Below, in pieces: positions 1 to 64,000 of a stretch of DNA of 64,000 nt. A model generated the notes under the pieces. It ran no database searches. It was not told the origin of the DNA and was given only the letters and a program-made list of their open reading frames with translations. Position numbers and translations under genes: made by a program. Within the stretch, counting starts at the first letter, position 1, and each line of letters begins with the position of its first letter. This stretch comes from Rummeliibacillus pycnus (GTDB taxonomy: Bacteria; Bacillota; Bacilli; Bacillales_A; Planococcaceae), in assembly GCF_002884495.1 (NCBI RefSeq), contig NZ_KZ614145.1:1688423-1752422 (forward strand). Direction: 5' to 3'.

Positions 1-930
1 GATTCAGAAATTATGCGTTTCTGCCAAGCTTTCATGACAGAGTTACATAAATATATTGGACCAGATGTAGACGTACCAGCTGGTGATATCGGTGTAGGAG
101 CTCGTGAAATTGGTTTCTTATTTGGTCAATACAACCGAATCCGAGGAGCATATGAACCTGGTGTAATCACTGGTAAACTACCTCGCTTTGGTGGGTCATT
201 AGCACGTAAAGAGGCTACTGGCTATGGTTGTGTCTACTTCGTTCAAGAAATGTTAAAAGAAATTGATATGACATTCGATGGTGCAACTGTTGTCGTATCC
301 GGTTCGGGTAACGTTTCAACATATGCAATTGAAAAAGCACAACAATTAGGTGCAAAAGTAGTTGCATGTTCTGATTCTAACGGTTATATTTATGATCCGA
401 ATGGAATCAATTTAGATACAGTTAAAGAAATTAAAGAAGTACGTCACGGTCGTATTAAAGAATATGTTGAAGCACATCCAGATGCAACTTATAAAGAAGG
501 GTGTATTGGCATTTGGACAATTCCATGTGACATTGCACTTCCATGTGCAACACAAAATGAAATCGATGAAGAATCAGCAAAAATTCTTGTAAAAAATGGT
601 GTGAAAGCAGTTGGTGAAGGTGCGAATATGCCATCAACATTGCAAGCAATTAATGTTTATTTTGAAAATGATGTATTATTTGCTCCTGCCAAAGCAGCGA
701 ATGCAGGTGGTGTAGCTGTTTCCGCTTTAGAAATGGCGCAAAATAGCATGCGCTTATTCTGGACTTTCGAGGAAGTAGATCAAAAACTTCATGACATCAT
801 GAAATCAATTTATCAAAATAGTGTTGAAGCAGCGAAAGAATTTGGACATGAAGGAAATCTGTTAATTGGTGCAAATATTGCAGGTTTCATTAAAGTTGCA
901 GATGCTATGATTGCACAAGGCGTTATTTAA
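1..930 (+). CDS. gdhA: NADP-type glutamate dehydrogenase, 5'-truncated by window edge
   Basis: This is the C-terminal two thirds of a hexameric glutamate dehydrogenase, which interconverts 2-oxoglutarate plus ammonia and glutamate in the cytoplasm. The frame is open from base 1, so the true start lies outside the window; the ATG at 13 is internal. Visible family landmarks are DVPAGDIGVG, the run GGSLARKEATGYG, the Rossmann motif SGSGNV, and the C-terminal ANAGGV and GANIAGFIKVADAM. These match the roughly 450-residue NADP-dependent GdhA class (as in E. coli) better than the shorter RocG/GudB class; this comparison is from memory. A strong terminator follows directly, so it is the last gene of its transcript. 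Confidence 0.93.
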   Translation, partial: DSEIMRFCQAFMTELHKYIGPDVDVPAGDIGVGAREIGFLFGQYNRIRGAYEPGVITGKLPRFGGSLARKEATGYGCVYFVQEMLKEIDMTFDGATVVVSGSGNVSTYAIEKAQQLGAKVVACSDSNGYIYDPNGINLDTVKEIKEVRHGRIKEYVEAHPDATYKEGCIGIWTIPCDIALPCATQNEIDEESAKILVKNGVKAVGEGANMPSTLQAINVYFENDVLFAPAKAANAGGVAVSALEMAQNSMRLFWTFEEVDQKLHDIMKSIYQNSVEAAKEFGHEGNLLIGANIAGFIKVADAMIAQGVI

Positions 931-949
931 TTGAATCGACGGTCTTTCA

Positions 950-986
950 AAAACAGTAAATCCTTATGGGTTTACTGTTTTTTTCG
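950..986 (+). terminator. Intrinsic terminator after gdhA
   Basis: The arms AACAGTAAATCC and GG-GTTTACTGTT form a hairpin with a four-base loop, followed by a T-run, 20 bases after the gdhA stop codon. Confidence 0.85.
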
Positions 987-1080
987 TTTATATATATCTA
1001 TTTGTACTATTTTTCCTTTTTTTAAGATATTTCTCACTATTTTTATTAGCAATAAATTACAATAGCATTGAAATGGGGGA

Positions 1081-1773
1081 ATGAAAATGGAATTGATTTA
1101 CGAAGGGAAAACAAAGGATGTATTTAAATTTGATGAGGATCATTTAGTATTACAGTTTAAAGATGATGTTACCGGTGAAAACGGGATATTTGATCCTGGT
1201 GCAAATACTGTTGGTTTAACAATCGAAGGTGCAGGTCGCGCAGGTCTTAGTTTATCGACATTCTTTTATAAAAGACTTAATGCTATCGATGTTCCAACAC
1301 ATTTTATTTCTTCAAACATTGATAAAGCTACAATGACTGTAAAACCTGCAACTGTTTTCGGCAAAGGGTTAGAAGTTATTTGTCGTTTTCGTGCAGATGG
1401 AAGTTTTTTAAGACGTTATGGCGCTTATGTTGAAGAAGGCCAAAAACTAAACTCTTTTGTTGAAGTAACGATAAAGGACGATGAACGTCAAGACCCACCT
1501 ATTTCAAAAGATGCACTAGTAATGCTAGGCATTCTAAGTGAAGAAGAATATGAAGTATTAAAACAGCATACCATTGACATTTCAAATTTTGTAAGAACTG
1601 AATTAGCGAAAAAAGGGTTGACTCTACATGATATTAAATTGGAATTTGGCCGTGATGCAAAAACAGGTGAAATCTTATTAATTGATGAAGTATCTGGTGG
1701 CAACATGAGAGTATATAAAGACATTGAATTCGTTGAACCATTACAACTTGCAAAAATTATGTTAACAAAATAA
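1081..1773 (+). CDS. purC: SAICAR synthase-like protein (divergent PurC paralogue)
   Basis: This 230-residue protein belongs to the SAICAR synthetase fold, which couples aspartate to CAIR with ATP in purine synthesis. Matching blocks are LIYEGKTKDVF at the N-terminus, a KDD block near residue 27, CRFRADGSFLRRYG in the middle, and DIKLEFGRD followed by LIDEVSGGNMR near the C-terminus. The last block differs from the SPDTCR-type signature I remember for canonical PurC. The gene stands alone with its own terminator, not inside a pur operon, so it may be an accessory enzyme or a variant with another substrate. The start has a good Shine-Dalgarno (GGGGGA), although it sits close to the ATG. Confidence 0.8.
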   Translation: MKMELIYEGKTKDVFKFDEDHLVLQFKDDVTGENGIFDPGANTVGLTIEGAGRAGLSLSTFFYKRLNAIDVPTHFISSNIDKATMTVKPATVFGKGLEVICRFRADGSFLRRYGAYVEEGQKLNSFVEVTIKDDERQDPPISKDALVMLGILSEEEYEVLKQHTIDISNFVRTELAKKGLTLHDIKLEFGRDAKTGEILLIDEVSGGNMRVYKDIEFVEPLQLAKIMLTK

Positions 1774-1778
1774 AAATC

Positions 1779-1817
1779 AAAGCCTACCGATAAAGATACC
1801 ATCGCTAGGCTTTTTTG
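1779..1817 (+). terminator. Intrinsic terminator after purC-like gene
   Basis: The arms AAGCCTA...CGAT and ATCG...TAGGCTT flank a short loop and run into TTTTTT, six bases after the stop codon. Confidence 0.85.
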
Positions 1818-1906
1818 CGCCTTGATTTATCTGAAATATTTTACTTTACAAAATATACGATTTATAATGAAAATAATTCGTATTACGTAATAAAGGAGTG
1901 TTTCAA

Positions 1907-3721
1907 TTGATAGATAATATATTAAAACGTCAAGATGTCCCAGTCACTGAGACATGGGATTTATCAGATCTTGTTCCAAATGAAGAAGCTTATCATCAAG
2001 GCATTAATAAAATTCTTGAAGATGCGAAAAACTTAAACTCTAAATATCAAGGGCATATAACAGATGCTGAGCAAATTGTAAATGTTATTTCTGATTATGA
2101 AGCTTTAGTTGAATCAATTATTCCATATGGCTCATTTGTAGAACTAGATCTTGAAGTCGATCAAACAAATGATGTTGCACAAATTCGTAAGAGTAAATTT
2201 GCTTCCATTTCATCTCAAATCGCTAGTTTAGTATCATTTGTACATAGCGAAATTTTAGAATTACCTACTGAATTATTAGAACAAGCCATTCAATTATCAC
2301 CAAATTATACGCACTATATAAATCGCTTAATCGATAAAAAAGCCCATCAATTACATCCCGAAGTTGAAAAAACATTAGCTGCTCTTGGTTCTACCTTTGA
2401 TGCCGCTTATGGTTTGTACAATACGACAAAATTAGTTGATATGAAATTTGAAAATTTCACTGTGGGTGATAAAAGTTATCCTTTAAGTTATAACCTTTTT
2501 GAAGGAGATTGGGAATTAGAAACAGATTCTGCGGTTCGTCGTGAAGCTTTTAAAGCTTTTTCAAAAAAACTTGCTGATTATCAACATACTACCGCTAAAA
2601 CCTATAACACTCATGTTCAAACAGAAAAAACAATAGCTGATTTACGTGGTTATGATTCTGTAATTGATTACTTATTATTCGACCAAGAGGTTGATCGTGA
2701 TCTATATAATCGTCAAATTGATATTATCATGAAGGAATTAGCACCTCATATGCGCCGTTATGCGAAACTTCTACAAAAAGAACATCATTTAGATAAAATG
2801 ACTTTCGCTGATTTAAAAATTTCACTTGATCCAAATTATGAACCATCTATTACAATCGAAGAATCTCGCGATTATATGAAAAAAGCACTTGGCGTTATGG
2901 GTGAAGATTATTTAGACATGATAGACCATGCATTTGAAGATCGCTGGATTGACTTTGCTAATAATGAAGGAAAATCTACTGGCGCATTTTGTTCTAGCCC
3001 TTACGGCTCTCATTCATACATTTTAATTTCTTGGACACAACGTATGAATGAAGTATTTGTTTTAGCACATGAACTTGGACATGCTGGACACTTTAGAAAT
3101 GCACATAAAAAACAATCTCTATTCAATAGTGAATCATCTACTTACTTCGTAGAGTCCCCATCCACTATGAATGAAATGCTGATGGCAAACTATTTATTGA
3201 AAAATTCAGATGATTTACGTTTCAAACGCTGGGTAATTGCAACAATTGTTGCCCGTACTTATTACCATAACTTTGTCACTCACCTTTTAGAAGCTGCATA
3301 TCAACGCAAAGTTTATGAACTAGTAGATGCTGGGGAAAGTATAAATGCATCCATTTTAAACAAGATAAAACGCTCAGTTTTAGAAGAATTCTGGGGAGAA
3401 GATGTAGAAATCAACGAAGGTGCAGAATTAACATGGATGCGCCAACCCCATTATTATATGGGGCTATACCCTTACACATATAGTGCTGGACTAACAATCT
3501 CTACTCAAGTTTCGCAACGTATTTTGCATGAAGGACAACCTGCAGTAGATGACTGGTTAAAAGTTCTTCAAGCTGGAGGTACAAAAACACCTGTAGAATT
3601 GGCTCAAATGGCTGGTGTCGATATAACAACAGACAAACCACTACAGGATACAATCGCCTATATTGGCTCATTAATCGAGCAATTAGAAGAATTAACCGAG
3701 AAAATTCATCAAGCTAAATAA
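1907..3721 (+). CDS. pepF: Oligoendopeptidase F (M3 zinc metallopeptidase)
   Basis: The 604-residue length and layout match PepF, a cytoplasmic M3-family oligopeptidase that trims peptides of roughly 7-17 residues. The zinc site HELGHAGH lies around residue 387, with a downstream glutamate in the FVESPSTMNEML block. The C-terminal WMRQPHYYMGLYPYTYSAG segment is typical of the family. I start it at the TTG at 1907, because AAAGGAG ends nine bases upstream. The frame extends to a GTG at 1898, but that codon lies inside the Shine-Dalgarno itself. It appears to be monocistronic, with a terminator directly downstream. Confidence 0.93.
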   Translation: MIDNILKRQDVPVTETWDLSDLVPNEEAYHQGINKILEDAKNLNSKYQGHITDAEQIVNVISDYEALVESIIPYGSFVELDLEVDQTNDVAQIRKSKFASISSQIASLVSFVHSEILELPTELLEQAIQLSPNYTHYINRLIDKKAHQLHPEVEKTLAALGSTFDAAYGLYNTTKLVDMKFENFTVGDKSYPLSYNLFEGDWELETDSAVRREAFKAFSKKLADYQHTTAKTYNTHVQTEKTIADLRGYDSVIDYLLFDQEVDRDLYNRQIDIIMKELAPHMRRYAKLLQKEHHLDKMTFADLKISLDPNYEPSITIEESRDYMKKALGVMGEDYLDMIDHAFEDRWIDFANNEGKSTGAFCSSPYGSHSYILISWTQRMNEVFVLAHELGHAGHFRNAHKKQSLFNSESSTYFVESPSTMNEMLMANYLLKNSDDLRFKRWVIATIVARTYYHNFVTHLLEAAYQRKVYELVDAGESINASILNKIKRSVLEEFWGEDVEINEGAELTWMRQPHYYMGLYPYTYSAGLTISTQVSQRILHEGQPAVDDWLKVLQAGGTKTPVELAQMAGVDITTDKPLQDTIAYIGSLIEQLEELTEKIHQAK

Positions 3722-3744
3722 TCCGAGACATTTTTATAAGAAAT

Positions 3745-3788
3745 AAAAAAGGCGTATTGAACAGAAATTGCTTCAATACGCTTTTTTA
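3745..3788. terminator. Bidirectional terminator between pepF and the terC gene
   Basis: The arms GGCGTATTGAA and TTCAATACGC are flanked by A-runs on the left and T-runs on the right, so the hairpin can stop transcripts converging from pepF and the opposite-strand TerC gene. Confidence 0.85.
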
Positions 3789-3870
3789 CATTTTTGGGTT
3801 TTCATTTTATAAACTTTATCGCTATTTAGTAATGCTCATAACTAATTCTACCCTTATAAAAAACAACATT

Positions 3871-4545
3871 TTACTTTCTGATATTTCTTACTTGGCGATT
3901 TTTAGCCCATACCCCTACTATGATTAGTAAAGCCATACTTACAATTGGGATAAGATGTGCCATCATTGGGAATGTAGCTTCCACAAGACGATGGCCGTAT
4001 TTATCATCTACAATCATTGTCCCTGCAGTGTATGCAATTAATAGAGCACCAATCCAAATAAGAATTGGGAACTTCTCCATTAACTTAATAATAATTTGAC
4101 TACCAAATACGATTAAAGGAATACTTACAAGTAAACCTAATGCGACAAGACCCATATGGCCATTTGCAACACCTGCGATCGCAAGAACATTATCTAAACT
4201 CATGACAAAGTCTGCAACGATAATGGTACGAACTGCTGCGAATAAGTTATTCCCACTTTTAACATCTGGATCTTCTTCACCTGATTTTAATAAATCAAAT
4301 GCAATATAGAATAATAATAGGCCACCTACAACTTTTACAAATGGTATTTGTAAAAGCCAGACAGCGATAAATGTTAAGACTATTCTTAAACCGATGGCAC
4401 CGCCTGTACCAATTAAAATTGCTTTTTTACGTTGGTTTTTTGCTAAATTACGGCATGCAAGCGCTATTACCACTGCATTGTCTCCACTTAGAACAATATC
4501 TAACAAAATAATTGAAACTATTTTTGCTAGGAATGTTGCATCCAT
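3871..4545 (-). CDS. TerC-family integral membrane protein (YjbE-like)
   Basis: This 224-residue membrane protein has about seven hydrophobic segments and the TerC signature DIVLSGDNAVVIALACR near residue 16, with a second acidic block DFVMSLDNVLAIAG near residue 112. TerC proteins are linked to metal handling; Bacillus YceF/YkoY-type members are implicated in manganese export and in loading secreted enzymes. Which role this member has cannot be read from sequence. The start carries GGGAG seven bases upstream. It is a single gene, divergent from hmp. Confidence 0.9.
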   Translation of the reverse strand: MDATFLAKIVSIILLDIVLSGDNAVVIALACRNLAKNQRKKAILIGTGGAIGLRIVLTFIAVWLLQIPFVKVVGGLLLFYIAFDLLKSGEEDPDVKSGNNLFAAVRTIIVADFVMSLDNVLAIAGVANGHMGLVALGLLVSIPLIVFGSQIIIKLMEKFPILIWIGALLIAYTAGTMIVDDKYGHRLVEATFPMMAHLIPIVSMALLIIVGVWAKNRQVRNIRK

Positions 4546-4821
4546 TTATTCTCCCACTTTCTAAAAATGCTATCTTGTATAATTCTACTCTTTTCCAATG
4601 AAATTTAAAGCGAAAACTTTGTTTTTGTAGGATAATTTTCATTTTTCCCTTTGATTTTAATTATTTCTCTCAGTCAATGTACGATTTCAGAATTTGATTT
4701 ATGCTTATAATTTTTTCAATCTTTATGAGACGTATTATTTTTACCTTTTTGTTAAAACTGTATTTTAGTTATAGCTTTTCCTCTGTAATAACTTCATTTT
4801 GTAGTAGAAAGGAAAAAATTT

Positions 4822-6000
4822 ATGCTCTCACAAGAAACGATGAATATTATTAAATCCACTGCTCCTGTTTTAGAAGTGCATGGTAAAGAAATTACAACTG
4901 TTTTTTATAAAAAATTATTTGAATCTCATCCTGAATTATTAAATATTTTTAATCAAACAAACCAACGTAAAGGACGCCAACAATTAGCTTTAGCAAATAC
5001 GGTTTATGCAGCTGCTGTTCATATTGAAAACCTCTCTGAGATTATGCCTGTTGTTAAACAAGTTGCTGAGAAACACCGAAGTCTTGGAATCAAGCCCGAA
5101 TATTATCCAATTGTGGGTGAAAACTTATTAAAAGCTATTAAAGAAGTTTTAGGAGATGCAGCAACACCTGAAATTATGAATGCATGGACTGAAGCATATG
5201 GTGTTCTTGCTGATGCATTTATTTCAACAGAGGAAACTTTATATAAAGAAGCAGAAAATAAATCTGGTGGTTGGCGATTCTTTAAGGACTTCACATTAGT
5301 TGATAAAGTCCCGGAAAATAAATTAGTTACTTCATTTTACTTAAAACCAGCCGATGGTGCACCTCTTCCAGATTATAAACCTGGACAATATATAACTGTA
5401 CATGTAACGATTCCAGGAGAAAAATATACACATAATCGGCAATATAGTTTATCAAAGGCATATGACGGTGAAAGCTATCGAATTTCAGTTAAACGTGAAG
5501 TCGTAAATGAACCAGTTGGTATCGTATCAAACTATTTACATGATCATCTTAATATTGGTGACACATTACCGATTAGTGCGCCAGCAGGTGTCTTTTTCCT
5601 TCAATCCAAACCCGATACGCCTGTTACATTTTTAGCTGGCGGTATTGGTATTACTCCTCTAATGAGCATGTTACAAACAGCAGTAAAGCAACATCATGCA
5701 CCTCTTCATTTTGTACAAAGTGTTAATACTCCAGATTTACTTGTATTTAGTAAACCTTTACATGATCTAGCACATGAACACGCTAATTTAAATTATTTTG
5801 AAATTATTACCGAGACAGATGGCTATATCTCAAAGGAATTTTTAGAAAAACAAGTGGACCCATCAAGTGATGTTTATTTGTGTGGGCCAGTACCATTTAT
5901 GCTTGCAATGATTAAGCATTTACTTGTCATCGGCATTTCCAAAGATCATATCTACTATGAATTCTTCGGCCCTTCAATGGCGCTTGATATTGAAACTTAG
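4822..6000 (+). CDS. hmp: Flavohemoprotein, nitric oxide dioxygenase
   Basis: Hmp converts nitric oxide to nitrate using oxygen and NAD(P)H and is the main bacterial NO detoxification enzyme. Residues 1-140 are a globin domain with the proximal-histidine segment AEKHRSLGIKPEYY. Residues 150-260 are the FAD domain with RQYSLS. The C-terminal NAD domain carries LAGGIGITPLMSML and YLCGPVPFM. The 392-residue length fits the family. AAAGGA provides the Shine-Dalgarno, about ten bases before the ATG. Homologues are often controlled by NsrR or ResDE, but I could not find a convincing NsrR palindrome in the upstream 270 bases. Confidence 0.95.
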   Translation: MLSQETMNIIKSTAPVLEVHGKEITTVFYKKLFESHPELLNIFNQTNQRKGRQQLALANTVYAAAVHIENLSEIMPVVKQVAEKHRSLGIKPEYYPIVGENLLKAIKEVLGDAATPEIMNAWTEAYGVLADAFISTEETLYKEAENKSGGWRFFKDFTLVDKVPENKLVTSFYLKPADGAPLPDYKPGQYITVHVTIPGEKYTHNRQYSLSKAYDGESYRISVKREVVNEPVGIVSNYLHDHLNIGDTLPISAPAGVFFLQSKPDTPVTFLAGGIGITPLMSMLQTAVKQHHAPLHFVQSVNTPDLLVFSKPLHDLAHEHANLNYFEIITETDGYISKEFLEKQVDPSSDVYLCGPVPFMLAMIKHLLVIGISKDHIYYEFFGPSMALDIET

Positions 6001-6037
6001 GTTAAAATCTCTAGTTAATAAGAATTTCAATAAATTA

Positions 6038-6086
6038 AATAACCAATTATATGTAATTATAAAATTACAATAATTGGTTATTTTTT
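6038..6086 (+). terminator. Intrinsic terminator after hmp
   Basis: The arms AATAACCAATTAT and ATAATTGGTTATT enclose a smaller inner pairing (GTAATT/AATTAC) and end in TTTTTT. Confidence 0.85.
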
Positions 6087-6182
6087 AAACTAAAACAGGA
6101 TTTAAAGTAAGCGAAAAACGAAAAAGACTTTGCTAAGAAGAAAACAAGAATAGATTGGTACCCTTCAATGCATATCCAAAAT

Positions 6183-7133
6183 TTAAAATGTTTTAGGATA
6201 ACTTTTTACTTTTTCAACTGCTGCTAATAATTTATCTGTAACGATTTGTGATTCATCAATATGTTTTCTTAATACAGAATGCGTTTCATCAAAAATTGAA
6301 GTGGTCGTTATAAACTTATTCATAATATCTTCATTAGAAATTTTTTGATTTTCAATAAAACTTAAAAGTTCATTTATCCCCTTCTGTACGGAAGAGATTT
6401 TTTGAAGTAATACATTCATTTCCCGTGACGTATTTGAACTTGTTTTAACGCCTTCTGTCACAAGGCGAAGATTTTCCTGATTATCTTCATAAGCTTCTTT
6501 AATTTGTTCTTGAATTTTTTTCGTTAATAATGAAATATCCTCTGTGCTTTTTTTGGTACTTTCTGCAAGGTTTCGTACTTCATTTGCAACAACTGAGAAT
6601 CCTTTACCATGTTCCCCTGCTCTAGCAGCTTCAATAGATGCATTCAAAGCCAACAAATTTGTTTGATTAGAAATATTACTAATTAGCTTAACGATATCTG
6701 CTACTTGTTTTGAGTTTTCACTTAATTCATTCATACTGACTGAAGTCTTCTTTGATTGTGTTCCTAAATAATCAATTAATTGCTTTACATCATCAACTGC
6801 TTTTTTACTTTCCACAGATAGTGTAACCATCGAATCAGAAGATGTGATTAATAATTTTCCTTCTTCAATAGTATTGTTAGAGATTTCAATTGAATCTTTT
6901 GTACTCTCTTCAACCTTCTTAAATTCCTTCAATATTTCTCCAACCATCTTGCCTAAAAGTGCATGTTGACTATTAACCACATCGTGTTGTTCTATTGTTG
7001 AAATTAAATCTTTATGTAATTCATTCAAAAAAATTTGAAATTTATCTTTCTCTTTATCTAATTTTGCATTTAACTCATCAATTTTAGCTTTAAAACGATT
7101 GATGTCCTGTTGTGATTTTGTTTTAGCAAACAT
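6183..7133 (-). CDS. Soluble methyl-accepting chemotaxis protein without a recognised sensor domain
   Basis: This 316-residue protein carries the conserved chemoreceptor signalling tip (residues about 150-200: [20 protein letters not shown] then [10 protein letters not shown]), which docks CheA and CheW. No membrane helix or known ligand domain is visible. The first 110 residues are predicted coiled coil starting with a lysine-rich helix. It is therefore a cytoplasmic transducer, perhaps sensing through its short N-terminal helices or joining a mixed array. The gene is isolated from other che genes, although a cheX gene lies 17 kb away. The Shine-Dalgarno (GGAGCG) is about ten bases from the ATG. 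Confidence 0.88.
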
Positions 7134-7269
7134 GTATAATAACGCTCCTACTTAATAGTTTCTTTAACATATATTTATTATACATCTTTTAAGCTATTTT
7201 TAACACTGTTCCAAATTATGCTCTAATTTAAGAGGAATAGATAAAATATATCCATCTATTAAATCATTA

Positions 7270-7470
7270 TTAGTTACTCTTTTTTACTTTATTCTGTTTA
7301 ACTTGTATTAGCGTTACTAACTTAAAGGTTGTTGCTACAATATAACCAATAAAAATCATATAGCTAAAATACTTTTGCATTTGATTGTGAAAAATAATAT
7401 ACGTAATACATATTGTTAAGATCGTATACATAAGAATATCAAACCAAATTCTCTGTTCTTTATTCTCCAT
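7270..7470 (-). CDS. Small two-helix membrane protein, unknown
   Basis: This 66-residue protein has a charged N-terminus (MENKEQR), two hydrophobic helices around residues 11-27 and 36-54, and a lysine-rich C-terminal tail, giving a likely hairpin topology with both ends inside. AAGGGAG lies eight bases upstream of the ATG, which supports real translation. I do not recognise a family. It is monocistronic and divergent from the hydroxyacid dehydrogenase. Confidence 0.6.
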   Translation of the reverse strand: MENKEQRIWFDILMYTILTICITYIIFHNQMQKYFSYMIFIGYIVATTFKLVTLIQVKQNKVKKSN

Positions 7471-7629
7471 ATATCATTCTCCCTTCGCAAAAGGATTTAC
7501 TTTATAGGTAACAATACTCAATATATTCTACAAAATACATGTATATATCCTCCAGATATTTGGATTTTATACTCACTTTTTATATATACTTAATAGTAGA
7601 TTTACAATTTTACAGTGGAGGAGATTGTC

Positions 7630-8598
7630 ATGAAACCAAAACTCTTAATCTTAAGAGAAATTGAACATCATACAAAGGATTTATTATCGGAACACTTTGA
7701 TATCGAATACCACCCATCTTATTCTCTAGAAGAATTACAAAATTTAATACAAGATGCAGAAGCTTTGTTAACAATGGGAACCCTCATTGATGAAAATCTC
7801 ATAAAGAATGCTCCTAATCTAAAAATTGTAAGTAATATCAGTGTTGGCTACGATAATTTTGATACTCATGCAATGAAAAAAGCAGGAATTATAGGAACAC
7901 ATACTCCATACATTTTAAATGATAGTGTTGTAGATTTGACATTTGGTCTAATGATAGGTGCTGCGAGAAGAATTTCAGAACTGAATTCTGCAGTAAAAAG
8001 AGGACTTTGGACTGTAAAAAATGACATTAACTTTTACGGTTTAGATATTCATCATAAAAAATTAGGTATTATTGGTATGGGGCGAATTGGTGAAGACCTA
8101 GCAAAACGTGCAAAACTTGGATTTTTTATGGATGTTAGTTATCATAATCGTCATAAAAAACCTAACCTAGATGAAGAGAATATTATTTGGAAACCGTTGG
8201 ACCAGTTACTTCAAGAATCAGATTTTATTGTAATGCTTACTCCACTTACAGAAGAAACAAAATATATGATCGATGAAGCAAAATTCAAACAAATGAAAAA
8301 TACAGCTATATTTATTAATATGTCTAGAGGTGCTACAGTAGACGAAAAAGCATTATACAATGCATTAAAAAATAATGAAATCTACGCAGCTGCTTCAGAT
8401 GTTTTTGTAAAAGAGCCAGTTAATAAAGACAATCCCCTACTTCAATTAGACAACTTTACCGCTACTCCACATATAGGTTCAGCAAGTAAGGAAACAAGAA
8501 ATGACATGGCTCAACTAGCTGCAGAAAATCTAATTGAAGTTTTCATTAAAGGCAATCATCAAAATGTCGTACCAGAATTACAGTTTCTTGTTAAGTAA
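7630..8598 (+). CDS. D-isomer-specific 2-hydroxyacid dehydrogenase (glyoxylate/hydroxypyruvate reductase type)
   Basis: This is a 322-residue NAD(P)-dependent dehydrogenase of the D-2-hydroxyacid family. It shows the nucleotide fold GMGRIGEDLAKRA near residue 150, MSRGATVDEKAL near 240, and the catalytic His motif TPHIGSAS near 284. The sequence SNISVGYDNFD near residue 75 is the substrate-pocket block. It resembles the GhrB/YvcT group, which reduces glyoxylate, hydroxypyruvate or 2-ketogluconate; the exact substrate cannot be assigned. I use the ATG at 7630, because TGGAGGAG ends seven bases before it. A GTG at 7615 opens the frame but overlaps that ribosome site. Confidence 0.9.
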   Translation: MKPKLLILREIEHHTKDLLSEHFDIEYHPSYSLEELQNLIQDAEALLTMGTLIDENLIKNAPNLKIVSNISVGYDNFDTHAMKKAGIIGTHTPYILNDSVVDLTFGLMIGAARRISELNSAVKRGLWTVKNDINFYGLDIHHKKLGIIGMGRIGEDLAKRAKLGFFMDVSYHNRHKKPNLDEENIIWKPLDQLLQESDFIVMLTPLTEETKYMIDEAKFKQMKNTAIFINMSRGATVDEKALYNALKNNEIYAAASDVFVKEPVNKDNPLLQLDNFTATPHIGSASKETRNDMAQLAAENLIEVFIKGNHQNVVPELQFLVK

Positions 8599-8724
8599 TA
8601 CGATTGGATGCTACCGTCCGAGCTGTTTGCATCACATTCAACCTATAGTAAATTCTAATTGTGTTGTATACTAATAGGAGAACAAGTTGTTCAATCGAAT
8701 TTTCTTGTAAAGGACGTAACGATA

Positions 8725-8964
8725 ATGGATGCAAATAAAAGTACAAACAAAAATTCTGGTATGCTTACTGATGATGAATTAGCAGTATACGAGTTTGCAC
8801 TTCGTGATGAATTTAACGGTATGCATATTCCTTTAGAAAAACAGGAGTATTATCTTGAAAAAATTCTTAAAGCCAATGAAGAATGTATTTTACATTTAAG
8901 AAAAAAAGGCGCGATTGCGATTTCAAGAGAAGTCATAGAAGACGATAATATTTTCGGAGCATAG
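8725..8964 (+). CDS. Small conserved-looking hypothetical protein
   Basis: A 79-residue acidic, mostly helical soluble protein ends in EDDNIFGA. I do not recognise the family. AAAGGA lies ten bases upstream of the ATG at 8725; the frame is open further upstream to 8659, but that stretch has no ribosome site and a less protein-like composition. A bidirectional terminator follows, so the gene forms its own unit between the dehydrogenase and the opposite-strand antiporter. Confidence 0.55.
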   Translation: MDANKSTNKNSGMLTDDELAVYEFALRDEFNGMHIPLEKQEYYLEKILKANEECILHLRKKGAIAISREVIEDDNIFGA

Positions 8965-8978
8965 TATATAAAATCAAC

Positions 8979-9013
8979 AAAGGTCGAACAAGAAATATAT
9001 TGTTCGACCTTTT
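8979..9013. terminator. Bidirectional terminator between convergent genes
   Basis: The near-perfect arms AAAGGTCGAACA and TGTTCGACCTTT have a short A/T loop and flanking A- and T-runs, located between two convergent genes. Confidence 0.85.
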
Positions 9014-9022
9014 ACTAATGAT

Positions 9023-10312
9023 TTATCTTTTTAATTTTGGATATCCAATGATTATAGAAACAATTGCGCAAATACCCATTAAGATTGGATAAAAAGAGTA
9101 CTGCATCATTTCAATAGTTGAAATCCCCGCAACACTTGCAGCAGCCAAAAGTTGTGGTGAATAGGGCACAAATCCTTGCCATACACTCGCAAAAATATCT
9201 AGTAAGCTGGCGGATTTTCGATGGTCCACTTCATATTGGTCAGCAATATTTTTGGCAAGTGGTCCTGTCATTAGGATGGCGATAGTATTATTTGCTGTTG
9301 ACATATCCGTAACACTAACCAGTGAAGCAATTCCTAATTCTGCTCCTTTTTTTGAACGAATTCGTTTTGAAATAGAGTAAAGTAAATAGTGGATACCACC
9401 GTTATGTTGAATCAGTGCAACAAGACCACTAATTAATATAGCAATAATCGCTATATCTTCCATCCCCATCATTCCTTGGCTTACCGCTTTGATGAATGAA
9501 AGAAACGTAAATTCCCCATTGATAAATCCTATAATGCCGGAGATTAAAATGCCACCAATTAGAACCTTTAATACATCCATGCCGATTAATGCTGCAATTA
9601 GTACAAGTACATATGGAATAACAGAGACAATGGAATAATCAAAATTTCCTTTTAAAGTATGTTCCTTTCCAATTGTCATAATTCCTAAAATTACTGCTGT
9701 GACAATAGCAGCAGGTAATACAATACGGAAATTCACCTTAAATTTATCTTTCATATCTGTACCTTGTGTGCGGACTGCTGCAATTGTCGTATCTGAAATA
9801 ACCGATAAATTATCTCCGAACATAGCACCACCTACGACTGTTGCCATAGCTAGAGCCATTGAAATACCCGTAGCATCAGCAATTCCTACACCGATTGGCG
9901 CTAAGGCTACAACCGTACCCATTGATGTACCCATAGAAAGAGATATAAAACAGCCAATGATAAATAAACCGACTAATAAGAAATTTGGGGGTAGATACGT
10001 TAACCCTAAATTGACAGTCGATTGAACAGCTCCCATTTCTTTAGCAACATTTGAGAACGCACCTGCAAGAACAAATATAACCACCATCAGCATTACATTT
10101 GAATTACCTGCTCCCTTTGTGAAAATCTCTATTTTCTTTGACATCTTTTCTTTACGGTTCATAAGAAAAGCAAATATACAACTGACACTTACAGCTACAT
10201 CTAACGGCATTGCAGTAAAATCATTTGCTAAAATACCCGTCCCTATAAATAAAAGTATAAATACAACAAATGGTAAAAGTGCCCATTTATTGCCTTTTTC
10301 TATCTTTTCCAT
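9023..10312 (-). CDS. NhaC-family Na+/H+ antiporter-like transporter
   Basis: This is a 429-residue membrane protein with about eleven or twelve hydrophobic segments. The NhaC/ArsB-type landmarks are SMGTSMGTVVALAPIG, VVGGAMFGDNLSVISDTT and DMSTANNTIAILMTGP. The family includes sodium/proton antiporters and also amino-acid transporters (MetT- and TyrT-like members), so the substrate is open. I use the ATG at 10312, with GGAGGT about twelve bases upstream; the frame runs on to a TTG at 10339 that lies before that site. A decayed transporter and a terminator with T-box-like bases lie further upstream on the same strand. Confidence 0.82.
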   Translation of the reverse strand: MEKIEKGNKWALLPFVVFILLFIGTGILANDFTAMPLDVAVSVSCIFAFLMNRKEKMSKKIEIFTKGAGNSNVMLMVVIFVLAGAFSNVAKEMGAVQSTVNLGLTYLPPNFLLVGLFIIGCFISLSMGTSMGTVVALAPIGVGIADATGISMALAMATVVGGAMFGDNLSVISDTTIAAVRTQGTDMKDKFKVNFRIVLPAAIVTAVILGIMTIGKEHTLKGNFDYSIVSVIPYVLVLIAALIGMDVLKVLIGGILISGIIGFINGEFTFLSFIKAVSQGMMGMEDIAIIAILISGLVALIQHNGGIHYLLYSISKRIRSKKGAELGIASLVSVTDMSTANNTIAILMTGPLAKNIADQYEVDHRKSASLLDIFASVWQGFVPYSPQLLAAASVAGISTIEMMQYSFYPILMGICAIVSIIIGYPKLKR

Positions 10313-10468
10313 GTATTCTAAAATACCTCCATCAAGCAAAAACAGATCAAATTTTAATTAGACAGATTTAATCATACTGAAAAGATGTTAATTTGTAAAT
10401 TTTTTATGTCTTTAAAATATTCATAGAATTAAAACAAATAATATACATTTGAATCCAATAAATTTAAG

Positions 10469-10681
10469 TCATTTTAAAATATTATCTTGAGCATACTCTT
10501 TAAAACGTAACAAGTTATTTGAATAAATTTGACGCAATTTATGGCAAAACAACAAAATACTTACCGCCAAAGGGGAATAAATCATATTTAAAACAATTAA
10601 ATTAAGCGCTATAAAATAAACTCATTCGCCAATATTTGAAACCCATATACTTATCAAAAATAGAATTTGTGCACGATTCAT
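10469..10681 (-). pseudogene. Remnant of an MFS transporter N-terminus with an in-frame stop
   Basis: Reading the minus strand from an ATG at 10681 gives MNRAQILFLISIWVSNIGE, then TGA, then VYFIALNLIVLN and IYSPLAVSIL. This looks like the first transmembrane segment and loop of a major facilitator efflux protein, with a conserved Trp codon (TGG) changed to TGA at 10622-10624. After about 40 codons the resemblance stops and the rest of the transporter is missing. TTGGAG precedes the ATG. The family call rests on pattern memory only. Confidence 0.55.
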
Positions 10682-10708
10682 ATTATCCACTCCAACTATT
10701 TTTCCGAC

Positions 10709-10750
10709 AAAAAAATCCCACCCCCAAGTCATTTGTCTTAGGGATGGGAT
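10709..10750 (-). terminator. Intrinsic terminator downstream of the methyltransferase gene
   Basis: On the minus strand GATCCCATCCC pairs with GGGGGTGGGATT across a short loop and runs into seven T residues. It lies about 100 bases after the methyltransferase stop codon and upstream of the MFS remnant. Confidence 0.8.
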
Positions 10751-10815
10751 CGTGGATTCGTGTTACCTAATTTTTCTACCACATCACTGTAAGTAGCCTT
10801 TATCAGTGAAACGCT
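10709..10815 (-). promoter_or_regulatory. Possible relic of a T-box leader (3' part only)
   Basis: Before the terminator the minus strand reads AGGTAACACG, which resembles the conserved antiterminator bulge of T-box riboswitches (TGGNACCNCG) with two changes. A CACTG/CAGTG hairpin lies just 5' of it, in the place of stem III. Only about 60 bases separate this from the upstream gene, too little for stem I with its specifier loop. If it is a T-box, it is truncated and probably inactive, and may once have controlled the decayed MFS gene. The evidence is weak. Confidence 0.35.
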
Positions 10816-10847
10816 CATTAACGATCTAGACCTAAAGTTCCATCTAT

Positions 10848-11615
10848 TCATAACTTTTTACACACGTATATTATTTCATTACTATTTTCATCGATTGGTG
10901 ACCCATTCCAGTCTTTAAATACACGAACTATTTCAAAACCATTTTGAGATAATAGCCTTTCCATTTCTTTTGGAAAAACGTAACGCAACGTAATATGCGT
11001 TCTTTTTTGATCTAAAACATCGCCATTCTCTCCAATAAATTTTCGAATAGTTGTGTAACATTGAAGTTGAGCAAGTGCATCATAGTTGCTAATGGTATAA
11101 ACCTCAACCTTTTTCTTTGAAATCGGATCTGTATAGCTTCTCCAATATTCTTCTGTTGGTGGTTGTAATAATTCATTTGAATTCGGGAATCTAGTACCGA
11201 ATATAAAGAATCCTCCCATGTTCAAATGCCTTCCCACTGATAAGAGCAATTTATCTTGTTCCTTATTGGATAAAAAATGCTGAAAAGAATTGCCAACCAT
11301 AAAGATTAAATTGCTCTTCAAACTTAAATTTAATCTTGTACAATCTTGTTTTTTCCATTTAATTTTTAATCCTAGTTCAGCTGATTTCTTTTTAGCTGTA
11401 CATAGCATCCCCTCATGGACATCCACACCGATTAGCATATGACCTTCTTTAGCTAAAGGAATGGTTGCTCTTCCCGTCCCACATGCAATATCAATAATCG
11501 GACCTTCGACTCTTGATGCATATTTCTTTAAAAATCTCACGTCATCCTTATACATTTCATTTTCTAAATCATATAAGTCTGTATCTTCATATTCTTCAAA
11601 ATTATCCATGATCAT
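10848..11615 (-). CDS. Class I SAM-dependent methyltransferase
   Basis: This 255-residue protein has the Rossmann methyltransferase motif I IIDIACGTGRATIPLAKEG near residue 40, motif II VDVHEGML, and a motif IV-like block NLIFMVGNSFQHFL. The N-terminus is acidic. The substrate cannot be told from sequence. It starts at the ATG at 11615, eight bases after AGGAG, and begins three bases beyond the stop of the GrpB-family gene, so the two are co-transcribed. A terminator closes the pair. Confidence 0.85.
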   Translation of the reverse strand: MIMDNFEEYEDTDLYDLENEMYKDDVRFLKKYASRVEGPIIDIACGTGRATIPLAKEGHMLIGVDVHEGMLCTAKKKSAELGLKIKWKKQDCTRLNLSLKSNLIFMVGNSFQHFLSNKEQDKLLLSVGRHLNMGGFFIFGTRFPNSNELLQPPTEEYWRSYTDPISKKKVEVYTISNYDALAQLQCYTTIRKFIGENGDVLDQKRTHITLRYVFPKEMERLLSQNGFEIVRVFKDWNGSPIDENSNEIIYVCKKL

Positions 11616-11618
11616 CAG

Positions 11619-12152
11619 CTATTCTCCTATTTTTTTAGAAAAAATCTCCTTCACAAATTGTTCTTTAAAATTCGTATACTCATTAACACCTGTTGATTTT
11701 TTATTGACGTAGGCAAGTTTAATACTCAAATATTTTTTCCTTGCATCTTCATGCACGTTTAAATAATCTCTGAAAAAGCTAAGATTATTCCACAACTCTC
11801 CCTTATATTCAACCAAGTGAATATAATGTGTTTTGATTTCATATGTATTGTCCGTAAACTTTGCAAAAACAATTTCATTTGGTCTGTTTACTCGTAATCG
11901 TAAAAACCCCACTTCTTTTAAACCTTCAATGATGGAATGATTGATCTCCGATAAATCCTGAATGCCTACTATAATATCAATGATTGGCTTTGCAGGCATA
12001 TCATGAATCGCCGTACTTCCTATATGTTCAATTTGGTAATCTTTTAATTTTGTATATAGGAGAATCTCTTTTTTTATCCTTACGAATTCATTTTTCCAAT
12101 CTTTTTCGAAAGGAACAATTTTAACTTCATCTTTACGTAGTCCCAGATTCAT
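11619..12152 (-). CDS. GrpB-family (UPF0157) nucleotidyltransferase-fold protein
   Basis: This 177-residue protein carries the GrpB/UPF0157 core IEHIGSTAIHDMPAKPIIDI near residue 42, in which the GS and paired acidic residues resemble a minimal nucleotidyltransferase active site. No defined reaction is established for the family. The tail NVHEDARKKYLSIKL is also typical. It is the first gene of a two-gene unit with the methyltransferase. Such proteins often sit in variable accessory regions, which fits the decayed surroundings. Confidence 0.85.
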   Translation of the reverse strand: MNLGLRKDEVKIVPFEKDWKNEFVRIKKEILLYTKLKDYQIEHIGSTAIHDMPAKPIIDIIVGIQDLSEINHSIIEGLKEVGFLRLRVNRPNEIVFAKFTDNTYEIKTHYIHLVEYKGELWNNLSFFRDYLNVHEDARKKYLSIKLAYVNKKSTGVNEYTNFKEQFVKEIFSKKIGE

Positions 12153-12182
12153 AGGTACAGTTCTCCTCTCTCACTTCAACAG

Positions 12183-12524
12183 TTATGTTGTTAAAACAAA
12201 AGCTCTAAACTTATCTTCTTCCTCAGAAAATGGATAATGATTACTTTCTTCAAAAATAGTACATGTGGCTTGTGGCATTAATTTAGCAATTTCAACCCCA
12301 AATTTCATAGGACATTGTGAGTCAAATTTACCTGAGTAGATAAAAGCAGGAACTTTAACATTTTGTAAATCTTCTCGAACATCAAATGTTGGGTATTCTA
12401 CTTTTCTAAAATAATCTAACTTGTTTCCAACTGTTTTTCCGCTGTTTGGCTTTGTAAGTGATTCTTTTAATATACACTCCTATTTATTTCCATAAAGACT
12501 ATCAAATTCCTTCCATGAATCCAT
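12183..12524 (-). pseudogene. C-terminal remnant of an alpha/beta hydrolase with an in-frame stop
   Basis: One minus-strand frame reads MDSWKEFDSLYGNK, a TAG at 12480-12482, then ECILKESLTKPNSGKTVG, and later a block with VPAFIYSGKFD and FEESNHYPFSEEE. This is the C-terminal part of a proline-iminopeptidase-like hydrolase, including the catalytic Asp (GKFD) and His (SNHYPF) segments. The nucleophile half is absent and there is no start codon in the right place, so the gene is dead. Confidence 0.75.
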
Positions 12525-12575
12525 AATAATTATTTATTATAGAAGCTTAAATACCTTTACAAGAAACATTTGTCG

Positions 12576-12624
12576 AAAAAAAAACTGTAGATAAACCCGA
12601 AATTCTTCAAGTTTATCTGCAGTT
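12576..12624 (-). terminator. Terminator of the YIP1-family gene
   Basis: The arms AACTGCAGATAAAC and GTTTATCTACAGTT on the minus strand are followed by nine T residues, 20 bases after the YIP1-family stop. Confidence 0.85.
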
Positions 12625-12643
12625 ATGGTTTCTTTGTCATTTG

Positions 12644-13285
12644 CTATAATATAGCAAATGACAGAAATAGAAGTACAAGTCCTATAACGACTAACAAAAG
12701 GATAATTCCTGGAATGATTATCGTAAAAAAGGCTTTCCAGTTTGAGAAACGATGTGCAATTGCAACACCCGCTACATTAATTACAAATGCCCAAATCCCA
12801 GTTACTAGAGTTACTAACCAAAAAACAATTGCTGACATTATTGTCACGAGATTAGTTTCTTGACCTGTGTCAAAATAGGTTAGTGGGAAATTAGCCATCC
12901 ATACAAGCAAAAACGGAGAAATTCCAATTGTTGGTATAGCTGTTAAACTTGTAACTTTAAAAATATCTTCAAAGCTACCTTTACCACCAAAAATTTTACC
13001 TATTAACCAAGTAAAAAATGTACTAATTGATACAGAAACAATCCCTATGAATGGTCCTGCAACAATACAACCTAGAAGCAAAATCCATGTCGAATAAGTA
13101 GGATAATATGTTGTATCTTCTAAACCTGTTATTCCACTAGCCATTCCACCTAAAAGCACAAAAATTAATGCATATGTCCATTTTTTATGGTCGATTAAAT
13201 ATTGAGCCGTTTTTTTGGGGTGTAACCAAGTAGAGAAAAAAGGTTGAATTTCATAATTTTGAGGTTGTTTTTGAGGTTGGTTCAT
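12644..13285 (-). CDS. YIP1-family membrane protein
   Basis: This 213-residue protein has a Gln/Pro-rich cytoplasmic N-terminus (MNQPQKQPQN), a WLHPKKTAQYLID segment typical of YIP1 proteins, and five hydrophobic helices between residues 38 and 212, with the loop FGGKGSFEDIFKVT before helix three. Bacterial YIP1 proteins have no firm function; some are linked to membrane organisation or stress. It is monocistronic with its own terminator. Confidence 0.8.
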   Translation of the reverse strand: MNQPQKQPQNYEIQPFFSTWLHPKKTAQYLIDHKKWTYALIFVLLGGMASGITGLEDTTYYPTYSTWILLLGCIVAGPFIGIVSVSISTFFTWLIGKIFGGKGSFEDIFKVTSLTAIPTIGISPFLLVWMANFPLTYFDTGQETNLVTIMSAIVFWLVTLVTGIWAFVINVAGVAIAHRFSNWKAFFTIIIPGIILLLVVIGLVLLFLSFAIL

Positions 13286-13384
13286 TAAATATTCTGTCTC
13301 TCCTTCCGATATATTATAATTTTAACAGAAAACATCTATAAAATAGAGATAATTTTAATGAACCCTGTTAAATGTTATCAAAAA

Positions 13385-13687
13385 CTATAATAATACTTCA
13401 TTAAAATATGGTCCGATGTGTTCTATATAAAGATCGGCATCTTCCTTTGAATGTAAGGTAAGTAGCGTACGATAACCATTGTTTATGAAAGTCGCTTTAA
13501 TTTGATGTTGTTTTAATTTTTCTTGAATTTGTTCTTTTGTTACTATTTTAAAATGTTCTAATACGCCAATTTCTAGTAAATCAAATGGTTCGCCTTTTAC
13601 ATTTACTGCATAAATTTTTTCTACTTTTTGCGTTTCTTTGGAAACAAGAATTTGACTAACTCGGAATTTATTTTCCATCTCGTTCAT
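13385..13687 (-). CDS. Hypothetical protein, 100 residues
   Basis: A 100-residue soluble protein has an alternating strand pattern at the N-terminus (FRVSQILVSKETQKVEKIYAV) and a lysine/glutamine-rich helix near residue 55. No signal peptide, membrane helix or known motif is seen and I do not recognise it. The start is uncertain, because the site before the ATG is a weak AGAAAG; an internal ATG at codon 4 is an alternative. It lies on the same strand as the YIP1 gene, about 100 bases apart. Confidence 0.5.
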   Translation of the reverse strand: MNEMENKFRVSQILVSKETQKVEKIYAVNVKGEPFDLLEIGVLEHFKIVTKEQIQEKLKQHQIKATFINNGYRTLLTLHSKEDADLYIEHIGPYFNEVLL

Positions 13688-13720
13688 CTACTTTCTAACT
13701 TTTTTAAGGAGAAGTTATAA

Positions 13721-14026
13721 TTATACTTCATTATTTTGATTTTCAATATGTATCACTTCAATTTTTGTAGGATTAGACGTGTCCATTGCTGAAGTACAAA
13801 TGACAACTCTGTCTCCTTCTTGGTAATTTGAAGCTTTATCATTTTCTGGTAGCGCTACAACATTTCTTACTCCACCATTAACTTCTACAAGTATGCAATC
13901 ATCTTCCGCTTGAATCCCTAAAACCTTTCGTGCAATCTCAAATTTGCTCTTTTCATCTTGTTCTTCGTTGCTACATCCAAATAGTAATATACTTAGTAAA
14001 CTAACAACAAAGATACCCCCTTTTAC
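13721..14026 (-). pseudogene. Lipoprotein reading frame lacking a start codon
   Basis: A 100-codon open minus-strand frame encodes a lipoprotein-like N-terminus, VKGGIFVVSLLSILLFGCSN, with a clear lipobox (LLFGC), followed by a charged soluble domain ending in IEVIHIENQNNEV. A ribosome-site-like AAGGGGG overlaps the first codons, and no ATG, GTG or TTG occurs in frame before the lipobox; the expected start position reads GTA. Either the start has been lost or an unusual codon is used. The soluble domain (VEVNGGVRNVVALP, EGDRVVICTSA) is not one I can name. Confidence 0.6.
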
Positions 14027-14189
14027 GAATAGAAATGGTGGATGATTTTATTTTAAAAATTTGTCATATGAAAAGAGTTTTAACCAATATAAGAAATGAT
14101 TCTCTTTTATTATAACAAATTCATGGAGTTTAGATAAATAATTGTCATACAGGCCCGTTTCCTTATGAATAATCATCATTCTAGATATA

Positions 14190-14489
14190 TTATCCTTTTA
14201 AATATTTTGACTTTAATTTCCCCCACCATTTTATTAACAATTTACCGACTATTACAGCCGTAATTGCAGCCCAAACAAGATTATTTATTGTGTCTGGTAA
14301 AAATTTCAGAATCCAAATTGACATAGTAAAAGTTGATAATGTTAAATATTCCATACGTTTTTTATAATTTAATTTCTTTAAATTTAACACTACAATCAGA
14401 TAGCCAATTGGGGGCGTTATGAAACAAAAACATAGCAATACACGATGCCTTAAATACCATGGATATTTCCTTAACATAAACCTCTTCAC
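14190..14489 (-). CDS. Small membrane protein, unknown
   Basis: This 99-residue protein has basic segments between two or three hydrophobic stretches (residues 18-36, 50-62 and 70-86) and a lysine-rich C-terminus. No family is recognised. The frame opens at a GTG at 14489; the ATG at 14477 is an alternative, but its AGAGG is only three bases away, so the start is unclear. It stands alone in a region with several decayed genes. Confidence 0.45.
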   Translation of the reverse strand: MKRFMLRKYPWYLRHRVLLCFCFITPPIGYLIVVLNLKKLNYKKRMEYLTLSTFTMSIWILKFLPDTINNLVWAAITAVIVGKLLIKWWGKLKSKYLKG

Positions 14490-14653
14490 TTCATTCTATA
14501 ATTATTTTATTATCTTTTATGTAGCTATTTAGAGTAAAATTTAGTAAATAGATAATTGTATCAACGATGATTATTCATATGACCAATTTAATGTATCTGT
14601 AACGACTAACTATAATTTTAAACTACTATATAATATAAAGAAGGTGTATTCGT

Positions 14654-15427
14654 TTGATAAAATCCTTTACTATTCCTATATTGAATCATCCAAGAACCAT
14701 TCAAGTTTACATACCGGACAATTATTACGAAGTAAATAAAAGATACCCTGTATTATACATGCACGATGGACAAAACGTATTTGAAAACACAAGAGCAATA
14801 GGTGGTGTTGCATTAGAGCTCCATCAATATTTGGAACAACACAAAATCAATCTTATTGTCGTTGCTATTGATCAAAATACATTTGGAGATGAGCGGATCA
14901 ATGAATATTGTCCATGGGCTAACAGGCAATTCAGTGAAGTTTTAACTGGTAAAAAAAGTTCGTTAGGCGGTAAAGGAAAAGAATATATAAATTTTATGGT
15001 AAATGATCTTAAGCCTTTAATAGACTATCAATATCGTACTGAAAAAAATCAAACATATATTGCAGGAATCTCCTTAGGAGCTCTTATCTCAACTTATGCT
15101 GCTTGTTGTTATCCTCATATATTTAAAAGAGTAGCAGCCATTTCATCTGCATATTATCGTAATCAAGAAGAAATTGAAAAACTATTAGTAAAGAATAGCT
15201 TAACGCACCTAGAGCGCTTTTACATTGACTGTGGAACAAAAGAATCAGGAGAAAATGATAAAGTTAGTAAACTATTCTTAGATTCCAATAAAGCAATTTA
15301 TGAAATTTTAAAAGATAAAGATGTGCCATCTCATTTTAATACAATTGAACAAGCTGTACATCATTACAAGGCATTTAAAGAACGGGTACCAATCTTTATC
15401 GCTTATTTAATGGCTGAAAAAGTATAA
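14654..15427 (+). CDS. Esterase D-family alpha/beta hydrolase
   Basis: This 257-residue cytoplasmic hydrolase resembles the esterase D / BesA (YbbA) family, which cleaves esters such as iron-bound siderophore trilactones or other acyl substrates. The strand-turn block YPVLYMHDGQNVFEN is near residue 30, the nucleophile elbow GISLGA near residue 138, and the C-terminal histidine lies in VHHYKAF. Translation most likely starts at the TTG at 14654, with AGAAGGTG about seven bases upstream. No transporter or siderophore genes lie beside it, so the substrate is not inferable. Confidence 0.82.
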   Translation: MIKSFTIPILNHPRTIQVYIPDNYYEVNKRYPVLYMHDGQNVFENTRAIGGVALELHQYLEQHKINLIVVAIDQNTFGDERINEYCPWANRQFSEVLTGKKSSLGGKGKEYINFMVNDLKPLIDYQYRTEKNQTYIAGISLGALISTYAACCYPHIFKRVAAISSAYYRNQEEIEKLLVKNSLTHLERFYIDCGTKESGENDKVSKLFLDSNKAIYEILKDKDVPSHFNTIEQAVHHYKAFKERVPIFIAYLMAEKV

Positions 15428-15438
15428 GAACATAAAAA

Positions 15439-15484
15439 CAAGAAAATCCAAAGAGAACACATGTTTTCTTTGGATTTTCTTTGT
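15439..15484. terminator. Bidirectional terminator between esterase gene and tRNA array
   Basis: The perfect 14-base arms AGAAAATCCAAAGA and TCTTTGGATTTTCT stop the esterase transcript on the plus strand and the tRNA-array transcript on the minus strand. Confidence 0.85.
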
Positions 15485-15502
15485 TATATTCACATGAAAT
15501 TA

Positions 15503-15574
15503 TGACCCCTACGAGATTCGAACTCGTGTTACCGCCGTGAAAGGGCGGTGTCTTAACCGCTTGACCAAGGGGCC
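15503..15574 (-). tRNA. tRNA-Glu (TTC)
   Basis: A full cloverleaf has acceptor GGCCCCT/AGGGGTC and anticodon loop CTTTCAC. CCA is not encoded. It is the last gene of the array. Confidence 0.95.
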
Positions 15575-15577
15575 AAC

Positions 15578-15668
15578 TGGCGGAGAAGGAGGGATTTGAA
15601 CCCTCGCGCCGGTTACCCGACCTACACCCTTAGCAGGGGCGCCTCTTCAGCCACTTGAGTACTTCTCC
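15578..15668 (-). tRNA. tRNA-Ser (GCT)
   Basis: This class II tRNA has a long variable arm, anticodon loop CTGCTAA, a fully paired acceptor GGAGAAG/CTTCTCC, the normal G discriminator and encoded CCA. Confidence 0.95.
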
Positions 15669-15671
15669 ATA

Positions 15672-15748
15672 TGGCTCCGAAGGCAGGACTCGAACCTGCG
15701 ACCCTCTGATTAACAGTCAGATGCTGCTACCAACTGAGCTACTTCGGA
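15672..15748 (-). tRNA. tRNA-Asn (GTT)
   Basis: The anticodon loop is CTGTTAA in stem TCTGA/TCAGA, the acceptor is TCCGAAG/CTTCGGA, and CCA is encoded. Confidence 0.95.
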
Positions 15749-15757
15749 ATCATAAAA

Positions 15758-15833
<76 letters not shown>

Positions 15834-15843
15834 AAATTTATTA

Positions 15844-15919
15844 TGGTGGGTCGGGACAGAATCGAACTGCCGACACTTAGAGCTTCAATCTAATGCTCTA
15901 CCAACTGAGCTACCGACCC
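15844..15919 (-). tRNA. tRNA-Phe (GAA)
   Basis: The anticodon loop is TTGAAGC in stem TTAGA/TCTAA. Positions 37 and 38 are G and C, where bacterial tRNA-Phe normally has A and A. The acceptor GGGTCGG/CCGACCC is paired and CCA is encoded. Confidence 0.92.
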
Positions 15920-15947
15920 ATAATCAGTTAATAGATTTAATACAAAA

Positions 15948-16024
15948 TGGCGGTCCGGACGGGGCTCGAGCCCGCGACCTCCTGCGTGACAGGCGGGCAT
16001 TCTAACCAGCTGAACTACCGGACC
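15948..16024 (-). tRNA. tRNA-Asp (GTC), with unusual T-loop
   Basis: The anticodon loop is CTGTCAC and the acceptor GGTCCGG/CCGGACC. The T-loop reads CTCGAGC instead of TTCGANT, so T54 is C, and the anticodon stem has a C29-A41 mismatch. CCA is encoded. Confidence 0.9.
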
Positions 16025-16028
16025 ATTT

Positions 16029-16105
16029 TGGTTGCGGGGACAGGATTTGAACCTGCGCCCTTCGGGTTATGAGCCCGACGCGCTACCGAACTGCTCCACC
16101 CCGCG
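16029..16105 (-). tRNA. tRNA-fMet (CAT), initiator, with D-stem mismatch
   Basis: It has the initiator marks: unpaired C1-A72 and three G-C pairs flanking the anticodon loop CTCATAA. The D-stem shows A11 opposite G24, where initiators have a pyrimidine at 24. CCA is encoded. Confidence 0.92.
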
Positions 16106-16132
16106 ATAATTGTATAGTTACTTTATAAATAA

Positions 16133-16225
16133 TGGAGGCGGAAGAGGGATTCGAACCCCCGCGCGGTTTGACCCGCCTGTCGGTCTTCAAGCCCGATCCC
16201 TTCAGCCAGGCATGGGTATTCCCCC
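16133..16225 (-). tRNA. tRNA-Ser (TGA), several non-canonical bases
   Basis: This class II tRNA has anticodon loop CTTGAAG and a long variable arm. The acceptor has G3 opposite G70, the anticodon stem has G31 opposite A39, and the discriminator is T instead of the usual G for serine. CCA is encoded. It may be a weak or dead copy. Confidence 0.85.
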
Positions 16226-16233
16226 AGGTAATA

Positions 16234-16307
16234 TGGCGGCCGAGGGGATCGAACCCCCGACCTTACGGGTATGAACCGTACGCTCTAGCCAGCTGAGCTA
16301 GGCCGCC
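16234..16307 (-). tRNA. tRNA-Met (CAT), elongator
   Basis: The anticodon loop is TTCATAC in stem TACGG/CCGTA and the acceptor GGCGGCC/GGCCGCC is fully paired. CCA is not encoded. The body resembles the Bacillus elongator Met, not the lysidine-type Ile tRNA. Confidence 0.9.
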
Positions 16308-16331
16308 ATAATTGTATATTAAAATTTAGAT

Positions 16332-16407
16332 TGGTGGAGCCTAGCGGGATCGAACCGCTGACCTCCTGCGTGCAAGGCAGGCGCTCTCCCAGCTGAGCTA
16401 AGGCCCC
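16332..16407 (-). tRNA. tRNA-Ala (TGC)
   Basis: The anticodon loop is CTTGCAC, and the acceptor contains the G3-T70 wobble that AlaRS recognises. CCA is encoded. Confidence 0.96.
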
Positions 16408-16426
16408 ATATGTAAATCTAAAATGA

Positions 16427-16500
16427 TCGGGAAGACAGGATTCGAACCTGCGACCCCTTGGTCCCAAACCAAGTGCTCTACCAAGCTGAGCTACTTCCCG
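16427..16500 (-). tRNA. tRNA-Pro (TGG)
   Basis: The anticodon loop is TTTGGGA in stem CTTGG/CCAAG and the acceptor is CGGGAAG/CTTCCCG. The 3' end reads TCA where CCA would be, so CCA must be added after transcription. Confidence 0.94.
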
Positions 16501-16504
16501 AATA

Positions 16505-16581
<77 letters not shown>

Positions 16582-16622
16582 AAATATAAATCAAAACATT
16601 TCAATATTATATAAATAAAAGA

Positions 16623-16711
16623 TGGTGCCGAGGACCGGAATCGAACCGGTACGGTAGTCACCTACCGCAGGATTTTAAGTCCTGTGCGTCTGCCAGTTCC
16701 GCCACCCCGGC
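16623..16711 (-). tRNA. tRNA-Leu (TAA)
   Basis: This class II tRNA has anticodon loop CTTAAAA and variable arm GGTAGGTGACTACC. The acceptor is paired with one G-T and CCA is encoded. Confidence 0.95.
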
Positions 16712-16720
16712 ATCTCTTAA

Positions 16721-16795
16721 TGGAGCGGAAGACGGGGTTCGAACCCGCGACCCCCACCTTGGCAAGGTGATGTTCTACCACTGAACTACTTCCGC
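16721..16795 (-). tRNA. tRNA-Gly (GCC)
   Basis: The anticodon loop is TTGCCAA in stem TCACC/GGTGG, the acceptor is GCGGAAG/CTTCCGC, and CCA is encoded. It is the first tRNA of the array; no rRNA gene precedes it. Confidence 0.95.
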
Positions 16796-16867
16796 GTTAA
16801 GGACAATACTTATTATATGGGATATATTTTATAAATGCAACACTTTTTTATATAAAAATAATAATTT

Positions 16868-16987
16868 TTATTTTTCCTCAAGAAACTCTTCTGATAGTTT
16901 AACTAAACTCTTAGCTAATAGCAAGAGGAGACCCATTAAAAGGTATAACGATTTCCTTTTTATCGGTCGCTTCTTGTTTAATAATTC
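16868..16987 (-). other. Small hydrophobic reading frame without a clear start
   Basis: A minus-strand frame of about 39 codons reads ELLNKKRPIKRK, then a hydrophobic stretch MGLLLLLAKSLV, then KLSEEFLEEK and a stop. An ATG just upstream (near 16988) is one base out of frame, so a single-base deletion may have broken a small membrane-protein gene. No Shine-Dalgarno is visible. It could equally be chance. Confidence 0.25.
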
Positions 16988-17042
16988 ATTTAAGTTACTG
17001 TAAAATGTATTATCTCAAAGAAACTTTAGCAACTCTAATAAG

Positions 17043-18260
17043 TTAATTTTCTGGCCAAGGAAAATCATTTTTAAAGTATTCCTGTTTTAAACGTTTTAAA
17101 TCATAACTCCATTTTCCAATTGCATTTGCATACCTTTTTCGATCTTCTTCCCTCCCCATTTTAAGACGAATTCTTTTTTGGAGTTCATAAGCAGCTGCTT
17201 GTAAACTATAGCTTTCTACAAATTCCTGCAATGCTAACCATCGTTGTTCATCACTACGATCTGTTATTTGATATCCAAAATTCCGAAGTTCGCTATAGCT
17301 TGGATGTCTATATTTGTATGATTTTGGAGCTGCCTTTTTGATCTTTTGTTCAAGATTATAATAGTTTTCAATTTCCGCTTCTTTATTAAAAATACGTCTT
17401 AGTATACTTTGAAACATTTCCACTTTTAGTAAATCTATACAATCTTCTTTTTCTTCAAGTACTGAAACAAACTCTTTAAAATAAGTACGATTTCTTTTGA
17501 TAGAATACTGATTATATAGATCATAAATTCTATTACTGTAATCGTTCCTAGTATCTTTATAAAATAACTTAAATCGGCTATCGTTTTGATAAGTTTTTAT
17601 TATTCTATAATAGATTATGTATAACAATATATTTAGTGCATCTTCATCTTTATATGAATATAATTTATTCGACTGTACCAGCTCATTTAATAAGTGTTTT
17701 ACCAGATCAATCATCTTGCTTGAATGATAGGCAGATAATATTTTTCTTACATATTTTGATGAAGCTTTTAAAAACAATCGATGATAAAATTCATAGTTTT
17801 TTTTCAATTCTCTCTTAATGCTCCTGCTATGATAAGAATCAAAAGTCGTGATTGAATCACTAATAATCTGCATAAATTCCTGAATATACTCTTCACTCTT
17901 TTCATCATCAGGGGCAATTTTAAGTAAATGGGATATAATTTTAACTTTCTCTTCATTTGAAATATTGTCACAAAGTAAGAGTGTGATCCCCTTTGTAAAG
18001 TCCATTTTTTTACTTTTTCTATTAATCTGTTTTAATAATTTTTCTCTCTCATTATTTAAGTTATGATTAATTTTGTTCAAGGATTTAATATTACCAAGTA
18101 GATCTTCTATTTCATCTTTTAACAATTGAATTTGCTGATCTCGGTTTGCGATTTCAGTTTTTAAAAGTGTTAGTTGTTTTTTATATATATTATCTATTTC
18201 CATTAATCCTTGTCCCAATTGTAATGTGATGGATTCCAATAAAATTTCCTTTGAAAGCAT
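17043..18260 (-). CDS. Unknown coiled-coil protein, 405 residues
   Basis: The first 85 residues are predicted coiled coil, a long Lys/Glu/Gln/Asn-rich helix. Residues 90-300 are helical and rich in Tyr, Lys and Arg. The C-terminus (from about residue 325, LRNFGYQITDRS, EQRWLALQEFVE, then YANAIGKWSYDLKRLKQ) looks like a compact conserved domain that I have seen at the ends of other uncharacterised Firmicutes proteins but cannot name. No catalytic motif, signal or membrane helix is visible. AGGTG precedes the ATG. Its place beside a tRNA array and decayed genes is compatible with mobile or defence-type cargo, but nothing proves that. Confidence 0.7.
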   Translation of the reverse strand: MLSKEILLESITLQLGQGLMEIDNIYKKQLTLLKTEIANRDQQIQLLKDEIEDLLGNIKSLNKINHNLNNEREKLLKQINRKSKKMDFTKGITLLLCDNISNEEKVKIISHLLKIAPDDEKSEEYIQEFMQIISDSITTFDSYHSRSIKRELKKNYEFYHRLFLKASSKYVRKILSAYHSSKMIDLVKHLLNELVQSNKLYSYKDEDALNILLYIIYYRIIKTYQNDSRFKLFYKDTRNDYSNRIYDLYNQYSIKRNRTYFKEFVSVLEEKEDCIDLLKVEMFQSILRRIFNKEAEIENYYNLEQKIKKAAPKSYKYRHPSYSELRNFGYQITDRSDEQRWLALQEFVESYSLQAAAYELQKRIRLKMGREEDRKRYANAIGKWSYDLKRLKQEYFKNDFPWPEN

Positions 18261-18558
18261 TACTATTCACCTCTTTCTATATGAGCAGTAATATACGATT
18301 ACATAATTTTCCTTTACCTTATTCGACAAATACAATTTATTTCCTTTTATTTTCTAGTATCTTTTTTTATTTTTCGCATCCATCTTGACTTTTAAACACG
18401 GATATTTCAACATATCAACTTTTAAATATTCAGATTTGGATGTTCTTCTACAGACGATACTTTCATCGAAATTGGCTTCAATCTCCTCAGACCAACAAAC
18501 ACGATGTTGGTTAAGAAGCTGTTCCCTCAGGACACGTTTTCCCAAAGAAGTACCGCGT

Positions 18559-18635
18559 TCCACTTCACAACGAACAAAATTTAGATATCATTAAATATTC
18601 GTATATATCCGATAAATTTTGCATTGTGAAGTGGA
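18559..18635. repeat. 77-base imperfect palindrome in intergenic DNA
   Basis: The outer arms TCCACTTCACA and TGTGAAGTGGA are perfect complements and enclose a second pair, CAAAATTTA and TAAATTTTG, with a further ATAT/ATAT pairing at the centre. No T-run follows either arm, so it is not a normal terminator. It lies in a 445-base stretch without a credible gene. A diverged relative may occur at 54553-54622. It could be a miniature interspersed repeat or a structured RNA. Confidence 0.65.
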
Positions 18636-18651
18636 TTCGATTCCTTTAAAA

Positions 18652-18698
18652 CAAAAAACATCTCCATCGATGTTCAACAGAACTACGATGAAGATGTC
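18652..18698 (-). terminator. Terminator of the C39-like protein gene
   Basis: On the minus strand ACATCTTCATCG pairs with CGATGGAGATGT and is followed by TTTTTGTTTT, just after the stop codon at 18707. Confidence 0.8.
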
Positions 18699-18706
18699 TC
18701 TATTTT

Positions 18707-19642
18707 TTATCGAACGACTACAGCATATTTTAAAGCATTATATGCGCGTTCAAATTCATATTCATTTACCCAGTAGATTCCTTTATTGTTAGGGTCAATA
18801 ACTTTATAACGTTTGGTTTTACTACTATATCCTGCTAGTGTCATAACATGCAAATTATCTACCATCTTTACGTGCTTACCAGCAGTCCCCATATTCCACG
18901 TTGTCCATTTTGGTTTGGAAAAATCCAACGTTACGTAAACAACTATCGGATGACCTGCTGCCAACTCAGTTCGTAAATCTTTAGCAGAAGCCCCTGTGAG
19001 ATCATAAACAGTATGACTATATTTCTTGCCATACTCTGCTAGCGGCTTTGGAAAAATAGATTGAAACACACCATCTATAGCATGATATGGAGATCCTGCA
19101 AAACCTTTATAAGGATTTCGTTGTGTTTTAGGCATATTGTCTAAGAATTTTTTATAAGTTGTTTTCTTCGCATATCCTTTAAACTGCAACGCTTGCTGTA
19201 AACTTGCTCCCTCACAACCAAAGGGAGCAAATAACGGCTTCATCTGATTGATATAAGGGACATCTAATGAAATTGCGTTCTTATCTCCACTAGATTTATA
19301 AATAAATATTTTTTTCAAAAGTGTACCTGAAATCCAACCATACTTTGAACCTATTTTAATTTTATACCAATACGTTTTTTTCGTATCTATTTTTCGAACA
19401 GAGGGTTTTATGGTTGTCCCTTTCTTTAATGTTGTTAAAACTTTATAATTTGTTCCAACGCCAGACCGGACATTTCCTGCTGTTTTTAAAACATATTCAT
19501 ATGACACTTTCTCTTCAGATGAAGCAGCTTGCGACATAATTGGATGTGATACAAAACCTGTAATGTTAGCTGTTACAATAGTTGAAGTTAATGCTGTAAT
19601 ACTTAGTAATTTTTTGTATTTTTTTGTTGTAGTTAAAAACAC
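18707..19642 (-). CDS. Secreted SH3b plus C39-like cysteine peptidase protein
   Basis: This 311-residue exported protein has a basic N-terminus, a hydrophobic core and a likely signal-peptidase site after about residue 39 (MSQAA). Residues 47-110 form a bacterial SH3 domain (AGNVRSGVGTNYKVLTTLKKG), usual for cell-wall binding. The C-terminal domain is of the C39-like family, with catalytic-type Cys in FGCEGASLQQAL near residue 143, His in NLHVMTLAGY and Asp in VIDPNN. It probably acts in the wall on peptides or peptidoglycan; the substrate is unknown. It is a single gene with its own terminator. Confidence 0.88.
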   Translation of the reverse strand: MFLTTTKKYKKLLSITALTSTIVTANITGFVSHPIMSQAASSEEKVSYEYVLKTAGNVRSGVGTNYKVLTTLKKGTTIKPSVRKIDTKKTYWYKIKIGSKYGWISGTLLKKIFIYKSSGDKNAISLDVPYINQMKPLFAPFGCEGASLQQALQFKGYAKKTTYKKFLDNMPKTQRNPYKGFAGSPYHAIDGVFQSIFPKPLAEYGKKYSHTVYDLTGASAKDLRTELAAGHPIVVYVTLDFSKPKWTTWNMGTAGKHVKMVDNLHVMTLAGYSSKTKRYKVIDPNNKGIYWVNEYEFERAYNALKYAVVVR

Positions 19643-19743
19643 TGTAAGCCTACTTTCTATAAACTATTTATGTAAGATACAGGGATTATATCCCTATTAT
19701 CCTAAATCATATCATAGAAATAGCCCTATCTAAATCTGTACTT

Positions 19744-20556
19744 TTACCCTTTTTCTACATCATACTTAGTGATCCAGTCACTAAAACTTCCTGTGTATAA
19801 CTGCACATTTTCATAATCCATTTCTTTTAGAACTGCAAACAACGGGGAGGCAGTAACACCACTTCCACAATAAACTGTAATCGGTTCATTTTTACTTACT
19901 ATATCTAGTAAAGTTTCGTTTGGTGCCAAATATCCTTTTTCTTTTAATTGTTCCCAATCGTAATTTAATGCACCTGGAATATGCCCTGCTACACGATCGA
20001 TTGTCTCCTGTTCGCCTCTATAGCGAACGTTCGCTCTAGCATCAAGTAATGTACGTTTTACCTTACCGTCAACGATGGCTTTTACGCCTTCACGATTCGT
20101 ATATAGATGATCTTGCCAATTTATAGCTAAATGTGTAGTTTCAGTAACTGTTTTTTCATTAGTAGTTTTGAAACCTGCATATTTTAAAGCCTGATAACCC
20201 TCTTGAACAACTTTAACGTTTTTGAAACCACCATATTGCAACATCCACCATGCTCTTGTTGCGAAAGGTGCTCCACCTTGATCATAAACTAAAATAAATT
20301 GATCTTGTTGTAAACCGCTTTGTTCGAATAAGGATTTTAGTTGTTCCTTATCTGGCATTGGGTGTCTACCTGCATTCTTTTGCATATCAGATAAATCCTT
20401 TACTAAATCCCAATACACTGCGTTTTCAATATGATTTTCATTATATAAAGAAATTCCTTCAGTAGGATTTTGTAAGTTAAAACGAGCGTCAATCCATTTA
20501 TAATCATGTTGCTTCAATAAATCTAAGTCTTTAACTGAAACAAACACATTCCCCAT
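19744..20556 (-). CDS. Rhodanese-type sulfurtransferase (SseA-like)
   Basis: This 270-residue protein has two rhodanese domains. The active-site cysteine lies in CGSGVTASPLF near residue 230 of the C-terminal domain; the N-terminal domain lacks the cysteine, as usual for thiosulfate and mercaptopyruvate sulfurtransferases. Supporting blocks are DARFNLQNP near residue 21, YDQGGAPFATRAWW and VAGHIPGALNYDW. The loop pattern cannot separate thiosulfate from 3-mercaptopyruvate as donor. Its start codon overlaps the dynA stop by one base (TAATG), so it is translated as the second gene of that unit. Confidence 0.9.
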   Translation of the reverse strand: MGNVFVSVKDLDLLKQHDYKWIDARFNLQNPTEGISLYNENHIENAVYWDLVKDLSDMQKNAGRHPMPDKEQLKSLFEQSGLQQDQFILVYDQGGAPFATRAWWMLQYGGFKNVKVVQEGYQALKYAGFKTTNEKTVTETTHLAINWQDHLYTNREGVKAIVDGKVKRTLLDARANVRYRGEQETIDRVAGHIPGALNYDWEQLKEKGYLAPNETLLDIVSKNEPITVYCGSGVTASPLFAVLKEMDYENVQLYTGSFSDWITKYDVEKG

Positions 20557-23500
20557 TAATTTTTCACTCCATCCATTAATGATTCATAAATCACTTTCCA
20601 TTCTTCTAACTTACTACTTTCTTGGAGCAATGATTTTTCTATTTCTATTTGTTGAGTTGCCTGTCTACTAATATACAATCGTAGATCTTCAGCTTCTTTA
20701 GTTATTACATCTTCTGACCATTTTTTCATACGTTCAGATTGTTTTTCAAGATAGGCTTTTGCATCTGGTTTTGTTAATTCTTCGAGAGCCTCACGAAGTT
20801 TTATATTATCTCCTTTTTCAAAGAAGGCCTTACTATTTTTGAAGTGAGATTTTACTGATTCATAAGGTTTAGTGCTTGTAAAAGGACCTGTGTATTCTAA
20901 TATTCCAGGTTCTTCAACTTCAAACGGCATGAATGAAAAGCTTTCATTGATATCTTTGAGTTGTCTTGTATCATATGCATAACGCTCTTGTATTTTTTTC
21001 AAAATAAATTTAACTAAGCGGAAGTTTGTAACACGCATTTCTTGTTCGAAATCAAAACTTAAGCTTGATAAAACTTCTTTTAAGGCAATATCTAATGCTA
21101 CTGCGGAAGATTTCGTTGCAAAAGTTGTAGGATTATAACCTTCTTTAAAGAAATCTGGATAGCGATAATACACTCGCTGTAAAACGTAATACAGAAGTTC
21201 GTCTAGTTCTTGTACGGTGTCTTTTTCAATTGTTTGTGCTGCAGAATTCATAAAACGAGTGTGAATAAATTGTTCTAATTTTGCGAGTTCAGCTAATCGT
21301 TCATCTTTTCGTTTTAAATTGTCTTCAGTTTGTTGAATTAGCATTCTTAAGCGTTCTTGGGCTTTTTCTGTTTCTTCAACTAATGCTTGTACAGCAAGAG
21401 CTGTTAATTCTTCTGATAAGAAGTGATGGAAGTTTTCTTCGAATAAAGCCATACCAGATTCAAGTGTTTTATTTTCAACCTTTTCTTGTAAAGCAAGTAG
21501 ACTAGAAACACCGAAAAGTCGTGGTTTACGAATTCCAAAACGTTGTAATTCTTGTTTAACATATGTTTTGACATCATCAGCTTCTTCATCATTTGATGCA
21601 AGATCAATAGCGTTTACAACAAAGAACATTTTATCTAATTCAAAGGCATCTTTTACACGACCCAGTTGTATTAAAAATTCACGATCTGCTTTTGCAAATG
21701 CATGGTTGTAATATGTGATAAATAGAATAGCATCCGCATTTCGAATGTATTCAAAAGCTACTCCTGTATGTCTAGCATTAATTGAGTCAGCCCCCGGTGT
21801 GTCAACTAACGTTACACCTAATCGTGTTAACTCACAATCGAAATAGAAATCGATTGAATCAACAAAACAACTTCTACTTTCTTGTGCTACAAATTTCTCA
21901 AACTCTTCTCTGTTCGTCCGAACTGTACTACCAAGCTTTTCTTTAAATTCAGGATATCCTTCCTTGAAAGCTCGGATAAATGATTTATGAACATGTAATC
22001 GTTCATCTTCTAATTCTTTTGTTAACGCTTCTTCAATTCTACTGTATGCATCCTCTAATGAAACTACACGCACACCAATTGCACCAAAACTTGCAATAAT
22101 ATCTTCTTGTAACTGTTCAGTTGTTTTTAAATGTACATCTGCTGTTTCATGTGGATGATCTGGTGAAACTGGACGTATTTTATTGATGGCAGCAGTAGTT
22201 GGATTTGGTGAAACAGGTAATACTTTTTGGCCCATTAATGCATTTGAAAAAGAAGATTTTCCCGCACTAAATGCACCAAACAATGCAATCGTAAAATCTT
22301 TTTGTTCTAAACGTTGTACTTTATTTTTTAAATAATTTGCAACTTCTGTGAAACCATGAATTGGTGCTACAGCGTCTGCAGTCTTTAATGCATTTTGAAG
22401 AGCTACTGCTGTTTGAATGGACAATCCCTCATGTACTTGCTCATCAATCACTTCATCAAATTCTAATTGTTCTTCTTTTACTAACATTGAAGGATCAAAA
22501 TGACGAATTTTTTCAAATGCTTCTTTATGTTCTTTAGTCCATTGCGATACAGATTGATCTGCTTCTTTATTTACTGTTTCAGTTGAAACTGATTTTTGCA
22601 CTTCAAAATACTTTTCTTGCTGTTCGATCATTTCCACAGCTTCAATGATTTCAACTTTTTTTTGTAATTCTGCACCCTTTTTCTTTAATGGTGCAACTGT
22701 TGTAAATGATAATTCTTCAATATATGATGCTTTTTCAAATTTCCAATCATCTGTATTTTGCTTAAACCAACTTTTTGTAGCATTTGCGACTCTATTTGCA
22801 AAGTTTAATAGAGCATCTCCCTCAATGCCTGAATCCAGTTTAACTTGTTCTTCAATTACACTCATTGGTGGCTTTAAAGTAAAGTCATCAATTTCATGTG
22901 ACATTTCGTCTGTTAAAGCATTCACTTCCTTTAAGGATTGCTTCATTAACGCTTTTAAATGTCCTGTAATTTGAGAAGATGTAATTTCAGTATATTTTTC
23001 ATACAAAGCCTCTTTACGTGCTTCCTTTTCTGCCTGTGTTTTCTTCGCTGCAAAGAACATTCCCATTTTAAAATTAGGTTGAATACTTTCTAAATAAAGC
23101 TTTAATTTCTCACGCAATTCAAAAGGCATAATCGCAGCATTTTCTAACAATTCATCTCGATTGTTATCAAAACTTCTTTGCCAATTGGATGCAGAATACA
23201 ATTCTAATTGATGAATGATTGTTTGATAGTCAGAAGTAATTTCATTCCGGTTTTCCCACTCTTCTTGAGATAAGATGTCTTGATTATTTGCTAATAATTC
23301 TTGTTTGTTTGAAGTTAAATAATGTTCATGCTCTTTGTGAAGCTGTTGTAAAGTCTTTTCTGCAACAGCAAGTAAATTTTCTTGCCAGCCATTAATACTA
23401 TTCATAACAATTTCTTTTACTGTTTTGAAATCATTATTTGGATTTTTCGCATCACGTAATGACGTAAAGAAAATCCCTTTAGGCTGTACACCCCAGTTTG

Positions 23501-24176
23501 CAAAAGATGTGTGAACTGAGTTTGAAAAATCTTCAAATGACAGTTCATTATCTTTATGCTTATCAATTTGATTGACAATTAGATAAAGATTTGGATTATA
23601 CTTCATCAAGTTTTTTGTGAATTGGAAATTTAGTTCAGATTGAACATGGTTGTAATCCATTACATAAAAAACAATATCAGCTAAATGTAGAGCAGATTCA
23701 GTAGACATTCTATGTGCATCATCAGTGGAATCAACCCCAGGTGTGTCCATAACAGTAATTCCTTCTGGTAACACAGAATCTTGATGCCCAATTTCAATTT
23801 GTGAAACAAGTGCACCATTTTTGGCAAATTCCTTCACAGTACGAATATCATAATCCTCATCAAACATAACCGGATCTTGATCTGTTAAATAAGCAATCGC
23901 ATAGTTCCGATCTGACTTGTGTACTTTTACAACATTAGCACTCGTTGGTATCGGACTTGAAGGTAACAGTTCTTCACCTGTTAAAGCATTAATCATACTC
24001 GATTTCCCAGCAGAAAAATGACCCGCGAATGCTATCATATATTCTTTATTTAAAAGCTTTTCAGCAAATAATTTTGTTTTTTGTAAACGTTCTTGGTCTT
24101 CATTTTGTTGATAAATTAAATATTGTACTGCTGTTTGCTTTAAGAGTTTTTGTAATTTCTGTTCGAATTCTGTCAT
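20556..24176 (-). CDS. dynA: Tandem dynamin-like GTPase (DynA/YpbR)
   Basis: This 1206-residue protein contains two dynamin-type GTPase modules, as in B. subtilis DynA, a membrane-tethering and fusing protein that protects against phage and pore damage. Module one has P-loop GHFSAGKSSMINAL near residue 51 and switch DTPGVDSTDD. Module two has GAFSAGKSSFSNAL near residue 632 and DTPGADSINARH. Long helical stalk regions follow each. Both P-loops and both G3 motifs look intact. It leads a two-gene unit with the rhodanese gene. Confidence 0.94.
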   Translation of the reverse strand: MTEFEQKLQKLLKQTAVQYLIYQQNEDQERLQKTKLFAEKLLNKEYMIAFAGHFSAGKSSMINALTGEELLPSSPIPTSANVVKVHKSDRNYAIAYLTDQDPVMFDEDYDIRTVKEFAKNGALVSQIEIGHQDSVLPEGITVMDTPGVDSTDDAHRMSTESALHLADIVFYVMDYNHVQSELNFQFTKNLMKYNPNLYLIVNQIDKHKDNELSFEDFSNSVHTSFANWGVQPKGIFFTSLRDAKNPNNDFKTVKEIVMNSINGWQENLLAVAEKTLQQLHKEHEHYLTSNKQELLANNQDILSQEEWENRNEITSDYQTIIHQLELYSASNWQRSFDNNRDELLENAAIMPFELREKLKLYLESIQPNFKMGMFFAAKKTQAEKEARKEALYEKYTEITSSQITGHLKALMKQSLKEVNALTDEMSHEIDDFTLKPPMSVIEEQVKLDSGIEGDALLNFANRVANATKSWFKQNTDDWKFEKASYIEELSFTTVAPLKKKGAELQKKVEIIEAVEMIEQQEKYFEVQKSVSTETVNKEADQSVSQWTKEHKEAFEKIRHFDPSMLVKEEQLEFDEVIDEQVHEGLSIQTAVALQNALKTADAVAPIHGFTEVANYLKNKVQRLEQKDFTIALFGAFSAGKSSFSNALMGQKVLPVSPNPTTAAINKIRPVSPDHPHETADVHLKTTEQLQEDIIASFGAIGVRVVSLEDAYSRIEEALTKELEDERLHVHKSFIRAFKEGYPEFKEKLGSTVRTNREEFEKFVAQESRSCFVDSIDFYFDCELTRLGVTLVDTPGADSINARHTGVAFEYIRNADAILFITYYNHAFAKADREFLIQLGRVKDAFELDKMFFVVNAIDLASNDEEADDVKTYVKQELQRFGIRKPRLFGVSSLLALQEKVENKTLESGMALFEENFHHFLSEELTALAVQALVEETEKAQERLRMLIQQTEDNLKRKDERLAELAKLEQFIHTRFMNSAAQTIEKDTVQELDELLYYVLQRVYYRYPDFFKEGYNPTTFATKSSAVALDIALKEVLSSLSFDFEQEMRVTNFRLVKFILKKIQERYAYDTRQLKDINESFSFMPFEVEEPGILEYTGPFTSTKPYESVKSHFKNSKAFFEKGDNIKLREALEELTKPDAKAYLEKQSERMKKWSEDVITKEAEDLRLYISRQATQQIEIEKSLLQESSKLEEWKVIYESLMDGVKN

Positions 24177-24229
24177 GACAAACTTTTACTCCTTTTAATA
24201 AATAATAAGTTTATTCTACCATGTTAGAG

Positions 24230-24263
24230 CAAAAAAAATCCTCCTATTTAATAGAAGGATTTA
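24230..24263 (-). terminator. Terminator upstream of dynA
   Basis: On the minus strand AAATCCTTCTAT pairs with ATAGGAGGATTT and is followed by TTTTTT. It ends the transcript of the 29-residue gene before dynA. Confidence 0.8.
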
Positions 24264-24268
24264 AGAAA

Positions 24269-24358
24269 TTATTTTAAATGTGTTGTTGTATGATTAAAAA
24301 CGTATTTCCCAATTGCTCCATAAACAATCAATGTGGCACCTATCAATGCATAAACCAT
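24269..24358 (-). CDS. 29-residue single-helix membrane peptide
   Basis: A short frame encodes MVYALIGATLIVYGAIGKYV followed by FNHTTTHLK. The first 20 residues form one transmembrane helix. GGAGCG lies six bases before the ATG and a terminator follows the stop codon at once, which together support a real small gene. I do not recognise it; comparable tiny membrane proteins are common in Bacillales. Confidence 0.6.
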   Translation of the reverse strand: MVYALIGATLIVYGAIGKYVFNHTTTHLK

Positions 24359-24532
24359 TTTAATCGCTCCTTTTTAGAATTATTCTTATATAAGTTCTAT
24401 TACTGAACATGAAAATCATTCTCATTTGTTATCTCAATAATAATAAAAAAACTAATTTTCGTCAAGGTTTGCTATTAATTTCTTTGTTAGCGTGATACTA
24501 TAATAAAAAGGTCACATTCAAAGGAGATAACA

Positions 24533-24988
24533 ATGAGCACTTCGACGCAAGTTCAAGCAATTCTTAATGGTACAATTCTTTCACTCAAAGCTGTTTTACC
24601 CAAAGAGGTTCATGTTGCATCTCCATCCATTACTTCAGACCCTTACGAGCAATCTGAAATTAGTGTGTTAATAGGCATGGTCGGAGATATGAAAGGACGT
24701 ATTATCATAGATTCTACTCCAAAAACTTTTAGTGCAATTGGTGAAGCTATGTATGGAATGCAACTTGATGGTGCAATGTTAGAATCTTTTACTGGTGAGT
24801 TTGGGAATATGATTGCAGGAAATCTGTGCACTTATGTTGCTGAACAAAATTTAGAGCTTGATATTACTCCACCTACTGTCATGGTTGGGCATACTAAACT
24901 TTTTGGTTTTAGACATGCATTCAAATTACCCGTAAATGCAGATGGAATTGGAGACCTAACTATTTTGTTGACAATTGATCCTACTTAA
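24533..24988 (+). CDS. cheX: CheX-type CheY-P phosphatase
   Basis: This 151-residue cytoplasmic protein belongs to the CheC/CheX family that dephosphorylates CheY-P and resets flagellar signalling. The catalytic pattern S-x3-E-x2-N is present as SFTGEFGNMIAGN near residue 86, with a proline about 21 residues later (DITPP). A single copy of the motif and the short length favour CheX over CheC. AAAGGAG lies seven bases before the ATG. It stands alone with its own terminator; the orphan chemoreceptor at 6.2 kb is the only other chemotaxis gene here. Confidence 0.85.
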   Translation: MSTSTQVQAILNGTILSLKAVLPKEVHVASPSITSDPYEQSEISVLIGMVGDMKGRIIIDSTPKTFSAIGEAMYGMQLDGAMLESFTGEFGNMIAGNLCTYVAEQNLELDITPPTVMVGHTKLFGFRHAFKLPVNADGIGDLTILLTIDPT

Positions 24989-25000
24989 ATAGCATATGTA

Positions 25001-25037
25001 TAAAAAAAATGCCCATGACAAAAATGGACATTTTTTT
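25001..25037 (+). terminator. Intrinsic terminator after cheX
   Basis: The arms AAAAATGCCCAT and ATGGACATTTTT end in a run of T residues. Confidence 0.8.
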
Positions 25038-25153
25038 TATTTGAATATGAAATGTATCGAACATACACTCCACAAAATTCTTTAAAGAACATGTGACTTT
25101 CACCTCTCACCTTATTTATTTCTCACCTCCTACATCTGTTAGTTGTTTCTTTC

Positions 25154-25409
25154 TCAAATGATAGATATAAATATTAGGATAAGGAAGCAAATAAATAAAA
25201 TAACGCCCGTTAAAACTCCTAGTAACAAGCCTGAATCAGAAGTAATCGTAACAAAATAAGCAACAAATACTGAAATGCTTAAAAATATTAAAATAGAAAT
25301 AATAAATGATTTTAAGGGATTATATTCATTAATAAGTAAGCAGATACTACACCTGAAATTATAAATCAAACCAAATTGGATTTTCATGGATTGCTTTAAA
25401 TTCATTCAT
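25154..25409 (-). pseudogene. Frameshifted small membrane protein gene
   Basis: Three minus-strand frames in succession give protein-like sequence: MNEFKAIHENPIWFDL from the ATG at 25409, then IISGVVSAYLLMNIIP in a second frame, then LKSFIISILIFLSISVF and further hydrophobic segments in a third. Together they look like one membrane protein interrupted by two frameshifts. A single 83-codon frame from 25405 exists, but its first half is less protein-like. Confidence 0.45.
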
Positions 25410-25559
25410 AAATAGTTCATATCTAAGATCCATAAAACACCAAATGTTTGAACAATATAAACACCTCTTATATTTTGTAAATCTCTAAGAACTAATCACT
25501 TTGTCTGTTATCCTCTTCCTGATTTTATTTTAAACAGTGTATTATTATTTAAAAGCCAC

Positions 25560-25604
25560 AAAAAAACAGTGATTTATCTGTTTTATACAGAAAATCACTG
25601 TTTT
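25560..25604 (-). terminator. Terminator of the cobA-sirB-cysJI operon
   Basis: On the minus strand AAAACAGTGATTT pairs with AAATCACTGTTTT and runs into T residues, about 50 bases after the cysI stop. Confidence 0.85.
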
Positions 25605-25655
25605 CTACTATAGTGAATATAATCTTACTTCCTAGAAATTCAATCCCAACTCTTT

Positions 25656-27371
25656 TTACGCATGGAAGTTTGTTCCGTCAGTTGTGGCTTTAATGATCCC
25701 CTTACGCACAACAAAGTTTCCAAAATGCTCGCCTTCTTCTCGTTCTTTTGCATATAGGAATAATAACGGCTTCAGCTCTTCTAAAATTTCATCCTCACCG
25801 ATATTCTCTCGATACATTTTACTTAAACGATCACCTGTAAAGGAAGCCCCTAAATACATATTGTATTTTCCCGGTCCTTTACCGATAAAGCCAATTTCAG
25901 CAAGTGCAGCACGTGAACAACCATTCGGGCAGCCTGACATCCGAATAACAATTTCCTCATCGTGCAATCCCGCCTCATCAATAATTTCTTCAATTTTTGT
26001 AATTAGTGAAGGTAGGTAGCGCTCCGCCTCTGCCATCGCAAGTCCACATGTTGGAAGTGCAGTACATGCAATAGAATTGCGTCGTAGTGCTGAATAGTGC
26101 TTACCATCAGTCAAATGATATTGTTCAATCAGCGATTGAATTTTAGGTTTCTTTTGTGGTGAAATATTTGCAATCATTACATTTTGGCTTGGTGTCATAC
26201 GGAATTCACCTTTATGCACTTTTGCAATCTCACGAAGTCCTGTCATAAGTAGGTATTCTTCTGTATCCTTAATACGACCGTTTTGAACAAACAATGTATA
26301 ATGCCAGTTTCCATTGTCTCCTTTTATCCAGCCATATTCATCGCCTGTTCGTGTAAATTGAAATTCTCTTGTTTTCTCTAGCTTAAAACCTGTTCGGCGT
26401 GCAAGCTCTTCTTTAAACCATTCAAGCCCTACACGATCAATTGTATACTTGAAGCGTGCATTTTTACGATTTGAACGGTTTCCATAATCACGTTGAATTG
26501 TCACAATTTTTTCTGCGGTTATTAATAACTTATCCTTAGGAACAAAGCCGATTAAATGGGCAAGCTGCGGATACGTAGTTTCTTCTCCATGCGTCATACC
26601 CATACCGCCACCAACAGCAAGGTTAAATCCGATTAACTGACCATTTTCCTCAATTGCAATAATCCCGATATCTTGAGAGAACACATCTACATCATTACTT
26701 GGTGGAATGGCCAAACCTATTTTAAATTTACGAGGTAGGTAATGTTCCCCATAAATCGGCTCTACCTCCTCTGTTTGAGGTGTTTCATGCACTTTTTCAC
26801 CATCTAACCAAATTTCATGATAGGCCTTGGTATGAGGTAGTAGATGCTCACTTAGTTTAACTGACCATTCATACACCTCTTGATGGAAAGCTGATTGATA
26901 CGGGTTTACATTACTCATCACGTTTCTATTCACATCGCCACATGCAGCAATAGAATCCAATAACACTGAATTTATCTTTTGCATGAATGTTTTAACATTC
27001 CATTTTAAGAGTCCATGAATTTGGAATGTTTGGCGAGTTGTCAATTTTAAAGTATTGTTTCCATAAGTATTGGCCATTTCATCCATCATCAACCATTGTT
27101 CAGGAGTAGCAACTCCTCCTGGGATTCGAACACGAACCATAAATTGGTAAGAGGGTTCAAGTTTTTTACGTTGGCGAATTAAGCGTTCGTCACGATTGTC
27201 TTGAATATAGCTACCATGGAACTTAATCAGCTGCTGATCAGACTCTGGAATTTTCCCTGATAGTGGCTCTTCAAAAGATTGGGCAATCGTCCCTCGTAAA
27301 TAATTACTTTCTTCTTTAAATTTTTCATTCACACTTGGTAAACCCTTTGGTGCTTCAACTTTTCCCGTCAT
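25656..27371 (-). CDS. cysI: Assimilatory sulfite reductase hemoprotein (beta subunit)
   Basis: CysI carries siroheme and a 4Fe-4S cluster and reduces sulfite to sulfide with electrons from CysJ. The cluster ligands are visible as [10 protein letters not shown] near residue 434 and [11 protein letters not shown] near residue 480. The N-terminal half contains [13 protein letters not shown], typical of the siroheme-binding fold, and [10 protein letters not shown]. The 571-residue length fits the family. It is the last gene of the siroheme/sulfite operon, 13 bases after cysJ, with GGAGG before the ATG. Confidence 0.96.
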
Positions 27372-27384
27372 GAAACTACCTCCT

Positions 27385-29142
27385 TTAGTAAACGTCTCGT
27401 TGATATCGTTTTTCTTTTTGTAATGTAGCTAGCTTTTCTTCAGCTTGCTCCCGTGACATGTTCCCTTGTTGTTCAATGATTTGAATGAGAGCTTCGTGCA
27501 CATCTTTAGCCATTGTTTTTTCATCGCCACAAATATAAACAACAGCTCCGTTTTCAATCCACTTATAAACATCCTCTGCATTTTCCAGCAATCGATGCTG
27601 AACATAAATTTTTTCTTCCTGATCTCTAGAAAAGGCAACGTCCATTTTCGTCAATATACCTTCTTCTAAATAGCGAAGCCATTCAACTTGATAGAGGAAG
27701 TCTGTAAGAAAATGCTGTTCCCCAAAGAATAACCAAGAATCTCCCGCATCTTGTTCTGCTCGTTCTTCGATAAATGAGCGGAATGGTGCAACACCTGTAC
27801 CTGCACCAATCATGATAATCGGTGTTTTAGGATTAGGAAGCTTAAAATTCGGATTATCTTGCACAAAGATTGAAACCTTATCACCTATCTCTAATTGCTC
27901 AGCAATTTCACCTGATGCTACCCCAATTCGTTTTCGATCATGTGTAATATAAGAAACCTTACCTATTAATAAAGAAACTTCATCTGGATTTGCTGTATAA
28001 CTTGATGCAATACTGTAAAGTCTCGCTGGAATTGGACGTAATACATCTACAAGTTCCTGTGGAGTTCCCGTAAAATCATAATCTTTGAATAGGTCCGCTA
28101 GATATCGACCTTCCTTATATTCTTTCCATTTTCCATCTAATAGTTCACTTGCACCATTTGTATAGGGAGCAAGTTTTTCAATAAGTGGTTTTGTAAGTAC
28201 TGTAATTTCCAGATGATTTTTTAAAACATCTAGTATTGGCAATGTCTCTTTTTTGTATTGAACATACTCATCACCACTAAAGCCTGCTACTTCAATTAGT
28301 TCTTCAACGACTGATTGATGATTATGCGGATAAATTCCAATACTATCTCCGGCCTGCCACTTAATACCTGAATCCTCTAATGAGAGCTCTAAATGATACG
28401 TTTCTTTGTTGGAGCCATCCATATTCAAATTGATTTTCTCTACTATTTCTGCTTGATATGGAAACTTTTTAGAGTAAACAGATGAATTTGTATGCTCTAT
28501 TACTGTTTGTGAAGTATTAATACTTGATGGTACAAGTGTTTTTGCCAATGCTTCAAACCATTTCTCTGCTGATTCCTCATAATCCACATCACAATCAACA
28601 CGCTCTATTAGTTGCTGTGCTCCCAGCTCTTTTAGTCTCCGATCGAAGTCAGCACCTGTTTTGCAGAACCATTCATAAGAACTGTCGCCAAGAGCAAGGA
28701 CAGCATAATGCAAATCTGGAAGCTTAGGTGCACGTTTACTATGTAAAAATTCATAAAAAGGGATTGCATTATCAGGTGCCTCTCCCTCACCATGAGTACT
28801 TGTGATAATTATTAGATTATCGAGTTTCTTTAGATTCTTTACTTTAAAATCAAGCATCGAAGAAACTTCAATGTCAACGAACTGCCCTTCTAGAAGCGCT
28901 CCAAGTTTCTCAGCTAGCTTCTGACTATTACCAGTTTGTGAACCATAAATTATCGTCGCTGTAACTGTTTGATGTGGAATCGAAATTTCTTGCACTTCCG
29001 TTGCATTCGCAATAACTTGAAGGGGTGCACTTAAATAACCATTCAACCAAATTTTCTGCTGCTCTGTTAAATTAGGTAAGAGCTCATTTAAAAGTTGAAC
29101 TTGCTTTTCTGTAAATGGACTATTGCTAACTTGTAACGTCAT
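27385..29142 (-). CDS. cysJ: Assimilatory sulfite reductase flavoprotein (alpha subunit)
   Basis: CysJ passes electrons from NADPH through FAD and FMN to CysI. The flavodoxin-like FMN domain (residues 60-200) has [15 protein letters not shown] and [12 protein letters not shown]. The FAD domain has RLYSIASS near residue 373, and the NADPH domain has [14 protein letters not shown] and [13 protein letters not shown], with the usual C-terminal YQRDVY. Its 585 residues match Bacillus CysJ. AGGTG lies five bases upstream of the ATG. Confidence 0.96.
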
Positions 29143-29160
29143 TTTTTCACCTCATCTATA

Positions 29161-29904
29161 TTAACTTGCATAGGATGTTTGTAATGCCTTTATTGCCTCT
29201 CTTGTACGTTCAACTAAAACTTCGAGTACTCGATCACCGTAGCCTAGGCTGTTACAAACTGTCACTAACTGAATTCCTTCTAATTCTTTTTCGATATGCT
29301 TTCTAAGTAGCCCCTGGAATAACAAATAGGGAACGATATAGCGCTGTTTATTTGGAGATTTCACTATTTTTTCTACAAAACTACTAAACTTAGGACCATT
29401 TCCATATAAAAAAGCAATTTCGACATGACGCACACCATATCGAAGCTTAAAACGTGTCGCAATTTCAGCAAAATCTCGAACAACCCCCGGATCACTGCTC
29501 CCCCGGCCAATTAACAATATTTCTGCATCAGGCGCTAGATCAGAAGTTTGCTCCTCAATCCGCTCATAAATTTGTGTGATTAAGCTTGGATGAATACCAA
29601 ATGGTTTTCCATATGAAAATACAATATGAGGATATTTTCTTTCTATTGGTTTAACAATTGCAGGAATATCCTTTTTTGCATGATTTGCTGTTAGCAACAA
29701 TATCGGAACAAGTGCAATTTCTGATGCGCCTTTTTGAATGCAACGCTCTATTGTTTGCTCAATTGTTGGTTCCACTAACTCTAAAAAACAAATTTCCTGT
29801 AGTTTGATTGGAATATATTTTTTTGCACGCTCTACAAATGCTCTTGCCTCATCAACCCCTTCCTGAACACGCGTACCATGTGCAATATAGATAACTGCTT
29901 GCAT
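29161..29904 (-). CDS. sirB: Sirohydrochlorin ferrochelatase (SirB/CbiX type)
   Basis: SirB inserts iron into sirohydrochlorin, the last step of siroheme synthesis for CysI. The 247-residue protein has two CbiX repeats: the first starts with IYIAHGTRVQEGV (metal-ligand His in AHG) and includes VPILLLTANHAKKDI; the second starts with ILLIGRGSSDPGV, where the His is replaced. This fits the B. subtilis SirB layout. TAGGAGG precedes the ATG. Ten bases separate it from cobA. Confidence 0.9.
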   Translation of the reverse strand: MQAVIYIAHGTRVQEGVDEARAFVERAKKYIPIKLQEICFLELVEPTIEQTIERCIQKGASEIALVPILLLTANHAKKDIPAIVKPIERKYPHIVFSYGKPFGIHPSLITQIYERIEEQTSDLAPDAEILLIGRGSSDPGVVRDFAEIATRFKLRYGVRHVEIAFLYGNGPKFSSFVEKIVKSPNKQRYIVPYLLFQGLLRKHIEKELEGIQLVTVCNSLGYGDRVLEVLVERTREAIKALQTSYAS

Positions 29905-29914
29905 CTGTTACCTC

Positions 29915-30694
29915 CTAAAAGCCTACTAGTTCGGCAATTTTTTGCTCCGGATTGGATTGTTCTTGAAACCATTGGATTTTTTCATGTAATTTGACTACTT
30001 CACCTACAATAATCATGGAAGGGTTTGAAATATTCGATTCTTCTACAATCGATTCAATATTTTCAAGTCTCCCAGTCACTGTTTGTTGCTTGTTATAAGT
30101 CCCCCAATGTACAAGTGCAACAGGTGTTTCCTTAGATCGACCAAATTTAAGAAGCTGCGACACGATATATGGTAGGTTTTTTACCCCCATATAAATTGCA
30201 AGTGTTTCAATATTAACTAGTGACTCCCATTTTAAATCATCATCCTTTCCCTCCTGACGATGACCCGTTACAATAGCAAAGCTAGAACTTAAGTCACGAT
30301 GCGTTACGGGAATACCCGCATAGGCTGGAGCAGCAATTCCTGAAGTTATTCCCGGTACAATTTCAAATGGAATTTGTTTATTGGCAAGAACTTCTGCTTC
30401 CTCTGCTCCTCTACCGAAGACGAATGGATCGCCACCCTTTAAGCGAGTAACTATCTTTCCTTCCATGGCATAACGCACGAGTAATTCATTGATACTTTCC
30501 TGAATCATGGCATGTCGATTTGGAAGCTTACCGCAAAAGATGAGCTCTGCATTTGGTTTCGCATAGTTCAATAATTCTTTATTTAATAAACGGTCATATA
30601 AAATAACGTCTGCCTCTTTAATGCATCGGAGTCCCTTCACTGTAATAAGTTCTATATCTCCTGGACCTGCACCTACAATGTATACTCGCCCCAT
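29915..30694 (-). CDS. cobA: Uroporphyrinogen-III C-methyltransferase (SUMT)
   Basis: This 259-residue SAM-dependent enzyme methylates uroporphyrinogen III at C2 and C7 to precorrin-2, the entry to siroheme. Landmarks are VYIVGAGPGDIELITVKG at the N-terminus, RLKGGDPFVFGRGAEE near residue 84, and VPGITSGIAAPAYAGIPVTHR near residue 112. Bacillus homologues are SirA/YlnD and NasF. No precorrin-2 dehydrogenase (SirC/YlnF) follows, so that step must be encoded elsewhere. The gene sits directly behind a terminator-type leader at 30728-30813. Confidence 0.94.
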   Translation of the reverse strand: MGRVYIVGAGPGDIELITVKGLRCIKEADVILYDRLLNKELLNYAKPNAELIFCGKLPNRHAMIQESINELLVRYAMEGKIVTRLKGGDPFVFGRGAEEAEVLANKQIPFEIVPGITSGIAAPAYAGIPVTHRDLSSSFAIVTGHRQEGKDDDLKWESLVNIETLAIYMGVKNLPYIVSQLLKFGRSKETPVALVHWGTYNKQQTVTGRLENIESIVEESNISNPSMIIVGEVVKLHEKIQWFQEQSNPEQKIAELVGF

Positions 30695-30727
30695 TCAATC
30701 ACCTCTATGATGTAGAATTTAAGTTTA

Positions 30728-30813
30728 AAAAAGGCATCCAGCTATAAAAACCTTCGCCATTAAAATTTGCGAAAGATTTATATAGCTGGATGCCTCTAGT
30801 TGTCTAGTCGGCT
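30728..30813 (-). promoter_or_regulatory. Sulfur-operon leader 1: conserved hairpin plus terminator before cobA
   Basis: On the minus strand bases 30813 to 30792 form a hairpin with outer pairs GCC/GGC, a GA/A internal loop, inner stem CTAG/CTAG and loop ACAA. Its last GGC is also the base of a strong terminator (AGGCATCCAGCTATA with TATAGCTGGATGCCT, then a T-run) that ends 35 bases before the cobA start codon. Readthrough would be needed to express cobA-sirB-cysJ-cysI. The same design recurs at 33608-33665 and 33830-33897. It starts 11 bases after the yezD stop codon. Confidence 0.75.
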
Positions 30814-30823
30814 AGCCAAATCA

Positions 30824-30979
30824 TTATTTACTTTTTGTATTTTTTTGAAATCGCTGCTTTTCAACCCGATTAATTTGTACGATAACACCATCCTGAATTG
30901 TAATTTGTACTTCTCCAAATTGAATACCTTCGATAGCCTTCTCAATAGCTTTTAATTTCTCCTGCTTAGTTATCGGCAT
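30824..30979 (-). CDS. yezD: YezD-family (DUF2292) small protein
   Basis: This 52-residue protein starts MPITKQEKLKAIEKAIEG and has the DUF2292 core FGEVQITIQDGVIVQINRVEK, predicted as one helix plus a beta-hairpin, ending in a basic tail. GAGGGG lies seven bases before the ATG at 30979; an ATG six bases further up is too close to that site. It is the first gene behind a sigma-A promoter and precedes the attenuator and the siroheme/sulfite genes. YezD proteins have no known function; their link with sulfur genes fits what I remember of the family. Confidence 0.82.
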   Translation of the reverse strand: MPITKQEKLKAIEKAIEGIQFGEVQITIQDGVIVQINRVEKQRFQKNTKSK

Positions 30980-31036
30980 TTGCATTCCCCTCACTCAAAT
31001 ACTTAGTAAACTAATAGGTTTTCTATACTTGACACT

Positions 31037-31065
31037 ATTTTAGACTTGTTAGTATTTATTGTCAA
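31037..31065 (-). promoter_or_regulatory. Sigma-A promoter of yezD-cobA-sirB-cysJI
   Basis: On the minus strand TTGACA and TAAAAT are separated by 17 bases, about 60 bases upstream of yezD. Downstream, around 31000-31020, TTAGT and ACTAA form a short inverted repeat that could be an operator. Confidence 0.7.
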
Positions 31066-31093
31066 TTGTTTTTTGTAAAATTTTAATATGAAA

Positions 31094-31119
31094 GCCACCT
31101 AGTCGAAATACTAGGAGGC
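31094..31119 (-). terminator. Probable terminator of cysH-sat-cysC
   Basis: GCCTCCTAGT pairs with ACTAGGTGGC on the minus strand, starting 14 bases after the cysC stop. The T-run after it is interrupted, so it may be leaky. Confidence 0.55.
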
Positions 31120-31132
31120 CCATACCTAAATA

Positions 31133-31714
31133 CTATATATTTAATTCTTTAATAAGTTGCTGTACACATTCCTCTATGGAATATTGCTCTGTATCTAATA
31201 TGATTTCTGGATTATTTGGTGCCTCGTATGGTGCTGAAATTCCTGTAAAGTTTGGAATTTTTCCAGCCTTAGCCTTTTTGTACAATCCCTTAGGATCTCG
31301 AATTTCACATATCTCCACAGAAGCCTTTACATATACTTCAAGAAACTCTCCATCTTCTACTAATTGACGAACGACTTCCCGATCTTGACGATACGGTGAA
31401 ATAAATGCCGTGCAGACGATATGACCAGCATCTACAAATAGTTTTGCAACCTCACCGATTCTACGAATATTTTCCTTCCGGCTATCTTCATCAAAGCCTA
31501 AATCCTTATTTAGGCCGTGGCGAATATTATCACCATCAAGCACATACACAGCCTTACCACGATTAAAAGCTTCACGTGCAAAAGCATTTGCAATCGTTGA
31601 TTTTCCAGATGCTGATAGTCCAGTAAACCAAAGAATTACGCTTTTTTGCCCGCTTTTCTCCTCACGCTCTTCCTTGGTAACAGATGCATCATGCCATACA
31701 ATATTTTCTGCCAT
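31133..31714 (-). CDS. cysC: Adenylylsulfate kinase
   Basis: CysC phosphorylates adenylylsulfate (APS) to PAPS with ATP. The 193-residue protein has P-loop [14 protein letters not shown] near residue 32, [11 protein letters not shown] near residue 59, and [13 protein letters not shown] near residue 104, all diagnostic. GGGGGA lies upstream of the ATG and 11 bases separate it from sat. It is the last gene of the cysH-sat-cysC unit. Its presence beside a CysH with 4Fe-4S cysteines means that APS, PAPS or both could feed reduction. Confidence 0.95.
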
Positions 31715-31725
31715 TATGATTCCCC

Positions 31726-32865
31726 CTAGACTTCTGTCTTTTCTCTCATACCCTTAATCAGTACTTCGACAACTTCTTTACGACTAAAGGTTGCTGGTGG
31801 CACCTCACCATTACGCAGCATTTCTCGAACCTTTGTACCGGATAATATAATATGATGCTCATGGTCATGAGGACATGTTTTAGTTGTTGCCATTCCTTCA
31901 CAAGCCGTGCAATAGAAGCTATGCTCAAACTTTAAAGGTTGAATTCCTAGTTCTTCAGCAGTAAATTGATCAAAGATTTTTTGTGCATCATAAGTCCCAT
32001 AATAATCACCCACACCTGCATGGTCGCGTCCAACAATAAAATGTGTACATCCATAGTTTTTACGCACAAGTGCATGGAAAATTGCCTCTCTTGGACCTGC
32101 ATAACGCATCGCAGCTGGGAAAATACCTAGATGAACACGATTTTTTGGATAATAATTTTCAAGGAGCACTTGGTAACTTTCCATTCGTACTTCAGCAGAA
32201 ATATCATCAGATTTCGTTTCACCTACTAATGGATTTAAAAAAAGACCATCGATTGTTTCTAAAGCTGCCTTTTGAATATATTCATGTGCACGATGAACAG
32301 GATTGCGAGTTTGGAAGCCTACAATTGTTTCCCAGCCTTTTTCATCAAAAATGGCACGTGTTTCTGCTGGTGTAAATGTATACTCCTCAAATGCAGGTTC
32401 TTGTCTATGAATTAATGTAATGTCCCCGCCCACATATGAATTTGGTCGCGAGAATAGCTTTGATACACCAGGATGTGCCTCGTCCTTTGTTCCATATACT
32501 TTTTCAGCTTCTTTTTGTTTATCTGGTGTATAGATAGAGGCAACCTCAATCACACCATATGTAACACCATCTTTTTCAAGCTTTACTGTATCTCCAAGTT
32601 CAATCGTTGCAAGTTCAGCGTCTGAAACGGGTAAAGTAATTGGAATACTCCAAACAGTTCCATCAGCTAATCGCAAACGTTCAACAACTGAAAGATAATC
32701 TTCCTCATTAAAAAAGCCAGTAATTGGACTGTATCCACCAATACCGATTAGCTCTAAATCACTTAAGGCAATTGCGTCAAGTGTAATGGTTTTATGAATT
32801 GATGAAATATTTAATGATGGATTGAAACGAGATACTAACGTACCACCATGTGCAACGTTTGTCAT
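31726..32865 (-). CDS. sat: Sulfate adenylyltransferase (ATP sulfurylase)
   Basis: Sat activates sulfate with ATP to APS. This monomeric-type enzyme of 379 residues carries the catalytic [14 protein letters not shown] near residue 192, [12 protein letters not shown] near residue 280, and a C-terminal block with [38 protein letters not shown] adds a Cys/His-rich loop, seen in this subgroup as a possible metal site. I start it at the ATG at 32865, eight bases after GGAGG; the TTG at 32871 is closer to the site. It lies 18 bases downstream of cysH. Confidence 0.96.
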
Positions 32866-32883
32866 ATTCAATTCCTCCTCTAA

Positions 32884-33588
32884 TTAGCCATGTAGGCCAC
32901 ATTCTGTTTTTCCTGTATTTTGCCAACGACCTGACCGTAAATCATCAGCTGTCCAAGCAGGCTTCGTACATTTTTCGCACCCTATACTTGGATAGCCTTG
33001 ATCGTGTAAAACATTATACGGTAGATCATGTTTTGTTACATAACGCCAAACATCTTTCCAAGTCCAATAAATAAGCGGGCAAATTTTAATCGCCTCGAAT
33101 TTTGAATCCTTGTTAAAATACTCTGTATTTGCTCGTGTTGGACTTTGCTCTCTTCGTAGTCCCGAAATCCAAGCAGGTGCATTTGACAACTCCTCATGCA
33201 ATGGCTCAATCTTTCGAATTCTACAGCACTCATTTGGATTTGTTTCCCACAGCTTTTCACCAAATTGAGATGCCTGTTCATCGAGCGAAAGCTTTGGCTG
33301 CTTCATTTCAATTTGAAGACTTGGATATTTTTCTTTCACCTTTTGAATAGTTTCATATGTTTCTTGAAAATGGAGATTCGTATCTAAAAAAACAATTCTT
33401 GCATCCGGCTTTATTTTTGTAATCAGATCAATAAGTACAATTCCCTCAATACCAAAGCTACAGCCATATACAAGCTGGTCCTTATACGTATCATAGCTCC
33501 ACTTTAAAACTTCGAGCGCTCCTTTATAATTAGGATCATGTTCAATTGCAGGAATTTGAGCCTCTTCAAATGTTTCAAAAGTAAGCAT
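32884..33588 (-). CDS. cysH: APS/PAPS reductase
   Basis: CysH reduces APS or PAPS to sulfite with thioredoxin. The 234-residue protein has the nucleotide loop [13 protein letters not shown], the two cysteine pairs of 4Fe-4S reductases (NECCRIRK and [10 protein letters not shown]), and the catalytic C-terminal Cys in GKTECGLHG. The Fe-S pairs favour the Bacillus-type enzyme, which accepts APS. GGAGGG precedes the ATG. It leads the operon, directly after leader 2 and its terminator, so its expression depends on readthrough. Confidence 0.95.
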
Positions 33589-33607
33589 TTTTTACCCTCC
33601 TTCCATA

Positions 33608-33665
33608 AAAAAAGGCACTCTAATGGCTATACCCATTAAAAGTGCCTCCAGTTGTCTGGTTAGCT
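33608..33665 (-). promoter_or_regulatory. Sulfur-operon leader 2: conserved hairpin plus terminator before cysH
   Basis: On the minus strand bases 33665 to 33644 form a hairpin with outer pairs GCT/GGC, an AA/A internal loop, inner stem CCAG/CTGG and loop ACAA. The closing GGC begins the terminator stem (AGGCACT with AGTGCCT, then seven T), which lies just upstream of the cysH ribosome site. A second small hairpin, AATTCAC/GTGAATT, lies between the promoter and this element. Confidence 0.75.
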
Positions 33666-33704
33666 AATATAAATAGTAATTCACGAATAAGTGAATTGTT
33701 TCGA

Positions 33705-33734
33705 AGTATAAATCATATTTAACCAACCTGTCAA
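33705..33734 (-). promoter_or_regulatory. Sigma-A promoter of cysH-sat-cysC
   Basis: On the minus strand TTGACA and TATACT are 18 bases apart. The predicted start is about 30 bases before the leader 2 hairpin. Confidence 0.7.
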
Positions 33735-33782
33735 CTAGTATTCTAAAAAAACAGAAAACAATAAATATTTTTTAATTCTTAG

Positions 33783-33812
33783 TTGACTAATTGGAAATAA
33801 GTGTTTTAATAT
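33783..33812 (+). promoter_or_regulatory. Sigma-A promoter of the sulfate transporter operon
   Basis: TTGACT and TAATAT are 18 bases apart. The predicted start near 33819 puts the leader 3 hairpin only about ten bases into the transcript, so nothing larger than this hairpin can act as sensor in this leader. Confidence 0.65.
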
Positions 33813-33829
33813 TACATAAAGCAAAAACG

Positions 33830-33897
33830 AGCTGATCAGACAAACTGAAGGCTACATTCAATGACACAGTACTGTTCCATTGAGTGTAGTCTTTTTT
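33830..33897 (+). promoter_or_regulatory. Sulfur-operon leader 3: conserved hairpin plus terminator before sbp
   Basis: Bases 33830-33852 form a hairpin with outer pairs GCT/GGC, a GA/A internal loop, inner stem TCAG/CTGA and loop ACAAA. The closing GGC is the base of a 14-pair terminator (GGCTACATTCAATG with CATTGAGTGTAGTC, then TTTTTT) that ends about 85 bases before sbp. The inner stem differs from leaders 1 and 2 by changes on both sides that keep pairing. Confidence 0.75.
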
Positions 33898-33981
33898 CGG
33901 TTTTCCAAAGTCAGCGATGTAACATTATTTCTTATGATGCTAAAAAACAATTAAATTCATAAAGGAGTGTGAAAAAAATAT

Positions 33982-35028
33982 ATGAAAACTACAAAAAAAA
34001 TTGCTGTATTTATAGCTGCAAGCTCACTGGCGATGGTGATTAGTGGGTGTTCTAGTTCTGATCAAAAGGGTTCAGGAAGCACAGATAAAACCATTAATCT
34101 ATTAAATGTATCATATGACCCAACACGAGAATTGTATGAAGAAATCAACAAATCCTTCACAAAAGAATGGAAAGAAAAAACAGGACAGACCGTTAAAATT
34201 CAGCAATCTCATGGTGGCTCTGGAAAGCAAGGGCGTGCGGTAATTGACGGCTTACAGGCAGATGTTGTAACGCTAGCACTTGCTTATGATATTGATGAAA
34301 TTGCGGCAAATCGTAATCTTATTAACAAGGAATGGCAAAAAGAATTACCGGATCATTCCTCTCCATACACATCAACTATTGTATTTCTTGTTCGGAAAGG
34401 AAATCCGAAACATATTCAAGACTGGGACGATCTTGTAAAGAAAAATATCTCTGTTATTACACCTAACCCTAAAACTTCTGGGGGAGCACGCTGGAACTAT
34501 TTAGCTGCATGGGGATATGCGGATCGTAAATATCACGGTGATCAGACAAAAATTAAGGACTTTATGAAAAAGCTTTATAACAATGTAGAGGTTCTTGACT
34601 CAGGTGCTCGTGGTTCAACAACAACATTTACAGAGCGACAAATTGGAGATGTTTTAATTGCATGGGAAAATGAAGCTTATCTATCGTTAAAAGAGCTTGG
34701 TAAGGACAATTTTGAAATAATCACACCATCATTAAGTATTTTAGCAGAACCACCTGTAGCAGTTGTTGATAAAAATGCCAACGCAAAAGGAACTGAAAAA
34801 GTAGCAAAAGCATACTTAGACTATTTATATACAGATGAAGGTCAAGAAATTGCTGCTGAAAATTATTATCGTCCGCGTAACAAGAAAATTTTAAAAGAGC
34901 ATACAAAACAATTTCCAAACCTTAAATTAATGACAATTGATGATTTTGGAGGCTGGCAGAAGGCTCAGAAGGAACACTTCAGCGATGGTGGTACGTTTGA
35001 TTCTATTTATACACCTAAGAATCAGTAA
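33982..35028 (+). CDS. Sulfate/thiosulfate ABC transporter substrate-binding lipoprotein
   Basis: This 348-residue Sbp/CysP-type protein is anchored outside the membrane by its lipobox (VISGCSSS, Cys at residue 23) and captures sulfate for the CysTWA importer. Binding-site blocks include [20 protein letters not shown] near residue 75, [10 protein letters not shown], and [19 protein letters not shown] near residue 166. GGAG lies 14 bases before the ATG, somewhat far. It is the first gene after leader 3 and is followed by the two permeases and the ATPase. Confidence 0.93.
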
Positions 35029-35039
35029 GGAGGCATTTG

Positions 35040-35873
35040 ATGACAACCACTTTTTTACGTAAAAAAAAATTAACTATACTGCCGGGATTTAAACTTTCAC
35101 TCGGTTTCACATTACTTTATTTAAGTATTTTAGTACTGCTACCTCTTTCAATGCTCTTTTGGAATACAATGCAGCTAAGTTGGCATGATTTTATGAAAAC
35201 TATTACAGATACTCGTGTTGTTGCATCGTATAAGCTAACATTCGGGACTTCGTTTGTTGCTGCGATTATTAATGTTGTTTTTGGAACCATGATTGCTTGG
35301 GTACTTATTCGCTATGATTTTGTTGGTAAAAGGCTTATGGATGGTCTTGTTGATCTTCCATTTGCTCTGCCTACTGCTGTTGCAGGGATAGCACTTACGA
35401 CGATTTATGCACCGAATGGATGGATTGGAAACCTTTTTCCTTTTAAAATAGCATTCACTCCTCTTGGAATTATTATTGCTCTAACATTTATCGGATTACC
35501 ATTTGTCGTGAGAACCGTACAACCAGTGTTGCAAAACTTTTCATCAGAATCCGAGGAAGCCTCTGCTAGTCTTGGAGCAAGCCGATGGCAGACATTTACA
35601 AAAGTTATTTTCCCAGAACTAATCCCGGCAATCTTAACTGGGTTTACACTTGCCTTTTCGCGTGCTCTTGGTGAATATGGATCTGTCGTTTTTATCGCTG
35701 GTAATATGCCGATGAAAACAGAAATAACACCACTGCTTATCATGACGAAGCTTGAGCAATATGATTATACAGGTGCAACCGCAATCGCTATTGTTTTACT
35801 CGTATCTTCATTCGTGATTTTACTAGTTATGAATATCATACAATGGCTCGTTAATCGTAAATTTAGTGCATAG
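35040..35873 (+). CDS. cysT: Sulfate ABC transporter permease CysT
   Basis: This 277-residue inner-membrane permease has six hydrophobic helices and the ABC importer EAA loop ([15 protein letters not shown]) near residue 178 that contacts CysA. The block [19 protein letters not shown] is characteristic of CysT/CysU. AAGGAGG lies six bases before the ATG at 35040; a TTG directly before it is in frame but less likely. It is 11 bases after sbp. Confidence 0.93.
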
Positions 35874-35884
35874 GAGGAAAAAGC

Positions 35885-36757
35885 ATGGAAAAGCAACTAA
35901 CAATCAACCATACTGGGGTCACCTCTAAGCAGAAGGCTGGAAATGCAACTTTAAAAGAGCCATGGATTATTCGGTTTACACTTACAACAATTTCTCTGCT
36001 ATTTCTTCTCACTTTTTTAGTGCTACCATTGGTAACCATTTTTATTACTGCCTTTAAAAAAGGAATAGATGTATACATTGCATCGATTACCGAACCGGAT
36101 GCTCTTTCTGCTATTAAGTTAACATTATTAATTGCTGTGATAGTTGTACCCATCAATACTATTTTTGGGATAGCCGCTGCATGGGCGATTACAAAATTTG
36201 ATTTTCGCGGAAAAAATATATTAACGACTTTAATTGATCTCCCATTCGCTGTATCCCCTGTGATCGCAGGCTTGGTATTTATTTTACTTTTTGGTGCAGA
36301 AGGACTATTGGGGGAATGGCTTTTAAATCATAATATTCAAATTGTATTTGCTTTACCAGGTATTATTCTAGCTTCACTCTTTGTAACTGTTCCATTTGTC
36401 GCAAGAGAGCTTATTCCACTAATGCAAACCCAAGGAACGCAAGAGGAAGAGGCTTCGATTAGTTTAGGAGCTGGTGCATTTACGACTTTTGTAAAGGTTA
36501 CACTTCCCAATATTAAATGGGGGCTATTATATGGTGTAATTTTATGTAATGCGCGTGTGATGGGCGAATTTGGTGCAGTTTCAGTCGTATCAGGACATGT
36601 TCGTGGTCTAACAAATACAATGCCCCTACATATCGAGGTTTTATACAATGAATATCAATTTTCGGCAGCTTTTGCTGTAGCATCTCTGATGTCCATTTTG
36701 GCATTGATTACAATCATCATAAAAAATATTGTTGAGTGGAAAACAAAGCAGCATTAG
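35885..36757 (+). CDS. cysW: Sulfate ABC transporter permease CysW
   Basis: This 290-residue permease partners CysT. It has six helices, the block [20 protein letters not shown] near residue 118, and the EAA loop [17 protein letters not shown] near residue 190. [21 protein letters not shown] is the CysW-specific C-terminal segment. TAGGAGG lies upstream of the ATG, and its stop codon is 11 bases before cysA. Confidence 0.93.
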
Positions 36758-36768
36758 GAGGAATAGAA

Positions 36769-37842
36769 ATGAGTATTACGATTCAACATGTAAAAAAGCA
36801 ATTTGGTAGTTTTCAAGCTTTGGACGATATTTCCTTGGACATTGAAACTGGCGAACTCATTGCGCTGCTTGGTCCATCTGGATCTGGAAAAACATCATTA
36901 CTTCGCATAATTGCAGGTCTTGAAAATCTTGATGAGGGTGTTATTTTATTTGACGGAGAAAATATTACTGAGATAAATGCAAAGGAACGTAACATCGGAT
37001 TTGTTTTTCAACATTATGCACTCTTTAAGCACATGACAGTATTTGATAATGTAGCATATGGATTAAAGGTTCGTCCACGTAAGTCTCGTCCATCTAAAAA
37101 GGAAATTGCTAACAAGGTACATACACTTTTATCACTCGTGAAGCTTGAGCATTTTGCTAACCGCTATCCAAACCAATTATCCGGTGGTCAAAGACAACGT
37201 GTTGCTCTTGCACGAGCACTTGCTGTCGAACCAAAAGTACTTCTATTAGATGAACCATTTGGTGCACTTGATGCAAAGGTACGCAAAGATTTACGTCGCT
37301 GGTTACGAAAAATGCATAATGAATTTCACGTAACAAGCATTTTCGTAACGCATGATCAGGAGGAAGCTTTAGATGTTGCCGACCGAATTGTTGTCATGAA
37401 TAAAGGGAAAATTGAGCAAGTTGGTACGCCAGAAGATGTATATGATCATCCGAATAGTCCATTTGTTTATGACTTTCTTGGCAATGTCAACCTATTTAAA
37501 GGCCGTTTAAAAAATGGTCAACTTGTTCATGGTAGTTATACAGGTCCAGTCGATCAAGAACTTACTCAACATGATACCGAAGCAGTTGGTTACGTACGTC
37601 CACATGATATTCAAATTGAACGCACAGCCATTTTAGAGGATATGGTTCCAGCTAAAATTATTTTCATACATGCGATTGGTCCAATTGTACAAATTGAACT
37701 ACATCGTCAGGATGTCGATGAATATTTGGAAGCGGAGATCTCAAAGGAACAGTTTCGTTCTTTGAAATTACAACGTAGTGAGCAAGTTTATATTCGCCCA
37801 AAACAATTAAAGGTCTTTATTCCAGAAGATTTTTCAATTTAA
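36769..37842 (+). CDS. cysA: Sulfate ABC transporter ATP-binding protein CysA
   Basis: This 357-residue ATPase drives sulfate import. It has Walker [15 protein letters not shown] near residue 36, Q-loop [11 protein letters not shown], signature [15 protein letters not shown] near residue 133, Walker [15 protein letters not shown] and H-loop [12 protein letters not shown]. The C-terminal 110 residues form a TOBE-type regulatory domain ([12 protein letters not shown]). The start is the ATG at 36769 after TAGGAGG; an upstream in-frame ATG at 36736 lies inside cysW. A strong terminator follows. Confidence 0.95.
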
Positions 37843-37878
37843 TAAAATAGTAATGATTAAAAAAGTATTTTTAAATGA

Positions 37879-37921
37879 TAAAGAGACAACAAAGAACCAT
37901 TGTTTTTTGTTGTCTCTTTTA
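37879..37921. terminator. Terminator after cysA, possibly bidirectional
   Basis: The arms AAAGAGACAACAAA and TTTGTTGTCTCTTT are a perfect 14-base match and are followed by T residues. The hairpin also lies at the end of the opposite-strand ABC operon. Confidence 0.85.
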
Positions 37922-37955
37922 TAGTTTCTTTTTAGGATCCACTAATCACCTATTG

Positions 37956-38906
37956 TTAAGCAGTTACATCACGTTTTACAAATGAAACAAAGCTTGCTAG
38001 TAAGAAAAGTACAGTGTAAATTGCTAAAATTGTTAATGAAAACGGCATTGTCAAGCCATCTACAATGGAATAACCAGTCTCAAATTGAGTTAGGTCCGCG
38101 TTTGGAATCCATAAATATTTAACGAATTCATATTTACTCAAAAATACTACAATGCTAGAGCCAGTGAAATTGATAAATAAGGTAAGTCCAATTGCTAAAG
38201 AACTCGAACGGAAAATACTACCAATCATAAATGCAAAAACAATTGACATAATAATATCACCAAATGTTAACAAGTACATATACATTGAATGTGCTAGTAA
38301 TGAAGATTCAACTACTTTATTTCCTTCAACAATTAAGTTTGTACCTGAGGAGAAACCATATAAAACTGCACCTACAATAAAGTTTAAGGTCCAGGTAAGA
38401 ATTGCCATAAGAATTGCAAAAATAATGACTGTTAGTAGCTTAGAAGTTAATACTTTTGCTCGATTTACCGGACGAGTAAGTAGCATCTTAATTGTCCCAG
38501 TTGCAAATTCACTCGAAACAATACCTGCAGCTATAATTGTAGCAAATAGACTAACCAACGATAATAGCATTGAACTATCATCAACATAAGATTGCGCACT
38601 ACCTGTATCAATAGGTTTTATATTATTCTTTAAACGATATTCGGAAATTTGAATTGTATCTTCCGCATCTTGTATTTGTTTTTTGGATAATTCACCACTT
38701 TTTATCATCGATTGTTGTTGTTTAATCGATTGTTGTTCAACTGTTTTCCAATCGCCTTTACTCTCCATATCCTTGTTACTTATCCATTTATGGACTCCTG
38801 CCATCGTAAAAATTGATATGATTAATATAATGAGCATTACCCAGGTTCCTTTTTTATGCCACAATTTCATCCACTCATTTTGCAATAGTTTTAGCAATTT
38901 GGCCAC
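37956..38906 (-). CDS. ABC-2 type transporter permease
   Basis: This 316-residue membrane protein has an N-terminal helix (residues 20-38), a charged extracytoplasmic loop of about 70 residues, and five further helices. The block SSEFATGTIKMLLTRPVNR near residue 128 is typical of ABC-2 permeases. It overlaps the upstream ATPase gene by 32 bases, so the two are translated together, and they probably form one exporter, perhaps for a peptide antibiotic or another hydrophobic substrate. It is the last gene of a five-gene operon. Confidence 0.88.
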   Translation of the reverse strand: MAKLLKLLQNEWMKLWHKKGTWVMLIILIISIFTMAGVHKWISNKDMESKGDWKTVEQQSIKQQQSMIKSGELSKKQIQDAEDTIQISEYRLKNNIKPIDTGSAQSYVDDSSMLLSLVSLFATIIAAGIVSSEFATGTIKMLLTRPVNRAKVLTSKLLTVIIFAILMAILTWTLNFIVGAVLYGFSSGTNLIVEGNKVVESSLLAHSMYMYLLTFGDIIMSIVFAFMIGSIFRSSSLAIGLTLFINFTGSSIVVFLSKYEFVKYLWIPNADLTQFETGYSIVDGLTMPFSLTILAIYTVLFLLASFVSFVKRDVTA

Positions 38907-39789
38907 CTCCTGTCATTTCTAAGAATTGATCTTCAAGTGACTGATGGTGCTGTTGTACACAATAAATATCAATTCCTTCGATTGCTAATCTTGCAATCAG
39001 TTTAGGTACTTCTTTTCTATCGATTACAACCAAATATCCTTTTGAATGTTTTTCATATTTATAATTTTGTTCTTTTAGTATTTCTTCGCAAGGCTGTTCA
39101 ACTTCAATATAATATGTAGATTGTTGTTCAGCAGTCATTTCGCGAATATCAATCAGCTCTCCACTTTTGATAACTGCAATACGATCACAAACTAATTCGA
39201 TTTCAGCAAGTAAATGACTTGAGACAAAGATTGACACGTTTTCTTGTTTAGCAATTGTTCGAAGATGTTCCCTAAATTCTCGAATTCCTGCAGGATCTAA
39301 CCCATTTGTTGGTTCATCTAAAATTAAAAATTTGGGATGATGTAATAATGCTTGGGCTAAACCTAGTCTTTGACGCATACCTAGAGAATAAGTCGACACT
39401 TTTTCATTTATACGATTTTCAAGCCCAACTAATTGTACAACTTCATTAATTCTTTCTTTTGTAACACTGTTGTGCATTCTAGCAAAATGAAGTAAGTTTT
39501 TATATCCTGACATAAATTTATACATTTCAGGATTTTCTACAATAACACCTACATTGCTGATTGCTTTTTCAAAGTTTTGTGAAAGTGAAATTCCATCAAT
39601 TATAACTTCACCATCTGTAGGTTTCATTAGTCCTGTCATCATTCGTATCGTAGTTGTTTTACCTGCACCATTTGGACCTAGAAACCCTGTAATTTGCCCA
39701 GGATAAAGTTCAATATTCAAATCCTTAATAATTTGTTTACCCTTAATAGTTTTAGATAAATGCTTCAATTCAACGATTGGTTTCATCAA
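38875..39789 (-). CDS. ABC transporter ATP-binding protein (BcrA-like)
   Basis: This 304-residue ATPase has Walker A GPNGAGKTTTIRMM near residue 38, signature YSLGMRQRLGLAQALL near residue 135, and Walker B FLILDEPTNGLDP. The C-terminal 90 residues resemble the extension of bacitracin/lantibiotic exporters. It is paired with the ABC-2 permease that follows and lies one base after the upstream ATPase gene. A role in envelope-stress or antibiotic export is inferred from the operon layout only. Confidence 0.9.
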   Translation of the reverse strand: MMKPIVELKHLSKTIKGKQIIKDLNIELYPGQITGFLGPNGAGKTTTIRMMTGLMKPTDGEVIIDGISLSQNFEKAISNVGVIVENPEMYKFMSGYKNLLHFARMHNSVTKERINEVVQLVGLENRINEKVSTYSLGMRQRLGLAQALLHHPKFLILDEPTNGLDPAGIREFREHLRTIAKQENVSIFVSSHLLAEIELVCDRIAVIKSGELIDIREMTAEQQSTYYIEVEQPCEEILKEQNYKYEKHSKGYLVVIDRKEVPKLIARLAIEGIDIYCVQQHHQSLEDQFLEMTGGGQIAKTIAK

Positions 39790-39790
39790 A

Positions 39791-40486
39791 TCATCCTTTA
39801 CTATATTGTTTTTTCATCCACTGTACTGCATCTTCTTGCCACTCTTCTCTAACATCCTCCAATGTTTCGAATGAGTCAACTTTTCCATCCTTTAACAGCA
39901 ATATTGCATCTAATATCGGCTCAACTTCATGTAACTCATGTGTTGATAAAAAGACGGTTTGACTTTTCTCATCTAAAAATTTTATAAGACCTTTTAATAT
40001 AGATTCTCTAACCATAGGATCTAGTCCTGAAAATGGTTCATCCATAAGATAATAGGAAACATTCCTACCTAATGTTGCAGCTATTTTGATACGTCCTCTT
40101 TGACCTTTTGATAATTTTTTCAATTTCTGATTAATACCTACTTGTAAAAACTCAGCAACTTCTTTAGCCTTTTCTATTGAAAAATCTTCAAACTGTGATG
40201 CATAAAAAGAAAATAACTCATTTCCCGTAAAATAAGGATAAAATTCATCAACATCAGGTAGATACGCTATATTTTTAGCACTTCGATGTGTAATTTTAGA
40301 ACCATCAATTTGGATAATCCCTTTTGACGGGATCTTAACACCTGCTAATAATCTAATTAGCGTCGATTTTCCACTCCCATTTTCACCGATTAAACCGATA
40401 ATTTTACCAAGAGGCAGTTGAAAAGTAACATCTTCTAAAATCTTCTTTTTACCATAGCAATAAGCTAAATGTTGAGCACAAATCAA
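39791..40486 (-). CDS. ABC transporter ATP-binding protein (YtrB-like)
   Basis: This 231-residue ATPase has Walker A GENGSGKSTLIRLLAG near residue 36, signature LSKGQRGRIKIAATLG near residue 128, and Walker B YLMDEPFSGLDP. The sequence YLPDVDEFYPYFTGNELFSFY in the helical domain resembles B. subtilis YtrB, part of the acetoin/cell-wall-antibiotic-responsive Ytr system. Its probable partner is the membrane protein at 40848-41627. It overlaps the gntR-type gene by four bases. Confidence 0.9.
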   Translation of the reverse strand: MICAQHLAYCYGKKKILEDVTFQLPLGKIIGLIGENGSGKSTLIRLLAGVKIPSKGIIQIDGSKITHRSAKNIAYLPDVDEFYPYFTGNELFSFYASQFEDFSIEKAKEVAEFLQVGINQKLKKLSKGQRGRIKIAATLGRNVSYYLMDEPFSGLDPMVRESILKGLIKFLDEKSQTVFLSTHELHEVEPILDAILLLKDGKVDSFETLEDVREEWQEDAVQWMKKQYSKG

Positions 40487-40851
40487 TTTCCTTCACCTCC
40501 TTGCTTTTGAAGTTGCTCTATGATTTCTTGTTTAGTAAAACCATATTCTTCAATACTATAGAAGAATTGCTCAACAATTTTTTCTTTCATCTGTTCTCGT
40601 AATGTTAATATAACTGCCTCATCATTTGTTATATACGTACCTTGTCCTCTTTTAGTTTCAGTTAATTTCATCTGTTCCAACTCCTTATATACTCGTTGAA
40701 CTGTATTCACATTTACTCCCACTTCAACTGCATATTCACGTACAGATGGCATTTTTTCACCTAATTGACGATTTCCTCTTATAATATCTCCACAAATCTT
40801 TTCAACAAGCTGTGTGTATATAGGCTTATCTCTCAAAAAATCAATTGTCAT
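40483..40851 (-). CDS. GntR-family repressor, YtrA subfamily
   Basis: This 122-residue protein has a GntR winged helix-turn-helix (IYTQLVEKICGDIIRG, GEKMPSVREYAVEVGVNVN) and a short C-terminal helical tail of 50 residues, the mark of the YtrA subfamily. These repressors usually control their own ABC operon. A 36-base palindrome upstream of the first gene (41645-41680) is the likely target. The gene overlaps both neighbours by four bases (ATGA), which indicates tight translational coupling. Confidence 0.92.
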   Translation of the reverse strand: MTIDFLRDKPIYTQLVEKICGDIIRGNRQLGEKMPSVREYAVEVGVNVNTVQRVYKELEQMKLTETKRGQGTYITNDEAVILTLREQMKEKIVEQFFYSIEEYGFTKQEIIEQLQKQGGEGN

Positions 40852-41627
40852 TGCTTAACCACCTTTTCACACCATTTAATGCCAAAGATTATGATGATTA
40901 AAGTGAATAACCAGCTAACTATATCTTCACGTAAATAGAAATCATCCATAACAAAGACTGTGTTAAAAATTTCAGCTATTGGTTGAATTGAATGATTGAT
41001 CCATTCACTTGTCTTTGGACCTTGCAAGAAAAGTTTTTCATACATAGTAGAACTTGATAGTTTTACAAAACCATATGAAATGATTGTTAGTAAAATAAAC
41101 ACCACAATTATTGCGAATTTCCCAAGCCATCTTTTTAACTTTATAAAACAAGTATATAGCAGTAATGTAAGAGGTAACGCACCTACTAAAAAGACAAATG
41201 ATAAGTAAATGACGGCATTCATGAATTTAATATCTTGTAGTAATGTCAATTCACTTTTATTTGATACTGTTATTACCATAACTAATGTCATTAATAACAC
41301 TAATACCAAATTCGAAAATAAACTAAACAAAAATTTAGCACCTATTAATTGATAGAAAGGTGCAGAGCTATATAACCAGACATCTACATGTCTTAATTCT
41401 TGATTTAAATTTTTTATAAATTGAATACAGACAAATAGAAATGAAAAAAAAGTTAGAATGGATGCCATCACAAAAATTACATTTCCTTGATTGAAAGTTG
41501 AATCCACAAATTTATAGATTAAATAAGGGATAAATACTGTTAAGACAATACTTAATATACACGTGGTAATAAGCCATTTATATTGTATCTGCCATTCTTT
41601 TTTTAATAACCCCAAAAATCTTTTCAT
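40848..41627 (-). CDS. Six-helix membrane protein of the Ytr-like ABC operon
   Basis: This 259-residue integral membrane protein has about six hydrophobic segments, starting after a short basic N-terminus (MKRFLGLLKKEWQIQYKW). It is probably the permease served by the YtrB-like ATPase. AAGGAGG lies five bases before the ATG. It is the first gene after the palindromic operator, before the regulator. The order permease-regulator-ATPase differs from the B. subtilis ytr operon, where the regulator comes first (from memory). Confidence 0.78.
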   Translation of the reverse strand: MKRFLGLLKKEWQIQYKWLITTCILSIVLTVFIPYLIYKFVDSTFNQGNVIFVMASILTFFSFLFVCIQFIKNLNQELRHVDVWLYSSAPFYQLIGAKFLFSLFSNLVLVLLMTLVMVITVSNKSELTLLQDIKFMNAVIYLSFVFLVGALPLTLLLYTCFIKLKRWLGKFAIIVVFILLTIISYGFVKLSSSTMYEKLFLQGPKTSEWINHSIQPIAEIFNTVFVMDDFYLREDIVSWLFTLIIIIFGIKWCEKVVKQ

Positions 41628-41644
41628 ACTTCCTCCTTAGCTAT

Positions 41645-41680
41645 TGTCATGGTGTACTAGTAATATAGTACACTATGACA
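41645..41680 (-). promoter_or_regulatory. Palindromic operator over the promoter of the GntR/ABC operon
   Basis: The halves TGTCATAGTGTACTA and TAGTACACCATGACA are almost perfect complements around a six-base centre. The element overlaps a candidate -10 (TACTAT), 17 bases from TTGTAA, and ends 17 bases before the first start codon. This fits repression by the YtrA-type protein encoded in the operon. Confidence 0.8.
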
Positions 41681-41914
41681 TTTTAAATTACAACTATTAT
41701 TTTCCATCAGATGAAATTGTATATAACTAAACAAATTCATAATTCGTTCCTGTACCTAAACACACAGTTATTTGATAGAACTTTGTTTCTTATGAAAAAT
41801 ACTCAGATTTTCCACCTAGAAAAGCATTTAATTTAAGTAAATACTTGATAATATTAACTCTTCACCATTTCATCATCTCTTTTTCACACTTCATTCACAT
41901 TTCTAACCTAGAGG

Positions 41915-41930
41915 TGTGATTTTTATCACA
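41915..41930 (+). promoter_or_regulatory. Fnr-type site upstream of the ba3 oxidase operon
   Basis: TGTGA-N6-TCACA is a perfect match to the Crp/Fnr palindrome used by Bacillus Fnr. A candidate -10, TATATC at 41950-41955, would place the site centre about 40 bases before the start of transcription, the position for activation. The rest of the 378-base gap between the ABC operon and this operon shows no gene. Confidence 0.65.
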
Positions 41931-42005
41931 TCATGAGGGATGTATTTTTTATATCATGAACTCGAGAAATAAAAGTAGTACTGAAACTACAAAGGAGGAG
42001 TCAAT

Positions 42006-42128
42006 ATGGCTAATAAAAACGAGCCCGAAGAAAACCTAAAAGGTACCTTCTATTTAGTATTAACTGTAGGTGGAATTATCGTGGCTGTTTGGGCCGCATG
42101 CTTTAGTCTATTTCTTGATCGCTTTTAA
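42006..42128 (+). CDS. Cytochrome c oxidase subunit IIa (ba3 type)
   Basis: A 40-residue protein with an acidic N-terminus (MANKNEPEENLKGTFYLV) and a single transmembrane helix ends in FLDRF. Its size, single helix and place directly before subunit II match CoxIIa of ba3-type oxidases, which completes the missing second helix of subunit II. AAAGGAGGAG lies five bases before the ATG. Confidence 0.85.
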   Translation: MANKNEPEENLKGTFYLVLTVGGIIVAVWAACFSLFLDRF

Positions 42129-42151
42129 TAAGAGGGAAAGAAGGGAAAACG

Positions 42152-42634
42152 ATGCATCTTCATAAATATGAAAAATATTGGCTTACTTTTGGTGTTGGCT
42201 CCCTAATCGTATTTTTATTGATTACTGGTATTATGGCATTTCATAACGGGAGTCACCCACCAAGTGCAAAGAACACAATCAACCATGAAAAAGTTGATGA
42301 AATCGCACCATTTAACAATCCTGGGGTACATAAAGTATCAGGTAAAGATTGGGATTATGAAGTAGTTATTGTTGCTTCTGCTTTCTACTACAATCCACCC
42401 GAATTAAAAGTACCCGTCGGCTCTAAAGTAAAATTTATCGCTACTTCAAAAGATGTTGTACATGGTTTTGAAATATCAGGAACAAACATCAACATGATGT
42501 TAGAACCAGGGTACATTTCAGAGTACACAACAACGGTGGATAAAGCTGGTGATTACTTAATCGTATGTAACGAATATTGCGGTGTAGGTCACGCCCAAAT
42601 GCACTCTATGCTAAAGGTGGTGGATAAAAAATGA
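42152..42634 (+). CDS. ba3-type cytochrome c oxidase subunit II
   Basis: This 160-residue subunit has one N-terminal membrane anchor (residues 13-30) and a periplasmic-side cupredoxin domain carrying the CuA site: His in VVHGFEISG and the cluster CNEYCGVGHAQMH near residue 138. CuA takes electrons from cytochrome c. The single anchor is typical of the ba3 class, with the second helix supplied by subunit IIa. Its end overlaps subunit I by four bases. Confidence 0.93.
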   Translation: MHLHKYEKYWLTFGVGSLIVFLLITGIMAFHNGSHPPSAKNTINHEKVDEIAPFNNPGVHKVSGKDWDYEVVIVASAFYYNPPELKVPVGSKVKFIATSKDVVHGFEISGTNINMMLEPGYISEYTTTVDKAGDYLIVCNEYCGVGHAQMHSMLKVVDKK

Positions 42635-44352
42635 GTCAAACTGTTATTGATCAAAAGAAAGTAAATGAAAAAGAAACAACAATTTCAAGAAAAGTAGCTT
42701 CTAAAACTGCTGAAATATTAAAGGTAGATTCTAAGGATGCTAGTCTTTCAATGGCTCATATTTATGTTGCATTTATTGCCTTATTTTTAGGTGGTACTGC
42801 AGGTCTTTTACAAGTTTTAGTTCGTTCAGGTCATTTTGAATTACCATGGGGAATTGGTTATTATCAAGTATTAACAGTACACGGCGTATTACTTGGCCTA
42901 ATTTTAACAACATTCTTTATCTATGGATTCCAAATTGCAGGAGTTAGTCGGACATCTGGTACATTATCTCCTAAACAACGATTAATATGCTGGATTGGTT
43001 TCTGGACGATGACAATTGGTACTGCAATGTCAGCAACAATGGTACTTCTAAATCAAGCATCCGTACTTTATACATTTTATGCTCCTCTGCAAGCACACTG
43101 GATTTTTTATTTAGGGTTAACACTTGTTGTAGTTGGTTCTTGGATTGGTGGTCTTGGTCAAGCGCTTCGCTGGATGCAATGGCGAAAAGAAAATCCTAAT
43201 CAAAACTCGCCATTACTTTCTTTCATGGTAGTTTGTAATAACTTAATGTGGTTTGTTGCAACAATTGGCGTTGCTTCAGAAGTATTATTCCAATTATTAC
43301 CTTGGTCACTTGGCCTTGTCGAACGTGTTGACATCTTATTATCTCGTACCTTATTCTGGTCATTTGGTCACGCACTCGTTTACTTCTGGTTATTACCTGC
43401 ATACATGGTTTGGTATGTTGTTGTTCCAAAAGTAATTGGTGGTAAAATTTTCTCTGATGCACTAGCACGGTTATCATTTATTTTGTTCGTTATATTCTCT
43501 GTTCCTGTTGGTCTTCACCATCAACTAACAGAACCAGGTGTTGATGGATCTTGGAAATTCTTACAAGTTATTTTAACCATGATGGTTGTTATTCCCTCAC
43601 TACTAACTGCTTTCTCACTTTTTGCAACATTTGAAATTCGTGGGAGAGAACTTGGTGGTAAAGGAATCTTCAACTGGTTAAAAAAATTACCTTGGGGAGA
43701 TGTTCGTTTCTTCGCTCCATTTATGGGAATGTTAATCTTTATCCCTGGTGGTGCTGGTGGTATTGTTAATGCTTCACACCAAATGAACCAGTTAGTTCAT
43801 AATACAATTTGGGTAACAGGTCATTTCCATTTAACAGTTGCTACTGCCGTTGTATTAACATTCTTTGGTGCAACTTATTGGTTAGTTCCACATCTTACAG
43901 GTCGTACATTAACAAAAGAATTAAATCGCTTAGGGATTATTCAAACAATTATTTGGGCTGTTGGTATGGCAATCATGTCCAGCTCAATGCATATTGAAGG
44001 TTTGCTAGGTGCGCCTCGTCGTTCAGCATTCTCTGATTATGGTGGTGCTGAAATTGCAAAAACTTGGGCTTCATATCAAATTGCTCAAGCAGTCGGTGGT
44101 ACACTATTATTTATCGGAATTATCATATTCCTTTACATCTTCGTGAAGCTTCGCTGGTCTGCACCAAAAGGTGAAGAAGAATTCCCAATCGGAACAGTAG
44201 CACCTCATGCTGAAAAAACACCAGCCATCTTTGAAAACTTTAAAGTTTGGATTGTTATTTTAGTAGCATTAATTTTAATTGCCTACACATATCCAATCTT
44301 TGATATTATTCAGAATGCTCCATTAGGTTCTAAAGGTTATAAACTTTGGTAA
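42631..44352 (+). CDS. ba3-type cytochrome c oxidase subunit I
   Basis: This 573-residue catalytic subunit reduces oxygen and pumps protons, with about 13 hydrophobic helices. Heme and copper ligands are visible in VHGVLLGLILTTFF, FGHALVYFWLLPAY (the His-Tyr pair of CuB), GLHHQLTEPGV and TGHFHLTVATA. The B-family type binds oxygen tightly, which suits low-oxygen growth and fits the Fnr-type site upstream. A terminator follows at 44386. Confidence 0.94.
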   Translation: MSQTVIDQKKVNEKETTISRKVASKTAEILKVDSKDASLSMAHIYVAFIALFLGGTAGLLQVLVRSGHFELPWGIGYYQVLTVHGVLLGLILTTFFIYGFQIAGVSRTSGTLSPKQRLICWIGFWTMTIGTAMSATMVLLNQASVLYTFYAPLQAHWIFYLGLTLVVVGSWIGGLGQALRWMQWRKENPNQNSPLLSFMVVCNNLMWFVATIGVASEVLFQLLPWSLGLVERVDILLSRTLFWSFGHALVYFWLLPAYMVWYVVVPKVIGGKIFSDALARLSFILFVIFSVPVGLHHQLTEPGVDGSWKFLQVILTMMVVIPSLLTAFSLFATFEIRGRELGGKGIFNWLKKLPWGDVRFFAPFMGMLIFIPGGAGGIVNASHQMNQLVHNTIWVTGHFHLTVATAVVLTFFGATYWLVPHLTGRTLTKELNRLGIIQTIIWAVGMAIMSSSMHIEGLLGAPRRSAFSDYGGAEIAKTWASYQIAQAVGGTLLFIGIIIFLYIFVKLRWSAPKGEEEFPIGTVAPHAEKTPAIFENFKVWIVILVALILIAYTYPIFDIIQNAPLGSKGYKLW

Positions 44353-44385
44353 TATCAACATAAAAGAGTCGTTATCCTAAAAGAA

Positions 44386-44419
44386 AAAAGTACAATTCAA
44401 AACTGAATTGTACTTTTTT
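44386..44419 (+). terminator. Terminator of the ba3 oxidase operon
   Basis: The perfect arms AAAAGTACAATTCA and TGAATTGTACTTTT with a four-base loop end in T residues. The next 217 bases to the opposite-strand helicase gene show no clear feature. Confidence 0.85.
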
Positions 44420-44636
44420 GATATTTGCAATTGGTTTTCGTTTCAGGTGCACTCTTCCAGTGAGCAGTTTTAAGCTTCTCCCACTAAAAGGATCACCTTC
44501 CCCTTTGCAACCATCCATAATTGTTTATTCTCTTGATTTGTAAAATTAAAATTTCATTCTACGATTTCTCTATTTTTTCTTGTAATAAGAGCTTTTAAAC
44601 AGCCTCTTCTTTTTTGTCTTATTGCAAGTGTAATGT

Positions 44637-46535
44637 TTATCTTTCGGTAGCAGGTACCGCAAAAATAGGTTCTATTTGTGCCTTATACTGCTCTTCTTCA
44701 TCGTTTAACAAGATTTGAATATCACCATGATCATTTGAAGTTCGGATCAGTCGTCCCATTCCCTGCTGTAAACGCAAAAGCATGAAAGGTAACTCAACGT
44801 CATGGAATGGATCGTCAGTAAAAGCACGCTTCGCATCAAAAAGAGGATCATGTGGTGGGAATGGTAAGTCAAAAATAACTACTCGAGTTAATGCTTCTTC
44901 TGGTAAATCCAACCCTTCCCATAAATGATATGAACATAATACTTGTAATTTACCTTCTTGGAAATCTCGTACAATTGAAGATAGCTCACGGTCTCCTTCA
45001 AAACCAATCGTAGTTCTAAATCGTTCATTAATTTGTGATTTGAAACTTGTCATCACTTGTTTTGATTTGAAGAGGATTAGTGTTTGTTTTCCTTCTTCAA
45101 TTAACTCCTCAACTCTTCGTACCTTTGCATCTTGATTTAAATGATGTAATACAATTTTCATGACTTCTTCATAATTAAATGGTGAAGATACAGAGAAGGA
45201 TTGATAATCTTTGATTCCTAGACTTCCCGCGATATAACTAAAATCTTTATTGATCGATAAAGTTGCTGATGAGAAAATATATGGTATTTTTTTTGAGAAT
45301 AATTTTTCTTCTAACACTTCTGTAATCAGTCGTGGCATAATCACTAGTGTTTCTTCCCCATCCGTTTCTTCTAACCAGTCAACAGCATCTCCTTGAGCAA
45401 CAAAAATTTTCATAGCAGCTTCATATTGTTCCAAAAACTCTTCTGCCATTCGTAATTCATATTCAGGAATAACATAAAGTTCTGATTCAAATACGAATTC
45501 TTCCAATAATTTTTCGACGGTTTCAATTACTTTTTTGCCTAATTTCAAAAGTAATGATGATTTTTTTATTCTTTTACGATCATCGTCTGAATCGATGACA
45601 TCATCCCTTAATTGATCAAAGAATAGTTCATGACCATCTTGCAATTGTTCCATTGTATATAATGTTTTTTCACGTAATCCATCAACCATCAAGCGGTCTA
45701 GGAGCTGTACAATTGTATAATCTTGTACTTTATAAGTCATTGCTTTTTGTGCTGCATATTCCAATAAGTGCCCTTCATCTAATACGATCATTGATGCTTC
45801 CGGTAATAATGCTAATTGTCCTTCACGTTCTCGAGATTCCTTTGTTGCAATATGTTCCATTAAAAAATCTTGAGAACAAATAATAAGATCTGTTGATTCT
45901 CGATAATGCGCACGATGTAATGTTTGTCCACAACGATTTCGTAAATCGCATACGGAGCATTGTTGGATCGAATTGTAATTGACTAGATTCCATTCTTCAT
46001 CACTAATATTAGGATAATCACTATGTTGACCATATAGCCCCAATTTTCCTTGTCCAAATACTCCATCTGGTATAGTTTCTGCTATATCATCTAAATATTC
46101 TCCGTCTGAAAATTTTTCGGCTTCCTCATACCGTTTCAAGCATAAATATTGGTCACGCGATTTTGCTAAACGTACATCGATTGTTAAATCTAAATATTGT
46201 TGTAATTTATATATATCGCCACCCTCTTTTACGAGTTGGTCGATTAGAGTCTCGTCTGCACACGCAATTAGTGCTGGTTTTCCTGTATAACGAGCATATG
46301 CAATTGCAGGTAAAAGATATGCGATTGTTTTTCCTGTACCTACTCCAGCTTCTGCAAAAAGAACAGACTTTTCACGTAATACTTTTTCAATTTGATAGGC
46401 CATGAATATTTGTTCATCGCGACATTCCAGCCCTTTTTCGGGTAGTTCATCGTATAAAATATCGCCAATCCAGTCTCCTAATGAATCGAAGAAAGACTTT
46501 TCTTTGGATAAGGCAAATGGTATAGATTGTCTCAT
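44637..46535 (-). CDS. DinG/XPD-family ATP-dependent DNA helicase (YpvA-like)
   Basis: This 632-residue superfamily 2 helicase has motif I AEAGVGTGKTIAYLLPAI near residue 61, motif II LDEGHLLEYAA, and motif VI GMGRLIRTSNDHG near residue 593. Cysteines at CLKRYEEAE, CSVCDLRNRC and nearby suggest the 4Fe-4S domain of DinG/XPD proteins. It lacks an exonuclease domain, unlike the dinG gene at the end of the window. In B. subtilis ypvA sits in the same neighbourhood. GAGGGG precedes the ATG. Confidence 0.88.
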   Translation of the reverse strand: MRQSIPFALSKEKSFFDSLGDWIGDILYDELPEKGLECRDEQIFMAYQIEKVLREKSVLFAEAGVGTGKTIAYLLPAIAYARYTGKPALIACADETLIDQLVKEGGDIYKLQQYLDLTIDVRLAKSRDQYLCLKRYEEAEKFSDGEYLDDIAETIPDGVFGQGKLGLYGQHSDYPNISDEEWNLVNYNSIQQCSVCDLRNRCGQTLHRAHYRESTDLIICSQDFLMEHIATKESREREGQLALLPEASMIVLDEGHLLEYAAQKAMTYKVQDYTIVQLLDRLMVDGLREKTLYTMEQLQDGHELFFDQLRDDVIDSDDDRKRIKKSSLLLKLGKKVIETVEKLLEEFVFESELYVIPEYELRMAEEFLEQYEAAMKIFVAQGDAVDWLEETDGEETLVIMPRLITEVLEEKLFSKKIPYIFSSATLSINKDFSYIAGSLGIKDYQSFSVSSPFNYEEVMKIVLHHLNQDAKVRRVEELIEEGKQTLILFKSKQVMTSFKSQINERFRTTIGFEGDRELSSIVRDFQEGKLQVLCSYHLWEGLDLPEEALTRVVIFDLPFPPHDPLFDAKRAFTDDPFHDVELPFMLLRLQQGMGRLIRTSNDHGDIQILLNDEEEQYKAQIEPIFAVPATER

Positions 46536-46696
46536 TCAAATTCCCCTCTCGTACAGACAACGAAACGGAAGGGGTATCCCCCTCCCGTCAAATACATATT
46601 CATAAAATAAGTCTATAACATTATAGACAAGTTCATGTCATTCTAAAATATGATTTTACAACACTGATTAGTAATTTATTTTTTTATTTTATAGCA

Positions 46697-47836
46697 TTAA
46701 TCATGTTTTGGTGTACGTTTACCCCAAAATTGATAGTAATCTGTCTTGATAAATCCATTAAATAATTTACGTTTCTTTGTTGCTTTTTTTCCATATAATG
46801 TTTCAAAGTTTTCCATTGAAGATAACATATAAACTGACCATGAAGGATACTTACTCATCATAATACCCATATCATGTATCATTTTTTCAAGTACTTCTTT
46901 GTCCCCAATACGTTCACCATATGGAGGATTGCCAATCATGACACCATCTGTTAGTTGCGTTGTAAAATCCGTTACTTGCATTTGTTTCCATGAAATCAAA
47001 TCAGCAAACCCAGCCTCACGGGCATTTGTTTTCGCAATTTCAACCATGCGATGATCAATATCTGAGCCAAAAATTTGAAGAGGTTGATCATAATTTGCAA
47101 CATCTTCAACTTCCATGCGCATTTCATCCCAAATTTTTTGCTTCATCCACGGCCAGTCCTCACTTATGAAATCACGATTATAGCCTGGAGCCATATTTTG
47201 CCCAATCATTGCAGCTTCTAATGCGATCGTTCCTGAACCACAAAAAGGATCTACAAATGGACGATTTGGATGCCATTTAGATATATAAACAAGTGCCGCA
47301 GCTAACGTTTCTTTTAAAGGTGCTTCCCCTTGCTCTAAACGGTAGCCACGCTTGTGCAAGCCAGCTCCACTAGTATCAATGGTTAACATTGCTTCGTCTT
47401 TTAAAATTGATACTTCAATCTTATATTTTGGACCGGTTTCTTCAAGGAAGCCAAGTCGCTTATAATAGTATTTCATTCGTTCAACAATGGCTTTTTTTGT
47501 AATTGCTTGACAATCAGGAACACTAAACAATTTTGATTTTACTGATTTACCTGAAACTGGAAATTCAGCATCAACAGGCAAATACTTTTCCCATTCGATT
47601 GCTCGAACACCTTCAAATAATTGTTCAAATGTTTTGGCAGGAAATTTCCCCGCTACAATTTTTACACGGTCTGCTACCCGTAACCATAAATTTGTTTTAG
47701 CAATATCCTTCTCATCGCCTTCAAAATATACTTTTCCATTTTCAGTAGTTGTCGTATATCCTAAAGCTTTTAGTTCATCAGCTACAATAGATTCTAGCCC
47801 CATAGCAGCTGTTGCTACTAATTGAAATTTTGTCAT
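46697..47836 (-). CDS. THUMP-domain RNA methyltransferase (RlmL/YpsC)
   Basis: This 379-residue SAM-dependent methyltransferase has an N-terminal THUMP domain (TKFQLVATAAMGLESIVADE) and a C-terminal catalytic fold with DPFCGSGTIALEAAMIG near residue 197 and the base-methylation motif GNPPYGER near residue 302. The family modifies 23S rRNA guanine or tRNA; B. subtilis YpsC is the likely orthologue. The start is the ATG at 47836 with AAGGGAAG upstream; the frame extends ten codons further but without a ribosome site. It begins three bases after the GGDEF-EAL gene. Confidence 0.88.
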   Translation of the reverse strand: MTKFQLVATAAMGLESIVADELKALGYTTTTENGKVYFEGDEKDIAKTNLWLRVADRVKIVAGKFPAKTFEQLFEGVRAIEWEKYLPVDAEFPVSGKSVKSKLFSVPDCQAITKKAIVERMKYYYKRLGFLEETGPKYKIEVSILKDEAMLTIDTSGAGLHKRGYRLEQGEAPLKETLAAALVYISKWHPNRPFVDPFCGSGTIALEAAMIGQNMAPGYNRDFISEDWPWMKQKIWDEMRMEVEDVANYDQPLQIFGSDIDHRMVEIAKTNAREAGFADLISWKQMQVTDFTTQLTDGVMIGNPPYGERIGDKEVLEKMIHDMGIMMSKYPSWSVYMLSSMENFETLYGKKATKKRKLFNGFIKTDYYQFWGKRTPKHD

Positions 47837-47838
47837 AC

Positions 47839-49575
47839 TTACTTCCCTTCTAACTCTAATTCCCAAAATTCTAGGAATTCCATAAGTTTATCTAATGAAA
47901 GAGGTTTTGAATAGTAATATCCTTGAATCATATCACAATCCATACTATCGAGCAATTTCACTTGTTCGATAGTCTCAACGCCTTCTGCAATTACTTTCAT
48001 ATGTAAGCGATGTGCCATTTGAATAATTGCATCAACAACAGCCTGATTATCATTTAATGAGCAAATATATTGAATAAAACTTCGATCAATTTTCAAATAA
48101 TTTAATGGAAATTGTACCAAATAACTAAGTGATGAATAACCAGTACCAAAATCATCAATTGAGAGTTTAAATCCCATTTGTTTTAATTTTACTAATTTCC
48201 GTATGGTTTCTCTTTCATTATTCATTATAGTACGTTCTGTTAGTTCTAATTCAAATTGTCTTGCTGGTAAATTATTTTTCATAAAAATTTGTTCAATAGA
48301 TTGAATAAAACCTTGCTGGTGAAAATGAATACTTGATATATTTATGGCAATCGGCACATTTTTAAAACCTGATTGTGCTAGAATATGTGCATCTTGACAT
48401 GCACGATTAATAATACACTCACTTAACGGTATAATTAATCCAGTATCTTCTGCATACGGAATAAATTCAGCAGGTGAAACATTTCCTAATTTATCATTAT
48501 TCCATCTTACAAGTGCTTCAATACCAATAATTTGGTGTTTTTTACTATCAACTTTTGGTTGATAGTATAGTTCAAAGCTTTTTTGCTCAATTGCCCTTCT
48601 TAACTCATTATCTAAAAGTAATGCCCGTTTTGCATCGGTATGTAATTCATCAAAATAAAACGCAAATTGATTTTTTCCATTCTCTTTTGCATAATACATT
48701 GCTTTATCAGCTTTATTTAACAATATCTCTGTTTCTTCTCCATCATGAGGATAAATACTTATACCTATACTTGAAGATATATATAATTTTTGATCTTCTA
48801 TGATAAATGGTTCTTCTAATAAATGTATAATCTTTTCACCCAAATGAACAGCTTCGCGAGGATGATGGATATCTGTAAATGTAATAACAAATTCATCGCC
48901 TCCGTAGCGAGCCAATATATCTTTGTTTTTCAACAAATTTTGTATCCGCTTCGTAACTTGCACTAGTAACTGATCACCAACAGCATGGCCAAGTGTATCA
49001 TTCACTTGTTTAAACCGGTCTAAATCCAAGAATAAAATGGCATGTTTAAAATTATGCCCTTTTGATGAATTTAATAGAACATTCATACGTTCCCCAAAAG
49101 CAAAACGATTGGATATACCCGTTAAGGAGTCTGTCATAGCGCGTTTTTTTAATTCTGTCTCATATATTTTCTCATCTGATAAATCCGAAAATACCCCACA
49201 ATACCCAATAATACTTCCATCATTATTATGTACTTTCATAATTTTAAGCCACTCTGGGTAAATGTCTCCTGTCTTTCGACGATTCCATATTTCTCCTTGC
49301 CATTCGCCTTTTTGACAGAGATCATTCCACATTCGTTTATAAAATTCAATTCCATGAACGCCAGATTGTAGTACATCTGGTTTTTTTCCTATTACTTCTT
49401 CTCGTTTATAACCAGTAACAAATTCAAAAGCAGGATTTACTTCTACAATTCTACTATTTACGTCAGTAAGCATTACTCCTTCTGAAATTGCATCAAGGAT
49501 TCTTGGTGTTATGTATTTACAATTGTCGGAAATATTGGCTTGGCTAATTGTTAATTGAAAATCTTGTTTCATCAT
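47839..49575 (-). CDS. PAS-GGDEF-EAL cyclic-di-GMP turnover protein
   Basis: This 578-residue soluble protein has a PAS sensor (residues 20-140), a diguanylate cyclase domain with intact active site RYGGDEF near residue 223, and a c-di-GMP phosphodiesterase domain with IEALVRW near 352, ELTER and DDFGTGYSSL. Both catalytic motifs are intact, so it may make and break c-di-GMP, or one half may be regulatory. GGTGA lies eight bases before the ATG at 49575; the frame opens earlier, inside the rnpB terminator, which is unlikely to be coding. It lies directly downstream of rnpB. Confidence 0.9.
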   Translation of the reverse strand: MMKQDFQLTISQANISDNCKYITPRILDAISEGVMLTDVNSRIVEVNPAFEFVTGYKREEVIGKKPDVLQSGVHGIEFYKRMWNDLCQKGEWQGEIWNRRKTGDIYPEWLKIMKVHNNDGSIIGYCGVFSDLSDEKIYETELKKRAMTDSLTGISNRFAFGERMNVLLNSSKGHNFKHAILFLDLDRFKQVNDTLGHAVGDQLLVQVTKRIQNLLKNKDILARYGGDEFVITFTDIHHPREAVHLGEKIIHLLEEPFIIEDQKLYISSSIGISIYPHDGEETEILLNKADKAMYYAKENGKNQFAFYFDELHTDAKRALLLDNELRRAIEQKSFELYYQPKVDSKKHQIIGIEALVRWNNDKLGNVSPAEFIPYAEDTGLIIPLSECIINRACQDAHILAQSGFKNVPIAINISSIHFHQQGFIQSIEQIFMKNNLPARQFELELTERTIMNNERETIRKLVKLKQMGFKLSIDDFGTGYSSLSYLVQFPLNYLKIDRSFIQYICSLNDNQAVVDAIIQMAHRLHMKVIAEGVETIEQVKLLDSMDCDMIQGYYYSKPLSLDKLMEFLEFWELELEGK

Positions 49576-49593
49576 AGTTATTATCACCATATC

Positions 49594-49628
49594 CCTAAAA
49601 GAAAGGCTCTCCAGTTTCTGGAGAGCCT
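49594..49628 (-). terminator. Terminator of rnpB
   Basis: AGGCTCTCCAG pairs with CTGGAGAGCCT around a three-base loop on the minus strand, followed by TTCTTTT. Confidence 0.85.
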
Positions 49629-49639
49629 GACTAATCATG

Positions 49640-50055
49640 TTTAGCATCATTAAAAGACCATAAGCCATGTTTTGTGCCCAAGTACTATCACGGCTTTCGC
49701 CTTGTACGACTGGGTAGTAATCATCTATCTACGAAAGTAAAAAACCTTCGTCTCTCCATCCATTCATTTCCTTCAGGAGAGTGCCCCTACCATAATTTGG
49801 GTTGCTCACTCGTGGGGTTTACCTCGTTCCACCTGTTACGTTTCCGCAACAGCTTCGTCACTGTGGCACTTTCAGAGAGTTTCAACCATATCCAATAGTG
49901 GACTTAGGTTTTCCTCTCGCCGTCAGCCATTTGACTGCCTTAGCTTATTTATTCACTAAGCACGAACACTACGGTCATCTCAGATCCGTGTGAGCATGGA
50001 CTTTCCTCAACAACGTCAAGCGTTGCAGCGATTACTTGTTCTTTTATGATGACTT
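49640..50055 (-). ncRNA. rnpB: RNase P RNA, type B
   Basis: The minus strand carries the catalytic RNA of RNase P, which matures tRNA 5' ends. Conserved segments in order are GAGGAAAGTCCATGCTC near the 5' end, CGTAGTGTTCGTGC, GAAAGTGCCACAGTGACGA, GGTAAACCCC, the Bacillus-type AGATAGATGATTACTACC, and ACAAAACATGGCTTA near the 3' end. The terminal helix P1 pairs CATCAT near 50051 with ATGATG near 49645. Ends are set to about five bases. The position upstream of gpsB matches other Bacillales. Confidence 0.95.
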
Positions 50056-50059
50056 GACT

Positions 50060-50088
50060 ATTATATCCCTAAAGTTTTTCTAATTCAA
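50060..50088 (-). promoter_or_regulatory. Sigma-A promoter of rnpB
   Basis: TTGAAT and TATAAT are 17 bases apart on the minus strand, about seven bases upstream of the RNA 5' end. Confidence 0.85.
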
Positions 50089-50139
50089 GTGTTTCGTGAT
50101 TTTTTATGATTATTTTGTGAAAAAAGTGTGAAACAAAAG

Positions 50140-50466
50140 TTAATCATAAAGTTTATCGCCAAATACGTGTTTCTCTAAATTGGCAATACGTTTTAAAATA
50201 TCAAAATTTGTATTATTAGCATAAGCTGAAGATGGTGCTTGACGTCTTGATTCTTGTGATCCTGATTGTGACTGCGCTGTTTTTAACTCGTTTTTCAACA
50301 AATCAATTTCTTCTTGTTTTTTTGCTAATGCTTTTTCAAAAGATTCATAGTCTTGTATGATAATATCTAAAAATTGATCTACTTCATCTTGGCTATATCC
50401 TCTAATTCCTGTTTTAAAATCTTTATCTAAAATTATTTTTGCTGATAATTTAATGTCCATATCCAT
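50140..50466 (-). CDS. gpsB: Cell-division regulator GpsB
   Basis: This 108-residue DivIVA-like protein shuttles PBP1 between side wall and septum. The N-terminal membrane-binding and PBP-binding region has DKDFKTGIRGYSQDEVDQFLD, followed by a coiled coil (ALAKKQEEIDLLKNELK), a Ser/Gln-rich linker and the C-terminal trimer helix ILKRIANLEKHVFG. Length and layout match B. subtilis GpsB. Its partner ponA is encoded 5 kb away in the same block. Confidence 0.96.
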   Translation of the reverse strand: MDMDIKLSAKIILDKDFKTGIRGYSQDEVDQFLDIIIQDYESFEKALAKKQEEIDLLKNELKTAQSQSGSQESRRQAPSSAYANNTNFDILKRIANLEKHVFGDKLYD

Positions 50467-50559
50467 CTTCCTTCCATATAAACGTAGGTCTATTAATTAT
50501 AGCACATTTCCCCCAAGTTTACTTTGTTGCTTCCATAGTCTAGCAAAAAATTATATATG

Positions 50560-51819
50560 TTATTTCCCAAGCAATAATTTTTTCTTTTCATTGCGTAGAT
50601 ATCTTTTTTCAATTTCTTTCAACTTTCTTTTCTTCTGATCCTTTTCCCATAATAAGCTGTTTTCTACTAGTTGATAAGCTTGTTTCGTATATTTAAGCGC
50701 CTGGTCATAATTTTGATGACGGTGTTCATCAATTTTAGCTAGTTCTATAAAAGCAATCATTTGCTGCCGTTCGTCGATATAGGGAATTGCTTGAATAAAA
50801 GAATGATATGCCTTCGCAAAGTTGTGTTGCTTCTTTTGTTGGAATGCTAAATGATAATATGCATAACCTGATTCATCTTTTTTATATTGACGAGTAACAT
50901 TTTCTAATATTTTCCCACTTGTTTCTATATTAGACAAATCGCCAAACCATTTACCAATATTCGTATAAGTAGTTGCAGACTCTTCTTGTATTCCCTCACA
51001 TAATAACTTTGTTGCCTGAATATATAAAGTGATTAAAGATAATAAATCATACTCATTGTGTTCAAGTACTTTTAACAAAGTCTCTGGATCCCCGCTTTTT
51101 ACTGCATCTAAATAAATAATTGGTGCTAAATAACCTGGTATATCCCCCTTACGATGAAACCCTAATTTTTCTTCTTCAACTTGCGCTAGTTTCATACGGG
51201 ATAAATCATTTTTCCAAATACGTTTAGAGCCATGTAATAAGTCAATCTGCTTTTGCTCAGGTAACTTCGGTAAATCTTCTTTATGCAATGTAAAGCGTGT
51301 TTGTAGCTGCGGCCAATCGAAACTCTTACCATTGTAGGTAATGATCGTTTTCTTTTCCTGCCAAAGTTTTGATTCCCACAAAAAAGCTACCTCGTGACTT
51401 GGGTCTGCCAGTACATATTGCTTTAATACAAATCCATTTTGTTCGGCTTCTAGTAAACCATTTAAAAATATCTGTGTACCAACACCTTTTAAACCCGTAG
51501 TCTCCGTATCATAAAAGACTAAATTGGTTTCATCAGTCAATGCAATCGGATGTTTAAGGTTTGAACTTTGCCATAATTGAAATGCATCATAAAGTTCACC
51601 TAAATGAAATTTGCCATGTTGATAGTCTGCTGAATAATGTTTTTCAAGTAAAAAAACGATGCCATAATCATTTTCGATTCTCTTTAAACCAGCTTCTTCC
51701 CATCGTTTCGCATAGGATGGTACGCAAGGCTTTTGAAACACTTTTTTAGATTCATGTTCAGTTTTGGTCACCTTTTTTAGCATCTTCTTCATTTGAAGAA
51801 TTTTATTTTCATATGACAT
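50560..51819 (-). CDS. mrfB: RNase H-like exonuclease YprB (MrfB)
   Basis: This 419-residue protein has a DEDD-type exonuclease domain: LVFYDTETTGLKG near residue 105 supplies the first acidic pair, TYNGKSFDWPQL another, and HNEYDLLSL near residue 256 the last. The C-terminal 130 residues are TPR-like helices. In B. subtilis YprB (MrfB) works with the helicase YprA (MrfA) to repair mitomycin C damage independently of UvrABC. It begins immediately after the mrfA stop codon, so the pair is co-translated. Confidence 0.9.
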   Translation of the reverse strand: MSYENKILQMKKMLKKVTKTEHESKKVFQKPCVPSYAKRWEEAGLKRIENDYGIVFLLEKHYSADYQHGKFHLGELYDAFQLWQSSNLKHPIALTDETNLVFYDTETTGLKGVGTQIFLNGLLEAEQNGFVLKQYVLADPSHEVAFLWESKLWQEKKTIITYNGKSFDWPQLQTRFTLHKEDLPKLPEQKQIDLLHGSKRIWKNDLSRMKLAQVEEEKLGFHRKGDIPGYLAPIIYLDAVKSGDPETLLKVLEHNEYDLLSLITLYIQATKLLCEGIQEESATTYTNIGKWFGDLSNIETSGKILENVTRQYKKDESGYAYYHLAFQQKKQHNFAKAYHSFIQAIPYIDERQQMIAFIELAKIDEHRHQNYDQALKYTKQAYQLVENSLLWEKDQKKRKLKEIEKRYLRNEKKKLLLGK

Positions 51820-54111
51820 TTAATCATCCAACTCTGCTAATAATATTGATTTTAAGAATTTTAATACTTGTTTTTTTCCATTGCTAGTTAAATCTTGTGC
51901 TCCTATACATGAAGGACAGCCATTTTGACAAGGACAGCTCGCTACATGATCATAGACATGATACAACAAATCTTCCCACAAATCATATACGCGCTCACTT
52001 AATCCAATTCCTCCTGGATAGCGATCATAAACAAAAAAAGTGGGCTTTTCTGAATGAGTTGCTTTTACTTGTGGCACAACATGAACATCATTTCGATCGC
52101 TTTGAATAAATAATGGTATAAAACTATTCATCGCATATGCAACACCTGTCATCGCCCCAGTTAGGTCATCTTCTTTCCATTGAAGAGGGTGGTCAAAAGA
52201 AAGCCATGTCCCACTTGTATGAAGTTCTTCAGGTGGCAAATGGATTGGACCGCTTCCAATATTGTCATGAGTTCCAAATCGTATTTTTTTGAAAATTGTA
52301 GCCGTAGCAAGGGTCATGATATCCCCAAATGCTACCTCCGCATTTTTAATCATTCTACTTTTATCTTCACTAATAACTTTTAGTTCCACTGCTAGATTAG
52401 CATCTGTAAAATAATCAACATCTACTTCTCGAACATAAGCTTTTTTCTCTTCCCAATCTAATTTTTCAACTTGAAATTGAGTTCCTTGATGTAAATAGAT
52501 TGCCTCTTCATGAAGTAATGTTAATGCACTATAGCGATCCATTTCACCAATGACTTTAGTATGTGCTGGGATAGATTGATCGATGATTACAACATTCTCC
52601 TGAGAGGCTGATCTTAGACTAATGTCATGAGCTGGAAAACTATCACTCATCCAATGCCATTTATCAGATGTTTTTAGAAGTACTCCCTCTTCTTGTAAGT
52701 ATGCAAGGAAATCTTGTACACCAAATTCTGCATACGTATCTTCTACTCGAAATGGTAATTCAAATGCAGCACATTTTAAATGGTCCATAAGAATTAACAT
52801 GTTTTCTGGGTAAACTCTTGCTTCTTCAGGTGAGCTTTCAAATAAATACTGTGGATGTTTTATAATATATTGATCCAATGCAGTAGACTGAGCTACAAAA
52901 ATGATTAACGCATCATCTTGTCTTCTACCAGCACGTCCTGCTTGTTGCCATGCACTTGCAATATTGCCTGGATAACCCGTCATGATACAAGCTTGTAATT
53001 GACCAATATCAACCCCTAGTTCTAAAGCATTTGTTGAAACAACACATTGAATTGTGCCATCTCGTAATCCTTTTTCAATTACTCTACGCTCAGAAGGCAA
53101 ATAGCCCCCACGATATCCGCGAATTGTTTCATCCTGGATTTTCTTTACTGTAAGTGATTTCATATAAGTAACAAGCATCTCAACCCTTACTCTACTCTTA
53201 GCAAAGATAATCGTTTGAATTTTTGAATTATACAATTCCTTCGCCAAATCTCTTACTTCTAAAATAGCACTTCTTCTAACTCCGAACGTCGGATGAATGA
53301 TTGGTGGATTATAAAATAAAAACGTTTTCTTTCCAGTAGGTGCACCATTATTAGTGATTAGCTTGTGTTTTGTATTGGTTAAGTTTTCTGCTAATTCTTT
53401 TGGATTTTTTATAGTAGCTGATGTACAAATAAAAACTGGATGGCTACCATAAAAGTGGCAAATTCGAAGAAGGCGCCTTAGTACATGTGATACGTGTGAA
53501 CCAAAGACTCCTTTATACGTATGCAACTCATCCACGACAATATACTGTAAATTTTCAAATAGTGAAACCCATTTTGTATGATGTGGAAGTATTCCTGAAT
53601 GTAGCATATCTGGATTAGTCATCACAATATGTCCTGCTTTACGTACTTTTTGCCGAATTCCAGGTGCAGTATCTCCATCATATGTATAGCTTAAAATTTC
53701 TTCTCCACTATCCTCGATTAACTTATTTAAATAACTTTTTTGATCTTGAGCAAGTGCCTTCGTTGGAAATAAATAGATTGCTCTAGATTCCCTATTCTCT
53801 ATTATGGATTGTAGAACAGGTAAATGATAACATAATGATTTACCCGAAGCAGTTGGTGTTACAGCTGTAAATGATTGTCCATTTGTTGCATATTCAAATG
53901 CCTCTCTTTGATGAGAGTACAGTTGCTCTATCCCTCTACTGTGTAATGCCTTTACAAGGGATGGATGTAAATTACTCGGAAAATCAACTAATTTTGCCGG
54001 TTGAGCAGGTATTGTATATACATATTCAACCCTGTCTTGCATTTCAGGATTAGATTGCCATTCTTGTAGTAATTCCTCAATAGATTTTCTTTTACTCATT
54101 TGTTTACTCAT
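51820..54111 (-). CDS. mrfA: DExH-box helicase YprA (MrfA)
   Basis: This 763-residue superfamily 2 helicase has motif I TPTASGKSLCYHLPVL near residue 84, motif II VVDELHTYKG near residue 192, and motif VI QQAGRAGRRQDDA. The C-terminal DUF1998-type region holds four cysteines in CPCQNGCPSC, the zinc-binding element of MrfA. It unwinds 3'-to-5' and, with MrfB, excises mitomycin adducts in B. subtilis. Its start overlaps the yppE stop by eight bases. Confidence 0.93.
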   Translation of the reverse strand: MSKQMSKRKSIEELLQEWQSNPEMQDRVEYVYTIPAQPAKLVDFPSNLHPSLVKALHSRGIEQLYSHQREAFEYATNGQSFTAVTPTASGKSLCYHLPVLQSIIENRESRAIYLFPTKALAQDQKSYLNKLIEDSGEEILSYTYDGDTAPGIRQKVRKAGHIVMTNPDMLHSGILPHHTKWVSLFENLQYIVVDELHTYKGVFGSHVSHVLRRLLRICHFYGSHPVFICTSATIKNPKELAENLTNTKHKLITNNGAPTGKKTFLFYNPPIIHPTFGVRRSAILEVRDLAKELYNSKIQTIIFAKSRVRVEMLVTYMKSLTVKKIQDETIRGYRGGYLPSERRVIEKGLRDGTIQCVVSTNALELGVDIGQLQACIMTGYPGNIASAWQQAGRAGRRQDDALIIFVAQSTALDQYIIKHPQYLFESSPEEARVYPENMLILMDHLKCAAFELPFRVEDTYAEFGVQDFLAYLQEEGVLLKTSDKWHWMSDSFPAHDISLRSASQENVVIIDQSIPAHTKVIGEMDRYSALTLLHEEAIYLHQGTQFQVEKLDWEEKKAYVREVDVDYFTDANLAVELKVISEDKSRMIKNAEVAFGDIMTLATATIFKKIRFGTHDNIGSGPIHLPPEELHTSGTWLSFDHPLQWKEDDLTGAMTGVAYAMNSFIPLFIQSDRNDVHVVPQVKATHSEKPTFFVYDRYPGGIGLSERVYDLWEDLLYHVYDHVASCPCQNGCPSCIGAQDLTSNGKKQVLKFLKSILLAELDD

Positions 54112-54457
54112 CCTTTTGTAATAAACGTTGCAATGTCTCTAATGTATATATAACCGATTGAATCGATTGAAATAATCGTTTTTTACTTGTTTTTGGATAG
54201 AAAGATTGAACAATAAACTGATCCATTGACTCTACAGCATTTTGTATTTGAATTTTGTGTATATATTTTGGCTTATTCATATCGATCCATTTTTCAACTT
54301 CATTTTTCCACATTAACAACTTTTGATGATATAAATCAGCTTGAGGCTTTACATCTTTAAAAAAATCAGGAGATGTGTCTGTTTCCCTCATTTTCAGAAA
54401 TCGCTGCCAACATTCTTTACATTCTTCTAGTAATTCTTCTGTTAAACTTTGTAACAA
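54104..54457 (-). CDS. yppE: YppE-family (DUF1798) protein
   Basis: This is a small four-helix protein of 117 residues from the likely TTG start at 54457, which lies eight bases after GGAGG. An ATG at 54472 is part of that ribosome site. Typical features are CWQRFLKMRETDTSPDFFKDVKP near the N-terminus and FYPKTSKKRLF later. Function is unknown. Position next to yprA and near recU/ponA matches B. subtilis yppE. Confidence 0.8.
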   Translation of the reverse strand: MLQSLTEELLEECKECWQRFLKMRETDTSPDFFKDVKPQADLYHQKLLMWKNEVEKWIDMNKPKYIHKIQIQNAVESMDQFIVQSFYPKTSKKRLFQSIQSVIYTLETLQRLLQKDE

Positions 54458-54552
54458 TACACACACCTCCATCTATAATTTGCTACTTACATGATTCAAT
54501 TTCATAATTCCATTTTAGATTTATCTTCAAGGACTCGCCGTCTAAAGCGAGG

Positions 54553-54622
54553 CAATGAACATATCTAATTATCATTATTATTCGTAATTTTTATATAAAT
54601 ATTACATTGTGAAATTGATTCA
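54553..54622 (+). repeat. Possible diverged relative of the 18.6-kb palindromic element
   Basis: This intergenic stretch shares ordered blocks with 18568-18638: CAAYGAACA, TATCATTA, TATTCGTA, ATAAAT and CATTGTGAA, then GATTC, in the same order with similar spacing. By eye the identity is about two thirds. The left palindrome arm is not preserved here. It could be chance in AT-rich DNA. Confidence 0.3.
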
Positions 54623-54654
54623 TATATTAGTGTATCAAAAAAGATATTTTTTCA

Positions 54655-54831
54655 CTACTTTAAAGCGAACAAATATTCCTTTTGCTGTTCCATTAAATCA
54701 AGGCGGTTAGCTACATGTGTTATGTTCTTCTCAAGTGTTTTGTTATACATTTCTTCTTCATGGTTCACTCTGTTTTTTAAAAGCTCGTCTACCATTTCAA
54801 TTAATGCAATTAGCTTGTTTATTTTTTTCAT
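54655..54831 (-). CDS. Small coiled-coil protein, unknown
   Basis: A 58-residue helical, highly charged protein starts MKKINKLIALIEMVDELL and ends in MEQQKEYLFALK. GGAGG lies nine bases before the ATG at 54831, which decides the start over an earlier in-frame ATG at 54861. It occupies the place where B. subtilis has other small ypp genes, but I do not recognise it as one of them. Confidence 0.6.
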   Translation of the reverse strand: MKKINKLIALIEMVDELLKNRVNHEEEMYNKTLEKNITHVANRLDLMEQQKEYLFALK

Positions 54832-55006
54832 AATGTATCGCCTCCTGCTATAAGTTTTCAAGGTAAAGATTGCAATTCCTTTGTAGAGGACAAAACAAGT
54901 GCCATTTCGACGATAATAGTTTTATTTTTTAACTTATTTCTCATAAATTTCTCATCAAATAACCTCCGTGATTTATGGTATTATAGAATGCAGATGAGGT
55001 GTTATG

Positions 55007-55612
55007 ATGACTATTCGATATCCAAATGGAAAGAAATACACGCCCACATCAAAGCAAGAGACAAATCTTTTAAAAAAGAAGGATTTATCTTATAGTAATC
55101 GTGGGAAAACTCTAGAGGAAGAAATAGATGAGACAAATGAATTTTATCTACAACGGAACATTGCGGTAATTCATAAGAAACCTGTTCCAATACAAATCGT
55201 CAAAGTAGAGTATCCATCAAGAAGTGCTGCCGTTATACGAGAAGCATATTTTCGAACACCATCAACAACCGACTACAATGGTGTATATAAAGGTTACTAT
55301 ATTGATTTCGATGCTAAAGAAACAGAAAATAAAACATCATTCCCGTTAAAAAATGTTCACCCTCACCAAGTCTCACATATGGAGTCTTCGGCCAAACAAA
55401 AAGGAATATGTTTTTTATTAGTACGTTTCTCTTCCTTAGAACGCTATTTTGTAGTACCTTTAGAAATGCTGTTATCGGCATGGAATAGAATGTTAAAAGG
55501 TGGAAGAAAGTCTATTCCCCTAAGTGAGTTTGAGGGACAAGCATTTGAAATACATCCAGGATATGTCCCAAGACTAGATTATTTAAAAGCAATCACACAA
55601 TTGCTACCATAA
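55007..55612 (+). CDS. recU: Holliday junction resolvase RecU
   Basis: RecU cleaves Holliday junctions during recombination and chromosome segregation in Firmicutes. The 201-residue protein has the N-terminal stalk-associated MTIRYPNGKKY, SNRGKTLEEEIDETN, and the nuclease core STTDYNGVYKGYYIDFDAKET near residue 86, which provides the acidic metal ligands and catalytic Lys. Two ATG codons in tandem (55004 and 55007) follow GAGGT; the second has better spacing. It is co-transcribed with ponA 35 bases downstream, as in B. subtilis. Confidence 0.95.
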   Translation: MTIRYPNGKKYTPTSKQETNLLKKKDLSYSNRGKTLEEEIDETNEFYLQRNIAVIHKKPVPIQIVKVEYPSRSAAVIREAYFRTPSTTDYNGVYKGYYIDFDAKETENKTSFPLKNVHPHQVSHMESSAKQKGICFLLVRFSSLERYFVVPLEMLLSAWNRMLKGGRKSIPLSEFEGQAFEIHPGYVPRLDYLKAITQLLP

Positions 55613-55647
55613 CTTGATCGTAGTTATGAGAAAGTGAGGAGAATGTT

Positions 55648-58326
55648 GTGGATCAACAAGTCAATTCTCGACAACAACGAAAGCAACTAGAAGAACAACA
55701 GAGAAAACGACATACAAAGAAAAAAGGGCCTAGTGGTCCAAAAGGGCCCAGAGGTTCTTGGCTTAAAAAGATAGTAATAGCCATTTTGGCTTTAGGTATA
55801 GCAATGTTTGTTGTTGGTGCATCTGTTTTTGCAATCTATGCTGCACAAGCACCAAAACTAGATGAAGAACTATTAAAAGACCCCGTATCAACGAAATTCT
55901 ATGATGCGAATGGTAAGGTATTCTATACAATGGGTGATCAGCAACGAGAACATGTAAATTATCAGGATATACCAAAAGGGATGAGGGATGCAATTATCGC
56001 AACCGAAGACTCGCGTTTCTTCGAACATCACGGTATTGACTTTTATCGTTTAGGTGGTGCGGTTTTAGCAAACTTACGCTTTGGTTTCGGTGCACAAGGT
56101 GGTAGTACATTAACGCAACAAGTTATTAAAAACTCCTTTTTAAATAATGGGAAAACATTAAAACGTAAAGCTCAAGAAGCTTATTTGGCCATTCAGCTTG
56201 AACGTGAGTATTCCAAAGAAGAAATTTTCGAAATGTACTTTAACAAAGTATTAATGTCTGGTCGTATTTATGGTTTTGGTACTGCGGCAAAATACTTCTA
56301 TGGAAAAAAATTAAAGGACTTAACTTTAGATGAAGAAGCAGTTTTAGCTGGTATGCCACAAGCACCAAACAGCTATAACCCATTCAAAAACCCAGATCTT
56401 GCTGAAAAACGTCGTAATATTGTTTTACAATTGATGTATCAACATAAGAAAATTACAAAGCAAGAAATGGAAGCTGCTATGAAAGTAGATATTAGAAAAG
56501 GACTTCTTCCAGAAAGCAAACGTAAAACTGCTTCTACTTCTAAATATGATGCATTTATTGATGTTGTATTAAAAGAGTTAGCCGAAAATGGAGATGAAAA
56601 GGCGTTAGAAGAAGGTGTGAATGTTTATACAACATTAGATCCTTCAGCGCAAAAAATCGTTGAAAAAACAATGAATAATTCTGCTAACTTCCCTACAAAG
56701 GATATTCAATCAGGTATGGCCGTTATTGATACGCAAACTGGTGCAATAGCAGCTGTTGGCGGCGGTCGTAACTATGGTCCAGAGCGTGGATTTAACTATG
56801 CTGAAGCATTAACAAATCGTCAACCAGGTTCAACAATGAAACCATTAATCGATTATGGTCCTGCTATTGAAAACCTAAAATGGTCAACAGGCCAAACAAT
56901 TGTCGATGAGCCTATGACTTATACAGGTACAAATCAACAAATTAACAACTTTGACCATCAATACAAGGGGACTATTACAATTCGACAAGCACTCTATAAT
57001 TCACGTAATATCCCTGCAGTTAAAACGTTTAAAGAAGTTGGTACCGATAAAGCTAAATCATTTATAAAAAATCTCGGCATTGAAGCTAATAATGTTACAG
57101 AATCTGATGCAATAGGCGGTGGTAAGATTAACCTATCTCCAATTGAAATGGCAGGTGCCTATGCAGCGTTTGGGAATAATGGTATTTATACAAAACCACA
57201 TGCGATTAAGAAAATTGTTTACCGTGATGGAAAAACAGCTAAATCCTATACACCAGATCCTTTACCTGCAATGAGCGATTATACAGCATATATGGTAACA
57301 GATATGCTTCGCGATGTAGTAAGTTCTAAATACGGTGCTTCAGGTACTGCTGCAGGCATTCCTGGGTTAGATGTTGCAGGGAAAACTGGTACAACTAACT
57401 ATAGTACGCAGCAATTTACTGATTACGGACTTCCTGCCTCAGCTGTTCCTGATTCATGGTTTGCTGGGTATACAACTAAATATTCAATTGCTGTTTGGAG
57501 TGGTTATGCTGATTATAAAAATCCAATAACAACTAGTGCAGAACGAGTTCTTCCGCAACAATTATTTAGAACTGTTATGTCTCAAATTTCAGCAAACACG
57601 CAAACACCTAATTTCCAACAACCAAGTTCAGTTGTGCGTATAGGTAGTGAATTATATGTAAAAGGAAAACAGCCAGTATCATACACACCTAAAGTTGAAA
57701 ATAAAGATACCCAAAAATTAAGTGCTCCAACGGGATTAAAAGCTTCTTATGATGATCAATCAAAAGCTATTAATTTATCTTGGTCACATGATGCTAGTGG
57801 TAATGGATCACCAACATTTAAAGTCTCAGTTTCTGTAGATGGTGGGGGTTCTCAAACTTTAACGGAAACCCCTAATAATTCATTTACCTATAATGGGGCA
57901 GAAGATGGGAAGACTTATGTATTCTCAGTAGTAGCAGTTGCGGATGGCAAAACAAGTAGTGCTGCAACAACAACTATCCAAATTCAAGCAGCAACACCTA
58001 AACCTGATGTAACAAAACCTGATCAAACACAGACTCCAACGTCTCCTGATCAAACGCAAAATCCAAATGCACCAACAGATAGTAACAATCAAGGCAATAC
58101 TGGCAATACTGGCAATACTGACAATACTGGCGGTAATACAGACCAAAATAACCAATCCGATCAGCAAAATCAAGGTAATTCGAACGGAAATGGTAATGGC
58201 AACGGTGATGGTACTGATAATTCTTCCAAAAATAATGGGAATGGAAACGGAAATAACAAAGCAAATTTAAATAGTGTAAACAGAAAAACTACACCTGATC
58301 AGCAATATCAATCACAAGCCCAATAA
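55648..58326 (+). CDS. ponA: Class A penicillin-binding protein 1
   Basis: PBP1 polymerises and cross-links peptidoglycan. The 892-residue protein has a basic cytoplasmic tail, one membrane helix (residues 43-67), a GT51 transglycosylase domain with EDSRFFEHHGID near 112 and GGSTLTQQ, and a transpeptidase domain with catalytic SxxK in PGSTMKP near 395, SRN near 451 and KTGT near 578. A fibronectin type III-like domain (690-775) and an Asn/Gly/Gln-rich low-complexity tail close the protein. Translation starts at a GTG behind GAGGAG. GpsB is its likely partner. Confidence 0.95.
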   Translation: MDQQVNSRQQRKQLEEQQRKRHTKKKGPSGPKGPRGSWLKKIVIAILALGIAMFVVGASVFAIYAAQAPKLDEELLKDPVSTKFYDANGKVFYTMGDQQREHVNYQDIPKGMRDAIIATEDSRFFEHHGIDFYRLGGAVLANLRFGFGAQGGSTLTQQVIKNSFLNNGKTLKRKAQEAYLAIQLEREYSKEEIFEMYFNKVLMSGRIYGFGTAAKYFYGKKLKDLTLDEEAVLAGMPQAPNSYNPFKNPDLAEKRRNIVLQLMYQHKKITKQEMEAAMKVDIRKGLLPESKRKTASTSKYDAFIDVVLKELAENGDEKALEEGVNVYTTLDPSAQKIVEKTMNNSANFPTKDIQSGMAVIDTQTGAIAAVGGGRNYGPERGFNYAEALTNRQPGSTMKPLIDYGPAIENLKWSTGQTIVDEPMTYTGTNQQINNFDHQYKGTITIRQALYNSRNIPAVKTFKEVGTDKAKSFIKNLGIEANNVTESDAIGGGKINLSPIEMAGAYAAFGNNGIYTKPHAIKKIVYRDGKTAKSYTPDPLPAMSDYTAYMVTDMLRDVVSSKYGASGTAAGIPGLDVAGKTGTTNYSTQQFTDYGLPASAVPDSWFAGYTTKYSIAVWSGYADYKNPITTSAERVLPQQLFRTVMSQISANTQTPNFQQPSSVVRIGSELYVKGKQPVSYTPKVENKDTQKLSAPTGLKASYDDQSKAINLSWSHDASGNGSPTFKVSVSVDGGGSQTLTETPNNSFTYNGAEDGKTYVFSVVAVADGKTSSAATTTIQIQAATPKPDVTKPDQTQTPTSPDQTQNPNAPTDSNNQGNTGNTGNTDNTGGNTDQNNQSDQQNQGNSNGNGNGNGDGTDNSSKNNGNGNGNNKANLNSVNRKTTPDQQYQSQAQ

Positions 58327-58363
58327 AAAAACGCGAGAGATATAAATCTCTCGCGTTTTATTT
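58327..58363 (+). terminator. Terminator of recU-ponA
   Basis: The perfect arms AAAACGCGAGAGAT and ATCTCTCGCGTTTT with a four-base loop start directly after the ponA stop codon and also carry an A-run on the left, so the hairpin may work from both sides. Confidence 0.9.
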
Positions 58364-58493
58364 TTATCCAACATATAAGATGCCGAAGCTATTCATGGTG
58401 AAAAGTATTAAAGCATATCCAAAAGTAAACGTGATGAACCGAACGTATACTTTAGTTTGTTTATTGTTTTATCAAGAATATCTTATATCCTTT

Positions 58494-58841
58494 TTAGTGT
58501 TTTAACCGCAATCTTGCACATTTTTTTTTCGTTTCTATAAATAATTCATCTAACTGACGATAGCATGCATATTGTCCTGGACGAGTCTTAATAAAAGAAA
58601 GTCTTTCTATTGCATTTACTGGTAGAATTTCATATTGTTCATTTTCTAATGGAAGATCTTGTCTGTTAGATGCATTCAAAACAAAGGATTCATACAATTG
58701 TATAGCTTGTAACATGATTTCTTTCGCTTTGCCATCTCTTACTGTATGTGATTGATGAATAGATTTTCTTAATATTCCCCATTCATTCATCCATTGATCC
58801 ACAATTCCCTTTGTAATTGCCTCTTTCTTGCATTCAATCAT
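58494..58841 (-). CDS. ypoC: YpoC-family protein
   Basis: This 115-residue soluble protein has the conserved C-terminal block RPGQYACYRQLDELFIE and the preceding LPVNAIERLSFIKT, as in B. subtilis YpoC. Function is unknown. Its ATG overlaps the nth stop codon by four bases, and it is the last gene of the asnS-side operon (dnaD-nth-ypoC), which matches the Bacillus arrangement. Confidence 0.82.
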   Translation of the reverse strand: MIECKKEAITKGIVDQWMNEWGILRKSIHQSHTVRDGKAKEIMLQAIQLYESFVLNASNRQDLPLENEQYEILPVNAIERLSFIKTRPGQYACYRQLDELFIETKKKCARLRLKH

Positions 58842-59497
58842 CTGTTTACAAGACCTTTCTTTGCTCTCTTTTGCCCTTCTCTACAAAGATCAAATAATGG
58901 ACATGCATCACAGTTTGGATTTTGTGCTTTGCAGTGATAACGTCCAAAGAAAATTAACTGATGATGGGTTTTTGACCATCTTTCCTTAGGGGTTTTGTTC
59001 ATCACAGTTTGTTCAACCTCTAACACGCTAGCTTTCCATTTACATAGCCCTAATCGTTTTGTAACACGTTCTACATGTGTGTCAACTGCTAAAGCTGGTT
59101 CATCAAAAGCTACAGAAAGTACAACATTGGCAGTTTTACGACCGACACCTGGCAAAGTAACCAATTCTTCACGTGTATTTGGAATAACGCCGTTAAATTC
59201 ATCTATTAATCGTCGGCAAAGCTTTTGGATATTTTTAGCTTTACTTCGATATAGACCAATTGATCGAATATCTTGTTCTAATTCCTCTAACGGAACAGCT
59301 AAATAGTCTTCCGGCTTTTTATATTTTTTAAATAAAGTTGCAGTTACTTTATTGACTAATACATCTGTACATTGCGCTGAAAGTAATGTAGCGATTGTCA
59401 GTTCAAACGGATTGTCATGTATTAGTTCACAATGTGCATCAGGAAACATTTCTTCCATTTCTTCCAGACACATTTCCCACTGCTTTTTCGTTAACAT
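58838..59497 (-). CDS. nth: Endonuclease III (DNA glycosylase/AP lyase)
   Basis: Nth removes oxidised pyrimidines and nicks abasic sites. The 219-residue protein has the helix-hairpin-helix LPGVGRKTANVVLS with catalytic Lys near residue 120, catalytic Asp in VDTHVERV near 138, and the C-terminal 4Fe-4S ligands in CKAQNPNCDACPLFDLC. GGAGG lies upstream of the ATG. It lies 14 bases after dnaD and overlaps ypoC. Confidence 0.96.
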   Translation of the reverse strand: MLTKKQWEMCLEEMEEMFPDAHCELIHDNPFELTIATLLSAQCTDVLVNKVTATLFKKYKKPEDYLAVPLEELEQDIRSIGLYRSKAKNIQKLCRRLIDEFNGVIPNTREELVTLPGVGRKTANVVLSVAFDEPALAVDTHVERVTKRLGLCKWKASVLEVEQTVMNKTPKERWSKTHHQLIFFGRYHCKAQNPNCDACPLFDLCREGQKRAKKGLVNR

Positions 59498-59511
59498 TTA
59501 CAATCCTCCTT

Positions 59512-60243
59512 TTACTTATGGCGATCTAACCAGTTGTAAAAAGGAACATTACTTGATGGTGGTTGTTCTGATCCTTTTTTTTCAGGTTGAACTACATTTT
59601 TTTGTAATGTATTTTTACGAAAACTTTTAGAGAGCTTATTTGCATCTTCTGGTGTTTTGACATTATTTTTTTTCCATTCAAAAAGAATCCGGTCTATATA
59701 TCGTAAACTAAGTTTTTGAGATATTACCGCTTCCATCAATGCTTTTCGAATAACTTCTGGTGAATGCCCATCTTGATCAAGCCACATCGAAATCATTTCA
59801 GTCTCCATTGGTGATAAAAAGCGACCAAATTCTTGTTCAAAAAGTTGAAATAGTTGTCCTTCTTTTAACTTACTTGACTCTTTTTTGTTTTTTTCGTTAT
59901 TAGCAACAACACAATCAAGAAGTCTGCTCCAAAGTGGCATTAGGTTAATAACTTCATAAAGAACCCCTTGTTCATCTAACTTTTGATGGATCTCCATAAA
60001 TCCTTTTTGCATAAGACGTTGCATACTTGATGCAATCATATCTTCAGTTAAATTCATGCGCTTTGCAATATTAGTAGGTGTGGGAAATTCATTTCCTTCT
60101 TCATGAAAAGCATTTAAATGCATAATTAGCATGGCTTCAGTATCTGAAATTTGTAGCTCCTTATAAAACTGAAAAAAAAGCTGAGAAATATTGACACTTC
60201 CCCGCTCAATCCAAATTTGGAGTCGCTCTGCTTCATTCATCAT
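59512..60243 (-). CDS. dnaD: Replication initiation protein DnaD
   Basis: DnaD remodels DNA and, with DnaA and DnaB, loads the DnaC helicase in Firmicutes. The 243-residue protein has an N-terminal winged-helix oligomerisation domain (GSVNISQLFFQFYKEL, SDTEAMLIMHLNAF) and the C-terminal DnaB/DnaD domain containing FGRFLSPMETEMISMWLDQDG and the YIDRILFEWKKNNVKT signature. GGGGAG lies upstream of a double ATG. It is co-directional with asnS, 87 bases downstream. Confidence 0.94.
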   Translation of the reverse strand: MMNEAERLQIWIERGSVNISQLFFQFYKELQISDTEAMLIMHLNAFHEEGNEFPTPTNIAKRMNLTEDMIASSMQRLMQKGFMEIHQKLDEQGVLYEVINLMPLWSRLLDCVVANNEKNKKESSKLKEGQLFQLFEQEFGRFLSPMETEMISMWLDQDGHSPEVIRKALMEAVISQKLSLRYIDRILFEWKKNNVKTPEDANKLSKSFRKNTLQKNVVQPEKKGSEQPPSSNVPFYNWLDRHK

Positions 60244-60330
60244 CGTCGAACTCCCCTCTATATTAAATTGAACAAGAAGAATTGCTTAAGCAATCCTTCT
60301 TGCATTTTGTTGATGTCTATAAATTTGTAT

Positions 60331-61626
60331 TTATGGATAAATTCTGTTCAATAGGCGTGGGAATGGAATTGTTTCACGTACATGTTCGGCACCAGTAATC
60401 CAAGCAACTGTACGTTCTAGTCCTAAACCAAATCCTGAGTGTGGTACTGATCCATATTTACGTAAATCAAGATACCATGCGTAAGCTTCTTCATCTAGCC
60501 CATATTCAGCAATACGTTGTTTCATTAAATCATAGTTCCAAATACGTTCAGAACCACCAATAATTTCACCATAACCTTCAGGTGCGATTAAATCTGCACA
60601 AAGTACAACATCATCGCGATCAGGATGTGGTTGCATATAGAATGGTTTAATACCTACTGGATAGCAAGTGATGAATACTGGTTTGTCAAAATGTTCGGCA
60701 ATTGCTGTTTCATGTGGCGCACCGAAATCTTCTCCCCATTGAATATCATCAAAGCCTTTTTCGTGTAATAAATCAATCGCATCATCATAAGAAATACGTG
60801 GGAATGGTGCTTGTACTTTTTCAAGTTTAGATGTATCACGACCTAATACTTCTAATTCTAGTTTGCAATTTTTAAGTACAGATTGAACAATATATGAAAC
60901 ATATTGTTCTTGTATTTCAAGTGACTCATCATGTTCAACAAATGCCATCTCTGGTTCAATCATCCAGAATTCAATTAAATGACGACGTGTTTTTGATTTT
61001 TCTGCGCGGAATGTTGGACCGAAAGAAAATACTTTTCCAAGTGCCATAGCCGCTGCTTCCATATAAAGTTGACCAGATTGAGAAAGATAAGCATCTTGAT
61101 CAAAATATTTAGTATGGAATAATTCAGATGTTCCTTCGGGAGCTGAACCTGTTAGGATTGGAGGATCAACTTTAGTAAAGCCATTATCATTGAAAAATTC
61201 GTAAGTTGCACGAATAATTTCATTGCGAACTTTCATGTTAGCATGTTGTTTTTTAGAACGTAACCATAAATGGCGATGATCCATTAAGAATTCTACCCCA
61301 TGCTCTTTTGGTGTAATTGGATAATCATGGGATTCAGCAATCACTTCAATTTCTTTCACTTGAAGTTCATATCCAAATGATGAACGAGTATCTTCTGTTA
61401 CTTCACCAACAACATATAAAGATGTTTCTTGATGAATAGATTTTGCAGTAGCAAATGTTTCTTCTGATACATTTACTTTTACTACTACACCTTGAACGAA
61501 GCCTGAACCATCTCGTAATTGTAAAAACGCAATTTTACCACTTGAGCGTTTATTTGCTAACCAAGCGCCAATTTTTACAGTTTCGCCGACATGTTTTGGC
61601 ATGTCTTGAATTGTAATTTTCTTCAT
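60331..61626 (-). CDS. asnS: Asparaginyl-tRNA synthetase
   Basis: This class IIb synthetase of 431 residues charges tRNA-Asn. It has an N-terminal OB-fold anticodon domain ([24 protein letters not shown]), motif 2 [12 protein letters not shown] near residue 214, and motif 3 [12 protein letters not shown] near residue 402. The start is the ATG at 61626 after GGAGGG; the frame runs eight codons upstream to 61650, inside and beyond that site. A tRNA-Asn occurs in the array at 15.7 kb. A long leader with paired segments precedes it. Confidence 0.95.
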
Positions 61627-61688
61627 GTTACCCTCCAGCATTTCAAACATTTATTAGAAACTCTAACAATGTGTAATTAAGTTATTTT

Positions 61689-61857
61689 TAACAATGAGAT
61701 TAAAAAATATTGGTTGTTGAATAAACACATGAAAACAGGAATAGCTTGTTTAGATTTAGTCTCTAAGTTATTTCTATCTTTTCTCATTGTTATACGGTTC
61801 TTGGGTGCCGCAAAATTCTACAATTGCTGCGTACTTATGTAAAAGTAGCTGCAATTG
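61689..61857 (-). promoter_or_regulatory. Structured leader region of asnS
   Basis: Between ypmB and asnS the minus strand holds a stable hairpin (CAATTGCAGC with GCAGCAATTG arms, 61821-61857) followed by an 11-base complementary pair, TAACAATGAGA (61782-61792) and TCTCATTGTTA (61689-61699), spaced about 80 bases. A -10-like TATAAT lies upstream near 61872. No T-box antiterminator or terminator T-run was found. Its role is unclear. Confidence 0.45.
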
Positions 61858-61986
61858 AGAAGTATATAACACCATTATATACAAGTTTTCCATAAATTTC
61901 GTGTGAAATGATTTAACTTTCATTTTCAAAAGAAATTCGGTCAATTGCAGTTATCGATCAAGCTACAGTTGTTATCCTTGTAAATA

Positions 61987-62469
61987 TTATAAATTCAAAA
62001 TACGTTTCCACCAGCGTCCGTTATCGAACATGATGTATACATAATTGAGTTTATCTTGTTTGTTAAGATAAGTAATTTCCCATACAACTCCTGGCTTTTC
62101 TAGCCCCAATTTAGTATGAAGTATTTTTTTTACATCACCATTTTTAGTTGCTTCGGAAAGAACGTCTTTTTTTGATATTCCGTCTTTCATCAAGACTGCT
62201 GTAGGTTTTTCTTTAGTATTACCTTGAGGAACAAAGACAGCTTTCTTTTTGCCATTACTATCTGTACCAATAACCGTTACGTAATCATCTTTACCATGAT
62301 ACACATAAGTATCTGTTACTGTTTTTAACTGTTGTGTTTGTAAAACAGCTGCTTTTGCAGTCTTTTCCGTACTGTAAAATGGTGAATAAGATTTCCAACC
62401 AATTATAACGATTAGTGATAACGACAGGATCAGTAAAAAAATTGTTAAAAACTTTATCCAGTTTTTCAT
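61987..62469 (-). CDS. tseB: YpmB/TseB-family cell-wall regulator
   Basis: This 160-residue protein has one N-terminal membrane helix (residues 6-26) and an extracellular domain of two DUF5590/cystatin-like repeats, ending in VYIMFDNGRWWKRILNL. In B. subtilis YpmB (TseB) modulates the transpeptidase PBP2A during elongation. The gene lies between dinG and asnS as in B. subtilis, but aspB and ypmA, which I remember in that locus, are not here. AGGTGA precedes the ATG. Confidence 0.85.
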   Translation of the reverse strand: MKNWIKFLTIFLLILSLSLIVIIGWKSYSPFYSTEKTAKAAVLQTQQLKTVTDTYVYHGKDDYVTVIGTDSNGKKKAVFVPQGNTKEKPTAVLMKDGISKKDVLSEATKNGDVKKILHTKLGLEKPGVVWEITYLNKQDKLNYVYIMFDNGRWWKRILNL

Positions 62470-62641
62470 TATATCACCTTATGTTTCATTTATCACGTAG
62501 CTAGCTATCCTAACAAGCCACTTTCTTTTTTCATTTTAATCAGCTTAACGAGCTGGTACTTAAAGAAAGTACATGGACAAAAATCAGAAAATATTTTTTT
62601 GATTTAATACTTCGTATAGGGAACCAAGAACGTTTTCGCTT

Positions 62642-64000
62642 TTAATGTTTATTATACCAATCTTCTAATTCAAAGACCATATGTTCAAGTGACACTTTTT
62701 TAACTGGAATATCAGGTAACGCGTCTATAAATTCCTGTCCATAGGATTTCGTTTCAATCCGTCGATCAAGAACAATAAATACCCCTTTATCTTGTGAGGA
62801 ACGTATCAATCTTCCAAAACCTTGCTTGAATCTTAAAATAGCTTCTGGCAGCGATAGTTTATAAAACGAATTCAATCCTTGTTTTGTTATTCGTTCTGCC
62901 CTTGCCTTAAAAAATGGTTCTTCTGGTGATGAAAATGGTAATCTTACAACAATGACCGCTGCTAATGCATCTCCTGGGACATCTACACCTTCCCAAAAGC
63001 TATTTGTTCCAAATAGTACAGAATGTTCAAAGCGTTGAAACATTTTCAGTAAACGCATGCGACTACCTGAGGACACTCCTTGAGCGAAAAGCATATAATC
63101 ATCAAGTGTACCTGTTTCTTGAATGAGTTCAACTGTCTTGCGCAACATGTCTTGCGCAGTAAATAATACAAAGCAGCGACCTTCCGTGGCTAATACAGTT
63201 TGTACAATAGCATCGGCTACAGATTCAATATATGCAGTCTGTGTTACCTTCTTAATGTCAGGCATATCATCCACAATATATAGACTTGCACCATCATAAT
63301 AAGATTTTGGTGCTTGGAATTGATATAGTGGAACATCTTCTGAAAGACCAAGTTGCTTTGCAATAAAACGTCTATCATTAGGAACTGTTAAAGTACCGGA
63401 TGTCCAGATAATTCCCGTTTTATTACGAAATTCTTGCAAAACATCTGTGATTGAATCTTCGACTTGAACTGGTCTTTTAAATATATGAAGACTACCTGGC
63501 ATACTTCTCATATCAATTTCTAACCATTCTGTATCTTTTTCTTGATGTCGTAAAAAAATTGAGTTCCATTCTGCCAAACAAATTTTTAGTTCTCGAAGCT
63601 GGTATTGCCAATCAGCAAGATTTGTTTGTTGCTTCAATGACAATTCGTCAGGATATTGTAAATAGGTTGTTGTTATTGACTCTGCTAAGTTTAGCCAGTG
63701 TGTTAATTTACGACTAAATTCAGAACCAAAAGGTTGCGCCAATTCAATATTTGATAGTAAAAAACTTTGTTTATTTTGTCTATGTTTTCCGTTTTGTATG
63801 GGTAGGTGGTGTAATAATCGATCAATTTCTTTGTCAAAGCTTTGAGTCATGTCTCTAAACTGAGATTCTAGCGCCATTAATTGTCGCAATGGAATTTTGT
63901 CTTCTTGTTGCATACTAAGATAAAAAGAATGCTCTATTGTATGTGTTTCGGTTGATCCTATTTGTCCAAATAGATACTTCCAGTGTGTATAAGAAAAAAT
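62642..64000 (-). CDS. dinG: DinG helicase, C-terminal part, 5' end outside window
   Basis: The frame is open to the right edge of the window, so this is the C-terminal half of a longer DinG (Bacillus DinG is about 900 residues with an N-terminal exonuclease). Visible are the late helicase motifs: GIIWTSGTLTVPND, RCFVLFTAQDML, GTNSFWEGVDVPGDALAAV and RFKQGFGRLIRSSQDKG. The ATG at 63913 is internal. It is a second DinG-type protein besides 44637-46535, and leads toward ypmB and asnS. Confidence 0.92.
   Translation of the reverse strand: MFSYTHWKYLFGQIGSTETHTIEHSFYLSMQQEDKIPLRQLMALESQFRDMTQSFDKEIDRLLHHLPIQNGKHRQNKQSFLLSNIELAQPFGSEFSRKLTHWLNLAESITTTYLQYPDELSLKQQTNLADWQYQLRELKICLAEWNSIFLRHQEKDTEWLEIDMRSMPGSLHIFKRPVQVEDSITDVLQEFRNKTGIIWTSGTLTVPNDRRFIAKQLGLSEDVPLYQFQAPKSYYDGASLYIVDDMPDIKKVTQTAYIESVADAIVQTVLATEGRCFVLFTAQDMLRKTVELIQETGTLDDYMLFAQGVSSGSRMRLLKMFQRFEHSVLFGTNSFWEGVDVPGDALAAVIVVRLPFSSPEEPFFKARAERITKQGLNSFYKLSLPEAILRFKQGFGRLIRSSQDKGVFIVLDRRIETKSYGQEFIDALPDIPVKKVSLEHMVFELEDWYNKH

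Follow-up and report, generated by a model that had tools for sequence, protein, structure and literature searches.

In the LicT/SacY/BglG systems, the 5' base of a terminator is shared with a small RNA hairpin, a protein that binds this hairpin blocks termination, and the regulator is sometimes encoded in its own operon. Other attenuation proteins, such as TRAP and PyrR, promote termination. The SAM-I riboswitch (S-box) controls sulfur genes of Bacilli by transcription attenuation through a large metabolite aptamer; in Bacillus methanolicus it lies before cysH, according to the available part of the report (PMC4342826). The oscA gene of Pseudomonas corrugata adjoins sulfate transport genes and has been tied to sulfur starvation and chromate resistance, and the available parts of these reports give no RNA target or mechanism (PMC2996968, PMC3596284).

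The window analyzed here, a stretch of 64,000 nucleotides from Rummeliibacillus pycnus, harbors three copies of a short hairpin, each sharing its last three bases with a terminator ahead of sulfur genes:

29915..30694, minus strand: cobA (siroheme methyltransferase), first gene past switch 1, then sirB, cysJ and cysI to 25656
30733..30794, minus strand: terminator 1, GGC 30792-30794 common to hairpin 1, U tract 30727-30732
30792..30813, minus strand: hairpin 1, AGCCGA-CTAG-ACAA-CTAG-A-GGC
30824..30979, minus strand: DUF2292 (YezD/OscA-type) gene, PF10055, 51 aa, stop included in the coordinates; putative hairpin-binding antiterminator
31037..31065, minus strand: promoter-like match before DUF2292-cobA, TTGACA-17-TAAAAT, consensus match only
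32884..33588, minus strand: cysH (PAPS/APS reductase), first gene past switch 2, then sat and cysC to 31133
33614..33646, minus strand: terminator 2, GGC 33644-33646 common to hairpin 2, U tract 33607-33613
33644..33665, minus strand: hairpin 2, AGCTAA-CCAG-ACAA-CTGG-A-GGC, in the cysH leader
33705..33734, minus strand: promoter-like match before cysH, TTGACA-18-TATACT, consensus match only
33783..33812, plus strand: promoter-like match before sbp, consensus match only
33830..33852, plus strand: hairpin 3, AGCTGA-TCAG-ACAAA-CTGA-A-GGC, in the sbp leader
33850..33891, plus strand: terminator 3, GGC 33850-33852 common to hairpin 3, U tract 33892-33897
33982..35028, plus strand: sbp (sulfate-binding protein), first gene past switch 3, then cysT, cysW and cysA to 37842

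Gene names in the cobA operon rest on Pfam matches and gene order, and those of cysT, cysW and cysA on the first-pass annotation of this DNA and gene order. The first-pass annotation had placed three hairpins before three sulfur operons, and their exact sequences are found there; hairpin 1, however, does not lie in a leader as had been described, but between the DUF2292 gene, which ends 10 bases before it, and cobA. An alternative DUF2292 start is possible at an in-frame ATG two codons further upstream. With up to three mismatches allowed, 0.00-0.01 chance matches to the landmark patterns are expected in the window. The proposal that hairpin 3 begins about ten bases after the transcription start fits the promoter-like match at 33783-33812, but such matches are as frequent as in shuffled sequences (13 found versus a mean of 12.7).

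Folded alone, the hairpins have energies of -7.5 to -8.0 kcal/mol, and each takes the form GCY-RA-4 bp-loop-4 bp-A-GGC. Without the GGC foot, terminators 1, 2 and 3 lose 9.3, 8.4 and 6.6 kcal/mol, respectively (-34.4/-25.1, -16.7/-8.3 and -20.5/-13.9), and in the minimum-energy folds of the joined hairpin and terminator stretches the foot is taken by the terminator, so that the two structures compete. The earlier suggestion that the two cannot form fully at the same time is thus borne out by both the energies and the folds. This exclusive geometry resembles that of LicT/SacY/BglG, here with a three-way covariation and a binding step that is putative, whereas the hairpin itself is different, the candidate protein is small and unrelated, and the genes concerned are sulfur and phage genes.

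A protein or ligand binding the 22-base hairpin had been considered most likely, and the window itself contains, immediately 5' of hairpin 1, the gene of a candidate protein, DUF2292, which the first-pass annotation had overlooked. We think it probable, from sequence comparisons, that DUF2292 binds the nascent hairpin under sulfur limitation and blocks termination. Each site would be a two-state transcription switch, in which the nascent RNA would by default form the terminator, with its first pairs from the GGC/GGY foot, and polymerase would halt before the sulfur genes. DUF2292 would bind the hairpin, whose 22-23 nt have the form GCY-RA-4 bp-ACAA-type loop-4 bp-A-GGC, stabilize it and hold the foot; the terminator would lose its G-C base next to the U tract, and polymerase would read through. 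As the DUF2292 gene lies ahead of switch 1, it would be transcribed first. A fourth copy of the hairpin was identified outside the window (G000:C1:1337497-1337524, minus strand), ahead of an SsuE-like FMN reductase gene, and a single protein could switch on cobA-sirB-cysJI, cysH-sat-cysC, sbp-cysTWA and this reductase gene together.

No Rfam family accounts for the element. An Rfam scan of the window returned only RNase P and 14 tRNAs above gathering, with no family at the hairpins and no SAM-I riboswitch, and a scan of 30500-34100 with Rfam 15 at E<=10 gave 14 matches, all far under their own cut-offs. The RAT/bglG cis element (RF03530) reached 21 bits, for a gathering threshold of 80. This agrees with the first-pass view that no named riboswitch is known to have such a form; no prior description of the hairpin switch was found in the literature searched.

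The hairpin element is widespread in Bacilli. Landmark matches whose GGY foot is part of a terminator number 163 when only distinct ones are counted, and many of these come from models that score pairing. The inner stem is fully paired in 162 of them and comprises 11 stem sequences; after 1000 shuffles the same pairing is reached in a mean of 63.6 and at most 80, and landmark matches lacking a foot terminator are paired in 49 of 268 cases. At loci selected by DUF2292 alone, pairing holds for 61 of the 64 landmark matches close to the stop, versus 25 of 73 on the rest of the strand and 0 of 55 on the antisense strand. The covariation noticed among the three window copies (CTAG/CTAG, CCAG/CTGG and TCAG/CTGA) is real and extends further in relatives. 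The last base of the foot faces the hairpin arm as G-C (143), A-T (14), G-T (3) or A-C (2), and the terminator arm as C-G (145), T-A (12), T-G (4) or T-C (1), the terminators being assigned by a heuristic that varies between scripts (75/82 in one). The GGC foot covaries with both of its partners, a three-way relationship that argues against the hairpin being an RNA-processing or stability element followed by an ordinary operon terminator. Such a site could set stoichiometry where the hairpin stands between DUF2292 and the next gene, as in many genomes, but in the cysH and sbp leaders of the window the stretch from the promoter-like match to the hairpin contains no gene, and we hold this explanation to be very improbable.

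A set of 78 distinct hairpins leads to 75 first downstream ORFs, mainly cobA-type (18), sulfate-binding (16), cysH (15) and FMN reductase (5) genes, together with smaller classes. The search for further copies beside sulfur genes and followed by terminators, put forward with the original three, has thus been successful in Bacilli.

The distribution of the element closely follows that of DUF2292. PF10055 is present in 106 of the 261 genomes of the order; the hairpin was detected by model R1 in 94 genomes, 92 of which also have PF10055, and model R2 matches 13 of the 14 PF10055-only genomes, which brings the hairpin to 105 of 106 DUF2292 genomes, these counts being raw, uncorrected by tree, and shaped by descent and shared loss. 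A loose R2 search of 46 genomes lacking PF10055 (6 at E<=1 and 40 at E<=0.2) gave ten matches in 8 genomes, all ten of which were inspected, and no hairpin with a terminator. The hairpin matches inspected in genomes without DUF2292, namely G068, G110 (R2 matches), G320, G390, G392 and G522, were discarded because they fall within open frames or have no terminator, and the match inspected in G475, considered as a hairpin-only genome, belongs to a satellite phage. DUF2292 is present in G200 with only a degenerate-looking hairpin. At the class level, R2 matches 53 of 120 PF10055 genomes, at least one of which (G317) is spurious, and among 33 DUF2292 loci inspected in R2-negative genomes the hairpin is present in 19 and absent in 14.

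The two are also physically linked. Across 115 distinct DUF2292 loci, the hairpin and terminator lie -5 to +62 nt from the DUF2292 stop in 53, solely upstream of the gene in 12 and antisense in one, and within the scanned ranges 50 loci show no hairpin. It is absent, for example, from all three Bacillus subtilis-group loci and from at least five of the seven named Paenibacillus loci.

DUF2292 might instead be a mere member of the sulfur regulon, the hairpin being bound by another protein. The DUF2292 gene is frequent in sulfur operons and might be among the targets, and proteins of about 90 aa without a Pfam match recur in the same operons (two were scanned). However, ATP sulfurylase is retained in 14 of the 46 PF10055-less genomes, where no hairpin with terminator was found, and at the 53 loci above the switch starts no more than 62 nt past the DUF2292 stop. 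BglG/LicT proteins, the known regulator type covered here, were rejected as binders, since just 4 of 60 genomes with the hairpin have their CAT_RBD domain (PF03123) and the window's genome has none. Another binder is, in our opinion, unlikely.

A SAM riboswitch (RF00162) precedes DUF2292 on the same strand, 65-183 nt upstream, in 10 of 22 loci scanned (L165-L204), and was not detected in 34 of 46 loci scanned with Rfam. In other genomes the S-box thus sits a step higher, ahead of the DUF2292 gene itself. DUF2292 would then be made at low SAM, which fits an activator, and in several lineages the protein may accordingly be made or active at sulfur shortage. DUF2292 could also bind the hairpin region and promote termination as a repressor at sulfur excess, as TRAP and PyrR and many other attenuation proteins act in that direction. 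This is quite unlikely, because stabilization of the hairpin would weaken a terminator that uses the same GGC, and the riboswitch would supply DUF2292 at low SAM, when sulfur genes should be on. In two related DUF2292-less genomes a SAM-I riboswitch precedes sat, and Rfam found no S-box within 1.5-1.6 kb upstream of three DUF2292-less cysH operons (L301-L303). With an antiterminating DUF2292, many bacilli could control their sulfate, sulfonate and siroheme genes together and do without an S-box for each operon.

Streptococcus satellite phages carry a DUF2292/XtrA-like gene, then the same switch, then phage genes, the switch being clearly present directly after this gene in 10 of 12 loci inspected, from 63 records. 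The switch therefore tracks the protein and not sulfur, a further argument against another binder, as it stands beside a distant DUF2292 relative and ahead of phage genes. The same observation bears on whether the hairpin is a small-molecule aptamer, that is, a new minimal sulfur riboswitch. The metabolic gene contexts and the conserved RA/A bulge and A-rich loop are in keeping with an aptamer, but the element has 22 nt with few fixed bases, 11 inner-stem sequences and many loop forms, matches no Rfam family at gathering, precedes phage genes in the satellites, and follows a protein gene more closely than expected for a riboswitch. A riboswitch was consequently rejected as the main explanation and seems highly unlikely. 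The initial interpretation is partly supported: a single attenuation switch shared by the three operons holds up, with a protein as its most likely reader, and the alternative of a ligand is now unlikely.

Profile comparisons (hhalign) relate DUF2292 to the satellite proteins (E 8e-8), these to XtrA of PBSX-type phages (PF17356; 7e-8), and DUF2292 to XtrA (6e-6), as distant homologues. XtrA loci also have a strong terminator 15-40 nt past the gene in 13 of 30 cases, the other 17 having none, and at 7 of the 13 there is a competing hairpin that no more than 15 of 300 shuffles equal; five loci were scored without a competing hairpin, apparently because the script set the terminator foot too far 5'. 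Their hairpin sequences, in contrast, are unlike the DUF2292 switch. Among the records listed by literature searches, none pointed to an RNA or antitermination role of XtrA, and a search of phages with bacterial DUF2292 gave no match. We lean toward grouping DUF2292, the satellite-phage proteins and XtrA in a single family of tiny antiterminators that bind RNA hairpins and would be unrelated to the BglG, HutP, TRAP and lambda N types. In bacteria this family would control a whole sulfur regulon, often below a SAM riboswitch in a riboswitch-to-protein cascade, and in phages and satellites it would gate late operons. The satellite copies suggest that the switch has been reused for phage genes, and this would be the first role proposed for XtrA.

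The DUF2292 protein of the window belongs to PF10055 (56.6 bits, cut-off 22) but lies below the OscA equivalog cut-off (NF033785; 38.4 bits, cut-off 85). It has no recognised RNA-binding domain. The AlphaFold model is a helix-strand-strand fold (mean pLDDT 78, pTM 0.48) that matches no solved fold by Foldseek (best E 1.7), and sequence and fold searches of the PDB returned nothing usable. The proposed function is testable for an uncharacterised family, DUF2292/YezD/OscA, found beside sulfur genes; a 22 nt site and a protein of about 50 aa are quick to test and could yield a compact orthogonal RNA switch for the laboratory. Finally, plasmid searches for DUF2292 returned mostly Priestia, where the consensus hairpin was not seen by eye at one locus (L205), and at two loci with no clear hairpin, from Verrucomicrobia (L279) and a Bacteroidetes-labelled genome (L249), DUF2292 precedes what by eye is a cysteine-synthase-like gene.

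The RNA switch, a small hairpin whose closing foot (GGC or GGY) also begins a terminator, is real and widespread, and genome comparison makes the DUF2292 protein (PF10055, YezD/OscA type) a strong candidate for the protein that acts on it. The relevant features of the window are:

30792-30813 (-): hairpin 1
30824-30979 (-), stop included: DUF2292 ORF, 51 aa, directly upstream of hairpin 1 and overlooked in the first-pass annotation
33644-33665 (-): hairpin 2, before cysH-sat-cysC
33830-33852 (+): hairpin 3, before sbp-cysTWA

The three hairpin sequences are present exactly where they were first annotated and share the form AGCY-RA-4 nt-ACAA(A)-4 nt-A-GGC (5'-3'). Each folds in isolation at -7.5 to -8.0 kcal/mol (n = 3). 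As had been proposed, the GGC foot at all three sites doubles as the start of a strong terminator, which has a U tract; joint folds give the foot to the terminator, and its removal costs the terminators 6.6-9.3 kcal/mol (n = 3). Hairpin 1 lies before cobA as described, between the DUF2292 gene and cobA, but is not a leader element, because the DUF2292 stop is only 10 bases upstream. A fourth copy, outside the window, precedes an SsuE-like FMN reductase; a cobalamin riboswitch lies directly 3' of this reductase gene (locus L304 of the same genome, 1237-1411 (-)). The window also harbors a class B RNase P RNA (49656-50043) and 14 tRNA genes (15503-16795).

The window ORF scores 56.6 bits against Pfam DUF2292 (cut-off 22) and matches the NCBI model "sulfur starvation response protein OscA", but under that model's cut-off. 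In published work, oscA adjoins sulfate transport genes and is tied to sulfur starvation and chromate (PMC2996968, PMC3596284). The AlphaFold model is helix-strand-strand (mean pLDDT 78, pTM 0.48), and G, Q, E and R are unchanged at four positions across 29 sequences. As no solved relative was found by sequence search or by fold search, we infer RNA binding from genome comparison only.

A strict pattern leaving the outermost inner-stem pair unconstrained matched in 14 of 200 family genomes, and the reversed-pattern control in none; the alignment of 17 copies has no unpaired cell and shows 14 double changes. The covariance-model search suggested in the first-pass annotation (model R1), run on 261 genomes of the order, gave hits in 94. 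After 40 regions had been fetched, 61 loci yielded 82 matches, with pairing in 99.8% of cells, double changes at 5 of 7 pairs and a covariation score of 0.332 versus 0.181 (sd 0.010) for shuffles, pairing and covariation figures that are biased in favour of the model. A second test, with less bias, selected sites by sequence landmarks together with a foot terminator across all loci, many of them originally found by pairing-aware models: the inner stem is fully paired in 162 of 163 distinct sites with the terminator, in 11 sequence versions, and in 49 of 268 sites without it. At loci picked by DUF2292 alone, landmark matches are paired in 61 of 64 cases near the gene's stop, 25 of 73 elsewhere in the same orientation and 0 of 55 antisense. 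The covariation originally claimed from three copies is real and extends further in relatives, all counts being of sequences and not of independent events. The foot's last base covaries with both partners (G-C/C-G to A-T/T-A), which points to selection on both of the alternative structures.

Copies in relatives lie next to sulfur genes and carry terminators, as anticipated: the 82 matches represent 78 distinct hairpins and 75 different, mechanically picked first ORFs, and a foot terminator was scored at 75 of the 82. The Pfam tally, covering 25 of the 27 families among the matches listed, comprises siroheme-type methylase (18), sulfate-binding protein (16), PAPS reductase (15), NADPH-FMN reductase (5), ABC ATPase (4), NlpA/MetQ-type lipoprotein, luciferase-like monooxygenase and arylsulfotransferase (2 each), and single cases including APS kinase, a Cys/Met PLP enzyme and DUF2292 itself. 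One locus (L054 1425-6375, G080 contig 65) carries six hairpin matches in 5 kb, five of them with a scored terminator; three stand in a row ahead of a single ABC-transporter gene. Proteins of ~90 aa (LP-[DE]-[LV]-RF..C...N.G..NTID) recur in these sulfur operons (L054, L072, L086, L089, L173, L188), close behind DUF2292 in L173 and L188; the two scanned had no Pfam match.

DUF2292 is present in 106 of the 261 genomes of the order, 92 of which are shared with the 94 R1 genomes; in the two others, the examined matches lie within genes or lack a terminator. A second model (R2) with looser filters matched in 13 of the 14 DUF2292-only genomes, and several weak matches proved on inspection to be hairpin plus terminator (in G027, 17 nt past the DUF2292 domain match); in the sole exception, G200, DUF2292 is followed by a degenerate-looking hairpin remnant. 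Among 46 DUF2292-less control genomes under loose R2 search (6 at E<=1, 40 at E<=0.2), ten matches from 8 genomes included no hairpin with terminator; the other 109 were searched by R1 with strict filters only. ATP sulfurylase, sought in 80 of these 155 genomes, matched in 16, two marginally. Because 14 control genomes clearly keep it without the switch, having the pathway is not enough to account for the hairpin. A SAM riboswitch precedes sat in 2 of these 14.

At class level, DUF2292 is present in 120 of 299 genomes and R2 matches in 59, 53 of them with DUF2292 (weak matches partly inspected; that of G317 is false, within a gene); in 5 of the 6 without DUF2292, the matches inspected are spurious. 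Inspection of 33 DUF2292 loci from R2-negative genomes revealed the switch in 19, R2 having often missed it, probably owing to its GC-rich stem. A wider scan (one genome per named species, 84,980 species; best 80 of 533 loci) identified it in Brevibacillus, Neobacillus, Thermoactinomyces, Robertmurraya and Heyndrickxia species and Paenibacillus cymbidii. Hairpin and terminator lie -5 to +62 nt from the DUF2292 stop in 53 of 115 distinct loci, only upstream in 12 and anywhere on the antisense strand in 1. The switch is absent from all three Bacillus subtilis-group and at least 5 of 7 named Paenibacillus DUF2292 loci inspected. By eye, DUF2292 directly precedes a cysteine-synthase-like gene in a Verrucomicrobia contig (L279) and a Bacteroidetes-labelled one (L249).

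Of 22 class-level loci scanned, most of them chosen for having the hairpin, 10, from seven family codes, have a SAM riboswitch upstream of DUF2292, at 65-183 nt and in the same orientation. None of four named loci scanned has one; among 20 further named loci two have it so placed, one of these coming from the genome of an earlier locus. Loci with it directly before DUF2292 are L199, L201, L170, L177, L179, L190, L191, L200, L202, L204 and L243, where a putative riboswitch-to-protein relay may operate. Since SAM riboswitches allow expression at low SAM, the protein would be made when the sulfur genes are needed. Because of the shared foot and this riboswitch, antitermination would be the simplest sign of DUF2292 action. 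Protein-dependent antitermination is a known principle; the RNA element and its regulon, the family of the protein and the use by phages are new as far as searched. Our literature search, with most subscription journals outside its scope, found no paper tying DUF2292/YezD/OscA or XtrA, a PBSX-type phage protein (PF17356), to RNA, and no description of this sulfur-gene hairpin.

The strongest argument that the hairpin goes with the protein rather than with sulfur genes comes from phage satellites, where a switch beside a DUF2292/XtrA-like gene precedes phage genes. G475 is the only genome without DUF2292 in which the switch is convincing: it lies 3 nt after a small gene, in a stretch matching a Streptococcus satellite phage; the product of this gene resembles both DUF2292 and PBSX XtrA (E 6e-4 each, under Pfam cut-offs) and has relatives in 63 satellite-phage records. 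The same hairpin-terminator is clear in 10 of 12 satellite loci inspected (some of the 10 near-identical; Javan205 and Javan294 are ambiguous), at or directly past the gene's stop, with new compensatory stems (CTGG/CCAG, CTTG/CAAG, ACT/GGT/ACC). Phage genes follow; the annotation names a minor capsid protein at two loci and a hypothetical protein at most. At L309-L318 this order of gene, switch and phage genes suggests that antitermination may gate the satellite genes. Profile comparison ties the three proteins together, single comparisons giving E 8e-8 (DUF2292-satellite protein), 7e-8 (satellite protein-XtrA) and 6e-6 (DUF2292-XtrA). XtrA genes in several genomes (L321-L344) have their own conserved terminator-overlapping hairpins, varying in sequence by clade. 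A strong terminator lies 15-40 nt past the XtrA gene in 13 of 30 loci, and a competing hairpin is significant, by a crude test, at 7 of those 13.
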